This document shows, piece by piece, positions 1 to 64,000 of a DNA stretch of 64,000 nucleotides (its first letter is position 1; each line of letters starts with the position of its first letter). The stretch is from contig NZ_CP058214.1 in the NCBI RefSeq assembly GCF_015482775.1, positions 2,222,501 through 2,286,500 on the forward strand. The letters are read 5' to 3'. Below the pieces are notes generated by a model. That model saw only the letters and a list, made by a program, of their open reading frames with translations. It had not been told where the DNA came from and did no database searches. This stretch comes from Kaustia mangrovi (GTDB taxonomy: Bacteria; Pseudomonadota; Alphaproteobacteria; Rhizobiales; Im1). The translations under genes were made by a program, and so were the position numbers.

Positions 1-1028
1 ACTTTTCCGTCACCATCGATCACCGCCCCGACTTCTACGGCCAGTTCGTGCCCTACCCGACACGGCTGAGCTTTGCGCCCGCCGACGGCGAGGAGATCGT
101 GGTGGAGGCCGACCATCGCGGTCGCTATGTCGCCCGGATCGAGACCGACGGCGATGCCCGCGCGCGGCTGGCGAGCCTGCCCTATCAGCGCGTGAAGGCG
201 CGGATCGCCTCCTCGCTCTACTCCACGGCGAAGAACGAGGGGGTTCCCGAACCGGTGATCGCGGAGGTCATGCGGGTCCATTCCTTCGAGGTCGACTTCC
301 AGCGCGAGATCAAGGAAGGCGACAGCTTCGACCTGTTCTTCGGCGAGCCGCTGGACGGCAAGTCCAAGCGCAAGGTCCTGCTCTACAGCGCCCTGTCGCT
401 CAACGACAAGCTGCACGGCTATTACCGCTTCACCACCCCCGACGACGGCACGACCGACTATTACGACGAGAACGGCAAGAGCGTGCGCAAGGCGCTGATG
501 CGCACACCGATCTCCGGCGCGCGGATCACCTCCGGATTCGGCCTGCGCAAGCACCCGATTCTCGGCTACAACAAGATGCATGCGGGCGTGGACTTCGCCG
601 CCGCGCGCGGCACGCCGATCAAGGCCGCCGGCGATGGCGTGATCGAGATCGCCGGGCGCGTCGGCTCCTATGGCAACTATGTCCGCATCCGCCACCCCAA
701 CAGCTACAAGACGGCCTATGCCCATATGCAGCGGGTCGCGCGCGGCATCACGCCGGGCACCAAGGTCCGCCAGGGGCAGGTCATCGGATATGTGGGCACC
801 ACGGGACGCTCCACGGGCCCCCACCTGCATTACGAAGTGCTGGTCGACGACAAGCGCGTGAACCCGCTCAAGATCCAGCTCGCCGACGGCCGCAAGCTCA
901 AGGGCGAGATGCTGGCGAAGTTCAAGGCGCACAAGGCCCGGATCGACGCCATGATGCAGGCCGCCCCGGTCGCGACCCAGGTCGCGCAGGCCCCCTCCGC
1001 GGCCGAATCGGACCTCTCAAGCCAGTAG
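1..1028 (+). CDS. M23 family (LytM/LasA-type) peptidoglycan endopeptidase, 3' part
   Basis: This is a partial gene: the reading frame is open from base 3 to the left edge, so the true start lies outside the window. M23 peptidases are zinc enzymes that cut peptidoglycan cross-links in the periplasm during cell-wall growth or division. The visible part has an N-terminal segment resembling the linker domains of envelope M23 proteins. It is followed by a peptidase domain with the zinc-ligand motifs MHAGVDFAA (HxxxD) and GPHLHYE (HxH), so the catalytic site looks intact. The last 30 residues are Ala/Gln rich and probably disordered. No signal peptide can be judged because the N terminus is missing. 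It converges on clpB, with a strong hairpin between the two. The substrate bond cannot be told from sequence. The family call is firm; the physiological role is inference. Confidence 0.9.
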   Translation, partial: FSVTIDHRPDFYGQFVPYPTRLSFAPADGEEIVVEADHRGRYVARIETDGDARARLASLPYQRVKARIASSLYSTAKNEGVPEPVIAEVMRVHSFEVDFQREIKEGDSFDLFFGEPLDGKSKRKVLLYSALSLNDKLHGYYRFTTPDDGTTDYYDENGKSVRKALMRTPISGARITSGFGLRKHPILGYNKMHAGVDFAAARGTPIKAAGDGVIEIAGRVGSYGNYVRIRHPNSYKTAYAHMQRVARGITPGTKVRQGQVIGYVGTTGRSTGPHLHYEVLVDDKRVNPLKIQLADGRKLKGEMLAKFKAHKARIDAMMQAAPVATQVAQAPSAAESDLSSQ

Positions 1029-1221
1029 GCCATCCGCGCCGGCAACGGCCCCGGACGGCAGGCCTCGCTTTCAGCCCAATCAGCCCAAGGCGCTGTCAGG
1101 ACATGGGGTCGTCGCGGAGCGACCCGGCCCCATCGCAAACGCCTCCCCGGACCTGACGGTGCCCTTCCCATGCGGCACGCGCGCTCACATGGGATGGATC
1201 CACGGATGGGTCCGCGAACGG

Positions 1222-1252
1222 AAAAGCCCCGGATGGATCGCCATCCGGGGCT
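1222..1252 (-). terminator. Intrinsic terminator of clpB
   Basis: A perfect 12-bp stem (1225-1236 with 1241-1252, loop ATCG) lies 48 bp past the clpB stop. Read on the minus strand it is followed by TTTTCC, the usual form of an intrinsic terminator. It could also stop leftward-facing transcripts of the M23 gene, though no T run follows it on the plus strand. Confidence 0.75.
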
Positions 1253-1300
1253 CTTGCCGCGTGGGGGGCCAACGCCCCCGATGTCTGAAGCTCGGCCCGG

Positions 1301-3901
<2,601 letters not shown>

Positions 3902-4151
3902 AACTCAGACCTCCTTCAGCGCGCCATCGAGGCCGCCCTCACCGGAGGCACGGCCAGTATCGGCGCCTGTTCGCCATCATACGGCAAGACCCTGCACACC
4001 CCCACACGGGAACCCTCGCGTCCGAGATCGCAACTCGTTTTCCGGATCACTCAAGCGGCATTCCCCGTGAGAGCAGGTCGCCCTAGAGTTGATATAGTCC
4101 CTCGCGTGGGGCACACAAGATCGCCTGACGAGGATATCGGGAAGGGGCCGC

Positions 4152-4931
4152 ATGACGACGGACACAGCACATATCACCGCCATCTGCCGCTATCCGGTCA
4201 AGGGGTTCACGCCCGAGCCGATGGAGCGCGTGGCGCTCCGGGCCGGCCGTTGCCTGCCGCTCGACCGGGCCTATGCGGTGGAGAACGGAACGCGCGATTT
4301 CGATCCCCGCGCGCCGCGGCACTTTCCCAAGGTGAAGTTCCTGCAGCTCATGCGCCACGAACGGCTCGCGCTGCTGACGACCCGGCTCGACGACGAGAGC
4401 CGCCGGCTGGTCATCGAACGCGACGGCCGGCAGGTCGCAAGCGGCGCGCTCGACACGCCTGTCGGCCGCCAGCTCGTCGAGCAATTTCTCGCAAGTTTCC
4501 TGAAGGACGAGCTGCGTGGGCCCCCGCGCATCGTCGCCTGCCCCGGCCACAGCTTCTCCGACGTCAGCCGTCAGGTCGTCTCGATCATCAATCTCGCGAC
4601 CGTTCGCGACATCGAGCGTGTCGCCGGCCAGCCCGTCGACCCGCTGCGCTTCCGCGGCAATCTCTATATCGACGGCCTGGAGCCGTGGGCTGAACTGGGA
4701 TGGGTCGGGAGAACCGTCGAGATCGCCGGAGCCCCCATGCTCGAGGTGCTCGAACCGATCAAGCGCTGCGCGGCGACGGAGGTCGATCCGCAGACCGCCG
4801 CGCGCGACCTGAAGATCCCGCAGATCCTCCAGAGGGGATTCGGGCATCAGACCGTGGGGATCTATGCGGAGGTGACGGCGGACGGCACCGTCGCCGTGGG
4901 CGAGGCGATGACCGCCGGCACTGCGGACTGA
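4152..4931 (+). CDS. MOSC domain-containing protein (YcbX/mARC-like)
   Basis: MOSC proteins carry the molybdenum cofactor through a conserved cysteine and reduce N-hydroxylated compounds or transfer sulfur. This 259-residue protein has the N-terminal beta-barrel start seen in YcbX/mARC (ITAICRYPVKGFTPEPMERV) and a C-terminal MOSC core. The core contains FRGNLYIDGLEPWAE and the motif IKRCAATEVD, whose Cys is the expected cofactor ligand. It lacks the ferredoxin domain of E. coli YcbX, so any electron donor must be separate. The gene stands alone, divergent from clpB and convergent with the DUF4167 gene. The substrate is unknown. Confidence 0.88.
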   Translation: MTTDTAHITAICRYPVKGFTPEPMERVALRAGRCLPLDRAYAVENGTRDFDPRAPRHFPKVKFLQLMRHERLALLTTRLDDESRRLVIERDGRQVASGALDTPVGRQLVEQFLASFLKDELRGPPRIVACPGHSFSDVSRQVVSIINLATVRDIERVAGQPVDPLRFRGNLYIDGLEPWAELGWVGRTVEIAGAPMLEVLEPIKRCAATEVDPQTAARDLKIPQILQRGFGHQTVGIYAEVTADGTVAVGEAMTAGTAD

Positions 4932-4967
4932 GGGCGCCAGGGTCGGGCTGCAGGGCCCGAAAACAAT

Positions 4968-4994
4968 CATGGCCGGAGAAGACCCCGGCCATGA
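4968..4994. terminator. Bidirectional hairpin between MOSC and DUF4167 genes
   Basis: A perfect 10-bp inverted repeat (TCATGGCCGG, 7-nt loop, CCGGCCATGA) sits in the 95-bp gap between two convergent genes. On the minus strand it is followed by TTGTTTTC. That supports a shared terminator, stronger for the DUF4167 transcript. Confidence 0.6.
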
Positions 4995-5026
4995 CGGATC
5001 GACGGGTTCGACGGCGGGACCGGTCT

Positions 5027-5761
5027 TCAGCCGGCGGCCGGGACCGTGTCCTCCTTGCTGTCGCCCTTGCTGTCGTCCTTGGAGGATTTCTCCGCGTCCT
5101 CGCCCGAGGTCTCGGTCGACTGGGCGGTCAGGGGAAGCTCGGCCGCGCCGTCTCCCCCCTCGTTGTCGCTGCGCTTCCGGCGGCGGGTCGTCGCGGGCCG
5201 CGCGGTCTTGCGCTGGGCGGTGCGGCGGCGCGGGGCCGGCTTGTCCTGTGCGGGCTCGTCGTCCTGACCGTCCGCCTTCGCGGCCTCGCGGGGCTGTTCC
5301 GCCTCGCCGCCGCCCTGCGCGTCGGTCTCCCTGCCCGCCTCGTCGCGGCCGGTGCGTCCGGTGCGGCCATCGCCGTCGGACTGCGGCCGCTGCTCGCGGG
5401 GCTGGTCGTTGTCGCCGTTGGCGGCTGTCGTCTCGCCCTCGTCCTCCATGCCCGTGCCGTCGCCATTGGCGCGGCGCGGAGCATTGCCGTTGCCGGCCTG
5501 CTGTTGCTGCATATAGGCCTGCGCGGCCGAGACGATGCGCGAGTAGTGCTCGGCATGCTGGAAGAAATTCTCCGCGGCGATATAGTCGCCCGCCGCCTGC
5601 GCATCCCGGCCCAGGCTCGCGTATTTCTCGGCGATATGGGACGCCGTTCCGCGAATCTTCACATCCGGTCCGTTCGATTCGAACACCCGGTTGGACGGAT
5701 TCGGCTGCCGCCGCCCGCCGCCCCTGTTGCGCGAGCGCTTGTTATGCTGGCCTTGTCTCAT
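5027..5761 (-). CDS. DUF4167 domain-containing protein
   Basis: A 244-residue protein of unknown function. Its N terminus, MRQGQHNKRSRNRGGGRR, is the hallmark of DUF4167: a basic, RNA-binding-like stretch followed by a short helical domain (about 30-95, SNGPDVKIRGTASHIAEKY). The rest is a long low-complexity tail rich in Gln, Arg, Asp, Glu and Ala, ending in an acidic/Lys segment. I chose the start at MRQGQ because the family begins there; an in-frame start 39 bp upstream adds 13 unrelated residues. Its position downstream of prmC and prfA on the same strand is typical of Rhizobiales and suggests a translation-linked role, which is inference. The 500-bp gap to prmC makes co-transcription uncertain. 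Confidence 0.85.
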   Translation of the reverse strand: MRQGQHNKRSRNRGGGRRQPNPSNRVFESNGPDVKIRGTASHIAEKYASLGRDAQAAGDYIAAENFFQHAEHYSRIVSAAQAYMQQQQAGNGNAPRRANGDGTGMEDEGETTAANGDNDQPREQRPQSDGDGRTGRTGRDEAGRETDAQGGGEAEQPREAAKADGQDDEPAQDKPAPRRRTAQRKTARPATTRRRKRSDNEGGDGAAELPLTAQSTETSGEDAEKSSKDDSKGDSKEDTVPAAG

Positions 5762-6265
5762 GGCTTTGAAACACTCATCACGATCGTTTCCGAAATCCAC
5801 TCTGGTGATTGCATGTCACGGCCTCTGCGGGCCGGGGAGCCTCCCTGGGCTCGTGGCGCGTCCCCATCCGGCCTGCACGGCCGGACAGTCGCCGCCATTG
5901 CGGACTGAGCCATCCGCTACGCCGCCGAAACAGCGCATTCCAACAGTCCGTACAAGACTACGGCAGCACTCGATCACGCCTTAAAAGCCCTATCGGGCTC
6001 TCCCCCGAGGTCTGCTCGCACAATGGCAGACCGCCACCAATGGCCGTTGGGTAACTGGTGCTACAGGTCGTCGCCAGAGATCAGTTGCAAGCAACCAGAA
6101 CAGCTCTGCCCAGCGCGATTGCCGGCAATGCTTGAGGACGCCGTGGATGGCGCCCCCTGGCCGTGCTGGCGCCTGAAAATCGTTGGATGATTTTCACCGC
6201 CCGCTCCAACTCGTCGCAAGTTAGCCGCTCGTCGAGCCGTTTCCAACCTCTTTTTTCTCATTCAC
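5762..6265. other. 504-bp gap between DUF4167 and prmC, no supported gene
   Basis: I see no convincing gene here. A 66-codon minus-strand frame (6061-6261) has low-complexity composition and no ribosome-binding site. Another minus-strand frame over the same bases gives a plausible helical peptide (KRLDERLTCDELERAVKII) but has an in-frame stop before any start codon. This may be decayed coding sequence. The stretch near 6250 is T-rich on the plus strand. Confidence 0.5.
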
Positions 6266-7246
6266 TCATGACAATGGTGGACGTTGCATGCTTACCACAC
6301 GCCCGCGCTGTGCCAGATCGCGCGCAATCGCGTCGAGACCGGCACCGGGCCGCAAGCCGTTCGCGGCGAACAGTTCCGCCACCGCATCCGCCTGGCCCGC
6401 GCCCACCTCCACGGCGAGCCATCCGCCGGGCCGGAGCCTTTTCGCGGCCGCCGGAACGATCCGGCGATAGGCGTCGAGGCCATCCGCGCCGCCGTCGAGC
6501 GCGCCGCGCGGATCGTGATCGGCCACCTCGCGGGCCAGCCCGCGAATATCGGCGCTCGGTATGTAGGGCGGATTCGACACAATTATGTCGAAGGTTCCGC
6601 CGAGCGCCTCGTCCCAGTCGCCGCACAGGAACGCGCTGCGTCCCTCAAGACCATGCCGTCCGGCATTGGCGCGCGCCACCCTCAGTGCCTCGTACGACCG
6701 GTCGAGGCCGATACCCGTCGCGCCGGGCCATTCGCTCAGCAAGGCGACGAGGATGCAGCCGCTTCCCGTGCCGAGATCCAGGACGGCCGGCGCGCCCGCC
6801 TGCCAGTCCTGCGCTTGCGCGATCTCCAGACAGCGCTCGATCAGCGTCTCGGTATCCGGCCGCGGGTCGAGCGTCGCGGGCCCGATCTCGAAATCGAGCC
6901 CCCAGAATTCCCGTTCGCCCAGAATGCGCGAGACCGGTTCGCCGGAGAGCCGGCGGGCGATCAGCGCATCGATCAGCGTGCGTTCGCGCGCGCTCACGGG
7001 CCGTTCGGGATGGCTCACAAGGACCGTCCAGTCTTCCTCGATGGCCGCCGCCACCAGGAGGCGCGCATCGAGATCGGCCGAACCGACGCCGCCCGCCCTG
7101 AGGCGGTCGCGCGCATGGCGCTGGGCGGCGCGCAAATCCAGTACTCCGGTCAGCGCCGCGCCGCCGCGCACGATCCCGTCCATGCGGGAAGGGTCCCGTT
7201 CCATTCTGTCATACTCGGGAATATCGGGACTCGAGAGCCCGATCAC
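6266..7246 (-). CDS. prmC: Peptide chain release factor N5-glutamine methyltransferase PrmC
   Basis: PrmC methylates the glutamine of the GGQ motif in release factors, raising termination efficiency. The protein (326 aa) has an N-terminal helical domain (about 30-110), an SAM-binding motif [15 protein letters not shown], and the NPPY motif ([12 protein letters not shown]) that defines glutamine/adenine N-methyltransferases. The listed GTG start overlaps the prfA stop by 4 bp (GTGA), giving tight translational coupling to its own substrate. Downstream in-frame ATGs (MERDPS, MDGIV) are possible alternatives, because family members usually begin close to the [10 protein letters not shown] helix. 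It follows prfA in an operon. Confidence 0.96.
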
Positions 7247-8328
7247 AAGCCCTGTTCGGCGAGCAGTTCCGCCTGATGCTCGGTGATCAGCGCCTCGATG
7301 ATCTCGTCGAGCGCCTCGCCGGCGATCACCTGCTGCAGCTTGTAGAGCGTCAGGTTGATGCGGTGGTCGGTGACGCGGCCTTGCGGGAAGTTGTAGGTGC
7401 GGATGCGCTCCGACCGGTCGCCGGAGCCCACCTGGCCGCGCCGTGCGGCGGAGCGTTCGGCGTCCTGGCGCTCGCGCTCGCGCTCATAGAGGCGCGCGCG
7501 CAGCACCTTCATGGCCTTGGCCCTGTTCTTGTGCTGGGACTTCTCGTCCTGCTGGCTCACCACGATGCCGGTGGGAATATGCGTGATCCGCACCGCGCTG
7601 TCGGTGGTGTTGACCGACTGCCCGCCCGGCCCGCTCGCGCGGAAGACGTCGATCCTCAGATCCTTCTCGTCGATATCGACATCGACATCCTCCGGCTCCG
7701 GCAGCACCGCGACCGTCGCGGCCGATGTGTGGATGCGGCCCTGAGATTCCGTGGCCGGCACGCGCTGCACGCGATGGACGCCCGATTCGTATTTCAGCCG
7801 CGCGAACACACCGCGCCCCGAGATCGCCGCGGTGATTTCCTTGTAGCCGCCGAGATCGGCCTCGCTCGCCGACAGGATCTCGACCGTCCAGCCCCGGATA
7901 TCGGCATAGCGCTGATACATGCGGAAGAGATCGCCCGCGAACAGCGCGGCCTCGTCGCCGCCCGTGCCGGCGCGCACCTCGAGGATGATGTTCTTGTCGT
8001 CGGCATCGTCCTTCGGCAGAAGCAGCACCTTCAGCTCGCGCTCCAGCCCGTCGATACGGTCGTCGAGCGCCTCCAGCTCCTGGCGCGCCATCGCGACGAG
8101 CTCGTCCTCCCCGCTGTCGTCGGCCGCCATGTCGCGCAGGTCGGCGCGCTCCTGTTCGGCCTCCTTCAGCGCCGTATAGGCCTGCGCCAGCGGCTCGAGC
8201 TCGGCATATTCCTTCGACAGCTTCACATATTCCGCCGCCTCGGGACCGGAGGACAGACGGGCCTCGATCTCCTGGAAGCGGCTCATCAGCCGGTCGAGAG
8301 TGTCGTTGTTCAGCATCGTGCGATCCAT
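7243..8328 (-). CDS. prfA: Peptide chain release factor 1 (RF1)
   Basis: RF1 reads UAA and UAG stop codons and triggers release of the finished peptide. The 361-residue protein has the family's normal length. It contains the RF1 recognition tripeptide PAT in [15 protein letters not shown], which separates it from RF2 (SPF), and the catalytic GGQ loop in [15 protein letters not shown]. That glutamine is the target of the PrmC encoded immediately downstream. Two starts are possible, MDRTMLNND (8328) or MLNND (8316); neither has a strong Shine-Dalgarno sequence. Confidence 0.97.
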
Positions 8329-8607
8329 TTGCGGCCGGGCGCGGGCGACAGGACGCTCCGGGCGCCCTGCAACCGGGCCCGTCCACCCGACTGCGGCTTG
8401 GTCTAAAGCATTTTTCAGGCGCAGGGAAACGCCATTACCCCATATCGGGTCTCATATGGGGTGCCAGCGGCGGCAAGGGGAGGCCGGCCCCTCGGCGGGG
8501 TCCGGAAATGGCACCGGCCCGCCCCCGCCCGGGCCAGCCCGGGCACGATTGCCTCCAGGCGGCCTTGCGGCAGGGCACGGGCCGGAGCGAACCGGGATCC
8601 GGCAGTC
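8329..8607. other. Gap between the RodZ-like gene and prfA with hairpin and repeat fragment
   Basis: No gene is seen in these 279 bp. An 8-bp inverted repeat (CCCCATAT at 8438-8445 with ATATGGGG at 8454-8461) lies about 110 bp before prfA. Bases 8511-8550 match the left arm of a GC-rich repeat also found near 19.1 kb and 47.9 kb. Confidence 0.45.
8511..8550. repeat. Partial copy of dispersed GC-rich hairpin repeat (left arm)
   Basis: GCACCGGCCCGC, then CCCCGCCCGG and CCAGCCCGGGCAC, closely follow the left arm of the element at 47929 and 19126, with small indels. It lies about 60 bp past the end of the RodZ-like gene. The match was judged by eye only. Confidence 0.4.
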
Positions 8608-9642
8608 TTATCCGCTGGTCTTCGTCAGGCCGTCGATATCGAGCGAGCGGCCGACCAAGATCTCGCCCGGCGCGCCCAGCGTGCCGCGCTCCTCGCCGTC
8701 GACCACATAGCTCAGCGCGCCCCCGTCGCGGGCGATCACGACGAGATCGTCGCGGTCGGGAACGCGGTAGGAATCGCCCTGCATCAGCGTCTTGGTCATG
8801 ACGACGTTGCCGCTGCGGTCCTCGATGCGGATCCAGACCGGCGATTTGGCACGCAGCACGAGACGCGACTGAGCGTTGTCGGCGCCGTAGACGCGGTTGT
8901 CGTCGCCCCCGCGAACGGCGGCGGCATCGACCGGCACGTCGCTGCTCGACACGTTCTGCTGGATGAACTCGGTGAGCCCGCTAATATCCTCCGGCGCCGT
9001 CTCGGCTTCGAGGGCCTGGCCGGTCTCGCGGTCGCTGGGCGTGAGGGAATCCTGCGCCTTGCCGCCGGACCCCGTGCTCGCGGTGACGATCGGGTCGGAA
9101 TTGGGCAGCATGTAGCCGGCATCCGTGCCGTTGGCCTGGACCTGCGGATGCTCGGCGGCCGGCCCGCTCAGGCCCGGCACGACGATCCAGGCCGCGCCGC
9201 CGAAGGCGCTCATGGCGAGGAACGCGCCGACCAGCAGCCCGGTCGTGCTGCGCGCGGCCGGGAAGGGGATGACCTTGGCCGCCCGGCGCGGCGTGCCCGG
9301 CTCGTCCACGGCCGGCACATCCTCATCGCGCGCGCTCTTGAGGATCTCCACATAGTGCTGTGCGAGCGGGGCCGGCTCGAAGCCGAGGAATTCCGCATAG
9401 GTGCACACATAGCGCAGCGCATCGTCGAGCTCGGGAAGGCTCGACAGGTCGCCCTCCTCGATGGCCGTGAGATAGCGCCGGTTGATCCGCGTGGCGTGAG
9501 CCGCCTCCTCGATGGGGCAGCCGTGGCGCTCGCGCTCGCGGCGCAGGAACCAGCCCACCTCCGCGGCGGGATTGTTCTCTTCGATGGCGGCGGCCGAGGC
9601 GGTGGCCTGGCCGGTCTCATGGGGTCGATTGATCGGATCCAT
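8608..9642 (-). CDS. RodZ-like helix-turn-helix membrane protein (DUF4115)
   Basis: RodZ-type proteins link the MreB cytoskeleton to the cell wall machinery and help keep rod shape. This 344-residue protein has the family layout. An N-terminal HTH_25 domain (about 28-115, VGWFLRRERERHGCPIEEAAHATRINRRYL) comes first, then a basic linker and one transmembrane segment (about 130-155, TTGLLVGAFLAMSAFGGAAWIVV). A variable periplasmic spacer follows, and the C-terminal DUF4115 beta domain (about 255-340) contains SPVWIRIEDRSGNVV and GDSYRVP. It lies between ptsP and prfA on the same strand, with gaps of 144 and 279 bp. The call rests on domain order; identity is low outside the two domains, so I give no symbol. 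Confidence 0.85.
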   Translation of the reverse strand: MDPINRPHETGQATASAAAIEENNPAAEVGWFLRRERERHGCPIEEAAHATRINRRYLTAIEEGDLSSLPELDDALRYVCTYAEFLGFEPAPLAQHYVEILKSARDEDVPAVDEPGTPRRAAKVIPFPAARSTTGLLVGAFLAMSAFGGAAWIVVPGLSGPAAEHPQVQANGTDAGYMLPNSDPIVTASTGSGGKAQDSLTPSDRETGQALEAETAPEDISGLTEFIQQNVSSSDVPVDAAAVRGGDDNRVYGADNAQSRLVLRAKSPVWIRIEDRSGNVVMTKTLMQGDSYRVPDRDDLVVIARDGGALSYVVDGEERGTLGAPGEILVGRSLDIDGLTKTSG

Positions 9643-9786
9643 GGCTCTTCCCGATCCCGCTTGGTTCGCGTGTCCGTTCCGGGACGGCGCGGGAGCCCCT
9701 GGAGGGTCGTTCCGGCCGTTTTCCCGTCAGTCTCTGCCAACACAGTGCCGGAGAAAGGTAAGCAAGAGATAAACGGGCCCGGGCGG

Positions 9787-12051
9787 TCAGACGGGAACGT
9801 CGTGCTCGCGCGCGAAGGCCATGAGCTGGGGGCGGATGCTGTGCTCGGCTGTCTCCAGCAGCGGTGCCAGGGCGCCGGCGACCTCGCCGGCATGGAGCTT
9901 CATGATCATCGCCTTGATGGGCCCGATGGCGGCCGGCGTCATGGAGATCGACCTCAGGCCGAGGCCGATGAGGGCCATCGCCTCCAGGGGACGGCCCGCC
10001 ATCTCGCCGCACAGATTGACCGGCACGTCGTGCCGGCGGCCCATATCGACGACATGCCGGATGGCACGCAGCACGGTCGGGCTCAGCGGGTCGTAGCGTC
10101 CCGCGAGCCTCGGGTGGTCGCGGTCGCTGGCAAACAGGAACTGCACCAGGTCGTTGGACCCGATGGACACGAAGTCGACCAGCGGCAGGAGCTGGTCGAG
10201 CTGCCACAGCAGCGACGGCACCTCCAGCATCGCACCGGCACGGATGGAAGACGGCAGCCTGTGGCCGCGCCGCTCCAGGAACAGGCGCTCCTCCTCGATC
10301 AGCTCGCGCGCGCGGCGGAACTCGTCGACCTCCGCGACCATCGGGAACATCACCCAGAGGTCGCGCCCGCCGGCCGCCTTGAGCAGGGCGCGCAACTGCA
10401 GCTTCATGAGCGCCGGCCGGTCGAGCGCCATGCGGATGGCCCGCCAGCCGAGCGCCGGGTTCTCCTCCTTGGCCTGGCGGAGATAGGGCAGCACCTTGTC
10501 GGCCCCGATATCGAGGGAGCGGAACACGACCGGACGGCCGTTCGCGGCGTCGAGGACGGCGCTGTAATGCTCGACCTGCTCGCCCATGCGCGGAAAGGCG
10601 GAGGCGATCATGAACTGCAGCTCGGTGCGGAAGAGCCCGATGCCGTCGGCGCCGGCATCCTCCAGATGCGGCAGGTCGACGAGCAGGCCGGCATTGATCG
10701 ACAGCTTGATGCGCTCGCCGTCGACCGTTACGGCAGGCCGGTCGCGCAGCCGGGCATACTGCTCCTGGCGCTTGGCATAGAAGCGGACCTTCTCCGCATA
10801 GGCCTGCTCGATATCCTGCGAGGGGCGCACATGCACCTCGCCGCTGGCCCCGTCGATGATGATCGGATCGCCCGTATCCACGAGGTCGAGGAGCCCTGCC
10901 GTCTGCCCCACGAGCGGCACGCCGAGGGCGCGCGCCACGATGGCGACGTGGCTGGTCTCGCCCGCCTCCTCCAGCACCACGCCGCGCAGCTTGCGGCGGT
11001 CGTAGTCGAGGAGCTCCGCAGGCCCCATGGTGCGCGCCACCAGGACGGCGTCCCTGGGCAGCTCGCCCGCCGCCGCCGTCCCCGTCTGGCCCGTGAGGAT
11101 CCTGAGGAGCCTGTTGGCCAGATCGTCGAGATCGTGCAGCCGGTCGCGCAGATAGGGGTCCTTCTGCCTCAGCATGCGCGCGCGGTTGTCGCTCTGCACG
11201 CGCTCCACGGCGGCCTCCGCGGTGAGCCCTGTGCGGACCACCTCGTGCATGCGGTTCACCCAGCCGCGGTCGTGGGCGAACATGCGATAGGCCTCCAGGA
11301 TCTCGCGATGCTCGCCGCCGCGCGGCGTGTCGAGGCGCGACAGCATGCTGTCGACCGCGCGCCGCAATTGCTGGATCGCCCGGTCGAGCCGCTCCACCTC
11401 CGCCGGGATGTCCTCCGCGATCAGGTTGGTGATCACCACGCGCGGCTCGTGAAGCACGGCATGGCCGAGCGCCACGCCCTCCGCGAGGATCTGGCCCTTG
11501 AGATGGTGGGAGCGCAGATGGGCGACGTCGACCTCGACGGCCGCCGCCACCTCCTCAAGCTCGCCCGACGCGATGATCTCGGCGAGCACCATGGCGGTGA
11601 TCTGCAGCGCCTCGACCTCTTCCTCGCTGTACTGGCGCGGCGTCTGGTTCTGGACGACGAGCACGCCGAGCGTCAGGCCGGCGCGCAGGATCGGCACGCC
11701 GAGGAAGGAGCGGTAGACCTCCTCGCCCGTCTCGGGGAGGTATTTGAAGGCGGGATGGGTCTGCGCGTCGGACAGGTTGAGGGGCTCCGCCTCCGCGGCG
11801 ATCACGCCGACGAGGCCCTCGCCCACCAGAAGCTGGCTCTGATGGACGGCGGTCGGGTTGAGACCCTCCGTGGCGTAGAGCTCCAGCAGGCTGCCCGGGC
11901 GCATGACATAGATCGAGCACACCTCCGCGACCATGTTGGAGGCGATCAGCGAGGCGATCTTGTCCAGGCGCTTCTGCGCGGCTTCTGGCTCCGCCATTAC
12001 CTCGCGCAGCCGCCGGAGCAGGACACGCGGGCCAACAGCGGGAACCGGCAT
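9787..12051 (-). CDS. ptsP: Phosphoenolpyruvate-protein phosphotransferase PtsP (EI-Ntr)
   Basis: PtsP is the first enzyme of the nitrogen-related PTS. It takes phosphate from PEP and passes it to NPr, a regulatory rather than sugar-transporting chain. The 754-residue product has an N-terminal GAF domain (about 20-165) that senses glutamine in known EI-Ntr proteins. The EI domains follow, with the phosphorylated histidine in EAGETSHVAIVARALG, and then a PEP-binding barrel with GIGLFRTELQFM and CGEMA. I set the start at MPVPAVGPRVLLRRL because a clear GGAGGGA precedes it at about 9 nt and EI-Ntr proteins begin here. The frame stays open about 50 codons upstream, but that stretch does not resemble the family. 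It follows lysC, a common alphaproteobacterial arrangement. Confidence 0.96.
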   Translation of the reverse strand: MPVPAVGPRVLLRRLREVMAEPEAAQKRLDKIASLIASNMVAEVCSIYVMRPGSLLELYATEGLNPTAVHQSQLLVGEGLVGVIAAEAEPLNLSDAQTHPAFKYLPETGEEVYRSFLGVPILRAGLTLGVLVVQNQTPRQYSEEEVEALQITAMVLAEIIASGELEEVAAAVEVDVAHLRSHHLKGQILAEGVALGHAVLHEPRVVITNLIAEDIPAEVERLDRAIQQLRRAVDSMLSRLDTPRGGEHREILEAYRMFAHDRGWVNRMHEVVRTGLTAEAAVERVQSDNRARMLRQKDPYLRDRLHDLDDLANRLLRILTGQTGTAAAGELPRDAVLVARTMGPAELLDYDRRKLRGVVLEEAGETSHVAIVARALGVPLVGQTAGLLDLVDTGDPIIIDGASGEVHVRPSQDIEQAYAEKVRFYAKRQEQYARLRDRPAVTVDGERIKLSINAGLLVDLPHLEDAGADGIGLFRTELQFMIASAFPRMGEQVEHYSAVLDAANGRPVVFRSLDIGADKVLPYLRQAKEENPALGWRAIRMALDRPALMKLQLRALLKAAGGRDLWVMFPMVAEVDEFRRARELIEEERLFLERRGHRLPSSIRAGAMLEVPSLLWQLDQLLPLVDFVSIGSNDLVQFLFASDRDHPRLAGRYDPLSPTVLRAIRHVVDMGRRHDVPVNLCGEMAGRPLEAMALIGLGLRSISMTPAAIGPIKAMIMKLHAGEVAGALAPLLETAEHSIRPQLMAFAREHDVPV

Positions 12052-12145
12052 CAGGGCGTGTCCCTCCTGCTTGGGCGCGCGTGCGGGTCGGGCATGCGCC
12101 ATCGCGTCTGTCGGAAGTGGTCCCTCATGCCTTGTCCCAGCCGCT

Positions 12146-13408
12146 TCAGACGGTGTCCTGCGCGTCGAGCTCGTAGGCCGTGTGCAGGGTGCGCACGGCA
12201 AGCTCGGTATAGGCCGCGTCGATCAGCACGGAAATCTTGATCTCCGAGGTGGTGATCGCCTGGATGTTGATTCCCTTCTCCGCCAGCGCGGAGAACATGC
12301 GTGCCGCGACGCCGGCATGGCTGCGCATGCCGATGCCGATCACGGATACTTTGGCGACATCGCGGGCGCTGATCAAGCGGCTGAAGCCGATCTTGTCCTT
12401 CAGGCCCCCGATCACCTGCAGGGCGCGGTCGAGCTCGCGCTCGGCGACGGTGAAGGTGACGTCGGCGTGCTCGCCGTCCTCAGACACGTTCTGCACGATC
12501 ATGTCGACGTCGATGCCCTGTTCCGCGAGCGGCCCGAAAATGCCCGCCGACACGCCCGGCCGGTCGGGCACGCCGACCAGCATGACCTTGGCTTCGTCCT
12601 TGGAATAGGCGATACCGCTGACGACTTGCTGTTCCACGATCTCTTCCTCGTCGCACACGAACGTGCCCGGCCCGGATCCGTCCTGCGTGTTCTGGTTGGG
12701 CGAATCCGGCGCCTCGAAACTCGACCTGACCTGAAGCGGAACCCGGTGCACCATGGCCAGCTCCACCGACCGTGTCTGCAGGACCTTCGCCCCGAGCGAC
12801 GCGAGCTCAAGCATCTCTTCGTAGCTGATTCTAGCGATCTTGCGGGCCTTCGCAACGATGCGCGGATCGCAGGTATAGACGCCGTCCACATCGGTGTAGA
12901 TGTCGCAGCGCGCGTCGACCGCCGCGGCGATGGCGACCGCGCTCGTATCCGAGCCGCCGCGGCCCAGCGTCGTGATCCGGTTGTCCGGGCCTATGCCCTG
13001 AAAGCCCGTCACCACCGCGACCTGGCCCTGCTCCATCCGGCTGCGCAGCTCGCTGCCGTCGATATCGGTGATCCGGGCGGCGCCGTGCATGCCGTCGGTG
13101 CGGATCGGCACCTGCCAGCCCTGCCAGGAGCGCGCGGGGATACCCATGTCCTGAAGGACGATGGCGAGGAGCCCGGCGGAGACCTGCTCGCCGGAGGCCA
13201 CCACCGCGTCGTATTCGCGCGCATCGTGCAGCGCGGAGGCCTCGCGCGTCCAGCCGACCAGCCGGTCCGTCTGCCCCGCCATGGCGGAGACCACAACCGC
13301 GACCTGATTCCCGTTGGCGACTTCGCGGGCGACATGCCGCGCCACGTTGCGGATACGCTCGATATCCCCAACGGACGTGCCCCCGAATTTCATGACTAGC
13401 CGGCCCAT
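12146..13408 (-). CDS. lysC: Aspartate kinase
   Basis: LysC phosphorylates aspartate, the first step toward lysine, threonine and methionine. The next enzyme, Asd, is encoded near 57 kb in this window. The 420-residue protein starts with MGRLVMKFGGTSVGD, the kinase signature. It has catalytic residues in GRGGSDTSAVAIAAAVDA and ends with two ACT domains (about 270-415) that bind feedback inhibitors. This is the monofunctional, roughly 410-aa class used for lysine/threonine control in alphaproteobacteria. It is divergent from ubiG and lies 94 bp upstream of ptsP. No leader peptide rich in Lys or Thr was found before it. Confidence 0.97.
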   Translation of the reverse strand: MGRLVMKFGGTSVGDIERIRNVARHVAREVANGNQVAVVVSAMAGQTDRLVGWTREASALHDAREYDAVVASGEQVSAGLLAIVLQDMGIPARSWQGWQVPIRTDGMHGAARITDIDGSELRSRMEQGQVAVVTGFQGIGPDNRITTLGRGGSDTSAVAIAAAVDARCDIYTDVDGVYTCDPRIVAKARKIARISYEEMLELASLGAKVLQTRSVELAMVHRVPLQVRSSFEAPDSPNQNTQDGSGPGTFVCDEEEIVEQQVVSGIAYSKDEAKVMLVGVPDRPGVSAGIFGPLAEQGIDVDMIVQNVSEDGEHADVTFTVAERELDRALQVIGGLKDKIGFSRLISARDVAKVSVIGIGMRSHAGVAARMFSALAEKGINIQAITTSEIKISVLIDAAYTELAVRTLHTAYELDAQDTV

Positions 13409-13580
13409 GACACATCCTTTGCCCGCAAGGGGGTGCTTCGCGGGTTTCGCCCGACGCCACCAACGCCCTATGCTGTTTGAAAACCCCCGTCCGTCGGCGC
13501 GTTAGTCATACTCGCCGCACTGAGCATATGCAATATTGCGTGGCAGGAAAGTGACCCGCACACCGAAGAAGGCGCCGCCC

Positions 13581-14324
13581 ATGACCCAAGCGACAACGGT
13601 CGATCCCAAGGAAGTCGACAAGTTCTCCGAGCTCGCCGCCCAATGGTGGGATCCGAAGGGCAAGTTCGCCGTCCTGCACAAGTTCAATCCGGTGCGGCTC
13701 GCCTATATCCGCGAACACCTCACCGCCCATTTCGGCCGCGACCCCATGGCGCTGAGGCCGCTCGAGGGCCTGCGCATCCTCGATATCGGCTGCGGCGGCG
13801 GCCTGCTGTCGGAGCCGCTCGCCCGGCTCGGCGCCGATGTCGTGGGCGCCGACCCCGCCGACCGCAATGTGAAGACCGCCATGGTCCATGCCAGCGAGCA
13901 GGCGCTCGCCGTGGACTACCGGGTCGCCACGGCCGAGGAGCTCGCCGATGCGGGCGAGCGGTTCGACGCGGTCCTGAACATGGAGGTGGTGGAGCACGTC
14001 TCCAATCCGCCGCTCTTCATCGCGCGCTGCGCGGAGATGGTCCGGCCCGGCGGGGTGATGCTCATGGCGACGCTCAACCGGACGCTCAAATCCTTCGGCC
14101 TCGCCATTGTGGGGGCGGAATACGTGCTCGGCTGGCTGCCGCGCGGCACCCATCAGTGGGAGAAGTTCATTACCCCCGCCGAGCTCGGCGCGATGCTGTC
14201 GGAGGCGGGGCTCGTCCAGCGCGACCTCACCGGCGTCGTCTACCGCCCGCTCGCCGACGAATGGGTCCGCTCCAGCGACACCGACGTCAACTACATGATG
14301 CTCGCCGCGAAACCGGACGCCTGA
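13581..14324 (+). CDS. ubiG: Ubiquinone biosynthesis O-methyltransferase UbiG
   Basis: UbiG carries out both O-methylations of ubiquinone synthesis using SAM. The 247-residue protein has the family start [24 protein letters not shown], motif [19 protein letters not shown], and the later block [19 protein letters not shown] chose the ATG at 13581, preceded by GAAGAAGG, because UbiG proteins start just before the VDPKEV segment; 15 upstream codons in the same frame are not conserved. It is divergent from lysC and convergent with the DUF1178 gene, 21 bp apart. The divergent region holds a 10-bp palindrome, GCAATATTGC, of unknown meaning. Confidence 0.97.
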
Positions 14325-14345
14325 GGGGTCGGGACGCCGGGCCGG

Positions 14346-14807
14346 TCAGTTCTTGTCCTCGGGCAGGACCGGGAGGGGAAAGACCTCGATGCCCTCCTCG
14401 TGGAGGGCACGGGCGTCCTCCGGCGTGGCCTCGCCGTAGATGCTGCGCGCCTCCGCCTCCTCGTAGTGTATGCGGCGTGCCTCGTCGGCGAAACGGTCTC
14501 CGACATTCTCCGCACCGGTCTCCACCTGACGGCGCAACTCGCGCGCGAGCTCGAGCAGCCTGGCGGCATCGGGCGTCGCGCCGGCGACATATTTCGGCTG
14601 GCCCGCCCCCGGCCCGGATTCCGCCGGCACCGGCTCGCCGCCGCCCTTGGCGATGCCCGGCGCCATCAGCGCCTTGTCGACCCGCGCCGTGCCGCAAACC
14701 GGGCAGACCACGGCCTCCCCGGCGCGCTGTTCGTCGAAACTCGCGCTGTCGCGGAACCAGCCGTCGAACTCGTGGCCTTCCGCGCAGACGAGATCGTAGC
14801 GGATCAT
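14346..14807 (-). CDS. DUF1178 family protein
   Basis: A small 153-residue protein of unknown function. It begins MIRYDLVCAEGHEFDGWFRDS, with a first Cys/His pair, followed by VVCPVCGTARVDKALM, a second CxxC. Together these look like a zinc ribbon. The middle is Pro/Gly/Glu rich, and the C terminus (LELARELRRQVETGAENVG ... GEATPEDARALHEEGIEVFPLPVLPEDKN) is strongly conserved in DUF1178. Its start overlaps the stop of the nitrilase-family gene by 4 bp, so the two are translationally coupled. A role beside the amidase is inference. Confidence 0.9.
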   Translation of the reverse strand: MIRYDLVCAEGHEFDGWFRDSASFDEQRAGEAVVCPVCGTARVDKALMAPGIAKGGGEPVPAESGPGAGQPKYVAGATPDAARLLELARELRRQVETGAENVGDRFADEARRIHYEEAEARSIYGEATPEDARALHEEGIEVFPLPVLPEDKN

Positions 14808-15664
14808 GACACGACCTCGAGATGGGACGGCGTGTCGATGGAGAAGCGCCGGCCATGGGAGAGCGAGGGAACGCGCTGGCGTGCCCTGGCGATCTCGGCG
14901 GTATCGATCTCGGCGAGGATGACGCCCGGCTCCTCGCCATCGGCCTCCGCCAGGATCTCGCCCCAGGGCGAGACGACGAGGCTGTGGCCGTAGGTCGCCC
15001 GGCCATTGTCGTGCACGCCGCCCTGGGCGGGGGCGAAGACGAAGGCGCCGGTCTCAATGGCGCGGGCGCGCAGCAGCACATGCCAGTGCGCCTCGCCCGT
15101 CTGACGCGTGAAGGCGGCGGGAACGCTCAGGAAATCGGCGCCGGCCTGGGCGAGCGCCCGATAGAGATGGGGGAAGCGGACATCGTAGCAGACGGTCATG
15201 CCGAGCCGCCCCCAGGGCAGCGCCGCCAGAACGCCGCGGTCGCCGGCGAGATAGGTGCGCGATTCCCGGTAGCTCTCGCCATTGTCGAGATCGACATCGA
15301 ACATGTGAATCTTGTCGTAGGTCGCAACGACCCGGCCTTCCGGCGAGATGAGGACGGACCGGTTGGCGGCCTGCGTCTCGCTCACCCGGACCGCCAGGGA
15401 TCCGGCGAGAAGCCAGACGGAGAGCTCGTCGGCAAGCGCCTTGAAGGCGGCAAGCGCCGGATCCTCGCCCTGCGGGTGGATCGCCTCGAACAAGGCCCGC
15501 CGGCCGGTCACCATGAGCGAGGTCATCTCCGGCGTCATGACGATATCGGCGCCCCGCCCGGCCGCCTCGCGGATGAGCACGTCGGCTGCGGCGATATTGG
15601 CGGCGGGGTCCTGGCCCGAACGCATCTGGGCGCAGGCGACGGTGAAACGGGCGGTCTCGGTCAT
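14804..15664 (-). CDS. Carbon-nitrogen hydrolase (Nit1/omega-amidase type)
   Basis: A nitrilase-superfamily hydrolase of 286 residues, probably cytoplasmic. The catalytic triad is visible: Glu46 in TPEMTSL, Lys118 in YDKIHMFDVDL and Cys159 in VCYDVRFP. The DKIHLFD/CYDxRFP pattern places it with Nit1/Nit2-type amidases. Those hydrolyse deaminated glutathione or alpha-keto acid amides, which fits a glutaredoxin gene directly upstream. It overlaps both neighbours by 4 bp (grxC before, DUF1178 after), so grxC, this gene and DUF1178 form a tightly coupled operon. The exact substrate is inference. Confidence 0.9.
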   Translation of the reverse strand: MTETARFTVACAQMRSGQDPAANIAAADVLIREAAGRGADIVMTPEMTSLMVTGRRALFEAIHPQGEDPALAAFKALADELSVWLLAGSLAVRVSETQAANRSVLISPEGRVVATYDKIHMFDVDLDNGESYRESRTYLAGDRGVLAALPWGRLGMTVCYDVRFPHLYRALAQAGADFLSVPAAFTRQTGEAHWHVLLRARAIETGAFVFAPAQGGVHDNGRATYGHSLVVSPWGEILAEADGEEPGVILAEIDTAEIARARQRVPSLSHGRRFSIDTPSHLEVVS

Positions 15665-15945
15665 GGCGTGGCTCCGGCCTCCGATGTCAGCAGACGGTCG
15701 AGCTTACCGGCCCGGTCCATTGCACTCAAATCGTCGAAGCCGCCGACATGGGTCCCGGCGATGAAGATCTGCGGAACGGTATGGCGCCCGCCCGCCTTCT
15801 GCGTCATCCGCGCACGCCCCTCCGGGTCGCCGGAGACATCGATCTCCTCGAAGTCGACACCCTTCTTGCGCAGCAGCGCCTTGGCGGCGAGGCAATAGGG
15901 GCAGAACCGTGTCGTGTAGATCGTCGTCTTTGCCATCTCGCTCAT
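15661..15945 (-). CDS. grxC: Glutaredoxin 3
   Basis: A 94-residue dithiol glutaredoxin that reduces disulfides with glutathione. The active site is CPYC at residues 15-18, followed by the GSH-binding TVPQIFIAGTHVGGFDDL with the cis-proline. I chose the ATG at 15945, preceded by AAGAGGG at about 7 nt; an ATG three codons later is possible. It is the first gene of the operon with the nitrilase-family and DUF1178 genes. The comF gene ends 46 bp upstream and may feed into the same transcript. Confidence 0.96.
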   Translation of the reverse strand: MSEMAKTTIYTTRFCPYCLAAKALLRKKGVDFEEIDVSGDPEGRARMTQKAGGRHTVPQIFIAGTHVGGFDDLSAMDRAGKLDRLLTSEAGATP

Positions 15946-15990
15946 GCGCCGCCCTCTTGAACCGCTGGACATCAAGCCATTGTCGCGGCG

Positions 15991-16785
15991 TCATATATGG
16001 AGCCGGACCGGATCGAGCACAAGCGCGAACGCCACGATGTCGACCGCCGCCGCCCCGGCCTTCAGACAGGCCGTCGCGCAGGAATCCGCCGTCGCACCGG
16101 TGGTGAGCACGTCGTCGACGACCAGGACGCGCGCGCCGGCGACCGCCGGCACCATCTCGTCGGGCACGGCGAAGGCGGAGCGCACATTCTGCCGGCGCTT
16201 GCGGTGGTCGAGCCCGACCTGGGCCCGCGTCGCCTTCACGCGCCGGAGCAGCCCCGGCCTGAAGGTGAGGCCCGTCCCCCGCGCGATCTCGCGGGCGAGC
16301 AGGGCCGACTGATTATAGCGCCGCTGCCACAGGCGCATGCGGTGAAGCGGCACAGGCGCGATCACATCCGCCTCGGCCACGAGCTCGCGCCCGGCCCGCG
16401 CCATGAGGCGGGCCATGAGCCGGGCGACCTCGTGGCGGTCGTGATATTTCAGCGCATGGACGAGGCGGCGCGACACGTCGTCGAAGGCCACCGCGGCACG
16501 GGCCCGGGCGAAGACCGGCGGGCGGGCGAGCGCGGCGGCGGAATAGATGCCCTCGCCCGGATCGTAGGCAAACGGCAGGCCGAGCCGGTCGCAGACCGGG
16601 GTATCGATGTGCCTGAGCTCCCCCCAACAGGCCGCGCACAGGCCGTCCGCCTGCCAGACCGGCTGCGCGCATAGCGGGCAGTGCCGCGGCATCACCGCGT
16701 CGAGCATGCGCCCGTTGAGCGCGGCGGCACGCGCGGCGACCTGCGACCATGCAGACTGGAACGACACCCCCATGGGAGGGATCAT
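15991..16785 (-). CDS. ComF family protein (phosphoribosyltransferase fold)
   Basis: ComF proteins are needed for DNA uptake in competent species; elsewhere their role is unclear. The protein has an N-terminal zinc-finger-like cluster (CPLCAQPVWQADGLCAACW) and a type I phosphoribosyltransferase domain ending in the PRPP motif VLVVDDVLTTGATAD. The frame is open far upstream, but conserved sequence begins near MIPPMGVSFQSAW, so I place the start at 16785 (264 aa) or four codons later. Neither has a good ribosome-binding site. It is divergent from the methyltransferase gene at 16877, an arrangement common in Rhizobiales. Confidence 0.93.
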   Translation of the reverse strand: MIPPMGVSFQSAWSQVAARAAALNGRMLDAVMPRHCPLCAQPVWQADGLCAACWGELRHIDTPVCDRLGLPFAYDPGEGIYSAAALARPPVFARARAAVAFDDVSRRLVHALKYHDRHEVARLMARLMARAGRELVAEADVIAPVPLHRMRLWQRRYNQSALLAREIARGTGLTFRPGLLRRVKATRAQVGLDHRKRRQNVRSAFAVPDEMVPAVAGARVLVVDDVLTTGATADSCATACLKAGAAAVDIVAFALVLDPVRLHI

Positions 16786-16876
16786 GAGCCAGCGCGCGCG
16801 GGCCCGCAACGGCGATCTTGGAACGGGCTGCGACGAGGCGCTTGGCGCGCGCCGGCCGCCGGCCCATATTGCGCGC

Positions 16877-17824
16877 ATGAGCGACCACGCACACAACACG
16901 GGCCCCGGCGAGGGGCACCCCGCCCTCGTCTTCGATCGCCGGGTCCTGCGCCAGCGCCGCGAACGGGCCGCGCGCGCGGGCCGGCTTGAGGATTTCATGC
17001 TCGCGCGCATCGCGGAGGAACTGGCCGACCGGCTCGCCACGATCAACCGCGACTTCCCCGTTGCCGCCTGCCTCGGCGCGGGCGATCCCTCGCTCGCCGC
17101 CAAGCTGATGGCAACCGGCAAGATCGCCGCCATGGTCCATGGCGACCGGTCGGAGACCGTCGCCCGGCACGGTTCCGGCCCCGCCCTCGTCCATGACGAC
17201 GAGGTCCTGCCCTTCGCCGACGCCTCGCTCGACGCCCTTCTGAGCATACAGTCGCTCCACTGGGTGAACGACCTGCCGGGCGCGCTCGCCCAGATGCGCC
17301 GGGCCCTGCGCCCCGACGGCCTGTTCCTCGGCGCCATGCTCGGCGAGGACACGCTGACGGAGCTGCGCCAGGCGATGCTCGCCGCCGAAAGCGAGGTCGC
17401 CGGCGGCGTATCGCCACGCGTCTCGCCCTTCGTGGAGTTGCGCGAGACGGGATCGCTGCTCCAGCGCGCGGGCTTCGCCCTTCCGGTCGTCGACACCGAC
17501 CGGCTGACGGTGCGCTATTCCGATCCGCTCGCCCTGATGCGCGAGCTCCAGGCGATGGCCGCGACCAACGCGCTCGCCGCGCGCAGCCGCAAGCTCCTGC
17601 CGCGCGCGGTGCTCATGCGCGCCATGGAGATCTATCAGGAGCTGTTCTCCGACCCCGACGGCCGTATCCGCGCGACCTTCCAGATCGTCTATCTGATCGG
17701 CTGGGCGCCCCATGAGAGCCAGCAGAAGCCCCTGCGCCCCGGCAGCGCGGCCGCCCGCCTCGCCGATGCCCTCAACGCCACCGAGCACACGGTTCCAGGC
17801 ACGAGGGGCCGCGGGAGCGGCTAG
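16877..17824 (+). CDS. SAM-dependent methyltransferase (BioC/NDUFAF5-like)
   Basis: A 315-residue class I methyltransferase. The N terminus (LVFDRRVLRQRRERAARAG) and the later SIQSLHWVNDLPGALAQMRRALRPDGLFLGAMLG are typical of the NDUFAF5 group. In mitochondria NDUFAF5 is a complex I assembly factor; the bacterial members are unassigned. The SAM loop is weak: where GxGxG is expected it reads CLGAGDPSLAAKL. I chose the ATG at 16877 because conserved sequence starts just after it. The gene runs divergently from comF and stops 13 bp before a convergent LysR gene. Confidence 0.88.
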   Translation: MSDHAHNTGPGEGHPALVFDRRVLRQRRERAARAGRLEDFMLARIAEELADRLATINRDFPVAACLGAGDPSLAAKLMATGKIAAMVHGDRSETVARHGSGPALVHDDEVLPFADASLDALLSIQSLHWVNDLPGALAQMRRALRPDGLFLGAMLGEDTLTELRQAMLAAESEVAGGVSPRVSPFVELRETGSLLQRAGFALPVVDTDRLTVRYSDPLALMRELQAMAATNALAARSRKLLPRAVLMRAMEIYQELFSDPDGRIRATFQIVYLIGWAPHESQQKPLRPGSAAARLADALNATEHTVPGTRGRGSG

Positions 17825-17837
17825 GCCGGCACGCTCA

Positions 17838-18758
17838 TCAACACGGCGGACTGCCCGTTCCGGCAATACGCTCCGGGCCCACATCGCGCGCGACCACCTC
17901 CAGGAGCCAGTCCCGGAAGGCCCGGATCTTGGGCGACTGGCGCCTTGCATGGGGATAGACGAGCCAGTAGCTCGCACTCGACGTCATGATCAGCGGGAAA
18001 GGCTGGACGAGGCGTCCCTCCGCGATCTCTTCGGAATAGAACTCCGGCGACAGGATCGCCACGCCCTGTCCACCGAGGGCCGCATTGGCGGCCAGATGCT
18101 GCGTGCCGAGCCGGATGTCCCCGCGCCCGTCGAGATCGGGGTCGGGAACGCCCGCGGCCGTGAACCAGTCGAGCCACCAGGGGTCGCTCGCCTCGATGAG
18201 TGGCAGCGACAGGAGGTCGGCCGGCGCCTCGAGCCTGCCCGCCCTGTCCAGAAGGCGCGGGCTCAGCATGGGCGTGTAGCGCATGTTCATCAGCCAGTGG
18301 GAGACGAGCCCCGGCCATTCGCCGGCACCGACGCGGATGCCCACATCGATCTCCTCGCGGGCGAAATCGGTCAAGCGGCCGGTTACCTCCAGCCTGACGG
18401 CGATGCCCGGATGGGCGAGCTGGAACGCGCCGATCCGCGGCACGAGCCAGTTCGATCCCAGCGTATTGACTGCGCTGATATTGAGCACACCCTCGACCGA
18501 CTGGTTCAGATCCTCGAACGCCGCGCGCAGCGTCGCGAAGGCCTCCGATATGGCGGGCGCGAGCTGCCGGCCCGCCTGCGTCAGCTCCACGCCGCGCGCC
18601 CTGCGCAGGAACAGCGGTCCCAGCCTCTCCTCCAGAACCCTGATCTGGTAGCTGACTGCGGCCTGCGTCATGCCGAGCTCCTCCGCCGCGCGTGTGAAGC
18701 TCAGATGGCGGGCGGCGGCCTCGAAGCAGCGTATGGCGGGAAGCGGCGGCAGCGACAT
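17838..18758 (-). CDS. LysR family transcriptional regulator (GcvA-like)
   Basis: A 306-residue LysR regulator. The N-terminal winged helix reads LPAIRCFEAAARHLSFTRAAEELGMTQAAVSYQIRVLEERLG, the GcvA/TrpI-type pattern, and a periplasmic-binding-like effector domain follows (about 90-295). I start at MSLPPLPAI because an inverted repeat with LysR-box form lies just upstream. A start four codons earlier is possible. It is divergent from a DUF1127 gene, an arrangement repeated with different genes near 54 kb. The effector and targets are unknown; the neighbour and its own promoter are the obvious candidates. Confidence 0.93.
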   Translation of the reverse strand: MSLPPLPAIRCFEAAARHLSFTRAAEELGMTQAAVSYQIRVLEERLGPLFLRRARGVELTQAGRQLAPAISEAFATLRAAFEDLNQSVEGVLNISAVNTLGSNWLVPRIGAFQLAHPGIAVRLEVTGRLTDFAREEIDVGIRVGAGEWPGLVSHWLMNMRYTPMLSPRLLDRAGRLEAPADLLSLPLIEASDPWWLDWFTAAGVPDPDLDGRGDIRLGTQHLAANAALGGQGVAILSPEFYSEEIAEGRLVQPFPLIMTSSASYWLVYPHARRQSPKIRAFRDWLLEVVARDVGPERIAGTGSPPC

Positions 18759-18766
18759 CACAAGAC

Positions 18767-18785
18767 CCATAAAGAGGGCTTATGG
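18767..18785. promoter_or_regulatory. Candidate LysR-box in LysR/DUF1127 divergent region
   Basis: A perfect inverted repeat CCATAA-N7-TTATGG, containing the T-N11-A spacing of LysR operators, lies 9 bp before the LysR start. A plausible promoter for the DUF1127 gene (TTGGAA, 18 bp, CTATAT) lies downstream of it. Confidence 0.5.
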
Positions 18786-18872
18786 TAACCTGCGGAGGTT
18801 CCGTTGGAAAGCGCGATGGCGAGGGTCCTATATCGCCAGCATGTCACCACCGCCTGAAAGGGACCCGCTGCC

Positions 18873-19079
18873 ATGGCTACCGTTTCCTCCGCCCGGCGCG
18901 CCGTATCTGCCCCTTCACGGCCCGTCCGGAAGGCCGCGAACTGGCTCCTGCGCCTTGTCCGTCCGCCCCGCCGGCGTACCGCAGCGCTTCATCGCGACAT
19001 GCTCAACGAGCATATGAGCCGCGATCTGGGGCTCGCGGACGGCCGCGACCGCCTGCCCCGCGATCCGCTGAGGGACTGA
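18873..19079 (+). CDS. DUF1127 (YjiS-like) small protein
   Basis: A 68-residue, Arg-rich small protein. The C-terminal part, LHRDMLNEHMSRDLGLADGRDR, follows the DUF1127 pattern, in which a short helix ends in a DIGL-like motif. Some alphaproteobacterial DUF1127 proteins are reported to bind RNA and act in stress or metabolic adaptation; which role applies here is unknown. The ATG has AAAGGGA upstream at a good distance. It is divergent from a LysR regulator, with an inverted repeat between them. Confidence 0.75.
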   Translation: MATVSSARRAVSAPSRPVRKAANWLLRLVRPPRRRTAALHRDMLNEHMSRDLGLADGRDRLPRDPLRD

Positions 19080-19125
19080 GACAGACGCGCACCGGCCCAC
19101 GCCTCGGGAGGCTTTGGTCGGAACT

Positions 19126-19203
19126 GCACTGGCCCGCTCCCCCACCCGGCCACCCAGGGAAATATCATCTCATGGGCGGCCGGGTGGGGGAGCGGGCCGG
19201 TGC
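19126..19203. repeat. Long GC-rich hairpin repeat between convergent genes
   Basis: The arms 19131-19151 and 19178-19198 are perfectly complementary over 21 bp. Pairing extends outward to 19126/19203 with one G-T wobble, and inward by CCCA/TGGG past one mismatch. Related partial copies occur at 8511, 47929 and 59561. It lies between the convergent DUF1127 and mutT genes and may act as a terminator, although no T run follows on either strand. Confidence 0.65.
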
Positions 19204-19245
19204 CGCCTCAATCTCGAAGCCCCCGGCCGTCGTGCGGCAGCCTTC

Positions 19246-19644
19246 TCAGAGCATGTCGATCAAATGGGGGATAAGCGGCAGGTCGGCCGGCGGCATGGGG
19301 AAGTCGCGCAGGCGCACGGGCCGGACCCAACTGAGCGCCTGGCCCTCGCACGCGGCAACCTCGCCGCTCCAGCGCCGGCAGACATAGAGCGGCATGAGCA
19401 AGTGGAAGTCCTCATAGGCGTGGCTCGCGAAGGTAAGCGGCGCGAGGCAGGACGCCGTCACGTCGATGGCGAGCTCTTCCTTCAGCTCCCGGATCAGCGC
19501 GTCTTCCGGCCGCTCGTCGGGCTCCACCTTGCCGCCGGGGAACTCCCACAGGCCGGCCATGGGCTTTCCCTCGGGACGTTTGGCGATCAGCACCCGCCCG
19601 TCGACATCGACGAGCGCGCAGGCCGCCACCAGGACGATGCGCAT
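19246..19644 (-). CDS. mutT: 8-oxo-dGTP diphosphatase MutT (Nudix)
   Basis: MutT removes oxidised dGTP from the nucleotide pool and so prevents A:T to C:G mutations. The 132-residue protein has a complete Nudix box (GGKVEPDERPEDALIRELKEEL, a few residues in from FPGG) and the MutT-type start VLVAACALVDVDGRVLIAKRP. I place the start at MRIVLVAAC, four bases after the argJ stop; an overlapping start (MQTIEAERM) is possible. It is the last gene of the ppiC-argJ-mutT run. Confidence 0.92.
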   Translation of the reverse strand: MRIVLVAACALVDVDGRVLIAKRPEGKPMAGLWEFPGGKVEPDERPEDALIRELKEELAIDVTASCLAPLTFASHAYEDFHLLMPLYVCRRWSGEVAACEGQALSWVRPVRLRDFPMPPADLPLIPHLIDML

Positions 19645-19648
19645 GCGC

Positions 19649-20887
19649 TCAGCTTCGATAGTCTGCATTGATGTCGATATAGCGGTGCGTGAGGTCGCAG
19701 GTCCAGATCGTCGCCGTGCCGTTGCCGACGCCGACATCGACCGCGATGTCGATCTCGCGGCCCTTCATGTGCGGCGCGACATCCTCCTCGCGATAGTCGG
19801 GATCGCGCTCGCCGTCGCGGGCGACGCGAACGCCGCCGATGGCGATGGAGAGCGCATCGCGGTCCGCCGCCTCGCCGGCCTTGCCGACCGCCATGACGAT
19901 CCGCCCCCAGTTGGCGTCCTCGCCGGCGATCGCGGTCTTCACCAGCGGCGAATTGCCGATGGCAAGGCCTATCCTGCGCGCCGCCGCGTCGCTCTCCGCG
20001 CCCGAGACGGTCACGGTCACGAATTTCTCCGCCCCCTCGCCGTCGCGCACGACGAGGAGTGCGAGCGCGCGGGTCACCTCGTCGAGCGCGCGCCGGAAAT
20101 CGGCAAGCTCGGGCGCGTCCGCGCCGGCGGCCCCGGGCGCCGAATTGCCGGCCTTGCCCGTCGCGAACAGGAGAACGGTGTCGCTGGTCGAGGTATCGCC
20201 GTCGACGGTGATGCAGTTGAAGCTCCTGTCCACGCTGTCGGCGAGCATCTCCTGGAGCAGCGGCTGCGGCAAGGCGGCGTCGGTGAACAGGAAGGCCAGC
20301 ATGGTCGCCATGTCGGGCGCGATCATGCCCGAGCCCTTGGCGATACCGTTGAGCGTGACGGTCCGCCCCCCGAGCTCCGCCGTGGCGGTGGCAAGCTTCG
20401 GAAAGGTGTCGGTCGTCATGATCGCTTCCGCCGCCTCCTGCCAGCCATCGGGCCGGGTCGCGGCGAACAGGCCGTCGAGCGCGGTCACGATGGGCTCGCT
20501 CGGCAGGGGCTCGCCGATCACGCCGGTGGAGGCGAGGTAGACCGCCTCGCCCGGGCAGCCCGCGCGCCGGGCGACGGCCTCGGCGCTCTGCGCGGTCGAT
20601 TCCGCGCCGCGCCGGCCGGTAAAGGCGTTGGCATTGCCCGAATTGACGAGAATGGCGCGCGGCGCCGTGCCGGAGCCCAGCGCCTTGCGGCACCATTCGA
20701 CGGGCGCGGAGGCCGTCCTGGAGCGGGTGAACACGCCGGCGGCGACCGCGCCGTCGTCGACGAGCGCGAGCATGAGATCGGTGCGACCGCTATATCGGAT
20801 GCCGGCCTCGATGGCGGCAAGCCGCACACCGTCCATGGCGGGCAGCTCGGGCAGCGCTGCAGGCGCGAGCGGAGAACGCTCGGTCAT
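19649..20887 (-). CDS. argJ: Bifunctional glutamate N-acetyltransferase / amino-acid acetyltransferase ArgJ
   Basis: ArgJ recycles the acetyl group from acetylornithine to glutamate, and in bifunctional forms also makes acetylglutamate from acetyl-CoA. The 412-residue precursor contains KGSGMIAPDMATMLAFLFTD. Self-cleavage before Thr195 exposes the nucleophile and yields alpha and beta chains. Length and motifs are normal. An argE-like deacetylase is also present at 46.8 kb, so acetyl removal may occur by two routes, or ArgE may act on another substrate. It lies between ppiC and mutT on the same strand. Confidence 0.96.
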   Translation of the reverse strand: MTERSPLAPAALPELPAMDGVRLAAIEAGIRYSGRTDLMLALVDDGAVAAGVFTRSRTASAPVEWCRKALGSGTAPRAILVNSGNANAFTGRRGAESTAQSAEAVARRAGCPGEAVYLASTGVIGEPLPSEPIVTALDGLFAATRPDGWQEAAEAIMTTDTFPKLATATAELGGRTVTLNGIAKGSGMIAPDMATMLAFLFTDAALPQPLLQEMLADSVDRSFNCITVDGDTSTSDTVLLFATGKAGNSAPGAAGADAPELADFRRALDEVTRALALLVVRDGEGAEKFVTVTVSGAESDAAARRIGLAIGNSPLVKTAIAGEDANWGRIVMAVGKAGEAADRDALSIAIGGVRVARDGERDPDYREEDVAPHMKGREIDIAVDVGVGNGTATIWTCDLTHRYIDINADYRS

Positions 20888-20931
20888 CCCCTCTCCCTTT
20901 CTCCAATCGGTTTTCGGGGTCTGCGAAACAG

Positions 20932-20961
20932 GCGGATGCGGGGCGTGGAGCCCGCATCCGC
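20932..20961 (-). terminator. Hairpin between ppiC and argJ
   Basis: A perfect 11-bp stem (GCGGATGCGGG with CCCGCATCCGC, 8-nt loop) sits 14 bp past the ppiC stop. On the minus strand it is followed by CTGTTTCGC, only a weak T run, so it may attenuate rather than end transcription into argJ. Confidence 0.5.
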
Positions 20962-20975
20962 ATGCGTCCGAAAGG

Positions 20976-21872
20976 TCAGTTGCCGTTCTGCTGCTGTTGC
21001 TGCTGCATGCGCTGCTGGCGCAGCTGATCCACCTGATCCTGCAGCTTCTTCAGGTCCTCGTCGACGAGTTCGACCTCGCCGTCGACCCTGAGCTCGTTGA
21101 CCATGTCCTGCACCTTCCGGCGCAACACGATCATCTTGAGCCCGTTCTTGACCTTGTCATAGGGTTCTGCGCCGCCCTGCTTGCGCTCCTCCACCTTGAT
21201 GAGGTGCCAGCCGAACTGCGTCTGCACCGGATCGGACACCTGGCCCGGCTCGAGCGCGAAGGCGACGTCGGAGAATGGTTTCACCATCTCGTCGGCCGCG
21301 AAGAAGCCGAGATCGCCGCCATACTGGGCGGAGCCGTCCTTGCTGAACTCCTGGGCGAGCGTGGCGAAATCCTCGCCCGCATCGATCCTGGTCTTGAGCT
21401 CGGCGGCCTGCTCCTCGCTGTCCACGAGGATATGACGGGCATGGACCCGTTCGATCTCGTTCACCTTGGCGGCTTCGTCGTCATAGATCTCCCGGATCTC
21501 CTCCTCGGTGACCGTCGGCTCGATCTTCTCCTCGAAGAAGGCGTCGCGCAGCGCCTTGGCCTGATAGAAGGCCAGCCGCCTCTTGTACTCGGCGGACTTC
21601 TCCACGCCTTCTTTGACCGCGGTCTGGGCGAGCAGATGGCGCTCGATCAGATATTCCACCACGAAGGGGTAGCGCAGACGGGGCGGGATCTCGCCGAGCT
21701 GCGGCAGTATGTCGTCGGCCGCCAGCTTCACTTCCGAGGCGCGGATCTCATAGCCGTTGACGGTGGCCACGACCCGGTCTTCCTCTTCTTCCTGCGCACC
21801 GGCAGGGGAGGCGGCCGCGACGAGCGCGATCGCGAACGCGCAGGCCACACCAAACGATTTGATCAAAGACAT
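20976..21872 (-). CDS. Parvulin-type peptidylprolyl isomerase (SurA/PpiC-like), exported
   Basis: A 298-residue periplasmic folding factor. It has a Sec signal peptide (MSLIKSFGVACAFAIALVAAASPAGAQ, cleavage after AGA) and a SurA-like N-terminal chaperone region (about 30-135). A parvulin domain follows at about 140-235, with RVHARHILVDSEEQAAEL, FSKDGSAQYGGDLGFF and TQFGWHLIKVEE. The C-terminal tail is Gln-rich. I chose the ATG at 21872 with AAGGTGAG upstream over a GTG four codons earlier. It is divergent from secA, which fits a shared role in protein export; this neighbourhood is common in Rhizobiales. Confidence 0.93.
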   Translation of the reverse strand: MSLIKSFGVACAFAIALVAAASPAGAQEEEEDRVVATVNGYEIRASEVKLAADDILPQLGEIPPRLRYPFVVEYLIERHLLAQTAVKEGVEKSAEYKRRLAFYQAKALRDAFFEEKIEPTVTEEEIREIYDDEAAKVNEIERVHARHILVDSEEQAAELKTRIDAGEDFATLAQEFSKDGSAQYGGDLGFFAADEMVKPFSDVAFALEPGQVSDPVQTQFGWHLIKVEERKQGGAEPYDKVKNGLKMIVLRRKVQDMVNELRVDGEVELVDEDLKKLQDQVDQLRQQRMQQQQQQNGN

Positions 21873-22141
21873 GACGTTTCTCACCTTAATTCACAGGCCT
21901 TCCCGGGCCGCACCGTGCGCGGACCGCGCGACGGCCATCTCCTTAGTGCAGAGTGGATGCGGCCACACTATGCCCGGCGTCCCGGCCCCGCAGCGGGCCG
22001 CCGTTTCCCGGTTCGGTTCCGCGGGCACAATGGAGTCAATGCGCAGCGGTTGCAAGCCGAGAATTGGCCGCAGCCGCGGGCTCCCGCGGGCACCGCACCC
22101 CCGCATGTCCGATTGAAACCGTGCCCCATCGGACCTATTTG

Positions 22142-22163
22142 CCCGTTGAAACGTTTCAACGGG
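22142..22163. promoter_or_regulatory. Perfect 22-bp palindrome in ppiC/secA divergent region
   Basis: CCCGTTGAAAC is followed directly by its complement GTTTCAACGGG. The core TGAAACGTTTCA, with a central CG, is the form of operators bound by LacI-family repressors. It lies 270 bp before ppiC and 170 bp before secA. The rest of the 460-bp gap shows nothing else I can support. Confidence 0.5.
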
Positions 22164-22332
22164 ATGCGGTACCACACTGAGAAGCAGTCGAAACCGGATG
22201 GCAAGCCGGCGGGCATTCGCGATTTGCGCGCCCGCGGCCTGTCCATTAGAAAGCGGTTGGACTGACAGTCGTCCTGCCCGAGGCCCGCTAGCCGGCCCGG
22301 CCGAACGACGACGGCGAAGGATACGATCGACC

Positions 22333-25074
<2,742 letters not shown>

Positions 25075-25134
25075 CAGGCCCCGCATGGCCGTCGCCCCGG
25101 AGCGGTCTCCGGGCGGCGCCCGCCGGGGCGGGCA

Positions 25135-25163
25135 TTGACCGGCGCGAAGGCAACCGGCATCGT
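25135..25163 (+). promoter_or_regulatory. Candidate promoter of the SLC13-type permease gene
   Basis: TTGACC and CATCGT separated by 17 bp lie about 50 bp upstream of the start codon. The -35 is good and the -10 is weak. Confidence 0.3.
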
Positions 25164-25210
25164 TACGCGCCTCCGGATCACCCGGCCCGTCCCCGTTCCG
25201 TCCGCGGCTC

Positions 25211-26986
25211 ATGACCACAGACCAGATCATCCTGTTTGCGATCATAGCCGGCGTGCTCGGCATGCTCCTCTGGGGCCGGATCCGCTACGATGTCGTCGCC
25301 TTCTCCGCGCTGGTCGTCGCACTCCTCGCCGGCGTTGTGCCGAAGGAAGAGGCCTTCTCCGGCTTCGGCCACCCCGCAACCGTGATCATCGCGCTGGTGC
25401 TCGTCGTCTCGCGCGGGCTGTCCAATTCGGGCGCCATCGAGATCGTCGCCCGCCATGTGGTCGACAGCTCCCGCAAGCTCAGCGTCCATATCGGCATCAT
25501 GTCGGGTGTCGCCGCCGCGCTCTCCGGCGTCATGAACAACGTCGCCGCGCTCGCCCTCCTCATGCCGGTCGACATACAGGCGGCGGTGAAGGCCAAGCGC
25601 AGCCCGGCGCTCACCCTGATGCCGCTCTCCTTCGCCTCGATCCTCGGCGGCATGGTCACGCTCATCGGCACCCCGCCCAATATCGTCATCGCGACTTTCC
25701 GCGAGAGCGCGCTCGGGGCGCCCTTCTCCATGTTCGACTTCGCCCCCGTCGGGGCGGCCGTCGCCGTGGTCGGCGTGCTCTTCGTCACCCTGGTCGGCTG
25801 GCGGCTCATCCCGGTGGCGCGCACCGAACGCAATGTCGCCCAAGAGCTGGGCAACCTGGAAGGCTATATCGCCGAGGCCCGCGTGCCGAAGGACACGGCC
25901 GCCGTGGGCAAGCGCGTGCGCGACCTTCTCGAGGATGCCGAAGAGGCCGACGTCAATATTCTGGGACTGGTGCGCCGGGGCAAGCGCCTCGCCGGCTATG
26001 CCCGCAACGAGACGATCCGGGCCGGCGACTATCTGGTGCTCGAGGCGGGGCCGGACGCCATCGAATCCTTCGCCGGCGCGCTCGACCTCAAATATGCCGG
26101 CACGGAGAAACACGACGGCCTTATCGGCGAGACCCTGTCGATGATGGAGGTCGTGGTGCCGGAGGGCGCGCGTATCGCCGGGCGCTCGGCCGCCGACCTG
26201 CGCCTGCTCTACCGGCAAGGGATCACGCTGCTCGGCGTCTCCCGGCAGGGCACGCGGTTCCGCGAGCGGGTGCGCCATCTCGCCATCGAGCCCGGCGATA
26301 TCCTCCTGCTGCTCGGCCCCCAGGAGCGGCTTCAGGAGGTCGTCCTGTGGCTCGGCTGCCTGCCGCTCGCCGAGCGCGGACTTCAGGTCGCCCAGCGCCA
26401 GAAGGCATGGATCGCGGTCGGCCTGTTCGCCGCGGCCATCGCGGCGGCGAGCATCGGCCTCGTTTATCTGCCCATCGCGCTCGCCGCCTGCGTGGCGGCC
26501 TATATCCTCCTGCGCATCGTGCCCGCACGCCAGGTCTACGACGCCGTGGAATGGCCGGTCATCGTGCTGCTCGGCTCGCTCATCCCGCTCGGCACCGCGC
26601 TCGAACAGTCGGGCGGCACGTCGCTCATCGCGCAAGCCATCGTCTCGGTCACATCCGGCCTGCCGGTGGTCGCCGTCCTGGTCATCCTGATGGTCGTCAC
26701 CATGACCCTGTCGGATGTGCTGAACAATGTGGCGACCGCGCTGATCGCCGCACCCATCGGGGTCGACATCGCCAACCGGCTCGGGGTCAATCCGGACCCG
26801 TTCCTGATGGCCGTCGCGGTCGCCGCCTCCTGTGCGTTCCTCACGCCCATAGGCCACAAGAACAACACCATCATTCTCGGACCCGGCGGCTACCGCTTCG
26901 GCGACTACTGGCGCATGGGCCTGCCGCTGGAGATCCTCGTCATCCTCGTCGGCGTGCCCACCATCCTCGCCGTCTGGCCTCTCTGA
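25211..26986 (+). CDS. SLC13/DASS family permease with two TrkA-C domains
   Basis: A 591-residue inner-membrane transporter. About five hydrophobic segments form the first half (to about residue 200), including the conserved NNVAALALLMP and GTPPNIVIATF hairpin. A cytoplasmic insert (about 215-390) with two TrkA-C (RCK_C) domains follows, seen in NILGLVRRGKRLAGYARNETIRAGDYLVLEA and ITLLGVSRQGTRFRERVRHLAIEPGDILLLL. The second membrane half repeats the motif as LNNVATALIAAPIG and TPIGHKNNTIILGPGGYRFGDY. Members carry sulfate, di- or tricarboxylates with sodium; the substrate here is unknown. It stops 9 bp before the convergent multicopper oxidase gene. Confidence 0.9.
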   Translation: MTTDQIILFAIIAGVLGMLLWGRIRYDVVAFSALVVALLAGVVPKEEAFSGFGHPATVIIALVLVVSRGLSNSGAIEIVARHVVDSSRKLSVHIGIMSGVAAALSGVMNNVAALALLMPVDIQAAVKAKRSPALTLMPLSFASILGGMVTLIGTPPNIVIATFRESALGAPFSMFDFAPVGAAVAVVGVLFVTLVGWRLIPVARTERNVAQELGNLEGYIAEARVPKDTAAVGKRVRDLLEDAEEADVNILGLVRRGKRLAGYARNETIRAGDYLVLEAGPDAIESFAGALDLKYAGTEKHDGLIGETLSMMEVVVPEGARIAGRSAADLRLLYRQGITLLGVSRQGTRFRERVRHLAIEPGDILLLLGPQERLQEVVLWLGCLPLAERGLQVAQRQKAWIAVGLFAAAIAAASIGLVYLPIALAACVAAYILLRIVPARQVYDAVEWPVIVLLGSLIPLGTALEQSGGTSLIAQAIVSVTSGLPVVAVLVILMVVTMTLSDVLNNVATALIAAPIGVDIANRLGVNPDPFLMAVAVAASCAFLTPIGHKNNTIILGPGGYRFGDYWRMGLPLEILVILVGVPTILAVWPL

Positions 26987-26995
26987 GACACGCCG

Positions 26996-28444
26996 TCAGG
27001 CGACCCGGATAACGGCCATCATGCCGGCGGCCTGATGCTCCAGTATGTGGCAATGGAACATCCAGTCGCCGGGATTGTCGGCGACCAGCGCGACCTCCAC
27101 CCGTTCCTCCGGTCCCACCAGCACCGTGTCCTGCCATTCCCGGCGCGCCGTCGGCACGCCGTTGCGCGAGATCACGCGGAAGGAATGTCCGTGGAGATGC
27201 ATGGGATGGTACCAGCCGGTCCGGTTGACCATGGAAATGATATGGGACCGGTTCCGGCGCAGTGTCAGGACCGGTTCCATATCCGTTCCGGTCGCCGCCT
27301 TGCCATTGATGAACCAGAAGGATCCCTCGCGCATCATGGCCATCATGGACCCGGCCTCGCGTCCGTCGGCGCCCTGCATGCGCATGCCGGCCATCATGCC
27401 GCCATTGAATACCACCTCGTGGCGTTCGGCGGCGTCGAGGTCGGGCTCGGCGAGCGGATTGGCGGGAAGCGCGACAGGCCAGTCGGGCGTGCGTTCGCGC
27501 AGCGCCTCCCCGCCATAGGCGAGATCCGTCAGGCGGTATTCCAGCCCCTCGTAGAAGGTGTCGGTGACCGTATGGCGCTCGCCCGTGCGGCCCGTCATGT
27601 CGAGAACGATGTCGGCCCGCATGGCAGGGCCCAGAACGATCCGGCCGCCCTCCGGCGCATGAGGTTCGACCGGCTGCCCGTCGAGCGCGACGACGAGGGG
27701 CTCGTGGCCGGCGAATGCCAGGCCGAAGATCCGCGCATTGGCGACATTGACGAGCCGAAGCCTGATCCGCTCGCCCCGGCGCACCGCGAACCGGTCCGGG
27801 ATGCGCCCATTGACCGTTACCGTATTGCCGAGGCGGCCGGCATGGATGGCATCGTGGGCATTGCCGAAATCCCCCTCGATGGCGGCCTCTTCGGTCAACC
27901 GCCAATCGTCCAGCACCCAGGTCACGTCCCGGTCGACACGCAGCGGTTCCGCCTCCTCCACGACGAGCGCGCCGGAGAGCCCGCGCGCGACCTGCTCGAA
28001 GCTGCGCTGATGGGGGTGATACCAGAAGGTGCCCGCATCGACGGCGTCGAACTCGTAGACGAACCGGTCCCCGGGCGCGATGGCGTCCTGCGTGACGCCC
28101 GGAACGCCGTCCATGGCGTTCGGCACGCGCATGCCGTGCCAGTGCACGGTGGTCGGTTCGTCGAGCCCGTTCTCCGCGACGATCCGGAGGCGCTCGCCCT
28201 GCCGGACGCGGATCTCCGGTCCCGGGACGGTCCTGTTATAGGCCCACACCTCCGTTTCCGGATAGGGTTCGGGCGCGATCCGTGCGGACCCCGTGCCCAG
28301 CGTCAGGCGGAATTCGCGGGGACCTGCCGCGCGCGCCCGCGGCACGGCCGGGAGAGGCGACACTCCCCCCGCAGCGGCGATGACGGCCCCGGCGGAGGCG
28401 AGAAAGGTGCGGCGCGTCAGCGCCGGCGACGGTCTGTTCGTCAT
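26996..28444 (-). CDS. Tat-exported multicopper oxidase (CueO/CopA-like)
   Basis: A 482-residue periplasmic copper oxidase. The N terminus TRRTFLASAGAV is a twin-arginine signal ending near ARAAG. All four copper-ligand motifs are present: HWHG, HPHQ, HPMHLHGHSF and HCHILEHQAAGMM (type 1 Cys and axial Met), so the enzyme looks active. A Met-rich stretch in the last third (GGMMAGMRMQGADG ... SMMAMM) resembles the copper-binding insert of CueO-type enzymes and supports a role in Cu(I) oxidation and copper tolerance. I start at MTNRPSP, with AAGGA upstream. A small secreted Cys-rich gene lies directly upstream on the same strand. Confidence 0.93.
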   Translation of the reverse strand: MTNRPSPALTRRTFLASAGAVIAAAGGVSPLPAVPRARAAGPREFRLTLGTGSARIAPEPYPETEVWAYNRTVPGPEIRVRQGERLRIVAENGLDEPTTVHWHGMRVPNAMDGVPGVTQDAIAPGDRFVYEFDAVDAGTFWYHPHQRSFEQVARGLSGALVVEEAEPLRVDRDVTWVLDDWRLTEEAAIEGDFGNAHDAIHAGRLGNTVTVNGRIPDRFAVRRGERIRLRLVNVANARIFGLAFAGHEPLVVALDGQPVEPHAPEGGRIVLGPAMRADIVLDMTGRTGERHTVTDTFYEGLEYRLTDLAYGGEALRERTPDWPVALPANPLAEPDLDAAERHEVVFNGGMMAGMRMQGADGREAGSMMAMMREGSFWFINGKAATGTDMEPVLTLRRNRSHIISMVNRTGWYHPMHLHGHSFRVISRNGVPTARREWQDTVLVGPEERVEVALVADNPGDWMFHCHILEHQAAGMMAVIRVA

Positions 28445-28522
28445 GTGAGCTTCATCCTTGAGACCGGCCGCCATCGGCAATGAATGGCGGGAGCCGGCTG
28501 ATCCAGCGTCTATCGTACGGCG

Positions 28523-28849
28523 TCAGCGGAGGATGAAGCGACGCGGCGGATCGGGATCGGGCGATCCGGGCCGGCCCGTGCCCGCCGAGACGGGCATGAT
28601 CGCGTGGCGATGGCGCGGTACCGCCGGGCCCGCGGCTCCGCCGGCGAGGACGACCGCCGGCTGCATGCAGAACTGGGCGCAGACCGCATCGGCCGCCTGA
28701 CTCCCGCAGCAGCCATCGTCGTCCGTCGCGGCGGGCTGATGGACACCCATAGCCGCAATGGTGGCGGACGCGCCCTGAACACTGCCGAGTGCGCCGGCAA
28801 GGCACGCGGCGACGACAAGGAGGCGGAACAGACGGGCCAGATACGGCAT
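28523..28849 (-). CDS. Small secreted Cys-rich protein upstream of multicopper oxidase
   Basis: A 108-residue protein that I do not recognise. It starts with a Sec signal (MPYLARLFRLLVVAACLAGALG). The mature part has four cysteines in the pattern CC-x8-C-x3-C-M (residues 47-61), a later RHRH, and a Pro/Asp-rich tail, which together could bind copper. The start codon has GAGGG at a good distance. The gene ends 78 bp before the multicopper oxidase start on the same strand, so an operon is likely. A copper-handling role is inference from context and composition. Confidence 0.7.
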   Translation of the reverse strand: MPYLARLFRLLVVAACLAGALGSVQGASATIAAMGVHQPAATDDDGCCGSQAADAVCAQFCMQPAVVLAGGAAGPAVPRHRHAIMPVSAGTGRPGSPDPDPPRRFILR

Positions 28850-28874
28850 GGATATCCCTCGTGCCGGGTTGGCC

Positions 28875-29681
28875 CTACCAGCCCTGGATGAGGCGCGGGG
28901 CCGCCGGATCGAGCTCGGCGTCCGTGCCGGAGGCGCTCGCCGCGGTCACGGTGAACTCTTCCGGAACCATATCCCGGCTCGGGAAGAACACGTAGCGCAT
29001 GTTCTCCACGCCGACGACGGGCGGGCGCCTGTAGGTCTGGAAATAGTCGTAGCCCTGCTTGAGGTTCTGCCAGAAATCGTACCACTGGCTGCCGGCATGG
29101 GCGGCCATGTTCGCGCTCGTCATGCGGAAGGGGAAGGCATGGACGGGGAATTCCTGCTGGCCCGCCACGAAGGCGTCGCGGGCGAGCGCGAAGATCTCCG
29201 CCACCGAGTCGTCCGTCATGGCATAGCAGCCCGCCGAGCTGCATCCGCCATGGACCATGAGGTGCATGCCGGTGCGCCCGTGCGCTTTGTCATAGGCGTT
29301 GGGATAGCCGATATTGAAGGACAGATAGTAGCTGCTGTTCGGGTTCATCTGGGCGGGCGTGACGATATAGAAGCCCTCCGGCGCCTGCTTGTCGCCCTCG
29401 ACCAGCTTCGGCCCGAGCTTGCCCGACCAGCGGCAGACCTCGTAGGTCTTGAACAGCGTATAGGTGCCGTCGGGCCGGCCGAGCCAGACCTCCAGCGCGG
29501 ATTCCTGCTTGAAAACGCGCACATACATGGGCGCGCCGTCCTTGAGCCCCTTGGCGGCGAGCAGCGCCTTCGACTCCTCCGACAGCGGCTTGAGATGCTT
29601 CGGCGTCTCGAACAGGCACCCCGACAGCACAAGCACCATGACGGCGCAGAGAACAAGCCTGACAGCGGCTCGAGCGATCAT
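28875..29681 (-). CDS. L,D-transpeptidase-fold lipoprotein (YafK/DpaA-like)
   Basis: A 268-residue YkuD-domain protein. The N terminus ends in the lipobox LVLSGC with Cys22, so it should be lipid-anchored in the envelope. The catalytic region MHLMVHGGCSSAGCYAM carries the conserved His and catalytic Cys of the family. The overall pattern (MYVRVFKQESALEVWLG, PEGFYIVTPAQMNPNSSYYLSFNIGYPN) matches YafK. The E. coli member removes Braun lipoprotein from peptidoglycan rather than making 3-3 cross-links. Whether this organism has such a lipoprotein is not visible here. It is a single gene, upstream of the secreted Cys-rich gene on the same strand but probably separate. Confidence 0.87.
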   Translation of the reverse strand: MIARAAVRLVLCAVMVLVLSGCLFETPKHLKPLSEESKALLAAKGLKDGAPMYVRVFKQESALEVWLGRPDGTYTLFKTYEVCRWSGKLGPKLVEGDKQAPEGFYIVTPAQMNPNSSYYLSFNIGYPNAYDKAHGRTGMHLMVHGGCSSAGCYAMTDDSVAEIFALARDAFVAGQQEFPVHAFPFRMTSANMAAHAGSQWYDFWQNLKQGYDYFQTYRRPPVVGVENMRYVFFPSRDMVPEEFTVTAASASGTDAELDPAAPRLIQGW

Positions 29682-29997
29682 CGTCCGAATAGTCCCCGAC
29701 CAGAGCGACCGACGTCCAACCGGACGCGAAGCCGTCGCTCTATCACTTCAAGACCGATCAACCTGTCTGCAATCGGACCGGTCCGCCCGACTGCGGGTCG
29801 ATTGAAAACGGTTGCGTTGGGCACCCATTTGCGCACAAGCGCGTTATGAAAGAATTAACCTTCGCCCGGGCCACAGCACAATTCACAAAACAATGAAGTG
29901 CAAAGCCGCAAGCAAGCTGGCGGGTTTTCCCAGCGTCCCGCACCGGATCATCGTCGGCAATTGTGTCCGCTCCGTGGCGAAAGGTCTCGACCAGCCT
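29682..29997. other. 316-bp gap between nadB and the YafK-like gene
   Basis: No gene is supported. The stretch at about 29850-29900 is less GC-rich and holds a 14-codon frame with no ribosome-binding site. It presumably contains the promoter of the YafK-like gene, but no clear -35/-10 pair stands out. Confidence 0.4.
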
Positions 29998-31527
29998 CTA
30001 GACACCGACGATCTCCGCCGGCGCACCATCCGCGATGGCGCCCGCCGCGACCAGGGCCTCGCCGAGCGTGAGGGACGAATGACGGGCGAACACGGTCCTG
30101 TGCGGGAAGTCGGTGCGGAAATGGGCGCCGCGGCTCTCCCGCCGCCGGCAGGCGGCAACGGCGATCATCAGCGCAAGCGCCGCCGCATCGTCGCGGACCG
30201 CCAATGACCTGAAGCCGGCAAGGGCCGCCTGCATCTCCCCACCCTGCCGGACGACGCCCAGCGCGCGGGAGACGGCGGGACGCACGGCATCCGGGTCGGC
30301 CCGATGCGGCAGGCGGGCATCGCCGCATGGCCGGGCCGGTCCCACCGTCTCGCTCGACACGCTCCGGGCCACGGCGCGCGCGAAGACCGCCGCCTCGATC
30401 AGGGAATTGCTGGCGAGCCGGTTGGCACCGTGCAAGCCGGTGCAGGCCGCCTCCCCGCAGGCCCAAAGCCCCTGGACCGTGCTGCGGCCCTCCCCGTCCA
30501 CGGCAATCCCGCCCATATGGTAATGGGCGGCCGGGCGCACGGGGATCGGCTCGCGGCTGGGGTCGACGCCCAGCGCCCGGCAGGCCCGGGTAATGGCGGG
30601 AAACCGCTTCGGGAAGGCCGGGCCGAGGCTGTGCGTCGCATCGAGGAAGACGCGGTGGCCGGCCCCGAGATGCGCCGCCACGGCCCGCGCCACGACATCG
30701 CGCGGGGCGAGATCACCGCCGGGAATATCCGCCATGAAGCGCGCGCCCGTCTCGTCGACGAGCACGGCCCCCTCGCCGCGCACCGCCTCGCTGACCAGCG
30801 GCATGGGCCGGCCGGGGCCGTCGAGCGCGGTGGGGTGGAACTGGATGAATTCGAGATCGGCGAGCGCCGCGCCGGCGCGCGCGGCCAGCATGAGGCCCTG
30901 CCCCCAGCATGAGGCCGGGTTGGTGCTGTCGGCGAACAGCCCGCCAATGCCGCCGGTCGCGATCACCACGCGCCGCGTGGAAAGCACAGCCGCACCGCCC
31001 TCGCAGGCGACGAGAACGCCGTGAACCTCGCCATCGCGCAGCACGAGCCGGCGCGCCTCGGCATGCTCGAGGACCGCAATACCCGGCGTGCGGCGCACCG
31101 CGTCCACCAGCGCCCGCACAATCTCGCGCCCCGTACCGTCGCCGCCGGCATGGACGATGCGGCGCCGGCCATGGGCAGCCTCCAGCCCCAGACACAGGCG
31201 CCCGTCCCGCGCCCGGTCGAACCGGACACCGAAACGCGAGAGCGTCGCGAGCGCATCCGGCGCGGCCGCCGTGACGAGATGCGCCGCCTGCCGCTCGCCA
31301 AGCCCGTCGCCGGCGGCAAGCGTATCGGCCAGATGGAGGTCCGGGCTGTCATCCGCGCCGAGTGAAGCGGCAAGCCCGCCCTGCGCCAGTGCGGTCGATC
31401 CCTCCTCGCCGAGCGCGCCCGCCGTGACGAGCATTGCGGGCTCCGGCGCCAGATGAAGCGCCGTCAGGAGCCCGGCAATGCCGCCGCCGACAATGACAGG
31501 CCGGCCGCCTGCGTCCATCGCCGTCAT
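29998..31527 (-). CDS. nadB: L-aspartate oxidase NadB
   Basis: NadB oxidises aspartate to iminoaspartate with FAD, the first step of de novo NAD synthesis; its product goes to NadA encoded just upstream. The 509-residue protein starts [26 protein letters not shown] with the FAD-binding glycines. It carries [15 protein letters not shown], the substrate-binding [10 protein letters not shown], and [25 protein letters not shown]. Its start overlaps the nadA stop by 4 bp (ATGA). nadC, usually the third gene in this operon, is not found downstream: an unrelated lipoprotein gene follows. Confidence 0.96.
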
Positions 31528-32498
31528 ACCGCCAGCATCCGCTCGACAGCGCGGCGCGCGCGCTCCGCCATGCGCGGCTCCACCGTGACCTCGTGACGGT
31601 TGTGCTCGAGCGCATCGCGGAGTCCGGCGAGCGTGATGCGTTTCATGTGCGGACACAGATTGCAGGGGCGCACAAACTCGACCTCGGGGTGGGCGACCGC
31701 CACATTGTCGCTCATCGAGCATTCGGTCATGAGCGCGACGCGCCGGGGTCCGCGGTGCGCCACATAGTCGGACATGGCCGCCGTGGAGCCCGCGAAATCG
31801 GCCTCCGCCACCACATCCGGCGGGCATTCGGGATGGGCGAGCACGGTGACGCCCGGATAGGCCTCGCGCAGCTCGCGGATATCGCGTGCGGCGAAACGCT
31901 CATGGACCTCGCAATGGCCGCGCCAGGAGACGATCTCGACATCGGTGTCCTTCGCGACGTTCTGCGCCAGATACTCGTCCGGGATCATGATGACACGCGG
32001 CACGCCGAGAGACTCCACCACGGCGCGGGCATTGCCGGAGGTGCAGCAGATATCCGATTCCGCCTTCACCGCAGCGGATGTGTTGACATAGGTGACGACC
32101 GGCACGCCCGGATGGCGCGCGCGAAGCCCGCGCACATCCTCCGGCGAGATCGCCTCGGCGAGCGAGCACCCCGCCTTCAGATCCGGAATGAGTACCGTCT
32201 TGTCCGGATTGAGCAGCTTCGCGGTCTCCGCCATGAAGTGAACGCCGGCGAGCAGGATGGTGTCCGCATTGACCGCCATGGCCCTGCGGGCGAGCGCCAG
32301 ACTGTCGCCGACGATGTCGGCCACGCAGTGGAAGATCTCCGGCGTCTGGTAGTTATGGGCGAGGATGACGGCGTTTTGCCGGCGCTTCAGCTCCAGAATG
32401 GCGGCGATGTCGCCGGCAAGGACGGGCCATTCGACGGACGGGATGACATGGCGCACCCGCTCATAGAGCGCATCGGCTTGGTCGGAGGCATCGCGCAT
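31524..32498 (-). CDS. nadA: Quinolinate synthase NadA
   Basis: NadA condenses iminoaspartate with dihydroxyacetone phosphate to quinolinate, using a [4Fe-4S] cluster. The 324-residue protein has [24 protein letters not shown]. Likely cluster ligands are Cys111 (KAGCSLAEA), Cys196 ([10 protein letters not shown]) and Cys282 ([10 protein letters not shown]). It lies 58 bp after a NadQ-like regulator gene and directly after two tandem palindromes, one covering the likely -10 (TATACT on the minus strand). AAAGGA precedes the ATG. Confidence 0.97.
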
Positions 32499-32508
32499 GG
32501 GTCGATCC

Positions 32509-32531
32509 TTTATGCTCGCCTGGAGTATAAA
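32509..32531. promoter_or_regulatory. Operator 1 of the nadAB promoter (NadQ-type)
   Basis: TTTATGCTC-N5-GAGTATAAA, a 9-5-9 inverted repeat with one mismatch. Read on the minus strand it contains TATACT, a good -10 box about 30 bp before the nadA start, so a bound protein would block RNA polymerase. Confidence 0.65.
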
Positions 32532-32533
32532 GG

Positions 32534-32556
32534 ATTATGCTACAAACGAGCATAAG
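32534..32556. promoter_or_regulatory. Operator 2 of the nadAB promoter (NadQ-type)
   Basis: ATTATGCTA-N5-GAGCATAAG has the same 9-5-9 layout, with 7-bp perfect inner arms (TTATGCT/AGCATAA). Its centre is 25 bp from that of operator 1, and it abuts the stop codon of the upstream regulator gene. Confidence 0.65.
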
Positions 32557-33498
32557 TCAAGATCGCATCACGGGCAGGCGCGTGCCCATCAGGGTGCGCT
32601 CGGTGTGGATCGCCTGGCGAAACCGGAACAGCTTGGCGGGCCTCCCGCCTGTGCCGGCCGACATCTCGCCGGTCTCCTCCACCAGATTCTGCTGTTCCAC
32701 GAGACGGCGGAAATTCTGCTTGTGCGCGAGCCGGCCGGACAACGCCTCGACCGCGCGCTGAAGCTGGAGCAGCGTGAAGACGGGCGGCATCAGCTCGAAC
32801 ACCACGGGGCGGTACTTGATCTTGGTGCGCAACCGCGCGATGGCGGTTGCCAGGATGCGCCGGTGGTCGGCGAACATCGCCCGGCCGGGGCCCTCGCCGA
32901 CAGGCACTCCCGCATCGCGTCGGGACTCGTCAACCAGTTCCGCCTCGTAGAGGAGTTCGTAGCGCTGCAAGGCCAACTCCTCGTTCCAGTCATGGCCATC
33001 GAGGCCGAACACGCTCGCCGCGCGCTCCCGGCGCTCCGCCCTCCCGGTCGCATCGGACGCGCGCGCCGCCCAGTCGGCAAGCTGCGGCGCGATTTCCTCG
33101 CCGATGAGGGCGGGCATGCCGGTCCGATGGTCCTCCCACGGGAAATAGTCGTACCATCGCGTCCAGCGCGAGGGGGAAGAAGCCTGCGGCGCCTCGGCCC
33201 GCGTGAGCCCCAGATAACTGATCGAGATGACGCGCCCGCAGCCCGAGCCGATCCGGTCGCGGTCGGCGAAGGTATAGAGCTGCTCCATATAGCCGGGCGG
33301 ATGGCCGGTCTGACACTCCACCCAGGCGCGCAGACCCGACTGGAGCGAGCGGTGGCCGAGCTCGAACGGCCCCGACGGCAGCATCCCCCCATCGTCGATG
33401 GTGAGCACGCAGGGCTCCTCGTCGATCACCGCGGCGAGGACGGCAATCAGCTCGACATGGACGTCATGGCCGCCACCGGCCCTGTCGGATGAGGTCAT
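32557..33498 (-). CDS. nadQ: NadQ/NrtR-like Nudix-related transcriptional regulator of NAD synthesis
   Basis: A 313-residue protein with an N-terminal Nudix-like fold (about 15-170) and a C-terminal winged helix (about 225-313: VFTLLQLQRAVEALSGRLAHK, NFRRLVEQQNLVEETGE, GRPAKLFRFR). This layout is that of NrtR/NadQ regulators, which sense NAD-related nucleotides and repress NAD genes. The Nudix box is degenerate: the expected RExxEExG reads RAWVECQTG, so it should sense rather than hydrolyse. The start MTSSDRAGGGHD has AGGGG upstream. The gene lies directly before nadAB, with two matching palindromes between, which strongly supports the assignment. The symbol follows the alphaproteobacterial name as I recall it. 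Confidence 0.85.
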   Translation of the reverse strand: MTSSDRAGGGHDVHVELIAVLAAVIDEEPCVLTIDDGGMLPSGPFELGHRSLQSGLRAWVECQTGHPPGYMEQLYTFADRDRIGSGCGRVISISYLGLTRAEAPQASSPSRWTRWYDYFPWEDHRTGMPALIGEEIAPQLADWAARASDATGRAERRERAASVFGLDGHDWNEELALQRYELLYEAELVDESRRDAGVPVGEGPGRAMFADHRRILATAIARLRTKIKYRPVVFELMPPVFTLLQLQRAVEALSGRLAHKQNFRRLVEQQNLVEETGEMSAGTGGRPAKLFRFRQAIHTERTLMGTRLPVMRS

Positions 33499-33617
33499 CG
33501 AATCCCCTGCCTGCACTATCCCGGACGCCCAAGGGATAGCACGGACAGACAGACAGGGTGACACCGCATGGCCGGACAGTCCCCCATACCGAATCTCATG
33601 GACAATGAGACCTGGTA

Positions 33618-34337
33618 TCAGACCACATTCTTCAGGAGCGCGCCGACCAGATAGGCCGTGCCGGCGGCAAGCAGGCCGATGACCAGCGTCTCCAGCCCCG
33701 AGCGCCACCAGGCGGCGAGCGACCAGTGGCTCTTCACCGAGCCGATCCCGAAGAACACCGCGGCGGTGGCGCCGAGCGCAAACTCGAAGGCATGTGGCAG
33801 GCCGAGCGCGAAGGGGAGAAGCGGCACGGCGCCGCAGACCAGGAAGGCGAGGAAGGTGTAGAAGCCCGCCTTGACCGGGGAACGCGCCATCGGGGAGACA
33901 CCGTATTCCTCCGCCAGCATGGTGTTGATCCACAGCTCGTCCTTCGTGGTGATCGCGGTCACCGCCTGCTCGAGCGCCTCGCCCTCAATGCCCTTCGATC
34001 TCAGGATATGCCGGATCTCCTCGCGCTCGCCCTCCGGCGCGAGCCTGATGTGCTTGCGTTCGATGGCCTTCAGGCGATGAAGGTCGTCGAGGTCCGCCTT
34101 GGTCCCCGAATAGTTGCTGGCCGCCATGGAAAAGCCGTCGGCCAGGAGGTTCGCGAGGCCGAGGATGAGGATGATGCCGGCGGACAGCTCCGCCCCCACC
34201 ACGCCGGCGACGATGGCGAATGTGGTGACCGCCCCGTCGATGCCGCCATAGACCCAGTCGCGGATGTAGCTCTGCTGCGGCTTGCGGTCGAGCCGCGCCG
34301 CAATCGCCTCGCGTGAATGGTCGTGCTCCAGCCGCAT
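33618..34337 (-). CDS. VIT1/CCC1 family Fe2+/Mn2+ transporter
   Basis: A 239-residue membrane protein. The first pair of helices (WVYGGIDGAVTTFAIVAGVVGAELS, IILILGLANLLADGFSMAASNY) carries the conserved DG and AD-S signature. A charged cytoplasmic loop (about 95-150) rich in Glu follows, then three more helices. VIT-family proteins move ferrous iron or manganese out of the cytoplasm, into vacuoles in eukaryotes and out of the cell or into a store in bacteria. I start at MRLEHDHSRE because AAAGGAG precedes it at an ideal distance; ten upstream codons are unlikely. It lies 40 bp after the exonuclease-CBS gene on the same strand. Confidence 0.92.
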   Translation of the reverse strand: MRLEHDHSREAIAARLDRKPQQSYIRDWVYGGIDGAVTTFAIVAGVVGAELSAGIILILGLANLLADGFSMAASNYSGTKADLDDLHRLKAIERKHIRLAPEGEREEIRHILRSKGIEGEALEQAVTAITTKDELWINTMLAEEYGVSPMARSPVKAGFYTFLAFLVCGAVPLLPFALGLPHAFEFALGATAAVFFGIGSVKSHWSLAAWWRSGLETLVIGLLAAGTAYLVGALLKNVV

Positions 34338-34377
34338 CTCGCTCCTTTCGCCCCCAGGGCCTGCCACCGGGTCCGCC

Positions 34378-36489
34378 TCAGCCGAACGCCATGGGATCGC
34401 CGACCAGCGTGTTCATGACGTCGACCTGGCGCAGCGCCCATTTGAGCCGCGCGGTCTCGTGGCGCCCGAGCCCCTTCACCGCCACCGACCCCGACGGCGG
34501 TATCCCATCCTCCATGTCGCGAAGCTGCTGGGCAAGGATTTCGCCGAGCAGGATCTCGTGGGCCTCGACAACGTCGGCGAGATCGTCGGCATTGCCCTCG
34601 CCGAGCGCCATGACGGCCTCCAGCCGCCGCCTCGTGGAGCGCTCCGTCACGCCGTGCCGGAGGGCCAGGACGCGCGCACCGCTGACGAGCGCCAGGAGGC
34701 CGCCGCGCTTCAGGTCGACCCGGCCGTCTCTGGTGCGGATCCCGCCAAACAGACCGAGCGGGGCGGTGAAGTCGGTCGCCGCCGCCGCCAGCAGCTTGAG
34801 GAAGCCCGGCGCCTGCCGCGCGCGGCCATAGGCATGCTCTGCGACCGCGCGGGCGAGATCGCGGTCGCCATGGACGGCATGGAGATCGTAGAAGATGTCC
34901 ACATAGCAGACGTCCTTCCAGTCGCCGCGCTTCAGCCAGCCATCCACCGTCTCGCGCCAGCCGGCCAGATCGTGCCGCCAGTCGGCCTTGCTCGCCATCA
35001 CGCCGCCGCGGCAATAGGGGACGCCGACCTCGTGGAGGATGTCGCTCATATGGGTCCCGAGCGCCTCGAACCAGCGGTCCTCCTCGCTGCCCGGCGTGCC
35101 GGACGCGAAGACCACGGCATTGTCCTGGTCGGGCGCGAGCAGGCTCTCCCCGCGCCCGCCCGAGCCGAGCACGAGCACACAATAGGGCACGGGCGGCCCG
35201 CCGCGCCCCTCATCGCGCATCCGCGCCTCGGCCAGCCCCGCCGCCCGGGCCGTGAGCATGCGCAGCTCCGTGGAGAGGACCGCGGCGATGTCGCGGGCCG
35301 GCACACCCTCCTCCAGAAGGCTGCGGGCGACAATCGGCTGGCGCGCCCAGATCGCGCCGAGCGCGGGAACGCTTTCGGCATGGCCAAGCTCATCGCCCAG
35401 AATGAGCGCCTCGTCGGCGCGCTCGCGCATCACGTCCGTGCTCGTCAGCGCGCCGACGATCCCGCCATCGGACCCGGTCACGCCGAGATGGCGGATGCCG
35501 TGGCGGCGCATGGTCCCGATGGCCCGGTAGACGAAGTCGTCCTCCGCCACGCAGACGAGAGGCCGGCTGGCGATCCCGCCGACGGTACGGTCCCGTATCT
35601 CCGGATTGGCGAGCGCGCGCAGGAGATCGCGCTCCGTGACGATGCCGGCCTCGCCGCCATCGCCTGCGGCATCGCGCACGAAGAAGGCGCTCACGCCCTT
35701 CTCCGCAAGGGCGCGCGCGGCCGCGTCGCACGCCATGCCGGGCTCCGCCCAGAGCGGCGGCGCGCTCATCACGTCGCGGGCGCGGTGGCGGAACGGATAG
35801 CTGTCTATCGCGCGAAGGGCCGCGTCCTGGTCATTGCCGCGCGCACGGACCGGTGCGACCCAGCCCGCCTCGATCTGGCGCGCGACCGTGTCCGCCTGCG
35901 CGCGGGTCGCGGCTTCCGCCTCCGCGAGCGTACGGATGCCGGCGGCACGCAGGAGCGGGATCAGCCGCAGGAAGATGTCGGCGGCCGCGCGTGCGTCGCC
36001 GGGTGCGGTGTGTCTGCCCTCGATGGCGACGCCGAGCCATGCCGCGACCGCATCCAGCGAGAAATCGGGGAGCGAGCGGCCGACCAGCCGCGCGAGCATC
36101 ATGGTGCACAGCGAGCGCGGCCGATACCATTTCATGCCGACCCGGCGATATTCGTTGCGCAGGACAGTGAGGTCGAAGCCGATATTGTGGCCGATCACCA
36201 CCGCACCGCCGAGAAAGCGCTCCAGATCGAGCGCGACCGCATCGAAACGCGGCGCGTCGCGGAGGTCGGACGGCGCGATGCCGTGGATCGCGGTGGAACT
36301 CTCCGGCACCGGCATTTCGGGATCGACAAGGGTCTCGAAGGTCTCTTTGGGCCGGATCGCGCCGTCGCGCACCCGGATCGCGGCGAGCTGGACCACGCGC
36401 GCGGCCTCCGCATCGAGACCCGTGGTCTCCATGTCGAGCGCCGCGGCATCGAGCGCGAGCAGCGGCGTGCTGTTTGCGACCCCCACCAT
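34378..36489 (-). CDS. DnaQ-type exonuclease / CBS / DUF294 nucleotidyltransferase fusion
   Basis: A 703-residue three-part protein. An N-terminal DEDD 3'-5' exonuclease has ExoI as LDMETTG (Asp19, Glu21), ExoII as GHNIGFDL and ExoIII as HTAPGDARAAADIF. Two CBS domains follow (about 270-400: ARDVMSAPPL, RHLGVTGSDGGIVGALTSTDV), a usual binding site for adenine nucleotides. Next is a GlnD-like nucleotidyltransferase with VLGSGGRGESLLAPDQDNAVV, and finally the DUF294 C-terminal helical domain. The active residues of both enzymes are present. The start at 36489 has GGAGG seven bases upstream. The substrate of either activity is unknown, and a nucleotide-gated nucleic-acid processing role is inference. 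Confidence 0.88.
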   Translation of the reverse strand: MVGVANSTPLLALDAAALDMETTGLDAEAARVVQLAAIRVRDGAIRPKETFETLVDPEMPVPESSTAIHGIAPSDLRDAPRFDAVALDLERFLGGAVVIGHNIGFDLTVLRNEYRRVGMKWYRPRSLCTMMLARLVGRSLPDFSLDAVAAWLGVAIEGRHTAPGDARAAADIFLRLIPLLRAAGIRTLAEAEAATRAQADTVARQIEAGWVAPVRARGNDQDAALRAIDSYPFRHRARDVMSAPPLWAEPGMACDAAARALAEKGVSAFFVRDAAGDGGEAGIVTERDLLRALANPEIRDRTVGGIASRPLVCVAEDDFVYRAIGTMRRHGIRHLGVTGSDGGIVGALTSTDVMRERADEALILGDELGHAESVPALGAIWARQPIVARSLLEEGVPARDIAAVLSTELRMLTARAAGLAEARMRDEGRGGPPVPYCVLVLGSGGRGESLLAPDQDNAVVFASGTPGSEEDRWFEALGTHMSDILHEVGVPYCRGGVMASKADWRHDLAGWRETVDGWLKRGDWKDVCYVDIFYDLHAVHGDRDLARAVAEHAYGRARQAPGFLKLLAAAATDFTAPLGLFGGIRTRDGRVDLKRGGLLALVSGARVLALRHGVTERSTRRRLEAVMALGEGNADDLADVVEAHEILLGEILAQQLRDMEDGIPPSGSVAVKGLGRHETARLKWALRQVDVMNTLVGDPMAFG

Positions 36490-36600
36490 CCGGTTGCCTC
36501 CGCCTGACGAGACCGGCCCCGCCATTGTAAAGCCATCCCGCCATCTGGAAAGCAGGCATATGGTCGGAGACCGGCCAATAGTCGGCAGAGGCCGGGACAC

Positions 36601-36628
36601 AAAAAAGCGGGGCCCGAAAGGCCCCGCT
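36601..36628 (-). terminator. Intrinsic terminator of proVWX
   Basis: On the minus strand an 8-bp stem (GCGGGGCC, loop TTTCG, GGCCCCGC) is followed by TTTTTTG. It lies 30 bp past the proX stop. A smaller hairpin (CCGGTT-CGT-AACCGG, 36638-36652) sits between it and the stop. Confidence 0.9.
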
Positions 36629-36657
36629 CCGTGAGATCCGGTTCGTAACCGGCGCGA

Positions 36658-37689
36658 TCAGTTGGCCGCGGCCGCCTTGGCGTCCTCGATCCACTTGTCG
36701 AACTCGTCGCGATGCGCCTTGATCCACTCAGCGGCATGGCGCTCGAGGTCGGCCTTCTTGTCCTCGCCGGCATTCATCTTCGCATTCTGGGCGAAGATGT
36801 CCTCGATCGGAATGCGCATCTCCTCCAGCAGCGTCTTGACCGCCGGGTTCTCCTTCAGGAACTCGGTGTTCGCCACCGGACGGATGTCATTGGCCGGCCA
36901 GCCCATCTCGCAGGGATCCTCGACACAGCCCGCGACACCCTCGACGGTGGTCTCGTCCTCGAGATCCTTCTGGTCCTCCGGCAGGCTCGGCTCGGGAACC
37001 TCGATCCACACGACGTCCTTGCCGGGCTTCAGCACACCGACGGTCCAGTTCGGCGTCCAGGTGTAGAAGAAGATCGGCTTGCCTTCCTCGTAGCGACCGA
37101 TGGCGTCGGCCATGGAGGCGGAATAGGCCGCCTTGATGGGCTCGACATAGTCACGCAGGCCATAGGCGTCGAGCTGATGGGCGATCACCTTCTCGCAGCC
37201 CCAGCCCGGCGGGCAGGCGACCATCTCCGCCTTGCCGTCGCCATTGTCGTCGAACAGCGAGCGGATCTCCTCCTTCTTGAAGTCGGCAATGTTGGTGATG
37301 CCGTGCTCCTCGGCGGTCTTCTTGTCGATGAGATAGCCCTGGAGCGCGCCGCCCTCGGCGACATAGCCGACGATCTCCGCACCGCTCTCGAAGTCGTCCT
37401 TATAGGTGTTGTGCAGCGGGAACCAGCCATTGACCCACAGGTCCATGTCGCCCTGGGCGACCGACTGGTAGAAGGCCGGATTGTCGAGGGTGGTCACGGT
37501 GCCGATATCGTAGCCGAGCTCCTCCAGCGCCTTCTTGTAGATCTCCGCCTGGAACCAGCCGGTATCCCACGAGGCGCGTGCAAGCTTGACCTCCTTGCCG
37601 TCGCCGGGCAGGTCCTGTGCCACGGCGGCGCCGGCGATCGCTGCGGCGGCGAAGATGCCCGCTGCGCTCGTCGTCAGAAATTTCCACAT
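36658..37689 (-). CDS. proX: Glycine betaine ABC transporter substrate-binding protein ProX
   Basis: The periplasmic receptor (343 aa) of a glycine betaine/proline betaine importer used in osmoprotection. It has a Sec signal (MWKFLTTSAAGIFAAAAIAGAAVAQ), then an OpuAC domain (KEVKLARASWDTGWFQAEIYKKALEELGY). Trp residues typical of the quaternary-amine cage follow (LWVNGWFPLHN, FFYTWTPNWTVGVLKPGKDVVWIEVP). AAGGAG precedes the start. It is the last gene of proV-proW-proX, separated from proW by about 120 bp and followed by a strong terminator. Confidence 0.94.
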   Translation of the reverse strand: MWKFLTTSAAGIFAAAAIAGAAVAQDLPGDGKEVKLARASWDTGWFQAEIYKKALEELGYDIGTVTTLDNPAFYQSVAQGDMDLWVNGWFPLHNTYKDDFESGAEIVGYVAEGGALQGYLIDKKTAEEHGITNIADFKKEEIRSLFDDNGDGKAEMVACPPGWGCEKVIAHQLDAYGLRDYVEPIKAAYSASMADAIGRYEEGKPIFFYTWTPNWTVGVLKPGKDVVWIEVPEPSLPEDQKDLEDETTVEGVAGCVEDPCEMGWPANDIRPVANTEFLKENPAVKTLLEEMRIPIEDIFAQNAKMNAGEDKKADLERHAAEWIKAHRDEFDKWIEDAKAAAAN

Positions 37690-37808
37690 CTGAGATTCTC
37701 CTTGTCCCTTCCGGACTTTGGGTTGCTCTCTTGGGTTCATGGAATCCCGCCCCACCGCAAGGCGTGCCCGACAAGACCGGGCCCCTATGGCGGGCAGGAC
37801 ACGGCCGC

Positions 37809-38807
37809 CTATTCGGCGGCCTGTCCGCTCGGCCGGCCCGCTTCCGAGCCGGACCGGGCGTATCCGAGAAGCCGCTTGAAGAAGCCGGACAGCGTCCAGC
37901 TCGCGTTGCGCGCCGCCGGCCCCGCCCCGATCGCCTGGGTGATGCGGTCGAGAATGATGGCCAGAAGCACGATGCCGAGACCGCCCAGGAACGCCATGCC
38001 GACATCGAGCCGGCCAAGCCCCGTGAACACGGTCAGGCCCAGACCGCCCGCGCCGATCAGCGCGGCAATGACGGCCATGGACAGAGCCAGCATGAGGGTC
38101 TGGTTGAGGCCGGCCATGATGGTGCGCAACGCCAGCGGGATCTGAATATCGATGAGCACCTGCCGCCGCGTGGAGCCGAAGGCGTAGCCCGCCTCCACCA
38201 GCTCGTCGCGCACCTGCCGGATGCCCAGATTGGTCAGCCGGATGATCGGCGGCAGGGCGAAGATGATGGTCGCGATCACGCCCGGCACCATGCCGACGCC
38301 GAACAGCATGACGATCGGCACCAGATAGACGAAGGGCGGGATGGTCTGCATGATGTCGAGGATCGGCCGCAGGATCGCCTCGAACCGGTCGCTGCCGGCC
38401 GCCAGGATGCCGAGCGGGATCCCCACGGCCGCGCAGAAGACGACCGCCGTCAGGATCATGGACAGCGTGGTCATGGTCTCCGACCACAGGCCGACCGTTT
38501 CCAGAAGCGCGAGCGAGACCAGCGTGAAGATCGCCACGCCGCGGCCCGCGAACCGCCACGCGATCAGCACGAAGATGGCGAGGATCGCCGCGAAGGGAAT
38601 GACCTGCAACAGATCGTTGAGATTGCTGAGAACCTTGTCCACCGGCCATTGCGCGGCCCGGAAGGCCGGCCGGAAATTCGGCACCAGCCAGTCCTTCACT
38701 ACCGTCTCGACCCAGTCGTCGAGCGGGATCGTGCCATAGGTCGAGGGTCTCAGCACCTCGTCGGCGGACGAGACCGCACCGGCCAAGCCTCCTGCATCAC
38801 TGGCCAT
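37809..38807 (-). CDS. proW: Glycine betaine ABC transporter permease ProW
   Basis: The inner-membrane permease (332 aa). The N-terminal part resembles the ProW cytoplasmic/first-helix region (TIPLDDWVETVVKDWLVPNFRPAFRAAQWPVDKVL). The core holds the binding-protein-dependent transport fold, with the EAA loop in DELVEAGYAFGSTRRQVLIDIQIPLALRTIMAGLNQTLM. About seven membrane segments are visible. Its start overlaps the proV stop by 11 bp. The product should pair with ProV and ProX encoded beside it. Confidence 0.95.
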   Translation of the reverse strand: MASDAGGLAGAVSSADEVLRPSTYGTIPLDDWVETVVKDWLVPNFRPAFRAAQWPVDKVLSNLNDLLQVIPFAAILAIFVLIAWRFAGRGVAIFTLVSLALLETVGLWSETMTTLSMILTAVVFCAAVGIPLGILAAGSDRFEAILRPILDIMQTIPPFVYLVPIVMLFGVGMVPGVIATIIFALPPIIRLTNLGIRQVRDELVEAGYAFGSTRRQVLIDIQIPLALRTIMAGLNQTLMLALSMAVIAALIGAGGLGLTVFTGLGRLDVGMAFLGGLGIVLLAIILDRITQAIGAGPAARNASWTLSGFFKRLLGYARSGSEAGRPSGQAAE

Positions 38808-40041
38808 GGGTCATAACCTCCTTGTCGCCCCGGGCACCGACGCCGGTTCCGTCGGCGTCCTCCTCCTCCGGCTCAGAGCCGAGATGGGGGAAGACGGAGG
38901 CGGCATGCACCTCGCCGACGAGCTTGCCCTCGCCGTCGACCACGGCCAGGGGGCGGCCCGCCCCGAGCTTGTCGAAAACCTCGAAGATGTAGTCTCCGGC
39001 CCGGACGGTCTGCACCCCGTCCTCCATGACCGCACCGACGGTCGCACCGTCCTTGCCGGCGGCGAGCGCCTCGTGGGTAACGAGGCCCGAGGGAGCGCCT
39101 GAGCCGTTGGTCACGCAGGCCGCCTCGCGCCCGTTGGCCGCCTTAAGCGCCTTCAGCGCGTCGGCCGCGGCCATGTCGGCGGCGAGCGGCACGGGCGCGT
39201 CCATCACCGCGCGCATGGTCAGCACCCGGCTGCGGTCGACATCCTGCGTGAACGCGCTCACATAGTCGTCGGCGGGCGCGGTCACGATCTCTTCCGGGGT
39301 GCCCACCTGCACGAAGCGGCCATCCTTCATGATCGCGATCTGGTCGCCGAGCTTCAGCGCTTCCTGCAAATCGTGGGTGATGAAGACGATGGTGGTCTGG
39401 AGGTTGTCCTGGATGCGCAGGAGCTCGTCCTGGACGTCGCGCCGGATCAGCGGGTCGAGCGCGGAGAAGGGCTCGTCCATGAGCAGGATTTCCGGATCGA
39501 CCGCGAGCCCGCGCGCCAGCCCGACGCGCTGCTGCATTCCGCCGCTGAGATTGCCGGGATAGGCGTCGGCCCAGGCATCCAGCCCGACCGTTTCCAGCGC
39601 CTCGATCGCCTTTTTGCGCCGCTCGCCAGCCGGCATGCCGCGCGTCTTCAGGCCGTATTCGACATTCTCGCAGACCGTCTTGTGCGGCAGGAGGGCGAAA
39701 TGCTGGAACACCATGGAAATCCGCCGCAGGCGAATCTGGCGCAGCTCCTCCGCGCCGATCCCGGTGATCGCCTCGTCGCCCACGCTGACCGTGCCCTCGG
39801 TCGGCTCGATCAGCCTGTTGATGCAGCGCACCAGCGTGGATTTGCCGGAGCCCGACAGGCCCATGACGACGAAGATCTCGCCTTCTTTGACGGAAAAGGA
39901 GACATTGTTGACGGCGACCACACTGCCCGTGCGGCGGAACACTTCGTCCTTGTCGAGCCCCTGTTGCGCCAGGCCCAACGCCTCCTCCGGCTCCTCGCCG
40001 AAGATCTTGTACAGTTCCTTGACGACCAGCTTGTCCGTCAT
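38797..40041 (-). CDS. proV: Glycine betaine ABC transporter ATP-binding protein ProV
   Basis: The ATPase (414 aa) that powers betaine uptake. It has Walker A GLSGSGKST, the signature LSGGMQQRVGLARGLA, Walker B ILLMDEPFSALDPL, and the ProV-type N-terminal helix (KLVVKELYKIFGEEPEEALGLAQQGLDKDEVFRRTG). The C-terminal third (about 280-395) holds two CBS domains that act as ionic-strength sensors in OpuA. An acidic tail (EPEEEDADGTG) follows. It heads the proVWX operon, with a promoter candidate 157 bp upstream and an AT-rich region behind that. Confidence 0.96.
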   Translation of the reverse strand: MTDKLVVKELYKIFGEEPEEALGLAQQGLDKDEVFRRTGSVVAVNNVSFSVKEGEIFVVMGLSGSGKSTLVRCINRLIEPTEGTVSVGDEAITGIGAEELRQIRLRRISMVFQHFALLPHKTVCENVEYGLKTRGMPAGERRKKAIEALETVGLDAWADAYPGNLSGGMQQRVGLARGLAVDPEILLMDEPFSALDPLIRRDVQDELLRIQDNLQTTIVFITHDLQEALKLGDQIAIMKDGRFVQVGTPEEIVTAPADDYVSAFTQDVDRSRVLTMRAVMDAPVPLAADMAAADALKALKAANGREAACVTNGSGAPSGLVTHEALAAGKDGATVGAVMEDGVQTVRAGDYIFEVFDKLGAGRPLAVVDGEGKLVGEVHAASVFPHLGSEPEEEDADGTGVGARGDKEVMTHGQ

Positions 40042-40197
40042 TCACTCCGTCCAACGCTTTCGGTGAAGCCCAGTACCCATCGATCGGCCTCCGGGGAGAA
40101 GGCGAGGGCGCACATCCGCGGTAGCGGCCCGGCGATAGTCGTTTGCAGCGGCTGGGCTCCGGAAGGTTTCAATGCAATCCTCCCGAGTTGTTCGCGT

Positions 40198-40226
40198 GAT
40201 ATAATCCACTCGACACGGCATTGCAA
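40198..40226 (-). promoter_or_regulatory. Candidate promoter of proVWX
   Basis: On the minus strand TTGCAA and TATATC are separated by exactly 17 bp. The start point would fall near 40190, giving a leader of about 150 nt before proV. Confidence 0.5.
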
Positions 40227-40239
40227 GGCCGCACCTCAC

Positions 40240-40400
40240 CTACCACCCTCGTACAAATATGTATAAACCAACAGAAAATGTTAGATTAATACAAAAATAT
40301 ACATCAAGTAATCACAGAATAAACAAAATGAAAAAGACAATTTTAGATTCTTTACAGGACAATACCGCAAGGAAAAAGAAATTTTGACACAATTTTGCAC
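40240..40400. other. AT-rich island upstream of proV
   Basis: About 160 bp are dominated by A and T (e.g. ACAAATATGTATAAACC, AATACAAAAATATACATC), in sharp contrast with the GC-rich surroundings. It lies just behind the proV promoter candidate and before the end of the alcohol dehydrogenase gene. A 19-codon frame starting MKKTILDSLQDNTARKKKF (40328-40387, plus strand) lacks a ribosome-binding site and is probably not a gene. It may be a binding region for AT-preferring regulators, or a small foreign insertion. Confidence 0.6.
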
Positions 40401-40467
40401 GATCCGGCGCGCGCACCGGCCGGAGAGAACGACCGTTGGAAGCGCACAAAACCGGGCTGGACGCCAG

Positions 40468-41451
40468 TCAGGGCAGGAGCACCGCCGCCCCCGTCAGGGC
40501 GCCGCGCCGCAGGCGATCCAGCGCCTCGTTCGCCTCATGGAGGGGAAAGGTCTCCACCGTCGTGCGGACCGGCACGCGCGGCGCGAGCGCGAGAAACTCC
40601 ACCGCATCCTGCCGGGTCAGGTTGGCGACGGACCGCACCACCCGCTCCTCCCACAGGATCGCGTAGGGAAAAGAAGGGATATCGGACATGTGGATGCCGC
40701 CGCACACGACGATCCCGCCCTTGCGCACCGCCCTCAACGCCGCCGGCACGAGCGCGCCGACGGGTGCGAAGATGATGGCGGCGTCGAGCGGCTCCGGCGG
40801 CGCCTGCGTCGACGCGCCGGCCCAGGCGGCGCCGAGCGACAGGGCGAAGTCCTGTGCCGCCTTGTCGCCCTCGCGCGTGAAGGCGTGGACGCGCCGGCCC
40901 TCATGGACCGCGACCTGCGCGACGATATGCGCAGCCGCCCCAAAGCCATAGAGCCCCAGGCTCTCGCCCTCGCCCGCCATCTTCAGACATCTGTGGCCGA
41001 TCAGCCCGGCGCACAGCAACGGCGCGGCCTCCGCGTCGCTGTACCCCTCGGGCAGCGGAAAGCAATATCGGGCGTCCGCCACGGCATGGTCCGCATAGCC
41101 GCCGTCGATCGTGTAGCCGGTGAACCCCGGACGGTCGCAGAGATTCTCCCGGCCCATCCGGCAATAGGGGCAGGTGCCGCAGGTGTGGCCGAGCCAGGGA
41201 ATGCCGACGCGCATTCCGGGCGGAAACCCCTCCACGCCCTCGCCGAGAGCCGCAACGGTACCCACCACCTCGTGGCCCGGAACAATCGGCAGCTTCGGCT
41301 CGGTCAGATCGCCATCGACGACATGAAGGTCGGTCCGGCACACGCCGCAGGCCGAAATCTTGACGAGGATCTGGCCGGGGCCCGGATCGGGCACCGGCAT
41401 GTCGCGCTCCTCAAGCCGCTCTCCCGGTCTGTTCAGAACCATCGCGCGCAT
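40468..41451 (-). CDS. Zinc-dependent alcohol dehydrogenase (AdhP-like)
   Basis: A 327-residue medium-chain dehydrogenase. It has catalytic zinc ligands in ACGVCRTDLHVVDG and the GHE motif (VPGHEVVGTV). The structural zinc site is four cysteines in CGTCPYCRMGRENLCDRPGFTGYTIDGGYA. The nucleotide loop reads GLYGFGAAAHIVAQVA. The ENLC/GYT-DGGYA pattern matches the AdhA/AdhP-type alcohol dehydrogenases seen beside stress genes. GAGGAG precedes the start at 41451. It is divergent from the FAD oxidoreductase. The substrate is probably a simple alcohol or aldehyde, but that is inference. Confidence 0.92.
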   Translation of the reverse strand: MRAMVLNRPGERLEERDMPVPDPGPGQILVKISACGVCRTDLHVVDGDLTEPKLPIVPGHEVVGTVAALGEGVEGFPPGMRVGIPWLGHTCGTCPYCRMGRENLCDRPGFTGYTIDGGYADHAVADARYCFPLPEGYSDAEAAPLLCAGLIGHRCLKMAGEGESLGLYGFGAAAHIVAQVAVHEGRRVHAFTREGDKAAQDFALSLGAAWAGASTQAPPEPLDAAIIFAPVGALVPAALRAVRKGGIVVCGGIHMSDIPSFPYAILWEERVVRSVANLTRQDAVEFLALAPRVPVRTTVETFPLHEANEALDRLRRGALTGAAVLLP

Positions 41452-41555
41452 CGCCGTTCTCCTCGTGCCTTGCCATGTCCGCACTGCGAACTTGTGAAAT
41501 GGCCGCCTCGCCGCTAGGGATGTCGGCTTGCGAGAAGACAAGCCGAGCGCCCGCC

Positions 41556-42905
41556 ATGCCGCCCGCCCTGCATCCAGATGCCCTGCACTTCGCCGACCCG
41601 GCCGCAAGCCTGTGGGAGGACACCGCCCCGGCGCTGTCCTTCACCCCGCAACCGCTCGACGGAGACGAGCGCTGCGACATCGCCATCGTCGGCGGCGGCT
41701 TCACGGGCCTGTCCTGCGCCCTGCGGCTCGCGCGCGGGCACGGCGCGGATGTGCGCCTTCTCGAGGCCGCCACCCCGGGCTGGGGCGCATCGGGCCGCAA
41801 TGGCGGCTTTGCCTGCATCGGCGCGGCCAAGCTTTCCTGGCCGGACATGGCGCGCCGCTACGGCATGGAGGCCACGCGCGCCTTCTTCGACATCCAGCGC
41901 GAGGCCATAGAGAGCCTGAGGGCGACGGCGGCGGAGCTCGGCATCGAGGCCGACATCGCGGGCACCGGCGAGATCACCCTCGCCCACCGGCCGCCCTTCC
42001 GGCGCGCGCTGGCGCAAGAGCAGGAGACGCTGCGCACCCTCTTCGGCCACGAGACGGAGCTCCTGGAGCCGGAGGCGCTCGCCGAGCGCGGCATGGCCGC
42101 CCCGTTCATCCATGGCGGCTTGTGGAACCCAACCGGCTTCGGCCTCCATCCGCTCAAGCTCGCCCGCGGCCTTGCCGACGCCGCCCACGCCCATGGCGCA
42201 CGCCTCCACGGACAGTCGCGCGTCACCGGCTGGGCGCAAGCCGGCGGCCGCCACAGGCTCACCACCGCCGCCGGCGGCACGCTTACGGCCGACCGCGTGA
42301 TCCTCGCCTGCAACGGCTACACGCCCGAGGCGACCTTCCCGCCGCTTGCCGGGCGGCTCATGCCGGCGCTGTCGAACATCCTGGTGACACGCCCCCTGAG
42401 CCTGTCGGAGCGCGAGGCGCAAGGCTGGACGACCACGACCATGGCCTTCGACGCGCGCGCGCTCCTGCACTATGTCCGCCTGTTGCCCGACGGGCGTTTC
42501 CTGTTCGGCGGGCGCGGCGGGACGGACATGTCCGATGGCGCCGCACCGGCGATGGAGGCGAGCATGCGCCGGGAGTTCGAAGCCATGTTTCCGGCCTGGC
42601 GCCATGTCGAGCACACCCATTTCTGGCGCGGGCTCGTCTGCCTTGCACGCGATCTCGTGCCCCATATCGGCCCGCTCGACGAGCGGAGCACGGTCTGGAC
42701 GGCGATCGCCTATCACGGCAACGGGGTGGCGATGGCGAACTGGTCCGGCCGGCATCTGGCCGACATCGTCGCGGGGCAGACGGCCCTGGCCGACCTGCCG
42801 GCGGTCATGACCGCCCCCTTGCGGCGCTTTCCGTTCGCCGGGCTCCGCCAGCTCTATATGAAGGCCGCCTATGCGGCCTTCACCGTCAGGGACGAATGGC
42901 TGTAG
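41556..42905 (+). CDS. FAD-dependent oxidoreductase (DadA/PuuB-like amine oxidase)
   Basis: A DAO-family flavoenzyme of about 449 residues. The FAD loop CDIAIVGGGFTGLSCALRLARG is followed by GASGRNGGF, the arrangement of gamma-glutamylputrescine oxidoreductase (PuuB) and related enzymes. The C-terminal FRGLV-like block appears as FWRGLVCLARDLVPHIGPLD, with AYHGNGVAMANWSGRHLAD for FAD contact. The start is uncertain: 41556 (MPPALHPD) keeps only conserved sequence, and 41520 is the main alternative; neither has a good ribosome-binding site. No other putrescine genes are near, so the substrate is open. Confidence 0.87.
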   Translation: MPPALHPDALHFADPAASLWEDTAPALSFTPQPLDGDERCDIAIVGGGFTGLSCALRLARGHGADVRLLEAATPGWGASGRNGGFACIGAAKLSWPDMARRYGMEATRAFFDIQREAIESLRATAAELGIEADIAGTGEITLAHRPPFRRALAQEQETLRTLFGHETELLEPEALAERGMAAPFIHGGLWNPTGFGLHPLKLARGLADAAHAHGARLHGQSRVTGWAQAGGRHRLTTAAGGTLTADRVILACNGYTPEATFPPLAGRLMPALSNILVTRPLSLSEREAQGWTTTTMAFDARALLHYVRLLPDGRFLFGGRGGTDMSDGAAPAMEASMRREFEAMFPAWRHVEHTHFWRGLVCLARDLVPHIGPLDERSTVWTAIAYHGNGVAMANWSGRHLADIVAGQTALADLPAVMTAPLRRFPFAGLRQLYMKAAYAAFTVRDEWL

Positions 42906-42951
42906 CGGTCCTCCTGCACAGCCTGCTCGGGCCATATCCATGAGGACCGCT
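42904..42951. terminator. Bidirectional hairpin between convergent genes
   Basis: AGCGGTCCTC (42904-42913, overlapping the oxidoreductase stop) pairs perfectly with GAGGACCGCT (42942-42951) across a 28-nt loop. It sits in the gap to the convergent gene ending at 42956. Confidence 0.45.
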
Positions 42952-42955
42952 CCGC

Positions 42956-43330
42956 CTACTCCAGCTCGTTGACCGCCACCACGCGGAAGGTGCGCAGCGT
43001 ATCGTCCTGCTCGCGGATCGACACATACTCGCCGGGCTCGAAGAGATGGGTCTGGAAACGGTAACCCGCCTCGTCGTCGTCGACATCGCCATCGAGATCG
43101 TAGTGGAATGCCCAGGATCCGCCCGGCTTGCGGACGAGGTGGCCCACCTCGTCCGGCTCCCCCTCCCAGAACCGGCGGACACGGCAGCGGTCGCGCACCT
43201 TGTGCCACTCCTCGGGGAGGATATGGCCCTCCTCGTCGAGCGGCGCGACGAACTCATAGCCATGATCCCGGCTGCCATTCGGGAAATCGTGGTCGCGGGC
43301 AAGTTCGAGCCTGACCAGCTTCATTGTCAT
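42956..43330 (-). CDS. Conserved hypothetical protein, UspA operon
   Basis: A 124-residue soluble protein that I cannot name. It starts MTMKLVRLELARDHDFPNGS, with GGAGGGAG upstream. It is rich in Asp, Glu, His and aromatic residues (HGYEFVAPLDEEGHI, CRVRRFWEGEPDEVGHLVRKPGG, WAFHYDLDGDVDDDEAGYRF). The regular short strands suggest an all-beta fold, with no signal peptide or membrane segment. It lies 45 bp downstream of uspA on the same strand, so the two are probably co-transcribed and may share the FNR/FixK-type site before uspA. Function is unknown. Confidence 0.75.
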   Translation of the reverse strand: MTMKLVRLELARDHDFPNGSRDHGYEFVAPLDEEGHILPEEWHKVRDRCRVRRFWEGEPDEVGHLVRKPGGSWAFHYDLDGDVDDDEAGYRFQTHLFEPGEYVSIREQDDTLRTFRVVAVNELE

Positions 43331-43375
43331 GGGCGGTCTCCCTCCTTGAAAGCGTGGCGTGTACGAGGAGTACCG

Positions 43376-44218
43376 TCAATGGGACATGAGGACGGGCACG
43401 GTCATCTGCTGGAGGACCTGCCGCGTCACGCCGCCGAAGACGAATTCGCGCATGCGCGAATGGCCGTAGCCGCCCATGACCAGGAGGTCGACGCCGAAAT
43501 CGGAGATCCGCGCCAGCACCTCGTCGCCGACCGTGATCTCGTCGATGGCGGAATGATGCGTCTCGACCTTCACGCCGTGGCGCGCGAGGGTGTTGGCGAT
43601 CTCGGAGCCAGCGAGGACGGCCGCACGGTCGCCGTTCTCCGGCGGATTGACGGCGAGGAGATGCACGTTGGAAGCCCCCTGCAGGAAGGGCAGGGCGTCA
43701 AAGGTGGCGCGCGCGGATTCGCGGGTGCCGCTCCACGCCAGGGCGACGGAGGTGCCGAAGGTCTTGAACTCGCCATAGGCGGGCACGAACAGGATCGGAC
43801 GGCCGGTCTCCATCAGCAGCCGCTCGCACAGCTCGGTGTCGGCCAGATACTCGCTTTCCTCATCTGCCTGGCTGGCGATGACGAGGTCGGCGCAGCGCCC
43901 GTGGTCGATCACCACGTCGGCAATCGTGGAGCCGCTGGCATCCACCTCGCGCCATTCCGACAGGACGCCCTCGCGCCGGACGGCCTCGTCGAACAGCCCT
44001 TTCACCTTCTCCGCCTGCTCCTGATAGTACTGGCGCTGGGCCTCGATGATCTCCGGCGTGATCTGCATGGCGACGGCGGGATAGACCTGAAGGGCGGGAA
44101 TGACATAGAGCCCGATCAGATGCGCATCGTTCTTCCTGGCCATTGCGGTCGCCACGTCGAGCAGCGCCTCGGCGCGGTCAACGGCGTTGAGCGATACAAC
44201 AAGGGTGCGGTATGTCAT
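43376..44218 (-). CDS. Universal stress protein with two Usp domains
   Basis: A 280-residue tandem universal stress protein. The first Usp fold (about 1-145) starts YRTLVVSLNAVDRAEALLDVATAMA. The second (about 150-280) ends LLVMGGYGHSRMREFVFGGVTRQVL, which contains the G-x2-G-x9-G ATP-binding signature. The first domain lacks that signature, as is usual for tandem forms. Such proteins help survival under oxygen limitation or starvation. A TTGA-N6-TCAA site 70 bp upstream suggests control by an FNR/FixK-type regulator. It is followed by a conserved hypothetical gene. Confidence 0.92.
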   Translation of the reverse strand: MTYRTLVVSLNAVDRAEALLDVATAMARKNDAHLIGLYVIPALQVYPAVAMQITPEIIEAQRQYYQEQAEKVKGLFDEAVRREGVLSEWREVDASGSTIADVVIDHGRCADLVIASQADEESEYLADTELCERLLMETGRPILFVPAYGEFKTFGTSVALAWSGTRESARATFDALPFLQGASNVHLLAVNPPENGDRAAVLAGSEIANTLARHGVKVETHHSAIDEITVGDEVLARISDFGVDLLVMGGYGHSRMREFVFGGVTRQVLQQMTVPVLMSH

Positions 44219-44287
44219 GTCTCGACTGTCCTCCGTCGTCACCAGCTGTCTGAGATCCGTGTATTGGCGAGGTGGCGCCCTGGCGCC

Positions 44288-44301
44288 TTGATATGCGTCA
44301 A
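44288..44301 (-). promoter_or_regulatory. FNR/FixK-type box upstream of uspA
   Basis: On the minus strand the site reads TTGACGCATATCAA, which fits the TTGA-N6-TCAA core of Crp/Fnr-family oxygen regulators. Its centre is about 76 bp before the start codon, suitable for activation if transcription starts near 44253. Confidence 0.55.
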
Positions 44302-44383
44302 CCGGGTCGTCCTGCCCCTTGAACATCGTTGCGGAGGTTGAGGTTCCCATAAGAGGCAACCGGATGCGAGCCTTTTGACGCGC

Positions 44384-45754
44384 TCACATCTGAAAGCGGG
44401 CCGGCGCGGGGCGCTGCGCGATGAGGCCGGCCAGCGTGTCGAGCGCGGGGCCGAGCCTGCTGCCGGCCAGGTTGGACAGGCACACGCGGATGGCGGGCTC
44501 GCGCGACGGCTCCACCATGGCGAACACACTCGACGGGGAGACGATCACGCCGGCCTCTCTTGCGCGGGCCGCGAACTCGTCGGCCTGCCAGGGCACGGGC
44601 AGCGGGATCCACAGATGGGAATTGTCGGGATCGGCCCTGTAGGCGATCCCCGCGAGGTGATCTGCGGCCTCCGCCTGCAGCGCGCGCGAGATCTTCAGCC
44701 GCTCGGCTGCCAGCTCGCCCGCCGTGCCGTCGGCGATCCAGCGGCAGGCGAGCTCCGCCATGAGCGGCGGCGGCATCCAGCTCGTCGTCTGGTTGGCGGC
44801 AAGGACCGCATCGTAGAGCGCGGGAGGGGCCACGACGACGCCGACCCGCAGGCCCGGGGCCACGATCTTGGAGAGGCTCGATATGTAGAGCGTGCGGTCC
44901 GGCGCCATGGCCGCGATGGGCGTCTGGTTTCGGGGCCCGTCGCGCAGATTCACATCGTCCTCCACGATCGCCAGGTCGTGGCGTTCGGCGCAGGCGGCGA
45001 TGGCCCGGCGCCGCTCCTGCGTATAGGTGCAGGCGGTCGGATTGTGGGCATGGGGCATGCAATAGAGGAGACGCGGCGAGGCCACGCGGCAGGCCTCATC
45101 CAGCGCGTCCGGCAGGAGGCCGTCGCCATCCATCTCCACCGGCACGACCCTCAGCCCGAAGAAGCGGGCCAGATTGCGGATGCCCGGATAGGAATAGGCC
45201 TCCACGAGCACCGCATCGCCCGGCGCGGCGAGCGCGCCCATGGCGATGGTGAGCCCCTGCTGCGCGCCGCCGGTGATGACCATGTCTGCGGGATCGGCCG
45301 CAAGCCCGCGCGAGCCGAGCCAGCCGGCAAGCCCTGCGCGATGGCGCGCACTGCCGGCAGCCTCGCCATATTCGAGCAGGCCGCCGAGCGCACCGTCGCG
45401 GGCAAGCCCCAGAAGCGCCCGGCGGAGCGTCGCGTCGAGGCCGATATGGGGCGGCTCGTTGCGGCTGAGATCGACCGGCCCCTCCGTGCCGTCGCCATCC
45501 TCGGCAAGCCTCCCGCCGGCAGCACGCACGAAGGTGCCGCGGCCCGCCTCGCGCGAGACGAAGCCGCGCCGCTCCGCCAGCGCATAGGCGCGCAGCACCG
45601 TGCCGACCGTCACGCCGATCCCGTCGGCGAGCGCGCGCACCGTCGGCAGGCGCTCGCCCTCCTCCAGCCGTCCCTCGCGAATATCGCCGACCAGCGCATC
45701 CGCAAGCGCGCGATAGATCGGCCCGGACTCATCGAGCGCCTGTGGAACCCACAT
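44384..45754 (-). CDS. MocR family PLP-binding transcriptional regulator (PdxR-like)
   Basis: A 456-residue MocR protein. It has a GntR winged helix (about 10-75: IYRALADALVGDIREGRLEEGERLPTVRALADGIGVTVGTVLRAYALAERRGFV) joined to a fold-I aminotransferase domain. The PLP lysine is in YISSLSKIVAPGLRVGVV. Such proteins use PLP as a sensor, and PdxR members control vitamin B6 synthesis. It is divergent from pdxJ, which makes the precursor of PLP, so a feedback role is a strong inference. The SD (AAGGG) and start codon lie inside one of two 17-bp inverted repeats in the shared region, suggesting self-control. Confidence 0.93.
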   Translation of the reverse strand: MWVPQALDESGPIYRALADALVGDIREGRLEEGERLPTVRALADGIGVTVGTVLRAYALAERRGFVSREAGRGTFVRAAGGRLAEDGDGTEGPVDLSRNEPPHIGLDATLRRALLGLARDGALGGLLEYGEAAGSARHRAGLAGWLGSRGLAADPADMVITGGAQQGLTIAMGALAAPGDAVLVEAYSYPGIRNLARFFGLRVVPVEMDGDGLLPDALDEACRVASPRLLYCMPHAHNPTACTYTQERRRAIAACAERHDLAIVEDDVNLRDGPRNQTPIAAMAPDRTLYISSLSKIVAPGLRVGVVVAPPALYDAVLAANQTTSWMPPPLMAELACRWIADGTAGELAAERLKISRALQAEAADHLAGIAYRADPDNSHLWIPLPVPWQADEFAARAREAGVIVSPSSVFAMVEPSREPAIRVCLSNLAGSRLGPALDTLAGLIAQRPAPARFQM

Positions 45755-45769
45755 TGTTACCCTTACAAT
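45753..45769. promoter_or_regulatory. Operator site 1 of mocR/pdxJ region
   Basis: ATTGTTACCCTTACAAT is an imperfect inverted repeat (6 of 8 pairs). It covers the SD and start codon of the MocR gene and lies about 51 bp before the likely pdxJ start point. It matches site 2 in ATTGTTA and ACAAT at the same spacing. Confidence 0.6.
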
Positions 45770-45776
45770 CGAGTGT

Positions 45777-45805
45777 TTGACCCCCGGAAACCTGCCGGAT
45801 ATCGT
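45777..45805 (+). promoter_or_regulatory. Candidate pdxJ promoter
   Basis: TTGACC and TATCGT are separated by exactly 17 bp, placing the start near 45812. The -10 overlaps the -10 of the opposite mocR promoter candidate. Confidence 0.5.
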
Positions 45806-45828
45806 ATCATTTCAGCGTATGAATGCAA
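45801..45828 (-). promoter_or_regulatory. Candidate mocR promoter
   Basis: On the minus strand TTGCAT and TACGAT are separated by 16 bp. The -10 occupies the same bases as the pdxJ -10, so the two promoters could not be bound by polymerase at the same time. Confidence 0.4.
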
Positions 45829-45845
45829 ATTGTTATCGTAACAAT
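45829..45845. promoter_or_regulatory. Operator site 2 of mocR/pdxJ region
   Basis: ATTGTTATCGTAACAAT is an inverted repeat with 7-bp perfect arms. It ends one base before the pdxJ ATG and lies about 43 bp before the likely mocR start point. Confidence 0.6.
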
Positions 45846-46622
45846 ATGGCAAATCCCATGGTCGAGATCTGCGCCCTGAGCGTCAATCTGAACAAGGTCG
45901 CCCTGCTGCGGAACCAGCGCGACCTGACCTATCCCAGCGTGCCCGGCATGGCCGGTATCGCGATCAAGGCCGGCGCGCGCGGCATCACCGTCCATCCGCG
46001 CCCCGACGAACGGCATATCCGGCGCCAGGACGTCCGCGATCTGGCGGAGCTTCTCGCCCAGGAGCGCTACAAGGGCATCGAGTTCAATATCGAGGGCTAT
46101 CCCTCCGACGACTTCCTCGCCCTCGTCGCGGAGGTCGAGCCCGATCAGGTGACGCTCGTGCCCGACGCGCCGGACCAGCGCACCTCCGACCATGGCTGGG
46201 ATATTCCGCTGCACGAGGAGCGCCTCAAGCGCGTGATCGCGAAGCTCAAGCGGCACGGAAGCCGCGTCTCGCTGTTCATCGACGCGGATCCGGCGATGGC
46301 GAGCGCCGCGCGCGCGGTCGGCGCCGACCGCGTGGAGCTCTATACGGGCCCCTACCACCACGCCTTCATGGAGGGCCGGGCGGGCGAGATCCTGCCCGCA
46401 TACCGCACGGCCGCCGAGGCGGCGCTCGCGGAAGGCCTCGGCGTCAATGCCGGCCACGACCTCAATCTCGACAATCTCGGCGGCTTCCTCACCGCCGTTC
46501 CGGGCGTCGCGGAGGTCTCCATCGGCCATGCGCTGACCGCCGATGCCCTGGTCATGGGCATGGACGCGACGGTGCGTGCCTATGTCGACATCCTCACCCG
46601 CAGCGCCCGCGCGGCTGCCTGA
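45846..46622 (+). CDS. pdxJ: Pyridoxine 5'-phosphate synthase PdxJ
   Basis: PdxJ condenses 1-deoxyxylulose 5-phosphate with aminoacetone 3-phosphate to give pyridoxine 5'-phosphate. The 258-residue barrel shows LSVNLNKVALLRNQR, then GARGITVHPRPDERHIRRQDV, FNIEGYPSDDFLALV, VTLVPD, VSLFIDAD, VELYTGPYH and GLGVNAGHDLNLDNL, covering the known active-site blocks. The N terminus reads MANPMVEICALSVN rather than the IRLGVNIDH of E. coli, a variant class. No SD precedes the ATG, because an operator-like repeat fills that space; the ATG at 45858 (MVEIC) is an alternative. It is divergent from a MocR regulator. Confidence 0.96.
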   Translation: MANPMVEICALSVNLNKVALLRNQRDLTYPSVPGMAGIAIKAGARGITVHPRPDERHIRRQDVRDLAELLAQERYKGIEFNIEGYPSDDFLALVAEVEPDQVTLVPDAPDQRTSDHGWDIPLHEERLKRVIAKLKRHGSRVSLFIDADPAMASAARAVGADRVELYTGPYHHAFMEGRAGEILPAYRTAAEAALAEGLGVNAGHDLNLDNLGGFLTAVPGVAEVSIGHALTADALVMGMDATVRAYVDILTRSARAAA

Positions 46623-46757
46623 CAGGATCCGGCGGGAGGATCGGCGTCCCTGCCGGCCCGGCCCGCGACCGGCGCGCTCATACCGCATGGACTTGGGGGC
46701 GCCGGCGCTGTTACATCGTCTCCCTGCTTCCCGCGCGCCTGAAGGAGACGGCACCCC

Positions 46758-47909
46758 GTGACATCGAGCATCGAGATTCTGGGCCGGCTGATCGCCGAGC
46801 CGACCGTCAGCCTGAGATCCAATCTCGACCTCATCGGCTATGTGCAGGAGTTCCTCGCCCGGTACGGCGTCGCCTCCCGGCTCGTGCACGACGAGACCGG
46901 CAAGAGGGCGAACCTCCATGCCGTGATCGGGCCCCAGGACGTGCCGGGCGTCATGCTGTCCGGCCATACCGACGTGGTGCCCGTGGAGGGGCAGGACTGG
47001 TCGCACGACCCCTTCGCCATGGTGGAACGCGACGGCCGGCTCTACGGGCGCGGCACGGCGGACATGAAGGGCTTCCTCGCCTGCGTCATGGCGCTGGTGC
47101 CGGCGGCTGTGGAGCGCCGGCTCGCGCGGCCGATCCACATTGCCTTCTCCTATGACGAGGAGCTCGGCTGCATCGGCGTGCGCCGGCTCATCGACGTGAT
47201 GGCGGAGATGCCGGTGAAGCCCGCCTTCTGCATCGTCGGGGAACCGACCTCGCTCGACGTCGCCATCGGCCACAAGGGCAAGACCGGCGGCCACATCGCC
47301 TGCCACGGCCTCGAATGCCATTCGAGCCTCGCGCCGACCGGCGTCAACGCCATCTACATGGCCGCCGACATGATCGCCGCGATCCGTACGCTCCAGGAGG
47401 AGGTGAGCCGCACCGGCGCGCGCGACGAGGCCTACGACATTCCCTACACCACGCTCCATGTGGGCACCATAGAGGGCGGCACGGCGCTCAACATCGTGCC
47501 CAGCCTCTGCCGGCTGGCCTTCGAGATCCGCAATGTCTCGGGCGACGACCCGCAGGCGCTGCTCGACCGGCTGCGCGACGAGGCCGACAGGATCGTCGCC
47601 GGCGTGCGCGAGCGTCATCCCGCCGCCGCCATCGACATCGAGATCGATAACGCCTATCCGGGCCTCGACACCGACCCGGATGCGGAGATCGTGAGCTTCG
47701 TGAAATCGCTCACCGGCCGCAACAGCCACCTCAAGGTGCCGTTCGGCACGGAGGGCGGCCTGTTCCAGCAGCGTCTCCATGTGCCGACCGTGGTCTGCGG
47801 CCCCGGCGACATCGCCCAGGCGCACAAGCCCGACGAGTTCATCGCCGTCGACCAGATGGCCAGGTGCGACGTCTTCCTGGCCGCCCTTCTCGACCGGTTG
47901 AGCGAATAG
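46758..47909 (+). CDS. argE: Acetylornithine deacetylase (M20 family)
   Basis: ArgE releases acetate from N-acetylornithine. The 383-residue M20 peptidase-family protein has zinc ligands and catalytic residues in MLSGHTDVVPVEGQDW, GRGTADMKGFLACV, SYDEELGCIGV and IVGEPTSLDVAIGHKG. The dimerisation domain contains HSSLAPTGVNAIYMAADMI, and the last zinc histidine is in CGPGDIAQAHKPDEFI. The start is GTG, with AAGGAG about 11 bases upstream. ArgJ is also encoded in this window, so ArgE may supplement it or act on a related acyl-amino acid. It is followed by a repeat fragment. Confidence 0.92.
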   Translation: MTSSIEILGRLIAEPTVSLRSNLDLIGYVQEFLARYGVASRLVHDETGKRANLHAVIGPQDVPGVMLSGHTDVVPVEGQDWSHDPFAMVERDGRLYGRGTADMKGFLACVMALVPAAVERRLARPIHIAFSYDEELGCIGVRRLIDVMAEMPVKPAFCIVGEPTSLDVAIGHKGKTGGHIACHGLECHSSLAPTGVNAIYMAADMIAAIRTLQEEVSRTGARDEAYDIPYTTLHVGTIEGGTALNIVPSLCRLAFEIRNVSGDDPQALLDRLRDEADRIVAGVRERHPAAAIDIEIDNAYPGLDTDPDAEIVSFVKSLTGRNSHLKVPFGTEGGLFQQRLHVPTVVCGPGDIAQAHKPDEFIAVDQMARCDVFLAALLDRLSE

Positions 47910-47928
47910 AGGCTTGTCCGATCAGACG

Positions 47929-47985
47929 GCACCGGCCCGCTCCCCCGCCCGGCCACCCACGGGATCATGATTTATGGGTGGCGGC
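47929..47985. repeat. Partial copy of dispersed GC-rich hairpin repeat
   Basis: The left arm (GCACCGGCCCGCTCCCCCGC, then CCGGCCACCCA) matches the element at 19126 almost base for base. The right arm is cut off after TGGGTGGC. A short CCACCCA/TGGGTGG hairpin remains. It lies between convergent argE and the ACT-like gene. Confidence 0.55.
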
Positions 47986-47988
47986 GCG

Positions 47989-48315
47989 CTATCGCGTGCA
48001 GCGCATGAGCTCCACGCTCTCCACAGAGATCTCGGAGGAGACCTGGGTGCGGAACTGGCGCGCCTGGACGGCGGTGGCCGTAAACTGCACCTCCACCATC
48101 ATCAGCTCGCCGCCCCACGCCCTGCCGGCACGCACCGTGAGCGGCGCGATGGCGAGCTTCTGAAGCGGGTTGAGCACGCGCAGGAGCGCATCCGGCCCGG
48201 GCGAAACCCGCGCCTCGAGCGCGAAGGTCGACAGGCCGGGACCGGCGGTCCCGTCACGAGAGGATGCGGAAGGCGATGGAAGATCGGCCGCGAGGGCCGC
48301 AGATTGAGTCTGCAT
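47989..48315 (-). CDS. Small ACT-domain-like protein (IlvM-like)
   Basis: About 108 residues. After a Ser/Pro-rich N terminus, the stretch FALEARVSPGPDALLRVLNP, LAIAPLTVRAG and LMMVEVQFTATAVQARQFRTQV ... ISVESVEL follows the strand-helix-strand spacing of ACT domains, closest to acetolactate synthase small subunits of the IlvM type. ACT domains usually bind amino acids. No acetolactate synthase gene is adjacent, so the partner is unknown. The start is uncertain: MQTQSAAL at 48315 is likely, while an open frame continues 38 codons upstream. It is convergent with argE. Confidence 0.6.
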   Translation of the reverse strand: MQTQSAALAADLPSPSASSRDGTAGPGLSTFALEARVSPGPDALLRVLNPLQKLAIAPLTVRAGRAWGGELMMVEVQFTATAVQARQFRTQVSSEISVESVELMRCTR

Positions 48316-48575
48316 GGCACGAAAGCCCGATTGTCGGTCACAAGGAAAAAGCGAGAGATCACTCCCGGCCGAGTATCCCGGCCGGGCCGCTAATTCGATG
48401 TCCGGCAAGCGGACGCTGGTGCGTGCCACAGATCATGCTGGCAAGAGTCTTACAGCCTTCGCCCGGGCCCCGTCAAAGAGTTTGCCGAAGCCAGGGGCTC
48501 CGGATGGGGGCGATGCGGCGCTCCATGAACCGGTAGCCCCCTCACCAGGTTCCTTTGCGCGATGCCACAAACGAA

Positions 48576-48634
48576 CCCTCTCCCCTCGCGGGAGAGGGAG
48601 GGGCCCGTCGCGAAAGCGATGGGAGGGTGAGGGG
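48576..48634. repeat. Intergenic palindromic repeat of alphaproteobacterial type
   Basis: A 9-bp stem (CCCTCTCCC-CTCGC-GGGAGAGGG) is followed by a smaller GTCGC-GAAA-GCGAT hairpin and GGGAGGGTGAGGGG. This CCCTCTCCC...GGGTGAGGG form is common between genes in alphaproteobacterial genomes. It lies 15 bp past the ecm stop and may help end that transcript. The remaining bases between it and the ACT-like gene (48316-48575) show nothing I can support. Confidence 0.7.
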
Positions 48635-48648
48635 CCGAGGGCGGAGCC

Positions 48649-50646
48649 CTATGCCGCCGCCGTGCATTCCCGGTCGGCGAGCGCGACGATGTCGTCCATG
48701 ATCGCGTTGATGGCGAAGTCCTTCGGCGTATAGACCGCCTTCACCCCGCATTGCTTGAGCACGAGCACGTCGGAGGCGGGAATGATGCCGCCGACCACGA
48801 CGGGAATGTCGAGCCCCTGCGTGCGCAGCCTGTTCATCACGTCCTGGACGAGGGTCACATGGCTGCCCGACAGGATCGACAGGCCGATCACATGGGCCTT
48901 CTCGCGCTTCGCCGCGGCGACGATCTCCTCCGGCGTCAGGCGGATGCCGTCATAGGCGACCTCCATGCCGATCTCGCGGGCACGCACGGCGATCTGTTCC
49001 GCACCGTTTGAATGGCCGTCGAGGCCGGGCTTGCCGACGAGCAGCTTCAGCCGCTCGCCAAGCTTCTCGGAGACCCGCTCCACGCCCGCGCGCAGCTCCC
49101 GGATGCGCTCTGCGCCATCGGTCACCATGGCGACCGCGGCGATGCCGGTGGGCGCCCGGTACTCGCCGAAGACCTCGCGCAGGGTCGCGCCCCATTCGCC
49201 CGTCGTCACGCCGGCCTTCGCCGCCGCGATCGAGGGCTCCATGATGTTGCGCCCCTCCTGCGCGGCCTCGCGCAGCGCATCGAGCGCGGCTGCGGCCGCA
49301 CGCCCGTCGCGGGCGCCGCGCCACTGCCTGAGGCTCTCCACGGCCTCCGTTTCGACCATTTCCGGAACGGTCAGAACGCCGCCCTCCTCGCCCGACAGCG
49401 GCGAGGGCTCCGTCTCCGTATAGGCGTTGACGCCGACCACCGTCTGCTCGCCCGCCTCGATGGCCTTGAGCCGCTCCGCATTGGCCGCGACCAGCGCCTC
49501 CTTCATGTACCCCGTCTCGATGGCGGCGATGGCACCGCCCATCTCCCCGATCCGGTCGAGCTCCAGACGCACCGCCTCCTTGATCTCCTCCACCCTGGCG
49601 GTGATCTCGCGGCTGCCGTCGAAGATGTCGCCATATTCGAGAAGGTCGGTCTCGTAGGCGAGGATCTGCTGCATCCTGAGCGACCATTGCTGGTCCCACG
49701 GCCGGGGCAGGCCCAGCGCCTCGTTCCAGGCGGGAAGCTGGACGGCGCGGGCGCGCGCGCCCTTCGACAGCGTGACCGCCAGCATCTCGATCAGGATGCG
49801 GTAGACATTGTTCTCCGGCTGCTGCTCGGTGAGCCCCAGGGAGTTGACCTGAACGCCGTAGCGGAAGCGCCGGAACTTCTCCTCCTCCACGCCGTAGCGC
49901 TCACGGCAGATCTCGTCCCAGAGCTCCGCGAAGGCACGCATCTTGGACAGCTCCGTGACGAAGCGGATGCCGGCATTGACGAAGAAGGAGATGCGCCCGA
50001 CGACGCGCGGGAAATCGTCCCCCGGCACCGCGCCGGAGTCGCGCACCGCGTCGAGCACGGCGCGTGCGGTGGCGAGCGCGTAGGCCACCTCCTGCACCGG
50101 CGTCGCGCCCGCTTCCTGGAGGTGGTAGGAGCACACATTCACCGGGTTCCATTTCGGCAGCTCGCGATAGGCCCAGGTGATGGTGTCGGTGATGAGCCGC
50201 ATGGACGGCTCCGGCGGGAACACATAGGTGCCGCGCGAAAGATATTCCTTGACAATGTCGTTCTGCGTGGTGCCCGCAAGGCTCGCCCGGTCGATGCCGC
50301 GCTCGTCGGCGAGCGCCGTGTAGAGCGCGAGCAGCCACGCCGCCGTCGCGTTGATCGTCATGGAGGTGTTCATGCGGTCGAGCGGGATGCCGTCGAACAG
50401 CGCGCGCATGTCGCCGAGATGGGCCACCGGCACGCCGACCTTGCCCACCTCGCCGCGCGCCAGCACATGATCGGGGTCGTAGCCGGTCTGCGTCGGCAGG
50501 TCGAAGGCGACGGAGAGACCCGTCTGGCCCTTGGCGAGATTGGTGCGGTAGAGCGCGTTGGAGGCCCTGGCCGTCGAATGGCCGGCATAGGTCCTGAAGA
50601 TCCACGGCCTGTCGCGCATCTGCGCCTTATCCGGCGTCTCGTTCAT
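48649..50646 (-). CDS. ecm: Ethylmalonyl-CoA mutase (MeaA family)
   Basis: A coenzyme-B12 mutase that converts ethylmalonyl-CoA to methylsuccinyl-CoA in the ethylmalonyl-CoA pathway, used for acetyl-CoA assimilation without glyoxylate bypass. The 665-residue protein starts KAQMRDRPWIFRTYAGHST. It has the substrate-binding barrel (AFDLPTQTGYDPDH, MTINATAAWLLALY) and a C-terminal cobalamin domain with KPGLDGHSNGAEQ, the His ligand motif DxHxxG. Its single-chain form and closeness to MeaA distinguish it from methylmalonyl-CoA mutase, and the divergent ccr gene confirms the pathway. GGGAGAAGG precedes the ATG. Confidence 0.94.
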   Translation of the reverse strand: MNETPDKAQMRDRPWIFRTYAGHSTARASNALYRTNLAKGQTGLSVAFDLPTQTGYDPDHVLARGEVGKVGVPVAHLGDMRALFDGIPLDRMNTSMTINATAAWLLALYTALADERGIDRASLAGTTQNDIVKEYLSRGTYVFPPEPSMRLITDTITWAYRELPKWNPVNVCSYHLQEAGATPVQEVAYALATARAVLDAVRDSGAVPGDDFPRVVGRISFFVNAGIRFVTELSKMRAFAELWDEICRERYGVEEEKFRRFRYGVQVNSLGLTEQQPENNVYRILIEMLAVTLSKGARARAVQLPAWNEALGLPRPWDQQWSLRMQQILAYETDLLEYGDIFDGSREITARVEEIKEAVRLELDRIGEMGGAIAAIETGYMKEALVAANAERLKAIEAGEQTVVGVNAYTETEPSPLSGEEGGVLTVPEMVETEAVESLRQWRGARDGRAAAAALDALREAAQEGRNIMEPSIAAAKAGVTTGEWGATLREVFGEYRAPTGIAAVAMVTDGAERIRELRAGVERVSEKLGERLKLLVGKPGLDGHSNGAEQIAVRAREIGMEVAYDGIRLTPEEIVAAAKREKAHVIGLSILSGSHVTLVQDVMNRLRTQGLDIPVVVGGIIPASDVLVLKQCGVKAVYTPKDFAINAIMDDIVALADRECTAAA

Positions 50647-50657
50647 GACCTTCTCCC

Positions 50658-50798
50658 TATTGTCCCGCAATATCTGAGCATGCCTGATTGTGCGGCGCAA
50701 CCGATACGTTTCGCGACACCCCGAAACGTGGATCGACGCCCCCGTTTTCTGCGACTTTTCGCTATTGTTCCACAATGCGGATACTGTTGCATCGCAAA
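50658..50798. promoter_or_regulatory. Repeated TTGY-N3-RCAA elements between ecm and ccr
   Basis: Three short inverted repeats share one form: ATTGTCCCGCAAT (50659-50671), ATTGTTCCACAAT (50765-50777) and TTGCATCGCAA (50788-50798). A longer-spaced variant, TTGTGCGGCGCAA, lies at 50688-50700. The second and third are centred 22 bp apart, two helical turns. They recall the TTTGCAAA-type repeats reported for ScfR-family acyl-CoA regulators such as PccR, but the match is loose. Confidence 0.45.
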
Positions 50799-50929
50799 AT
50801 TGCCTAGGAAATCGGCACGATTGCTTGCTATGATCGCGGCATGGGAATGCCGGAGCCATGCGGCGGGCGAGCCGGAGAGTCGAGGCGCATCTCCGGCCGG
50901 ACGTCCTGGAGTGAGGGAGCAATGCGAGA

Positions 50930-52230
50930 ATGACAGCGGCAGCGCAGGCGATCGCGAGCACGGCCAACAGCAACACCCCGAAGAAGGATCTCTACGAGAT
51001 CGGCGAGATCCCGCCGCTCGGCCATGTCCCGAAAAACATGTATGCCTGGACCATCCGCCAGGAGCGTCACGGCCCCCCGAGGATGCGATGCAGGTGGAGG
51101 TCGTGCCCACCTGGGAGATCGATTCCGACGAGGTGCTCGTCCTCGTGATGGCCGCGGGCGTCAACTACAACGGCGTGTGGGCCTCGCTCGGCCAGCCGAT
51201 CTCGACCATCGACGTGCACAAGCACCCCTTTCATGTCGCGGGCTCCGACGCCTCCGGCATCGTCTGGGCCGTCGGCTCCAAGGTGAAGCGCTGGAAGGTC
51301 GGCGACGAGGTCGTCATCCACTGCAACCAGGACGACGGTGACGACGAGGAGTGCAATGGCGGCGACCCGATGTTCTCCTCCTCCCAGCGCATCTGGGGTT
51401 ACGAGACGCCGGACGGCTCCTTCGCCCAGTTCTGCCGCGTCCAGTCGCGTCAGCTCATGCCGCGGCCGAAGCATCTCACCTGGGAGGAATCGGCCTGCTA
51501 CACGCTGGTGCTGGCGACCGCCTACCGCATGCTGTTCGGCCATCGCCCGCATATTCTGCGCCCCGGCCACAATGTGCTGATCTGGGGTGCGTCGGGGGGC
51601 CTGGGCTCCATGGCCGTCCAGCTCTGCGCGGCCGCCGGGGCGAGCGCCATCGGCGTCATCTCCGACGAGACCAAGCGCGACTACGTGCTCTCGCTCGGCG
51701 CGCGCGGCGTCATCAACCGCAAGGATTTCGATTGCTGGGGCCAGATGCCGGCTGTCAACACGCCGGAATACAACGCCTGGGCGAAAGAGGTCCGCCGCTT
51801 CGGCAAGGCGATCTGGGACATCACCGGCAAGGGCGTGAATGTCGACTTCGTGTTCGAGCACCCCGGCGAGGCGACCTTCCCCGTCTCCTGCTTCGTGGTG
51901 AAGCGCGGCGGCATGGTCGTCTTCTGCGCCGGCACGACGGGCTACAACATCACCTTCGACGCCCGCTATGTCTGGATGCACCAGAAGCGCATCCAGGGCT
52001 CCCACTTCGCCCATCTCAAGCAGGCCGCACAGGCCAACCAGCTCGTTGTCAATCGGCGGATCGACCCGTGCATGTCGGAGGTCTTCTCCTGGGCCGACAT
52101 CCCCAAGGCCCATATGCGCATGTGGAAGAACCAGCACCAGCCGGGCAACATGGCCGTGCTCGTCAACGCCCAGCGCACGGGGCTGCGCACCTTCGAGGAC
52201 GTCCTGGAGGAAGGCGGCGGCGCGGCCTAG
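50930..52230 (+). pseudogene. ccr: Crotonyl-CoA carboxylase/reductase, disrupted by a one-base frameshift
   Basis: Ccr reductively carboxylates crotonyl-CoA to ethylmalonyl-CoA with NADPH, the key step before Ecm. The N-terminal part (MTAAAQAIASTANSNTPKKD, then LYEIGEIPPLGHVPKNMYAWTIRQERHGPP) is in one frame. The rest (EDAMQVEVVPTWEIDSDEV to EEGGGAA) is in another, with the break at a run of six C (51073-51078). Adding one base there restores a normal product of about 433 residues with the conserved GVNYNGVWASLG, HCNQDDGDDEECNGGDPMFS, IWGASGGLGSMAVQLCAA and CAGTTGYNITFD. As written, translation ends 72 codons in. Everything else is conserved, so a sequence error or a very recent or phase-variable change is likelier than old decay. 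Confidence 0.9.
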
Positions 52231-52244
52231 GGTCCTGACCCTAG
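52227..52244. terminator. Palindrome spanning both stop codons of ccr and yihY
   Basis: CTAGGGTC-CT-GACCCTAG, an 18-bp palindrome, contains the TAG stop of ccr and the opposite stop of the YihY gene. It is the only hairpin available between two genes 10 bp apart, so it may end both transcripts. Confidence 0.4.
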
Positions 52245-53119
52245 CGCGTCTCCGGCCCGCGCCGGCGCAGGCGGATGGCGCGGTTGATCTCGCCGCCGAA
52301 GATCATGATCAGCGCGCCCAGATAGACGAAGATCATCGCTGCCATGATGCCCGCGAGCCCCGCATAGGTGCTGGCGAAGCTCGCGAACCGGCCGAGATAG
52401 ACCGAATAGCTCCAGGCCATCACGATCCATATGGCGACGGTGAACGCGACCCCCGGCCACAGGTCCCGCAGCGGCCGGATGCGCGCCGGCAGGAAGAGAT
52501 GCGCCATGACGAGCCCGATGACGAGCACCGCGAGCGCGAAGGGATAGCGCACCGCGTCGTAGAGCTCCGGCACATGGTCGGCGCCCGGAATGTACTTGTA
52601 CATGAGCGCGCGGATGACCGGGGCCAGCACGATCAGGAACGCCACGGCGATCAGCACGGCCGCGCCGGCGAACACGAACAGGATGTTCTGCGCGAACAGA
52701 CGGATCGCGGAGCGGCGCTCCTTCAGGTCGTAGGCCCGGTTCAGGCCGACGCGCACGCTGTCCACCCCGCCGGATGCCGTCCACAGGGTCAAGAGCACGC
52801 CGATGCTCAATAGCCCGCCCCTCTGCCGGGTCAGCACATTCTCGATCTCCGGCACGAGCGGCGAGACGATATCGGACGGCGCGATGCTCAGGAGATAGTT
52901 CACCAGCGCCTCGGCCAGATGCTCGTCGCCGACGAAGCCCGCCAGCGCGGTGAGGAAGATCAGGAACGGAAAGGCCGACAGGAGGATCCGATAGGCGATG
53001 TTGCCCGCGAGCGGCACCGCCTCGTCCGCGAAAAGCCGCGCGAAGGCCTCCGCGAAGACCGACCATGTCGCTGCCAGCAACCCCTGTCGTCCCTGTGTGG
53101 TTTTGTCCCGGCCGGCCAT
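52241..53119 (-). CDS. YihY/virulence factor BrkB family membrane protein
   Basis: A 292-residue inner-membrane protein with about six hydrophobic helices and the family signature PLAGNIAYRILLSAFPFLIFLTALAGFVG. Also visible are the TLWTASGGVDSVRVGLNRAYDLKERRSAIR block and the conserved C-terminal GRFASFASTYAGLAGIMAAMIFVYLGALIMIFGGEINRAI. The family was once called ribonuclease BN by mistake; its true function is unknown. It is convergent with ccr. No partner gene is evident. Confidence 0.92.
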   Translation of the reverse strand: MAGRDKTTQGRQGLLAATWSVFAEAFARLFADEAVPLAGNIAYRILLSAFPFLIFLTALAGFVGDEHLAEALVNYLLSIAPSDIVSPLVPEIENVLTRQRGGLLSIGVLLTLWTASGGVDSVRVGLNRAYDLKERRSAIRLFAQNILFVFAGAAVLIAVAFLIVLAPVIRALMYKYIPGADHVPELYDAVRYPFALAVLVIGLVMAHLFLPARIRPLRDLWPGVAFTVAIWIVMAWSYSVYLGRFASFASTYAGLAGIMAAMIFVYLGALIMIFGGEINRAIRLRRRGPETR

Positions 53120-53232
53120 GCGCCCCGCGTCCCGATGCCTCGTGTTCTCCAGCGTTCCATATCATCCGGAAACGGGAAAGGCGACGCCCCTGACGGCCCG
53201 TCTGCCGCGACCGCAGGGGGAGAGGCTCCGCG

Positions 53233-54177
53233 TCACACCGCCGCGACGCACGACCCCGGCAGGGCCGTGCTCCTTTCCACCTCCGTCAGGAGCCAGTCGT
53301 GGAACGCCTTGACCGGCGCCTCCTCCATCAGCGCGGGCGGAATGACCAGCCAGTAGCCATAGCCGTCATGGGCGAGTTCCAGCTCGAAGGGGCGCACGAG
53401 CCGGCCCGACGAGAGATCGTCGCCGACAAGCACGCCGTTCACGAGCGCCACGCCCTGACCCGCCAGCGCGGCGGCGACGGCGTTCGCCTCGTCGTTGAAC
53501 ACCGGGCCGCGCGACCAGTCGACCTCCTCCGCACCGGCCGCCTTGAGCCACATCGCCCATTCCGGCGAGGTGGCGTCGCCGGACAGCCAGTGCACATGCA
53601 GGAGCGTATGCCGGGCGAGGTCCGCCGGCACGCGCAGGGGCGGGCCGTCTTCCAGGAGCTGCGGGCTGCAAACGGGGAAATTCCGGTAGGGCACGAGCGG
53701 CTCGACGACGAAATCCGGATAGGCCCCGTCCCCGTAGCGGATCGCGATATCGACCCCGTCGCGGGCGAAGTCGATAACCCGGCTGTTGGAATCGATGCGC
53801 ACATCGACCTCCGGGCAGATCCGCCGGAAGCCCTCCAGCCTTGGCACCAGCCACTTGGCGGCGAAGGACGGCGCCATGGAGATGACGAGTTGGCGCCGAT
53901 CCCCGCGCCGGCGCACGCGCTCCACCGCGCCGGCGAGCTGGCCGAGCCCGTCGCGCACGCCCGGCAGGAGCGCCTGGCCGGCCTGGGTCAGCTCGACCGC
54001 GCGGGGCTTGCGCACGAAGAGCTTGGTGCCGAGCCAGTCCTCCAGTTGGCGGATATGGTGGCTGATCGCCGCCGGGGTGACGTGAAGCTCTTCCGAGGCC
54101 CGGGTGAAGCTCATGTGCCGGGCCGCCGCCTCGAAGGCGCGCAGGGCGGAGAGATGGGCGAGCGCTTGCGGATTCAT
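53233..54177 (-). CDS. LysR family transcriptional regulator (GcvA-like), second copy
   Basis: A 314-residue LysR regulator with an N-terminal helix-turn-helix (LSALRAFEAAARHMSFTRASEELHVTPAAISHHIRQLEDWLG) of GcvA type and an effector domain (about 95-300). Like the LysR gene near 18 kb it is divergent from a small DUF1127-type gene, and both regulators belong to the same subgroup, though their effector domains differ clearly. The divergent region holds CCCGT-TTGT-ACGGG and a direct repeat of ATTGAAC, either of which could be bound. Effector unknown. Confidence 0.93.
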   Translation of the reverse strand: MNPQALAHLSALRAFEAAARHMSFTRASEELHVTPAAISHHIRQLEDWLGTKLFVRKPRAVELTQAGQALLPGVRDGLGQLAGAVERVRRRGDRRQLVISMAPSFAAKWLVPRLEGFRRICPEVDVRIDSNSRVIDFARDGVDIAIRYGDGAYPDFVVEPLVPYRNFPVCSPQLLEDGPPLRVPADLARHTLLHVHWLSGDATSPEWAMWLKAAGAEEVDWSRGPVFNDEANAVAAALAGQGVALVNGVLVGDDLSSGRLVRPFELELAHDGYGYWLVIPPALMEEAPVKAFHDWLLTEVERSTALPGSCVAAV

Positions 54178-54282
54178 GGTTTAGTTTTCCTCATCCCGGC
54201 GACAAGGATTACCCGTTTGTACGGGCGATTGAACGGCCTCACATTAAAACAGCATTGAACTCTTGTCATGAGGAGACAGCCC

Positions 54283-54609
54283 ATGGCCACCGCCTCGCAC
54301 ACTTGCCGATGCGCCGCCACAGCCGGCGACAAGTCCGCTCCCCTGTCGGACCGCCTCGCGCAGGCCCTGGCCCATCGGCCGGCGGGCCCGGTCACGGGCG
54401 CCCTTGTCGCGGCCCTCGCGGCCTGGCACCGCCGGCGCGTCAGGCGCACCGTGCTCGCCGAGCTCAGGCGGCTCGACCCGTGGCTCCTGGACGATATCGG
54501 GCTCGACCCGGCGCATCTGGAGGAGGTCGCCGAACGCATGGCCGACAACTATCTCGCCCGCGGCAGCCGCGGGACGATCCAGGAGCTTGCAAGCGACATC
54601 CGGCGCTGA
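54283..54609 (+). CDS. DUF1127-like small protein, second copy
   Basis: A 108-residue protein. The middle and end (WHRRRVRRTVLAELRRLDPWLLDDIGLDPAHLEEVAERMAD) match the DUF1127 pattern, with the DIGL motif clearer than in the copy at 18.9 kb. The N-terminal half is an unrelated Ala/His-rich extension. I start at MATASHTC, preceded by GAGGAGA at a good distance. It is divergent from a LysR regulator and 101 bp before the GAF-LuxR gene on the same strand. Confidence 0.7.
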   Translation: MATASHTCRCAATAGDKSAPLSDRLAQALAHRPAGPVTGALVAALAAWHRRRVRRTVLAELRRLDPWLLDDIGLDPAHLEEVAERMADNYLARGSRGTIQELASDIRR

Positions 54610-54710
54610 CAGGTCGCAAGGCCCGGCTCCCGCGCCGGGTCTTGCCATCTCCCGGCGTGCGTTTACCATTTCCCGGCAGACCGGGGCTTGGGCACGTCGG
54701 GGGGACACCC

Positions 54711-55757
54711 ATGAGCGATGACAAGCCGGATATTCCCGAGGCCATGCTGGCCAAGTGGCAGCGTGTGGTCGACCTCGCCGCCGACCTCGTGGAGGTTCCG
54801 GCAAGCCTCGTGATGCGGACGCAGCCGCCGGACCATTCCGTCCTGGTCTCCAGCCGGAGCGCGGGAAATCCGTACAGTCCCGGCCAGTCCTTCGAGCTGA
54901 ACGAGCGGCTCTATTGCTATGCGGTCCTGCGCGACGCCCGCGCGCTGGTCGTGCGCGACGCCCATGCCGATCCCGACTGGGACGACAATCAGGACCTCGC
55001 CCACGGCATGTCGTTCTATGTCGGCTATCCGCTCGCATGGCCCGACGGCGCACTGTTCGGCACGATCTGCGTGCTGGACCGGCAGGACAACGAGAAGGCA
55101 CGGCGCTGCCGCGAGCTCCTGGAGGCCTTTCGCGGCGTCGTGGAGACCGACCTGGCGCTGCTCGTGGAGATGGACCGGCGCGCACGGGCCGAAGCTGCCC
55201 TGACGGACACGCTCGAGACGCTGGAAGCGCGGGTCGCGGAGAGAACGCGCGCGCTCACCGTGGCCAATGACGGGCTCCGCCAGGAGATCGCCAGCCGCCA
55301 GAGGGCAGAGCAGGCCCTGCTGAGGCGCGAGCACGAGCTGGAGGAGGCCAACACCGCGCTGAGGGTGCTCCTGTCCAATATGGAGGAGTCGCGCCACGCC
55401 TTCGAGGAGCAGATCCTCCGGCAGATCAAGGGGCTGGTGCTGCCCCATCTCGCCCGGCTGCGCCAGGCCGTCGGCGAGAACGAGCCGGCACGCTCCTATC
55501 TCGGCCTCGCGGAGACCAATCTCGAGCAGATCACCTCATCCTTCGCCGACAGGCTCGTCACCGCCTTCGAGGGCCTCACGCCGATGGAGGCCGAGATCGC
55601 CCAGATGGTCATGAACGGCCAGACGACGAAGGACATCGCCCGCGCCCTGTCGCGCGAGACGAGCACCATCGAGTTCCACCGCAACAATATCCGCCGCAAG
55701 CTCGGCATCGGCAGCCGGCGGACCAATCTCCGGCGCTACCTGCTCTCGCTTCACTGA
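54711..55757 (+). CDS. GAF domain LuxR-type transcriptional regulator
   Basis: A 348-residue regulator. It has an N-terminal GAF-like sensor (about 10-165, with FELNERLYCYAVLRDARALVVRDAHADPDWDDN and YVGYPLAWPDGALFGTICVLDRQ). A long coiled coil follows (about 165-270, rich in Arg/Glu/Leu). The C-terminal LuxR HTH (about 280-345) reads LTPMEAEIAQMVMNGQTTKDIARALSRETSTIEFHRNNIRRKLG. The coiled coil suggests dimer signalling from the GAF. It lies 133 bp before a Tat-exported metallo-beta-lactamase-fold gene on the same strand, a possible target. A short hairpin (ATGGGG-ATTTAC-CCCCAT, 55766-55783) lies between them. The ligand is unknown. Confidence 0.88.
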   Translation: MSDDKPDIPEAMLAKWQRVVDLAADLVEVPASLVMRTQPPDHSVLVSSRSAGNPYSPGQSFELNERLYCYAVLRDARALVVRDAHADPDWDDNQDLAHGMSFYVGYPLAWPDGALFGTICVLDRQDNEKARRCRELLEAFRGVVETDLALLVEMDRRARAEAALTDTLETLEARVAERTRALTVANDGLRQEIASRQRAEQALLRREHELEEANTALRVLLSNMEESRHAFEEQILRQIKGLVLPHLARLRQAVGENEPARSYLGLAETNLEQITSSFADRLVTAFEGLTPMEAEIAQMVMNGQTTKDIARALSRETSTIEFHRNNIRRKLGIGSRRTNLRRYLLSLH

Positions 55758-55890
55758 CGCCGAATATGGGGATTTACCCCCATTCCGCCCCCAACCTGCC
55801 CATGTCAGCGCGCCTGCGGCCCGGTGCTAGGCTTGCCCGTGAGCCGGACCGGAGGGGCCGGCGCGCCAATCCATGTGAGGAGGGAGCACG

Positions 55891-56874
55891 ATGGACAGGA
55901 AAGATCTCGAACCGCTCGCCGCCGACGGATCGTCCGGCACACTCGCGCCGGGCATCTCGCGGCGCTCGTTCTTCGTCGCGGCGGGCGCGGCCGGCGTCTG
56001 CGGCGCGGCAACCGCGCTGGGACCGACCGCCGCCAAGGCCCAGTCCACCGACTGGCAGCAGCCGGGCAACAACAATCACGTCCTCGCACTGCAGGAGCAG
56101 TCGGCCTATCCCGACGGGCCGGTCACCGTGGACTTCTACGGCCATTGCGCGATCAAGCTCACCTCGCCCGGCGGGGCGACGGTGCTGTTCGACCCCTGGC
56201 GCGACGATCCGTCGGGCGCCTGGGGCCTGTGGTTCAAGAACGAGTTTCCGGAAACCCTGGTCGACATCACCATGTCGACGCACACCCATTTCGACCACGA
56301 CGCGATCCACCGGCCGCAATCGACCATGGTGCTCGACCGCATGGTCGGGTCCTTCGCCTTCGCCGACCTGAAGATCACGGGCTTTGCCGACAAGCACGCC
56401 TGCGTCGCGCCGGGCTGGTATCCCTGGACCGACGCGCTGAAGGAGTTCGGCGTGGATGCCTGCCCGCCGAACAATCCCGGCCATATGGACATGGTCACCT
56501 ATCTGGTGGAGACCGGCGGCATCCGCACGCTCATCTGGGGTGATAACCGGCACAATCCGCCGGACGCCTTCTGGGAGGCGGTGGGCCCGGTCGATATCCT
56601 GACCCTGCCGGTGGACGGCTCGCAGCACATCCTGTCCTATGCGCAGGGCGATGCCATCGTGGAGCGGCTGAAGCCGAAGATCGTCATCCCGACGCACTAT
56701 CTCGGCGAGACCACGACCTACACGCTCTCCACCCTTCAGCCGGCCGACGAGTGGGTGAAGAGCCAGAAGAGCTACAAGATGCTCGACGGGCCGGCGCTGA
56801 CGCTCGCCGCCGCGGAGGTCTCGGGCATGGACCGCGAGTTCCTGTATTTCGGGGATCACGCGGCCCAGACCTAG
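55891..56874 (+). CDS. Tat-exported MBL-fold metallohydrolase (UlaG-like)
   Basis: A 327-residue periplasmic hydrolase. It has a twin-arginine signal (SRRSFFVAAGAAGVCGAATALG, ending near KAQS), then a metallo-beta-lactamase fold of the UlaG type. This begins VTVDFYGHCAIKLTSPGGATVLFDPW and has the metal site STHTHFDHDAIH, a later WGDNRHNPP and VIPTHYLGE. Such proteins hydrolyse lactones or phosphodiesters; the substrate here is unknown. GGAGGGAG precedes the start. The GAF-LuxR regulator upstream may control it. Confidence 0.87.
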   Translation: MDRKDLEPLAADGSSGTLAPGISRRSFFVAAGAAGVCGAATALGPTAAKAQSTDWQQPGNNNHVLALQEQSAYPDGPVTVDFYGHCAIKLTSPGGATVLFDPWRDDPSGAWGLWFKNEFPETLVDITMSTHTHFDHDAIHRPQSTMVLDRMVGSFAFADLKITGFADKHACVAPGWYPWTDALKEFGVDACPPNNPGHMDMVTYLVETGGIRTLIWGDNRHNPPDAFWEAVGPVDILTLPVDGSQHILSYAQGDAIVERLKPKIVIPTHYLGETTTYTLSTLQPADEWVKSQKSYKMLDGPALTLAAAEVSGMDREFLYFGDHAAQT

Positions 56875-56883
56875 TCATGAGGA

Positions 56884-56909
56884 AAGAGGCCATCCGGAGA
56901 TGGCCTCTT
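56884..56909. terminator. Hairpin between MBL-fold gene and asd
   Basis: A perfect 11-bp stem (AAGAGGCCATC-CGGA-GATGGCCTCTT) lies between two convergent genes. On both strands it ends in TCTT with a short pyrimidine tail, suitable as a shared terminator. Confidence 0.65.
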
Positions 56910-56935
56910 CCGACTGTCCAGGTCTCAGGCGAGGA

Positions 56936-57973
56936 TCACGCGGCCTTCTGCATCAGGCCGCGATTGATGAGCGTCTCGGCGATCTGCACGGAGTTGAGGG
57001 CTGCACCCTTGCGCAGATTGTCGGAGACGCACCACAGGTTCAGGCCGTTCTCGATGGTCGGGTCGACGCGGATCCGGCTGATGAAGGTGGCGTAGTCGCC
57101 GACGCATTCGACCGGGGTCACATAGCCGCCATCCTCGCGCTTGTCGACCACGAGCAGGCCCGGCGCCTCGCGCAGGATCTCGCGGGCCGCCTCGTCGTCG
57201 AGCGGGCGCTCGAACTCGATATTGACCGCCTCGGCATGGCCGACGAAGACCGGCACGCGCACGCAGGTCGCCGTCAGTTTGATCTTCGGATCGAGGATCT
57301 TCTTCGTCTCCACGATCATCTTCCATTCCTCCTTGGTGTCGCCGTCCTCCATGAAGACGTCGATATGGGGAATGACGTTGAAGGCGATCTGCTTGGTGAA
57401 CTTCTCCGCCTCGGGCGGGTCGGTGACGAAGATGCCGCGGGTCTGCGTCCACAGCTCGTCCATCGCCTCCTTGCCGGCGCCGGAGACCGACTGATAGGTG
57501 GAGACCACGACGCGCTTGATGCCGGCCGCCTCGTGCAGCGGCTTCAGCGCGACCACGAGCTGGGCGGTGGAGCAGTTTGGATTGGCGATGATGTTGCGCC
57601 GGTTGGGCCTGGCCATATAGGCCTCGAGGGCGTCGGCATTGACCTCCGGCACGATCAGCGGCACGTCCTGGTCGTAGCGCCAGCACGACGAATTGTCGAT
57701 GACGACGGCGCCCTTCGCCCCGATCCGCGGCGACCAGTCCTTGGAGACGGTAGAGCCCGCCGACATCAGGCAGAAATCGACCTTGGAGAAGTCGAACTGC
57801 TCGAGGTCCTCGCACTTCACCGTGCGGTCCCCGAAGGACACCTCCGTGCCCAGCGACCGCCGCGACGCGACGGCATGGATCTCGTCGACCGGGAACTCCC
57901 GCTCGGCGAGAATGTTCAGCATTTCCCGGCCCACATTGCCCGTGGCACCGACGACGGCGACCTTGTAGCCCAT
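56936..57973 (-). CDS. asd: Aspartate-semialdehyde dehydrogenase
   Basis: Asd reduces aspartyl phosphate, made by the LysC encoded at 12-13 kb, to the semialdehyde that feeds lysine, threonine and methionine synthesis. The 345-residue protein begins MGYKVAVVGATGNVGREMLNILAERE, with the NADP loop GATGNVG. It has the active-site Cys in IIANPNCSTAQLVVALKPL and the His/Arg region in VRVPVFVGHAEAVNIEFERPL. Upstream lies a 22-codon threonine-rich ORF and several hairpins in a leader of about 190 nt. This points to control by threonine supply through attenuation, which I consider the most interesting feature of this gene. Confidence 0.97.
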   Translation of the reverse strand: MGYKVAVVGATGNVGREMLNILAEREFPVDEIHAVASRRSLGTEVSFGDRTVKCEDLEQFDFSKVDFCLMSAGSTVSKDWSPRIGAKGAVVIDNSSCWRYDQDVPLIVPEVNADALEAYMARPNRRNIIANPNCSTAQLVVALKPLHEAAGIKRVVVSTYQSVSGAGKEAMDELWTQTRGIFVTDPPEAEKFTKQIAFNVIPHIDVFMEDGDTKEEWKMIVETKKILDPKIKLTATCVRVPVFVGHAEAVNIEFERPLDDEAAREILREAPGLLVVDKREDGGYVTPVECVGDYATFISRIRVDPTIENGLNLWCVSDNLRKGAALNSVQIAETLINRGLMQKAA

Positions 57974-58021
57974 GTCTGAAAATCTCTCCTCGACGCTCTC
58001 GCTCCCCCCGCCTTCGCCATC

Positions 58022-58071
58022 GGCCCCACGTAAGGGGGCCTCTGCGTCCCTCTCACCCCGCCGGGGAGAGG
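58022..58071 (-). promoter_or_regulatory. Leader hairpins between the Thr-rich ORF and asd (possible attenuator)
   Basis: Two stems follow the leader ORF on the minus strand. The first, 58049-58071, has CCTCTC paired with GAGAGG and an inner CCC/GGG. The second, 58022-58040, is GGCCCC-N7-GGGGCC. The CCTCT just after the leader stop (near 58083-58087) could instead pair with AGAGG at about 58038-58043, giving mutually exclusive forms. No T run follows either stem, so termination may be Rho-dependent or translation may be masked. Confidence 0.45.
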
Positions 58072-58092
58072 ATACGGGGACAAGAGGTCGTG

Positions 58093-58161
58093 TTACGCGA
58101 CCGTCGCGGTGACGGTGCGTTTGGCGGTCGTGGTCGTGGTTTTCGTGACGATGACCGACAT
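58093..58161 (-). CDS. Threonine-rich leader peptide upstream of asd
   Basis: A 22-codon ORF starting ATG at 58161 and ending TAA at 58093. Nine of 22 residues are Thr, six of them at positions 6 and 8-12 (T, K, then five T in a row). ACC and ACG codons are used, and Val/Ile make up most of the rest. Its composition resembles the E. coli thr operon leader ThrL, and its place 120 bp before asd on the same strand is where an attenuation leader should be. Such a peptide is not expected to act itself: ribosome stalling at Thr codons would change folding of the RNA downstream. The ribosome-binding site is weak (AGGCAGG, rather far from the ATG). Confidence 0.7.
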   Translation of the reverse strand: MSVIVTKTTTTTAKRTVTATVA

Positions 58162-58252
58162 CTGTCTTCGACCTGCCTGCCTCTTGGGTGGTGAGCGGCA
58201 GCGGCTGAAACCGCCACCGGAGCGGACTTGTCGTGCATGAGGATAGCCGCCA

Positions 58253-58258
58253 TGTCAA
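58253..58258 (-). promoter_or_regulatory. Perfect -35 box (TTGACA) upstream of the asd leader
   Basis: TTGACA on the minus strand lies 92 bp before the leader ORF. No good -10 hexamer is found at 16-18 bp (the best is CACGAC), so this is only a possible promoter. The other bases from 58162 to 58360 show nothing else clear. Confidence 0.3.
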
Positions 58259-58360
58259 GCGCCATATGCGGGCCGGCAGGCGGTCCCCGCATTCCGGAAC
58301 GGCGGCAATTCGGCTATCCTTGGCGGCGACGGACCGATCCCCGGCGCGGGAGGAGCCGCA

Positions 58361-58690
58361 ATGAGCGAGGCACCGGCGGACTACGAGGCCTTCTGGCACC
58401 ATTATCTGCGCGAACATGCGCGGCCGGGCACGCGTGCGCTCCATTTCCTCGGCTCGGGCCTTGCCATCGTCTTCCTCGTCGCGGCCATCGCGTTCCTGTC
58501 CTGGCAGTTCCTTGTCGCCGCCATCGTTGCGGGCTACGGCTTCGCCTGGATCGGGCACTTCGTCGTGGAGAAGAACCGGCCGGCGACCTTCGGCCATCCG
58601 CTCTGGTCGCTCATCAGCGATTTCCGCATGCTCTGGTTCTGGCTCACCGGGCGGCTCGACGACGAGATCCGGAAGGCGCACGGAGGCTAG
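58361..58690 (+). CDS. Mpo1-like / DUF962 membrane protein
   Basis: A 109-residue protein with two hydrophobic segments (about 28-65). The family motifs are clear: FWHHYLREHARPGTRALHFLG near the start and WIGHFVVEKNRPATFGHPLWS, then LISDFRMLW. In yeast Mpo1 the conserved His residues bind iron and the enzyme removes one carbon from 2-hydroxy fatty acids; whether the short bacterial forms do this is not known. GGAGGAG precedes the start. It lies upstream of terC on the same strand with a 120-bp gap. Confidence 0.88.
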   Translation: MSEAPADYEAFWHHYLREHARPGTRALHFLGSGLAIVFLVAAIAFLSWQFLVAAIVAGYGFAWIGHFVVEKNRPATFGHPLWSLISDFRMLWFWLTGRLDDEIRKAHGG

Positions 58691-58810
58691 CCTCCTGCCC
58701 CGCTTCTGCCGGGCTCGCGACCGTCCCGGCTGGACAGGCGGCCGGCGCGACACGACATTGTCCGCACGCGTATCGCGTCTCTCAACAACACCTCATGGCG
58801 GATCCCGGAG

Positions 58811-59536
58811 ATGTTCGACTGGCTCTTGAATGTGGAGGTCTGGGCGAGCCTCCTGACGCTGACGGCACTGGAGATCGTGCTCGGCATCGACAATCTCGTC
58901 TTCCTGTCGGTCGTCGCCCAGCGGCTGCCGGCGCGCCGCCGCCAGCTCGCCCAGCGTATCGGCCTTATCGGCGCACTCGGCATGCGCATCGTGCTGCTGA
59001 CCATGATCGTGTGGATCACCGGGCTCGTCACGCCGATCTTCACCCTCGGCGACTACGCCTTCTCCTGGCGCGACCTGATCCTGATCGCGGGCGGCCTGTT
59101 CCTGCTCTACAAGGGCACGACGGAAATCCATGGCGAGGTCGAGGGCGGCGAGGACCACATGGGCGCCGCGGCGACGGGCTTTGCCGCCGCAATCGCCCAG
59201 ATCATGGTGCTCGATCTCGTTTTCTCGCTCGATTCCATCATCACCGCGGTGGGGCTGACACGCTTCCTGCCGGTCATGATCGCGGCGGTCACCATCGCCA
59301 TCGCGGTCATGCTGTTCGCCGCCCGGCCAGTCAGCGACTTCATCGCGCGCCATCCGACGACCAAGATGCTGGCGCTCGCCTTCCTCCTGCTGATCGGCGC
59401 GGCGCTGGTCGCCGACGGGCTGCATTTCCACATCCCGCGCGGCTACATCTATTTCGCCATCGCCTTCTCGCTCGGCGTGGAGGCGCTCAACCTCGTCGCC
59501 GGCAACAGCCGCAAGCGGAAGACGACGAAAGACTAG
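58811..59536 (+). CDS. TerC family integral membrane protein
   Basis: A 241-residue protein with about seven membrane helices and the TerC signature ALEIVLGIDNLVFLSVVAQRLP, repeated in inverted form as LDLVFSLDSIITAVGLT. The acidic residues in these helices (Glu, Asp) are the probable metal-binding site. Recent work on relatives points to manganese export, with older links to tellurite resistance. I looked upstream for a yybP-ykoY-type manganese riboswitch and saw no support. It is convergent with the arginine-deiminase-like gene, with a repeat fragment between. Confidence 0.92.
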   Translation: MFDWLLNVEVWASLLTLTALEIVLGIDNLVFLSVVAQRLPARRRQLAQRIGLIGALGMRIVLLTMIVWITGLVTPIFTLGDYAFSWRDLILIAGGLFLLYKGTTEIHGEVEGGEDHMGAAATGFAAAIAQIMVLDLVFSLDSIITAVGLTRFLPVMIAAVTIAIAVMLFAARPVSDFIARHPTTKMLALAFLLLIGAALVADGLHFHIPRGYIYFAIAFSLGVEALNLVAGNSRKRKTTKD

Positions 59537-59560
59537 GGTGACGTCCTAGCCGGCCGAATT

Positions 59561-59588
59561 GGGCGCGCGGGCCGGTGCAGCTCAATCG
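59561..59588. repeat. Right-end fragment of dispersed GC-rich repeat
   Basis: GCGGGCCGGTGC followed closely by CTCAATC matches the right end of the element at 19178-19213. It lies between convergent terC and the arginine-deiminase-like gene. The similarity is short. Confidence 0.35.
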
Positions 59589-59589
59589 G

Positions 59590-60453
59590 TCAGGCGAGAG
59601 AATCGCGCACCAGCGGCATGGTCATGCAGTGGACGCTGCCGCCGCCATGGGCGAAGAGCCGGAGATCGGGATCGATCACGGTCACCCCCTCCGCCCTCAT
59701 CGCCTCGTTGACGCGGGCGGAGTGGGCCGGCGAGACGACCCGGTCGTCGCCGAGCGCCAGCACGTTGCAGGCCATGTCCATCATGGCCTCGCGATAGCTC
59801 ACCGGGATGATGCGGATGCCGTGGCTGTCGAGCCAGTCGACGAAATCGTCGTCGAGCACGTCGGTGCAGGCGAGCGCCAGCCCGTCCGTCACCATGGAGA
59901 AGATCACGTCCAGATGGAGGAAATGTTCCGGGAACGGCACGAGGCGCGTCTGCCAGCCGGCCTCCCTGAACCAGCCGGCGAACTGGCGCGCGCCCGCCTC
60001 GTCGGTGCGCCCGCCGGAATGGCCGATGGCGAGGAGCCCCGGGCGGATGATGTGGATGTCGCCACCTTCCACCATGCCCGCCGTCGCGATGCGCCAGGGA
60101 TCGCCCGCAAGCTCGCGATAGAAGGCGAGGATCGCGGCGATCTCGCCGCGGCGCTGCGGGCGCTCGAGCTGGGTGATGGCCGGGCCCCAGGGCGTCATCT
60201 GCGAGGAATCGCGCGTATAGACCTGATAGGGCAGATGCGGGTCGGGCTCCAGATAGCGGCATTCGACGCCCGCGCCCTGAAGCGCGGAGACGAGCTCGTC
60301 ATACTGGTGCTCGAAGGCGGCATGCGCCGGCGGCTGCTGGCTCTGGAGCGTGCGGCGCGCAATGTCGTTGGTGGGGATCCACTGGTAATTGTCGGGACGG
60401 CACAGCAGCACGCTGCGCAGCACACCGGTTTCAGAATCGATGCCGAGCTGCAC
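59590..60453 (-). CDS. Arginine deiminase / DDAH-family hydrolase
   Basis: A 287-residue amidino-group hydrolase of the ADI/dimethylarginine dimethylaminohydrolase fold. Catalytic positions are visible: VYTRDSSQMTPWGP (substrate loop), MVEGGDIHIIRPG (Glu/Asp), HFLHLDVIFSMV (His) and the nucleophile Cys near residue 276 in GGGSVHCMTMPLVRD. It is much shorter than ArcA-type arginine deiminase, so a DDAH-like or other guanidine substrate is likely. The start is GTG with AAGGG upstream. It is divergent from the nitronate monooxygenase gene; no link between them is known. Confidence 0.85.
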   Translation of the reverse strand: MQLGIDSETGVLRSVLLCRPDNYQWIPTNDIARRTLQSQQPPAHAAFEHQYDELVSALQGAGVECRYLEPDPHLPYQVYTRDSSQMTPWGPAITQLERPQRRGEIAAILAFYRELAGDPWRIATAGMVEGGDIHIIRPGLLAIGHSGGRTDEAGARQFAGWFREAGWQTRLVPFPEHFLHLDVIFSMVTDGLALACTDVLDDDFVDWLDSHGIRIIPVSYREAMMDMACNVLALGDDRVVSPAHSARVNEAMRAEGVTVIDPDLRLFAHGGGSVHCMTMPLVRDSLA

Positions 60454-60611
60454 GGGAAGACTACCCTTGACCTGATGTGTTCGATGGGCGGCAAATTACA
60501 GGATGCCGCGTCCGCGGGAAACCACCGTTATTGCAGAATAATATTTCGTAGGGCAAAACGTTGACCTATAAGGGCGCAAGCGCCCGCAACCGCGAACAGG
60601 AGGCGAAGCCC

Positions 60612-61643
60612 ATGACGTCGCCAGGCACGACGACGCAGACCACGACGCAGGCCCCGACCACGCGCCTGCCGGCCCTGTTCGCCGACACGCTGCGCCTGCC
60701 CGCAATCGGCGCGCCGATGTTCATCGTCTCCGGCCCGGAGCTCGTCATCGCCCAGTGCCGCGCGGGCATCGCCGGCGCCTTCCCCGCGCTCAACGCCCGG
60801 CCCGCCGAACAGCTCGACGCGTGGCTTTCCGAAATCCGCGAGACGCTCGATGGCGCCTCGCCCCGGCCCGCGCCCTTCGGCGTTAATCTCATCGTCCACC
60901 GGTCCAATCCGCGCCTGGAGGAGGATCTCGCGACCGTGGTGCGCCATCGCGTGCCCTTCGTCATCACCTCCGTCGGCGCGCCGGACGAGGTGGTCGGGGC
61001 GGTGCATTCCTACGGTGGGCTGGTCATTCACGACGTGACCAATATGCGCCATGCGCGCCGCGCGATCCGCGCCGGCGTCGACGGGCTCATCCTCGTCTGC
61101 GCCGGCGCCGGGGGCCACGCCGGCACGCTGAGCCCCTTCGCGCTCCTGCCGGAGGTTCGCGCGGAGTTCGACGGCCTGATCGTGCTGGCCGGCGCCATCA
61201 CCTCCGGCGCAGCACTCAAGGCGGCGCGCGTCATGGGCGCCGACCTCGCCTATATGGGCACCCGCTTCATCGCCACGCGCGAAGCCCGCGCGGTCGATCC
61301 CTACAAGGCCATGCTGGTGGAGAGCCAGGCCTCCGACATCCTCTACACGCCCGCCTTCACCGGTGTCTCCGGCAACTATCTGCGCCCGTCCATCGAACGG
61401 GCGGGCCTCGATCCCGACAATCTGAAGCCGCGCGACGAGATCGTCATCTCCGATCACGAGAAGCGGCCGAAACAGTGGAAGGACATCTGGGGCGCGGGCC
61501 AGGGAGTGGGCAATATCGCCGACGTGCCCGACGTGGCCACGCTCGTCGCCCGGCTCGAGGCCGAATATGCCGAGGCGGCACGCGCGAAAGACCCCTTTGC
61601 CGCCCGGCTTGCGGACGAAGCCGCCGGACAGGACACGCCGTGA
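60612..61643 (+). CDS. Nitronate monooxygenase family protein
   Basis: A 343-residue FMN barrel enzyme. Family blocks include LPAIGAPMFIVSGPELVIAQCRAGIAG, PFGVNLIVHRSNPR, the His-containing GAGGHAGTLSPFALLPEV, GAITSGAALKAARVMGADLAYMGTRFIAT, and the C-terminal DIWGAGQGVG. It could oxidise nitronates or be a class II relative with another substrate. The N terminus is Thr-rich (MTSPGTTTQTTTQAPTTR). I start at 60612, with AGGAGG at a good distance. The gene stands alone. Confidence 0.9.
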   Translation: MTSPGTTTQTTTQAPTTRLPALFADTLRLPAIGAPMFIVSGPELVIAQCRAGIAGAFPALNARPAEQLDAWLSEIRETLDGASPRPAPFGVNLIVHRSNPRLEEDLATVVRHRVPFVITSVGAPDEVVGAVHSYGGLVIHDVTNMRHARRAIRAGVDGLILVCAGAGGHAGTLSPFALLPEVRAEFDGLIVLAGAITSGAALKAARVMGADLAYMGTRFIATREARAVDPYKAMLVESQASDILYTPAFTGVSGNYLRPSIERAGLDPDNLKPRDEIVISDHEKRPKQWKDIWGAGQGVGNIADVPDVATLVARLEAEYAEAARAKDPFAARLADEAAGQDTP

Positions 61644-61680
61644 GTCAGCCGGACGGCATGTCCGGTCGGGATCGCGCCAC

Positions 61681-61735
61681 ATTTCGATAAAATTTTAAAA
61701 TATCCCCATTTCGTCGAATTTTAATAATCGTGGAC
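61681..61735. other. AT-rich stretch upstream of the GDPD gene
   Basis: About 55 bp of mostly A and T include the palindrome TAAAATTTTA (61688-61697) and GAATTTTAATAATCG. It is unlike the GC-rich surroundings and lies 60 bp before the next start, probably as the promoter region. Confidence 0.5.
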
Positions 61736-61797
61736 ATGCCGATCGCTCGCCAGGGCCTTCGGCCATCCCCGAAACGCAATCGACGAAACGAGACATC

Positions 61798-63147
61798 ATG
61801 CCCTCATCCGGCCTCCCTTCACAGACGGCAACCGCAACGGGCAAGGCGGTCGCAACCCCTCCCGCGCCCACGGCAGAACGCGCTCCGGCCAGATCCAACC
61901 TGACGCTCGACCGGAACGACAAGTCCACACTCCTGCGCGGCCAGGGGTTCAGCGACCTCATGCGCCGGCAGACGAACCATCGCCTGTATCTGACGGCGCA
62001 TCGCGGCATGGGACCGACCAGCGTCTTCGGCCGGACATTTCCCGAGGACCTGCCGCCCGAAAACAGCATCGCCTCGATCAGGCAGGCGATGCTGCAGGGT
62101 GCGGACGCCGTCGAGGTCGACATCTTCAAGTCCGGGGACGGCAGGCTCGTGGTCACCCATGACGACGAGATCTGGCGCAACGCCTACGATACCGACCGCA
62201 CGGGACAGGACCTGCCCGCCGGCGAGACCACGGACAGCTACCGGATTGGCCAGAAGACCCTGGCCGAGCTGCAGCGGATCCCCATCGGCCCCAATGGCGA
62301 GACCATGCCCACGCTCGACGACGTGCTCGAGCTTGCGCAGAACGTCAACGAGACCCTCAAGGAGGCGGGGCGGCGCGGTGTCATTCTCAATATCGAGCTC
62401 AAGGACAAAGAGGCCATCGGCACGCTCTTGAACTTTCTCGACAGCCAGAAGGCGGCAGGCAGGCAGGACTGCCTGGACAATCTGATCTTCTGTTCGTTCA
62501 AGCACGAGGCTCTCAAGACCCTCAGGGCCGAGGCGAAAGACCGGGGCATCAGCAACCTCAATATCGTCCCGGGCATCAAGACCGCCCAATGGTTCGGCGA
62601 CGCACAGGTGGACAAGGAGAACGGCTTCGCGCTGCGCAAAGAGGACGCGGAATACGACAAGCAGGAAGTCGAAAAACTGCGCAAACTAGTGGAAGACTAC
62701 GACTTCCAGGGCTATGACGGCATCATCTGGGACTTCCGGCAAGACGTCCTGGATCTCGTCAGCTCGTCTGCGGGCGTTCCGTATGGTGCCGCGGGCCTTC
62801 CGAGGCAGGGCGGCACGACGCCGGGCGAGATGGTCCTGCACGCCTCCACCTCCGACTTCCGGCAATACGCCACGGACAACGCGTTCTCCGATGTCCTGCT
62901 CAAGCTGACGGAGGCGGTCGAGACCTTCTTCAAATGCGACAATATCGACGATGCCCGGAAGACGATCCTGGACTCCGCCATCCGCTCCAAAGGCCTCCAG
63001 GCGCAACTCCTGTGCCGGCCGACCAAGGACGGCGGAGTGGAGTATCGTATCTACAACTACGGCCACAGCGACGACCGCTACTACAGCGCTCTGACACACG
63101 GCGCGCCGAAACCCGTCCCCTTCTCGAAGCTGAAATGCATCACCTGA
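61798..63147 (+). CDS. Glycerophosphodiester phosphodiesterase-like protein with unusual termini
   Basis: A 449-residue protein with a GDPD/PI-PLC-like core (about 62-300). HRG is at 68-70, PEN at 87-89, EVD at 106-108, THDDE at 120-124, and ILNIELKDKEAIG follows, so the catalytic residues look present. It differs from GlpQ/UgpQ in several ways. There is a Thr/Ala/Pro-rich 60-residue N terminus with no Sec or Tat signal, an insert between HRG and PEN, and a C-terminal region of about 130 residues I do not recognise. Base composition is visibly less GC-rich than its neighbours, and an AT-rich stretch precedes it. The SD is weak. Acquisition by transfer and a possible secreted role are inference. 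Confidence 0.75.
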   Translation: MPSSGLPSQTATATGKAVATPPAPTAERAPARSNLTLDRNDKSTLLRGQGFSDLMRRQTNHRLYLTAHRGMGPTSVFGRTFPEDLPPENSIASIRQAMLQGADAVEVDIFKSGDGRLVVTHDDEIWRNAYDTDRTGQDLPAGETTDSYRIGQKTLAELQRIPIGPNGETMPTLDDVLELAQNVNETLKEAGRRGVILNIELKDKEAIGTLLNFLDSQKAAGRQDCLDNLIFCSFKHEALKTLRAEAKDRGISNLNIVPGIKTAQWFGDAQVDKENGFALRKEDAEYDKQEVEKLRKLVEDYDFQGYDGIIWDFRQDVLDLVSSSAGVPYGAAGLPRQGGTTPGEMVLHASTSDFRQYATDNAFSDVLLKLTEAVETFFKCDNIDDARKTILDSAIRSKGLQAQLLCRPTKDGGVEYRIYNYGHSDDRYYSALTHGAPKPVPFSKLKCIT

Positions 63148-63200
63148 GGTCAGGGCGAGGGCCCGACCGCCGTGTCGGACAGCGGACGGAACGGGCCCGC

Positions 63201-63632
63201 TCAGCCCGTCTTCGGGCGGTTCAGGACGCGCTTGAAGCAGCCCTGGCCGGTGGCCGCGAGCCGGCCCTCGCCGTCATAGACATGGGCGTCGCAGAACAGG
63301 GTGGTCCGGCCGCCGCCGGTCACACGGGCAACGGCGCGGATCTCGCCATCGGGCGGCAGGGCCCGCTGGTAGGAGATGGCCAGTTGCAGCGTGAGGGCGC
63401 GCGCATCGGGATCGCCGTCATGGCCGAGCGTGGCGGCGAAGCCGCAGGCGGTGTCGATCAGGATATAGGCGATGCCGCCATGGGCCCTGCCGGACCGGTT
63501 GGCATGGCCGGGGCCCAGGGCCATGGAGACTTCCGCCTCCCCCTCCCCGACCCGCACGAGCCGGATGCCGAGGCCGTCGCAGAACGCGGAGATCGCGGTG
63601 CCGGCCGTCGCGGTGTCGTCCTGAATGCTCAT
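63201..63632 (-). CDS. PaaI family (hotdog fold) thioesterase
   Basis: A 143-residue acyl-CoA thioesterase. The hotdog signature GRAHGGIAYILIDTACGFAA carries the HGG motif and catalytic Asp of PaaI proteins, which clear dead-end ring-hydroxylated phenylacetyl-CoA esters. The start MSIQDD is preceded by GGGGCGGG; a GTG five codons earlier overlaps the upstream stop by 4 bp (GTGA). It follows an enoyl-CoA hydratase gene cut by the window end. The pair suggests the end of a phenylacetate-type degradation cluster lying to the right, which is inference. Confidence 0.85.
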   Translation of the reverse strand: MSIQDDTATAGTAISAFCDGLGIRLVRVGEGEAEVSMALGPGHANRSGRAHGGIAYILIDTACGFAATLGHDGDPDARALTLQLAISYQRALPPDGEIRAVARVTGGGRTTLFCDAHVYDGEGRLAATGQGCFKRVLNRPKTG

Positions 63633-63643
63633 CGCCCGCCCCG

Positions 63644-64000
63644 TCACCGTCCGGAAAAGGTGGCCTTGCGCTTTTCGAGAAACGCCGTCACCCCTTCGTG
63701 GAAATCCTCCGTCGTGAACAGCACCGCCTGGCCGTCGGCCTCGCCGTCGAGAAGGGCGTCGAGCCCTTGCGGCGCACGCGCCAGCGTCGCCTTGGCCATG
63801 GCGATGGCGAGCGGGGCGGCGGCCACGAGCCGGTCGGCGGCCCTGAGCGCCTCCTCCAGCGCATGGCCCGGCTCGACCACCTGGTCGGCGAGCCCGACGC
63901 GCTCGGCCTCCTCCCCGTCGAGCGTCTCGCCGAGGAAGAAGATACGCCGGGTCGCGCCCGTGCCGGCGCGCGCCGGCACCGTCCAGAGCGCACCGAGATC
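63644..64000 (-). CDS. Enoyl-CoA hydratase/isomerase family protein, 3' part (possibly PaaG)
   Basis: Partial gene: the frame is open to the right edge, so the start is outside. The visible 118 residues are the C-terminal part of a crotonase-fold protein. They show DLGALWTVPARAGTGATRRIFFLGETLDGEEAERVGLADQVV, a helical region, and the typical end TEDFHEGVTAFLEKRKATF. Crotonases hydrate or isomerise acyl-CoA thioesters. The PaaI-type thioesterase directly downstream, coupled by overlap, favours a PaaG-like isomerase, but the catalytic part is not in view. Confidence 0.85.
   Translation of the reverse strand, partial: DLGALWTVPARAGTGATRRIFFLGETLDGEEAERVGLADQVVEPGHALEEALRAADRLVAAAPLAIAMAKATLARAPQGLDALLDGEADGQAVLFTTEDFHEGVTAFLEKRKATFSGR

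Follow-up and report, generated by a model that had tools for sequence, protein, structure and literature searches.

What does the short, threonine-rich open reading frame that precedes asd in Kaustia mangrovi do, which amino acids would it sense, and at which step would it act? We addressed these questions in a window of 64,000 nucleotides (contig NZ_CP058214.1, positions 2,222,501 to 2,286,500) and in the asd loci of related genomes. The product of Asd is the common precursor of lysine, threonine, methionine and the cell-wall precursor diaminopimelate, and matching the level of asd to demand therefore matters. Our comparisons of sequence suggest that the locus very probably controls asd by ribosome-mediated attenuation, sensing both lysine and threonine.

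The leader ORF and its conservation

A preliminary description of this DNA had reported a threonine-rich ORF of 22 codons about 120 bp before asd, and we found it as reported, with 119 nt between the leader stop and the asd start (57973). Its product, MSVIVTKTTTTTAKRTVTATVA, contains nine threonines, five of them consecutive, together with two lysines, both encoded by AAA; the threonine content had been described correctly, but the two lysine codons had been overlooked, as had how widely the leader is conserved. The features of the coding region and its promoter are as follows.

58253..58258, minus strand: TTGACA, the probable -35 element of the promoter for leader and asd, at -166 from the leader stop
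58093..58161, minus strand: leader ORF, 22 codons with an ATG start, its Lys/Thr (K/T) tail conserved in the same position in 26 of 52 families
58102..58146, minus strand: Thr/Lys codon run TKTTTTTAKRTVTAT, the proposed stall region, in relatives biased toward AAA and variable at third codon positions
56936..57973, minus strand: asd, aspartate-semialdehyde dehydrogenase, 345 aa, recognised from its own sequence and from orthologs throughout the class

The leader start codon is preceded by only a weak Shine-Dalgarno sequence (SD), a point against the attenuator reading. The region before asd is single-copy, a 501-bp query giving one match in the genome, and a search of positions 57900-58400 against Rfam, including the Thr leader and the lysine riboswitch, returned no family match at E values up to 5. 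The divergent neighbours of the leader on the plus strand (58361-58690 and 58811-59536) are ORFs for small membrane proteins, the second of which resembles, by eye, a TerC-type protein.

In 26 of 29 representatives a TTGAC-type box is present 70-260 nt ahead of the leader stop, most often at 136-181 nt, suggesting that the leader is probably transcribed together with asd; no consensus -10 box was found in the window, which again speaks against the reading. The preliminary description had named an asd transcription start downstream of 58093 as evidence against attenuation, and the conserved box upstream of the leader points the other way.

We then took asd orthologs from one genome per family of the window's order (Hyphomicrobiales) and from a set of named genomes, and scored as K/T-dense any short ORF with at least six K/T residues in 12 codons. 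Such an ORF precedes asd at 60 of 110 distinct loci, compared with one on the reverse strand and about two in Markov shuffles of the same sequences. Counted with one genome per family, the leader is present in 26 of the 52 families of the order (25 at the threshold and one just below it, with five K/T), where chance would account for at most 2%, and so the conservation of the Thr-rich ORF that the preliminary description had wished to see compared across related asd loci is real. The stop codon of these leaders usually lies 80-126 nt ahead of asd. Carriers include Sinorhizobium, Rhizobium, Agrobacterium, Mesorhizobium, Brucella/Ochrobactrum, Devosia, Roseibium, Aureimonas, Chthonobacter, Alsobacter, Methylobacterium ajmalii and Aestuariivirga; the leader is absent before asd in Bradyrhizobium, Xanthobacter, Ancylobacter, Hyphomicrobium, Methyloligella, most Methylobacterium and Roseovarius. 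That half of the order's families do without it counts against the attenuator reading. The exact string KTTTKTV-stop occurs in 5 of 199 genomes of the order, once in each and always before asd. No K/T-rich leader was found at hom (homoserine dehydrogenase), the next gene toward threonine, in this genome and 18 relatives.

Selection on the tail and the choice of lysine codons

Across 30 leaders from Rhizobiaceae/Phyllobacteriaceae, pairwise differences at codon positions 1/2/3 were 0.03/0.07/0.31 over the last seven codons and the stop, and 0.54/0.60/0.65 over the eight codons upstream of this tail, figures that describe a pattern among related sequences and not independent events. Changes in the tail thus fall mostly at third positions, which indicates that KTTTKTV is kept as amino acids while the rest of the leader is free, and purifying selection on the tail as a peptide is well supported. 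A lack of selection for the Thr codons, which the preliminary description had listed as an argument against its proposal, is not what this mainly synonymous variation shows. Only the last 7-14 codons are conserved; leader length and N-terminus vary freely.

In the leader tails the prevailing lysine codon is AAA, although asd itself uses AAG about ten to one. The AAA:AAG counts were 143:20 in the leaders versus 114:1197 in the adjoining asd genes, and 40:16 versus 27:137 when one sequence per family was taken (p 9e-14). No comparable shift is seen among the Thr codons, where ACG is used without avoidance, and the preference for AAA is thus not explained by an avoidance of G. Among the 30 tRNA loci read in this genome are one tRNA-Lys with anticodon UUU and one with CUU, and Thr tRNAs with UGU, CGU and GGU. 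The AAA bias of leaders relative to asd suggests that lysine, and not only threonine, is probably sensed. Threonine had been proposed earlier as the sensed amino acid; it stays, though not alone, the probable pair being threonine and lysine, which both derive from the product of Asd.

The alternative is a sensor for threonine only, in which the lysines would be incidental or would serve RNA structure. Thr makes up 44% of tail codons across families and Lys 15%, with just two lysines in the window, as such a sensor would lead one to expect. At the same time, every family representative has lysine in its tail, and the lysine codons are AAA far above asd usage while the Thr codons are unbiased, making a threonine-only sensor unlikely.

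A counterpart has been described in Sinorhizobium meliloti. Toward its 3' end SEP5 carries six Thr codons and three for Lys; it lies in the 5' UTR of a gene that its authors term aspartate dehydrogenase, and was shown to be translated by Ribo-seq and Western blot; the 2023 study called it Sinorhizobium-only and proposed it as a possible leader peptide (PMC10117765). The tail of the S. americanum leader, SKTTAKTTTKTV, has Thr and Lys counts identical to those of SEP5, and SEP5 is evidently an ortholog of the asd K/T leader. The earlier statement that no Thr attenuator on asd is described in alphaproteobacteria therefore does not wholly hold, SEP5 having been suggested as a possible leader peptide (PMC10117765); in the open-access literature searched we found no further report on the asd K/T leader.

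These data also bear on two readings in which the ORF would not be a leader peptide. Tagged SEP5 accumulates as a soluble protein (PMC10117765), as might be expected if the ORF made a small cationic, K/T-rich protein acting in trans, as claimed for peTrpL. Conservation confined to the last 7-14 codons, with length and N-terminus free, and the constant place of the ORF before asd make this very improbable. A chance or low-complexity ORF within a conserved untranslated RNA element is harder still to credit: short ORFs are common and the downstream RNA is structured, but the control rates of at most 2%, the codon-position pattern, the AAA bias and the translation of SEP5 in S. meliloti (PMC10117765) all contradict it.

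Alternative pairings downstream of the leader and the output step

The leader is followed by strands that, as predicted, could pair in more than one way. All lie on the minus strand and are listed in the order of transcription.

58074..58091, minus strand: strand A, a pyrimidine-rich segment that comes right behind the leader stop, predicted to pair with D (-26.3 kcal/mol) or C (-21.4 kcal/mol)
58062..58072, minus strand: strand B, 5' arm of hairpin I, with predicted partners C (-17.4 kcal/mol) or D (-18.7 kcal/mol)
58048..58059, minus strand: strand C, 3' arm of hairpin I
58022..58042, minus strand: hairpin II, GC-rich, without a T run
57990..58012, minus strand: strand D, purine-rich, a near-copy of C located immediately before the asd SD
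57984..57991, minus strand: asd Shine-Dalgarno sequence GAGGAGAG

The same layout 3' of the leader stop is seen in the order, with A followed by hairpin I (strong, formed by B and C), hairpin II (variable), D and the asd SD. In the window, the stretch between leader and asd has strong GC stems and a minimum free energy z of -2.7 against 100 dinucleotide shuffles, and its minimum-energy fold consists of A:D plus B:C. Since C resembles D, both are potential partners of B.

When 28 rhizobial sequences were examined for column-based covariation in a single MAFFT/RNAalifold alignment, just hairpin I and a B:D-like helix emerged, and these weakly. We therefore turned to a partner-swap test, exchanging B and D among 47 clades and comparing duplex energies. 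Native B x D duplexes averaged -24.2 kcal/mol and swapped duplexes -22.0 kcal/mol (z -4.5, p 2e-4, 47 clades), which supports the earlier suggestion of stems with alternative pairings after the ORF, in this case B with C or D. In one family (f24, locus L152) B (GCTCTTTCC) and D (GGAAAGGGC) are, by eye, altered together. Co-variation of A x D was weak in the 47 clades (p about 0.03-0.05) and counts against the reading; it had been stronger in a first pass of 22 clusters, which the larger set did not repeat, and an A x D swap at fixed positions with one sequence per family was not significant alone. In the same swap test the SD itself was not involved (p 0.24).

We considered, and rejected, the idea that hairpin I is a repeat interspersed in the genome: the 501-bp query matched once, and a loose version of the motif was not above control. 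The genome does contain a recurring identical palindrome, CCTCTCCCCTCGCGGGAGA, of hairpin I-like composition, for example at C1:859540, 1357745, 1370299, 1421665 and 1780804, and this is probably an interspersed repeat. Separately, two K/T leaders (L171 and L172, of families f51 and f21) are followed by strands that fit A/B/C/D poorly, and could represent a third output design.

In the mechanism that we propose, the leader ORF and asd would share one transcript from a promoter upstream of the leader. A shortage of charged tRNA-Lys or tRNA-Thr would make the ribosome stall in the K/T run, and A would stay free; with both in good supply, the ribosome would proceed to the leader stop and cover A. 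Whether A is free or covered would shift pairing among the pyrimidine-rich A and B and the purine-rich C and D, and so alter asd expression. In the window, a free A would form A:D and leave the SD open, whereas a covered A would release the end of D and allow the SD to fold locally. We infer the stalling, the direction of control and the output step in the window. The amino-acid attenuation design put forward in the preliminary description is, as such, well supported by the K/T tail at a fixed place, by its coding signature of purifying selection, by the co-varying pairings and by a terminator version in another order (see below).

As to the output step, no intrinsic terminator (a GC hairpin with a T run) was found before asd in the window or in the 26 family representatives. 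The stems downstream of the ORF lack a T run, as had been noted before, and since none ends in one we rejected a transcription attenuator with an intrinsic terminator in the window. Masking the first 12 nt of A in the window lowered the predicted accessibility of the SD from 0.62 to 0.36, a change in the sense that induction by starvation would require. In a set of 49 clades, the effect of masking A on the SD was not consistent (p 0.47 and 0.99), and a second analysis agreed; a conserved equilibrium SD switch acting through the masked post-stop region is therefore not supported across clades, which counts against the proposed mechanism. Folding the leader with and without the segment that a ribosome would cover, which the preliminary description had suggested, thus gave the SD shift in the window, though not consistency over the clades. 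On these folding predictions, initiation of asd translation is the likeliest output in the window, a choice we make tentatively.

Alternatively, the same lysine- and threonine-sensing leader could act through Rho. The C-rich, G-poor K/T codons together with A would form a Rho loading site, shielded by a stalled ribosome and exposed by a released one, and Rho would then stop transcription before asd. Over the last 13 codons and 30 nt after the stop, the C and G fractions are 0.41 and 0.21 (0.44 and 0.18 over the same segment in the window), and they are reversed downstream (0.21 and 0.40); an output through Rho would also agree with the missing intrinsic terminator in the window and in all 26 families. 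The C-richness, however, follows from the Thr codons themselves, and Rho would leave the co-variation of B and D unexplained, so we regard this output as possible but somewhat unlikely.

Leaders in other orders and comparison with known systems

Outside the order, a K/T leader was found at 2 of 28 sampled asd loci. In the order of one of these two genomes (G233), 7 of 16 sampled families have the leader, and immediately behind its stop codon comes a strand A of sequence GCGGGCC or a close variant, complementary to GGCCCGC, the 5' arm of a GC hairpin. Of 16 leaders outside Hyphomicrobiales (15 from one other order and L210 from a further one), 13 have a T-rich tail after the hairpin; in family f133 the hairpin is present and the T tail missing. 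Lysine codons in the other-order leaders are again shifted toward AAA (AAA:AAG 22:13 versus 59:275 in asd, p 4e-8). Judged from its sequence, this layout is the textbook one of an antiterminator and a terminator. With a ribosome on the stop codon, A would be covered and the terminator could form, while a stall further upstream would free A and pre-empt the terminator. K/T leaders of this antiterminator/terminator type precede asd at L232, L244-L247, L249-L253, L256-L258, L260 and L263.

The broadest reading, to which we give an even chance, is that of an ancient alphaproteobacterial two-input attenuator at asd. One leader peptide would read lysine (through AAA and tRNA-Lys UUU) and threonine, and would feed at least two kinds of output: in one order an intrinsic terminator, in Hyphomicrobiales an RNA switch of four strands that works without a terminator. 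The breadth, the lysine logic and the two output designs appear new. We know of no lysine-sensing ribosome-mediated leader, and if the reading is true, this would be, to our knowledge, the first. By reading two end products where the pathways branch, such a leader would work as an OR gate for shortage of lysine and threonine. The strong choice of AAA would also make it possible to test directly whether attenuators use those codons whose tRNAs are the first to lose their charge.

The thrL leader of the E. coli thr operon is a peptide rich in codons for the pathway products, followed by alternative RNA pairings, and the same plan is seen here at asd. The asd leader differs from thrL in its target, which is asd and not thrABC, in having lysine in place of isoleucine as the second residue, and, in the window, in having neither an intrinsic terminator nor a match to the Rfam Thr leader. 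Translational attenuators such as ermC resemble it in dispensing with a terminator and in the proposed control of SD access by the position of the ribosome in the leader; ermC responds to a drug, and a conserved SD switch, tested for the asd leader in 49 clades, was not found. Within the same bacterial order, trpL (rnTrpL) of rhizobial trpE is a ribosome-mediated attenuator that differs from the asd leader in sensing tryptophan, in terminating transcription, and in its gene and structures, as far as the cited accounts of it go (PMC7298713, PMC10117765). SEP5 is closest, and was described without an RNA mechanism (PMC10117765), whereas the leader analysed here is found in 26 of 52 families and in other orders, and is accompanied by alternative pairings. 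What had been an observation in a single genus would then belong to a widespread system.
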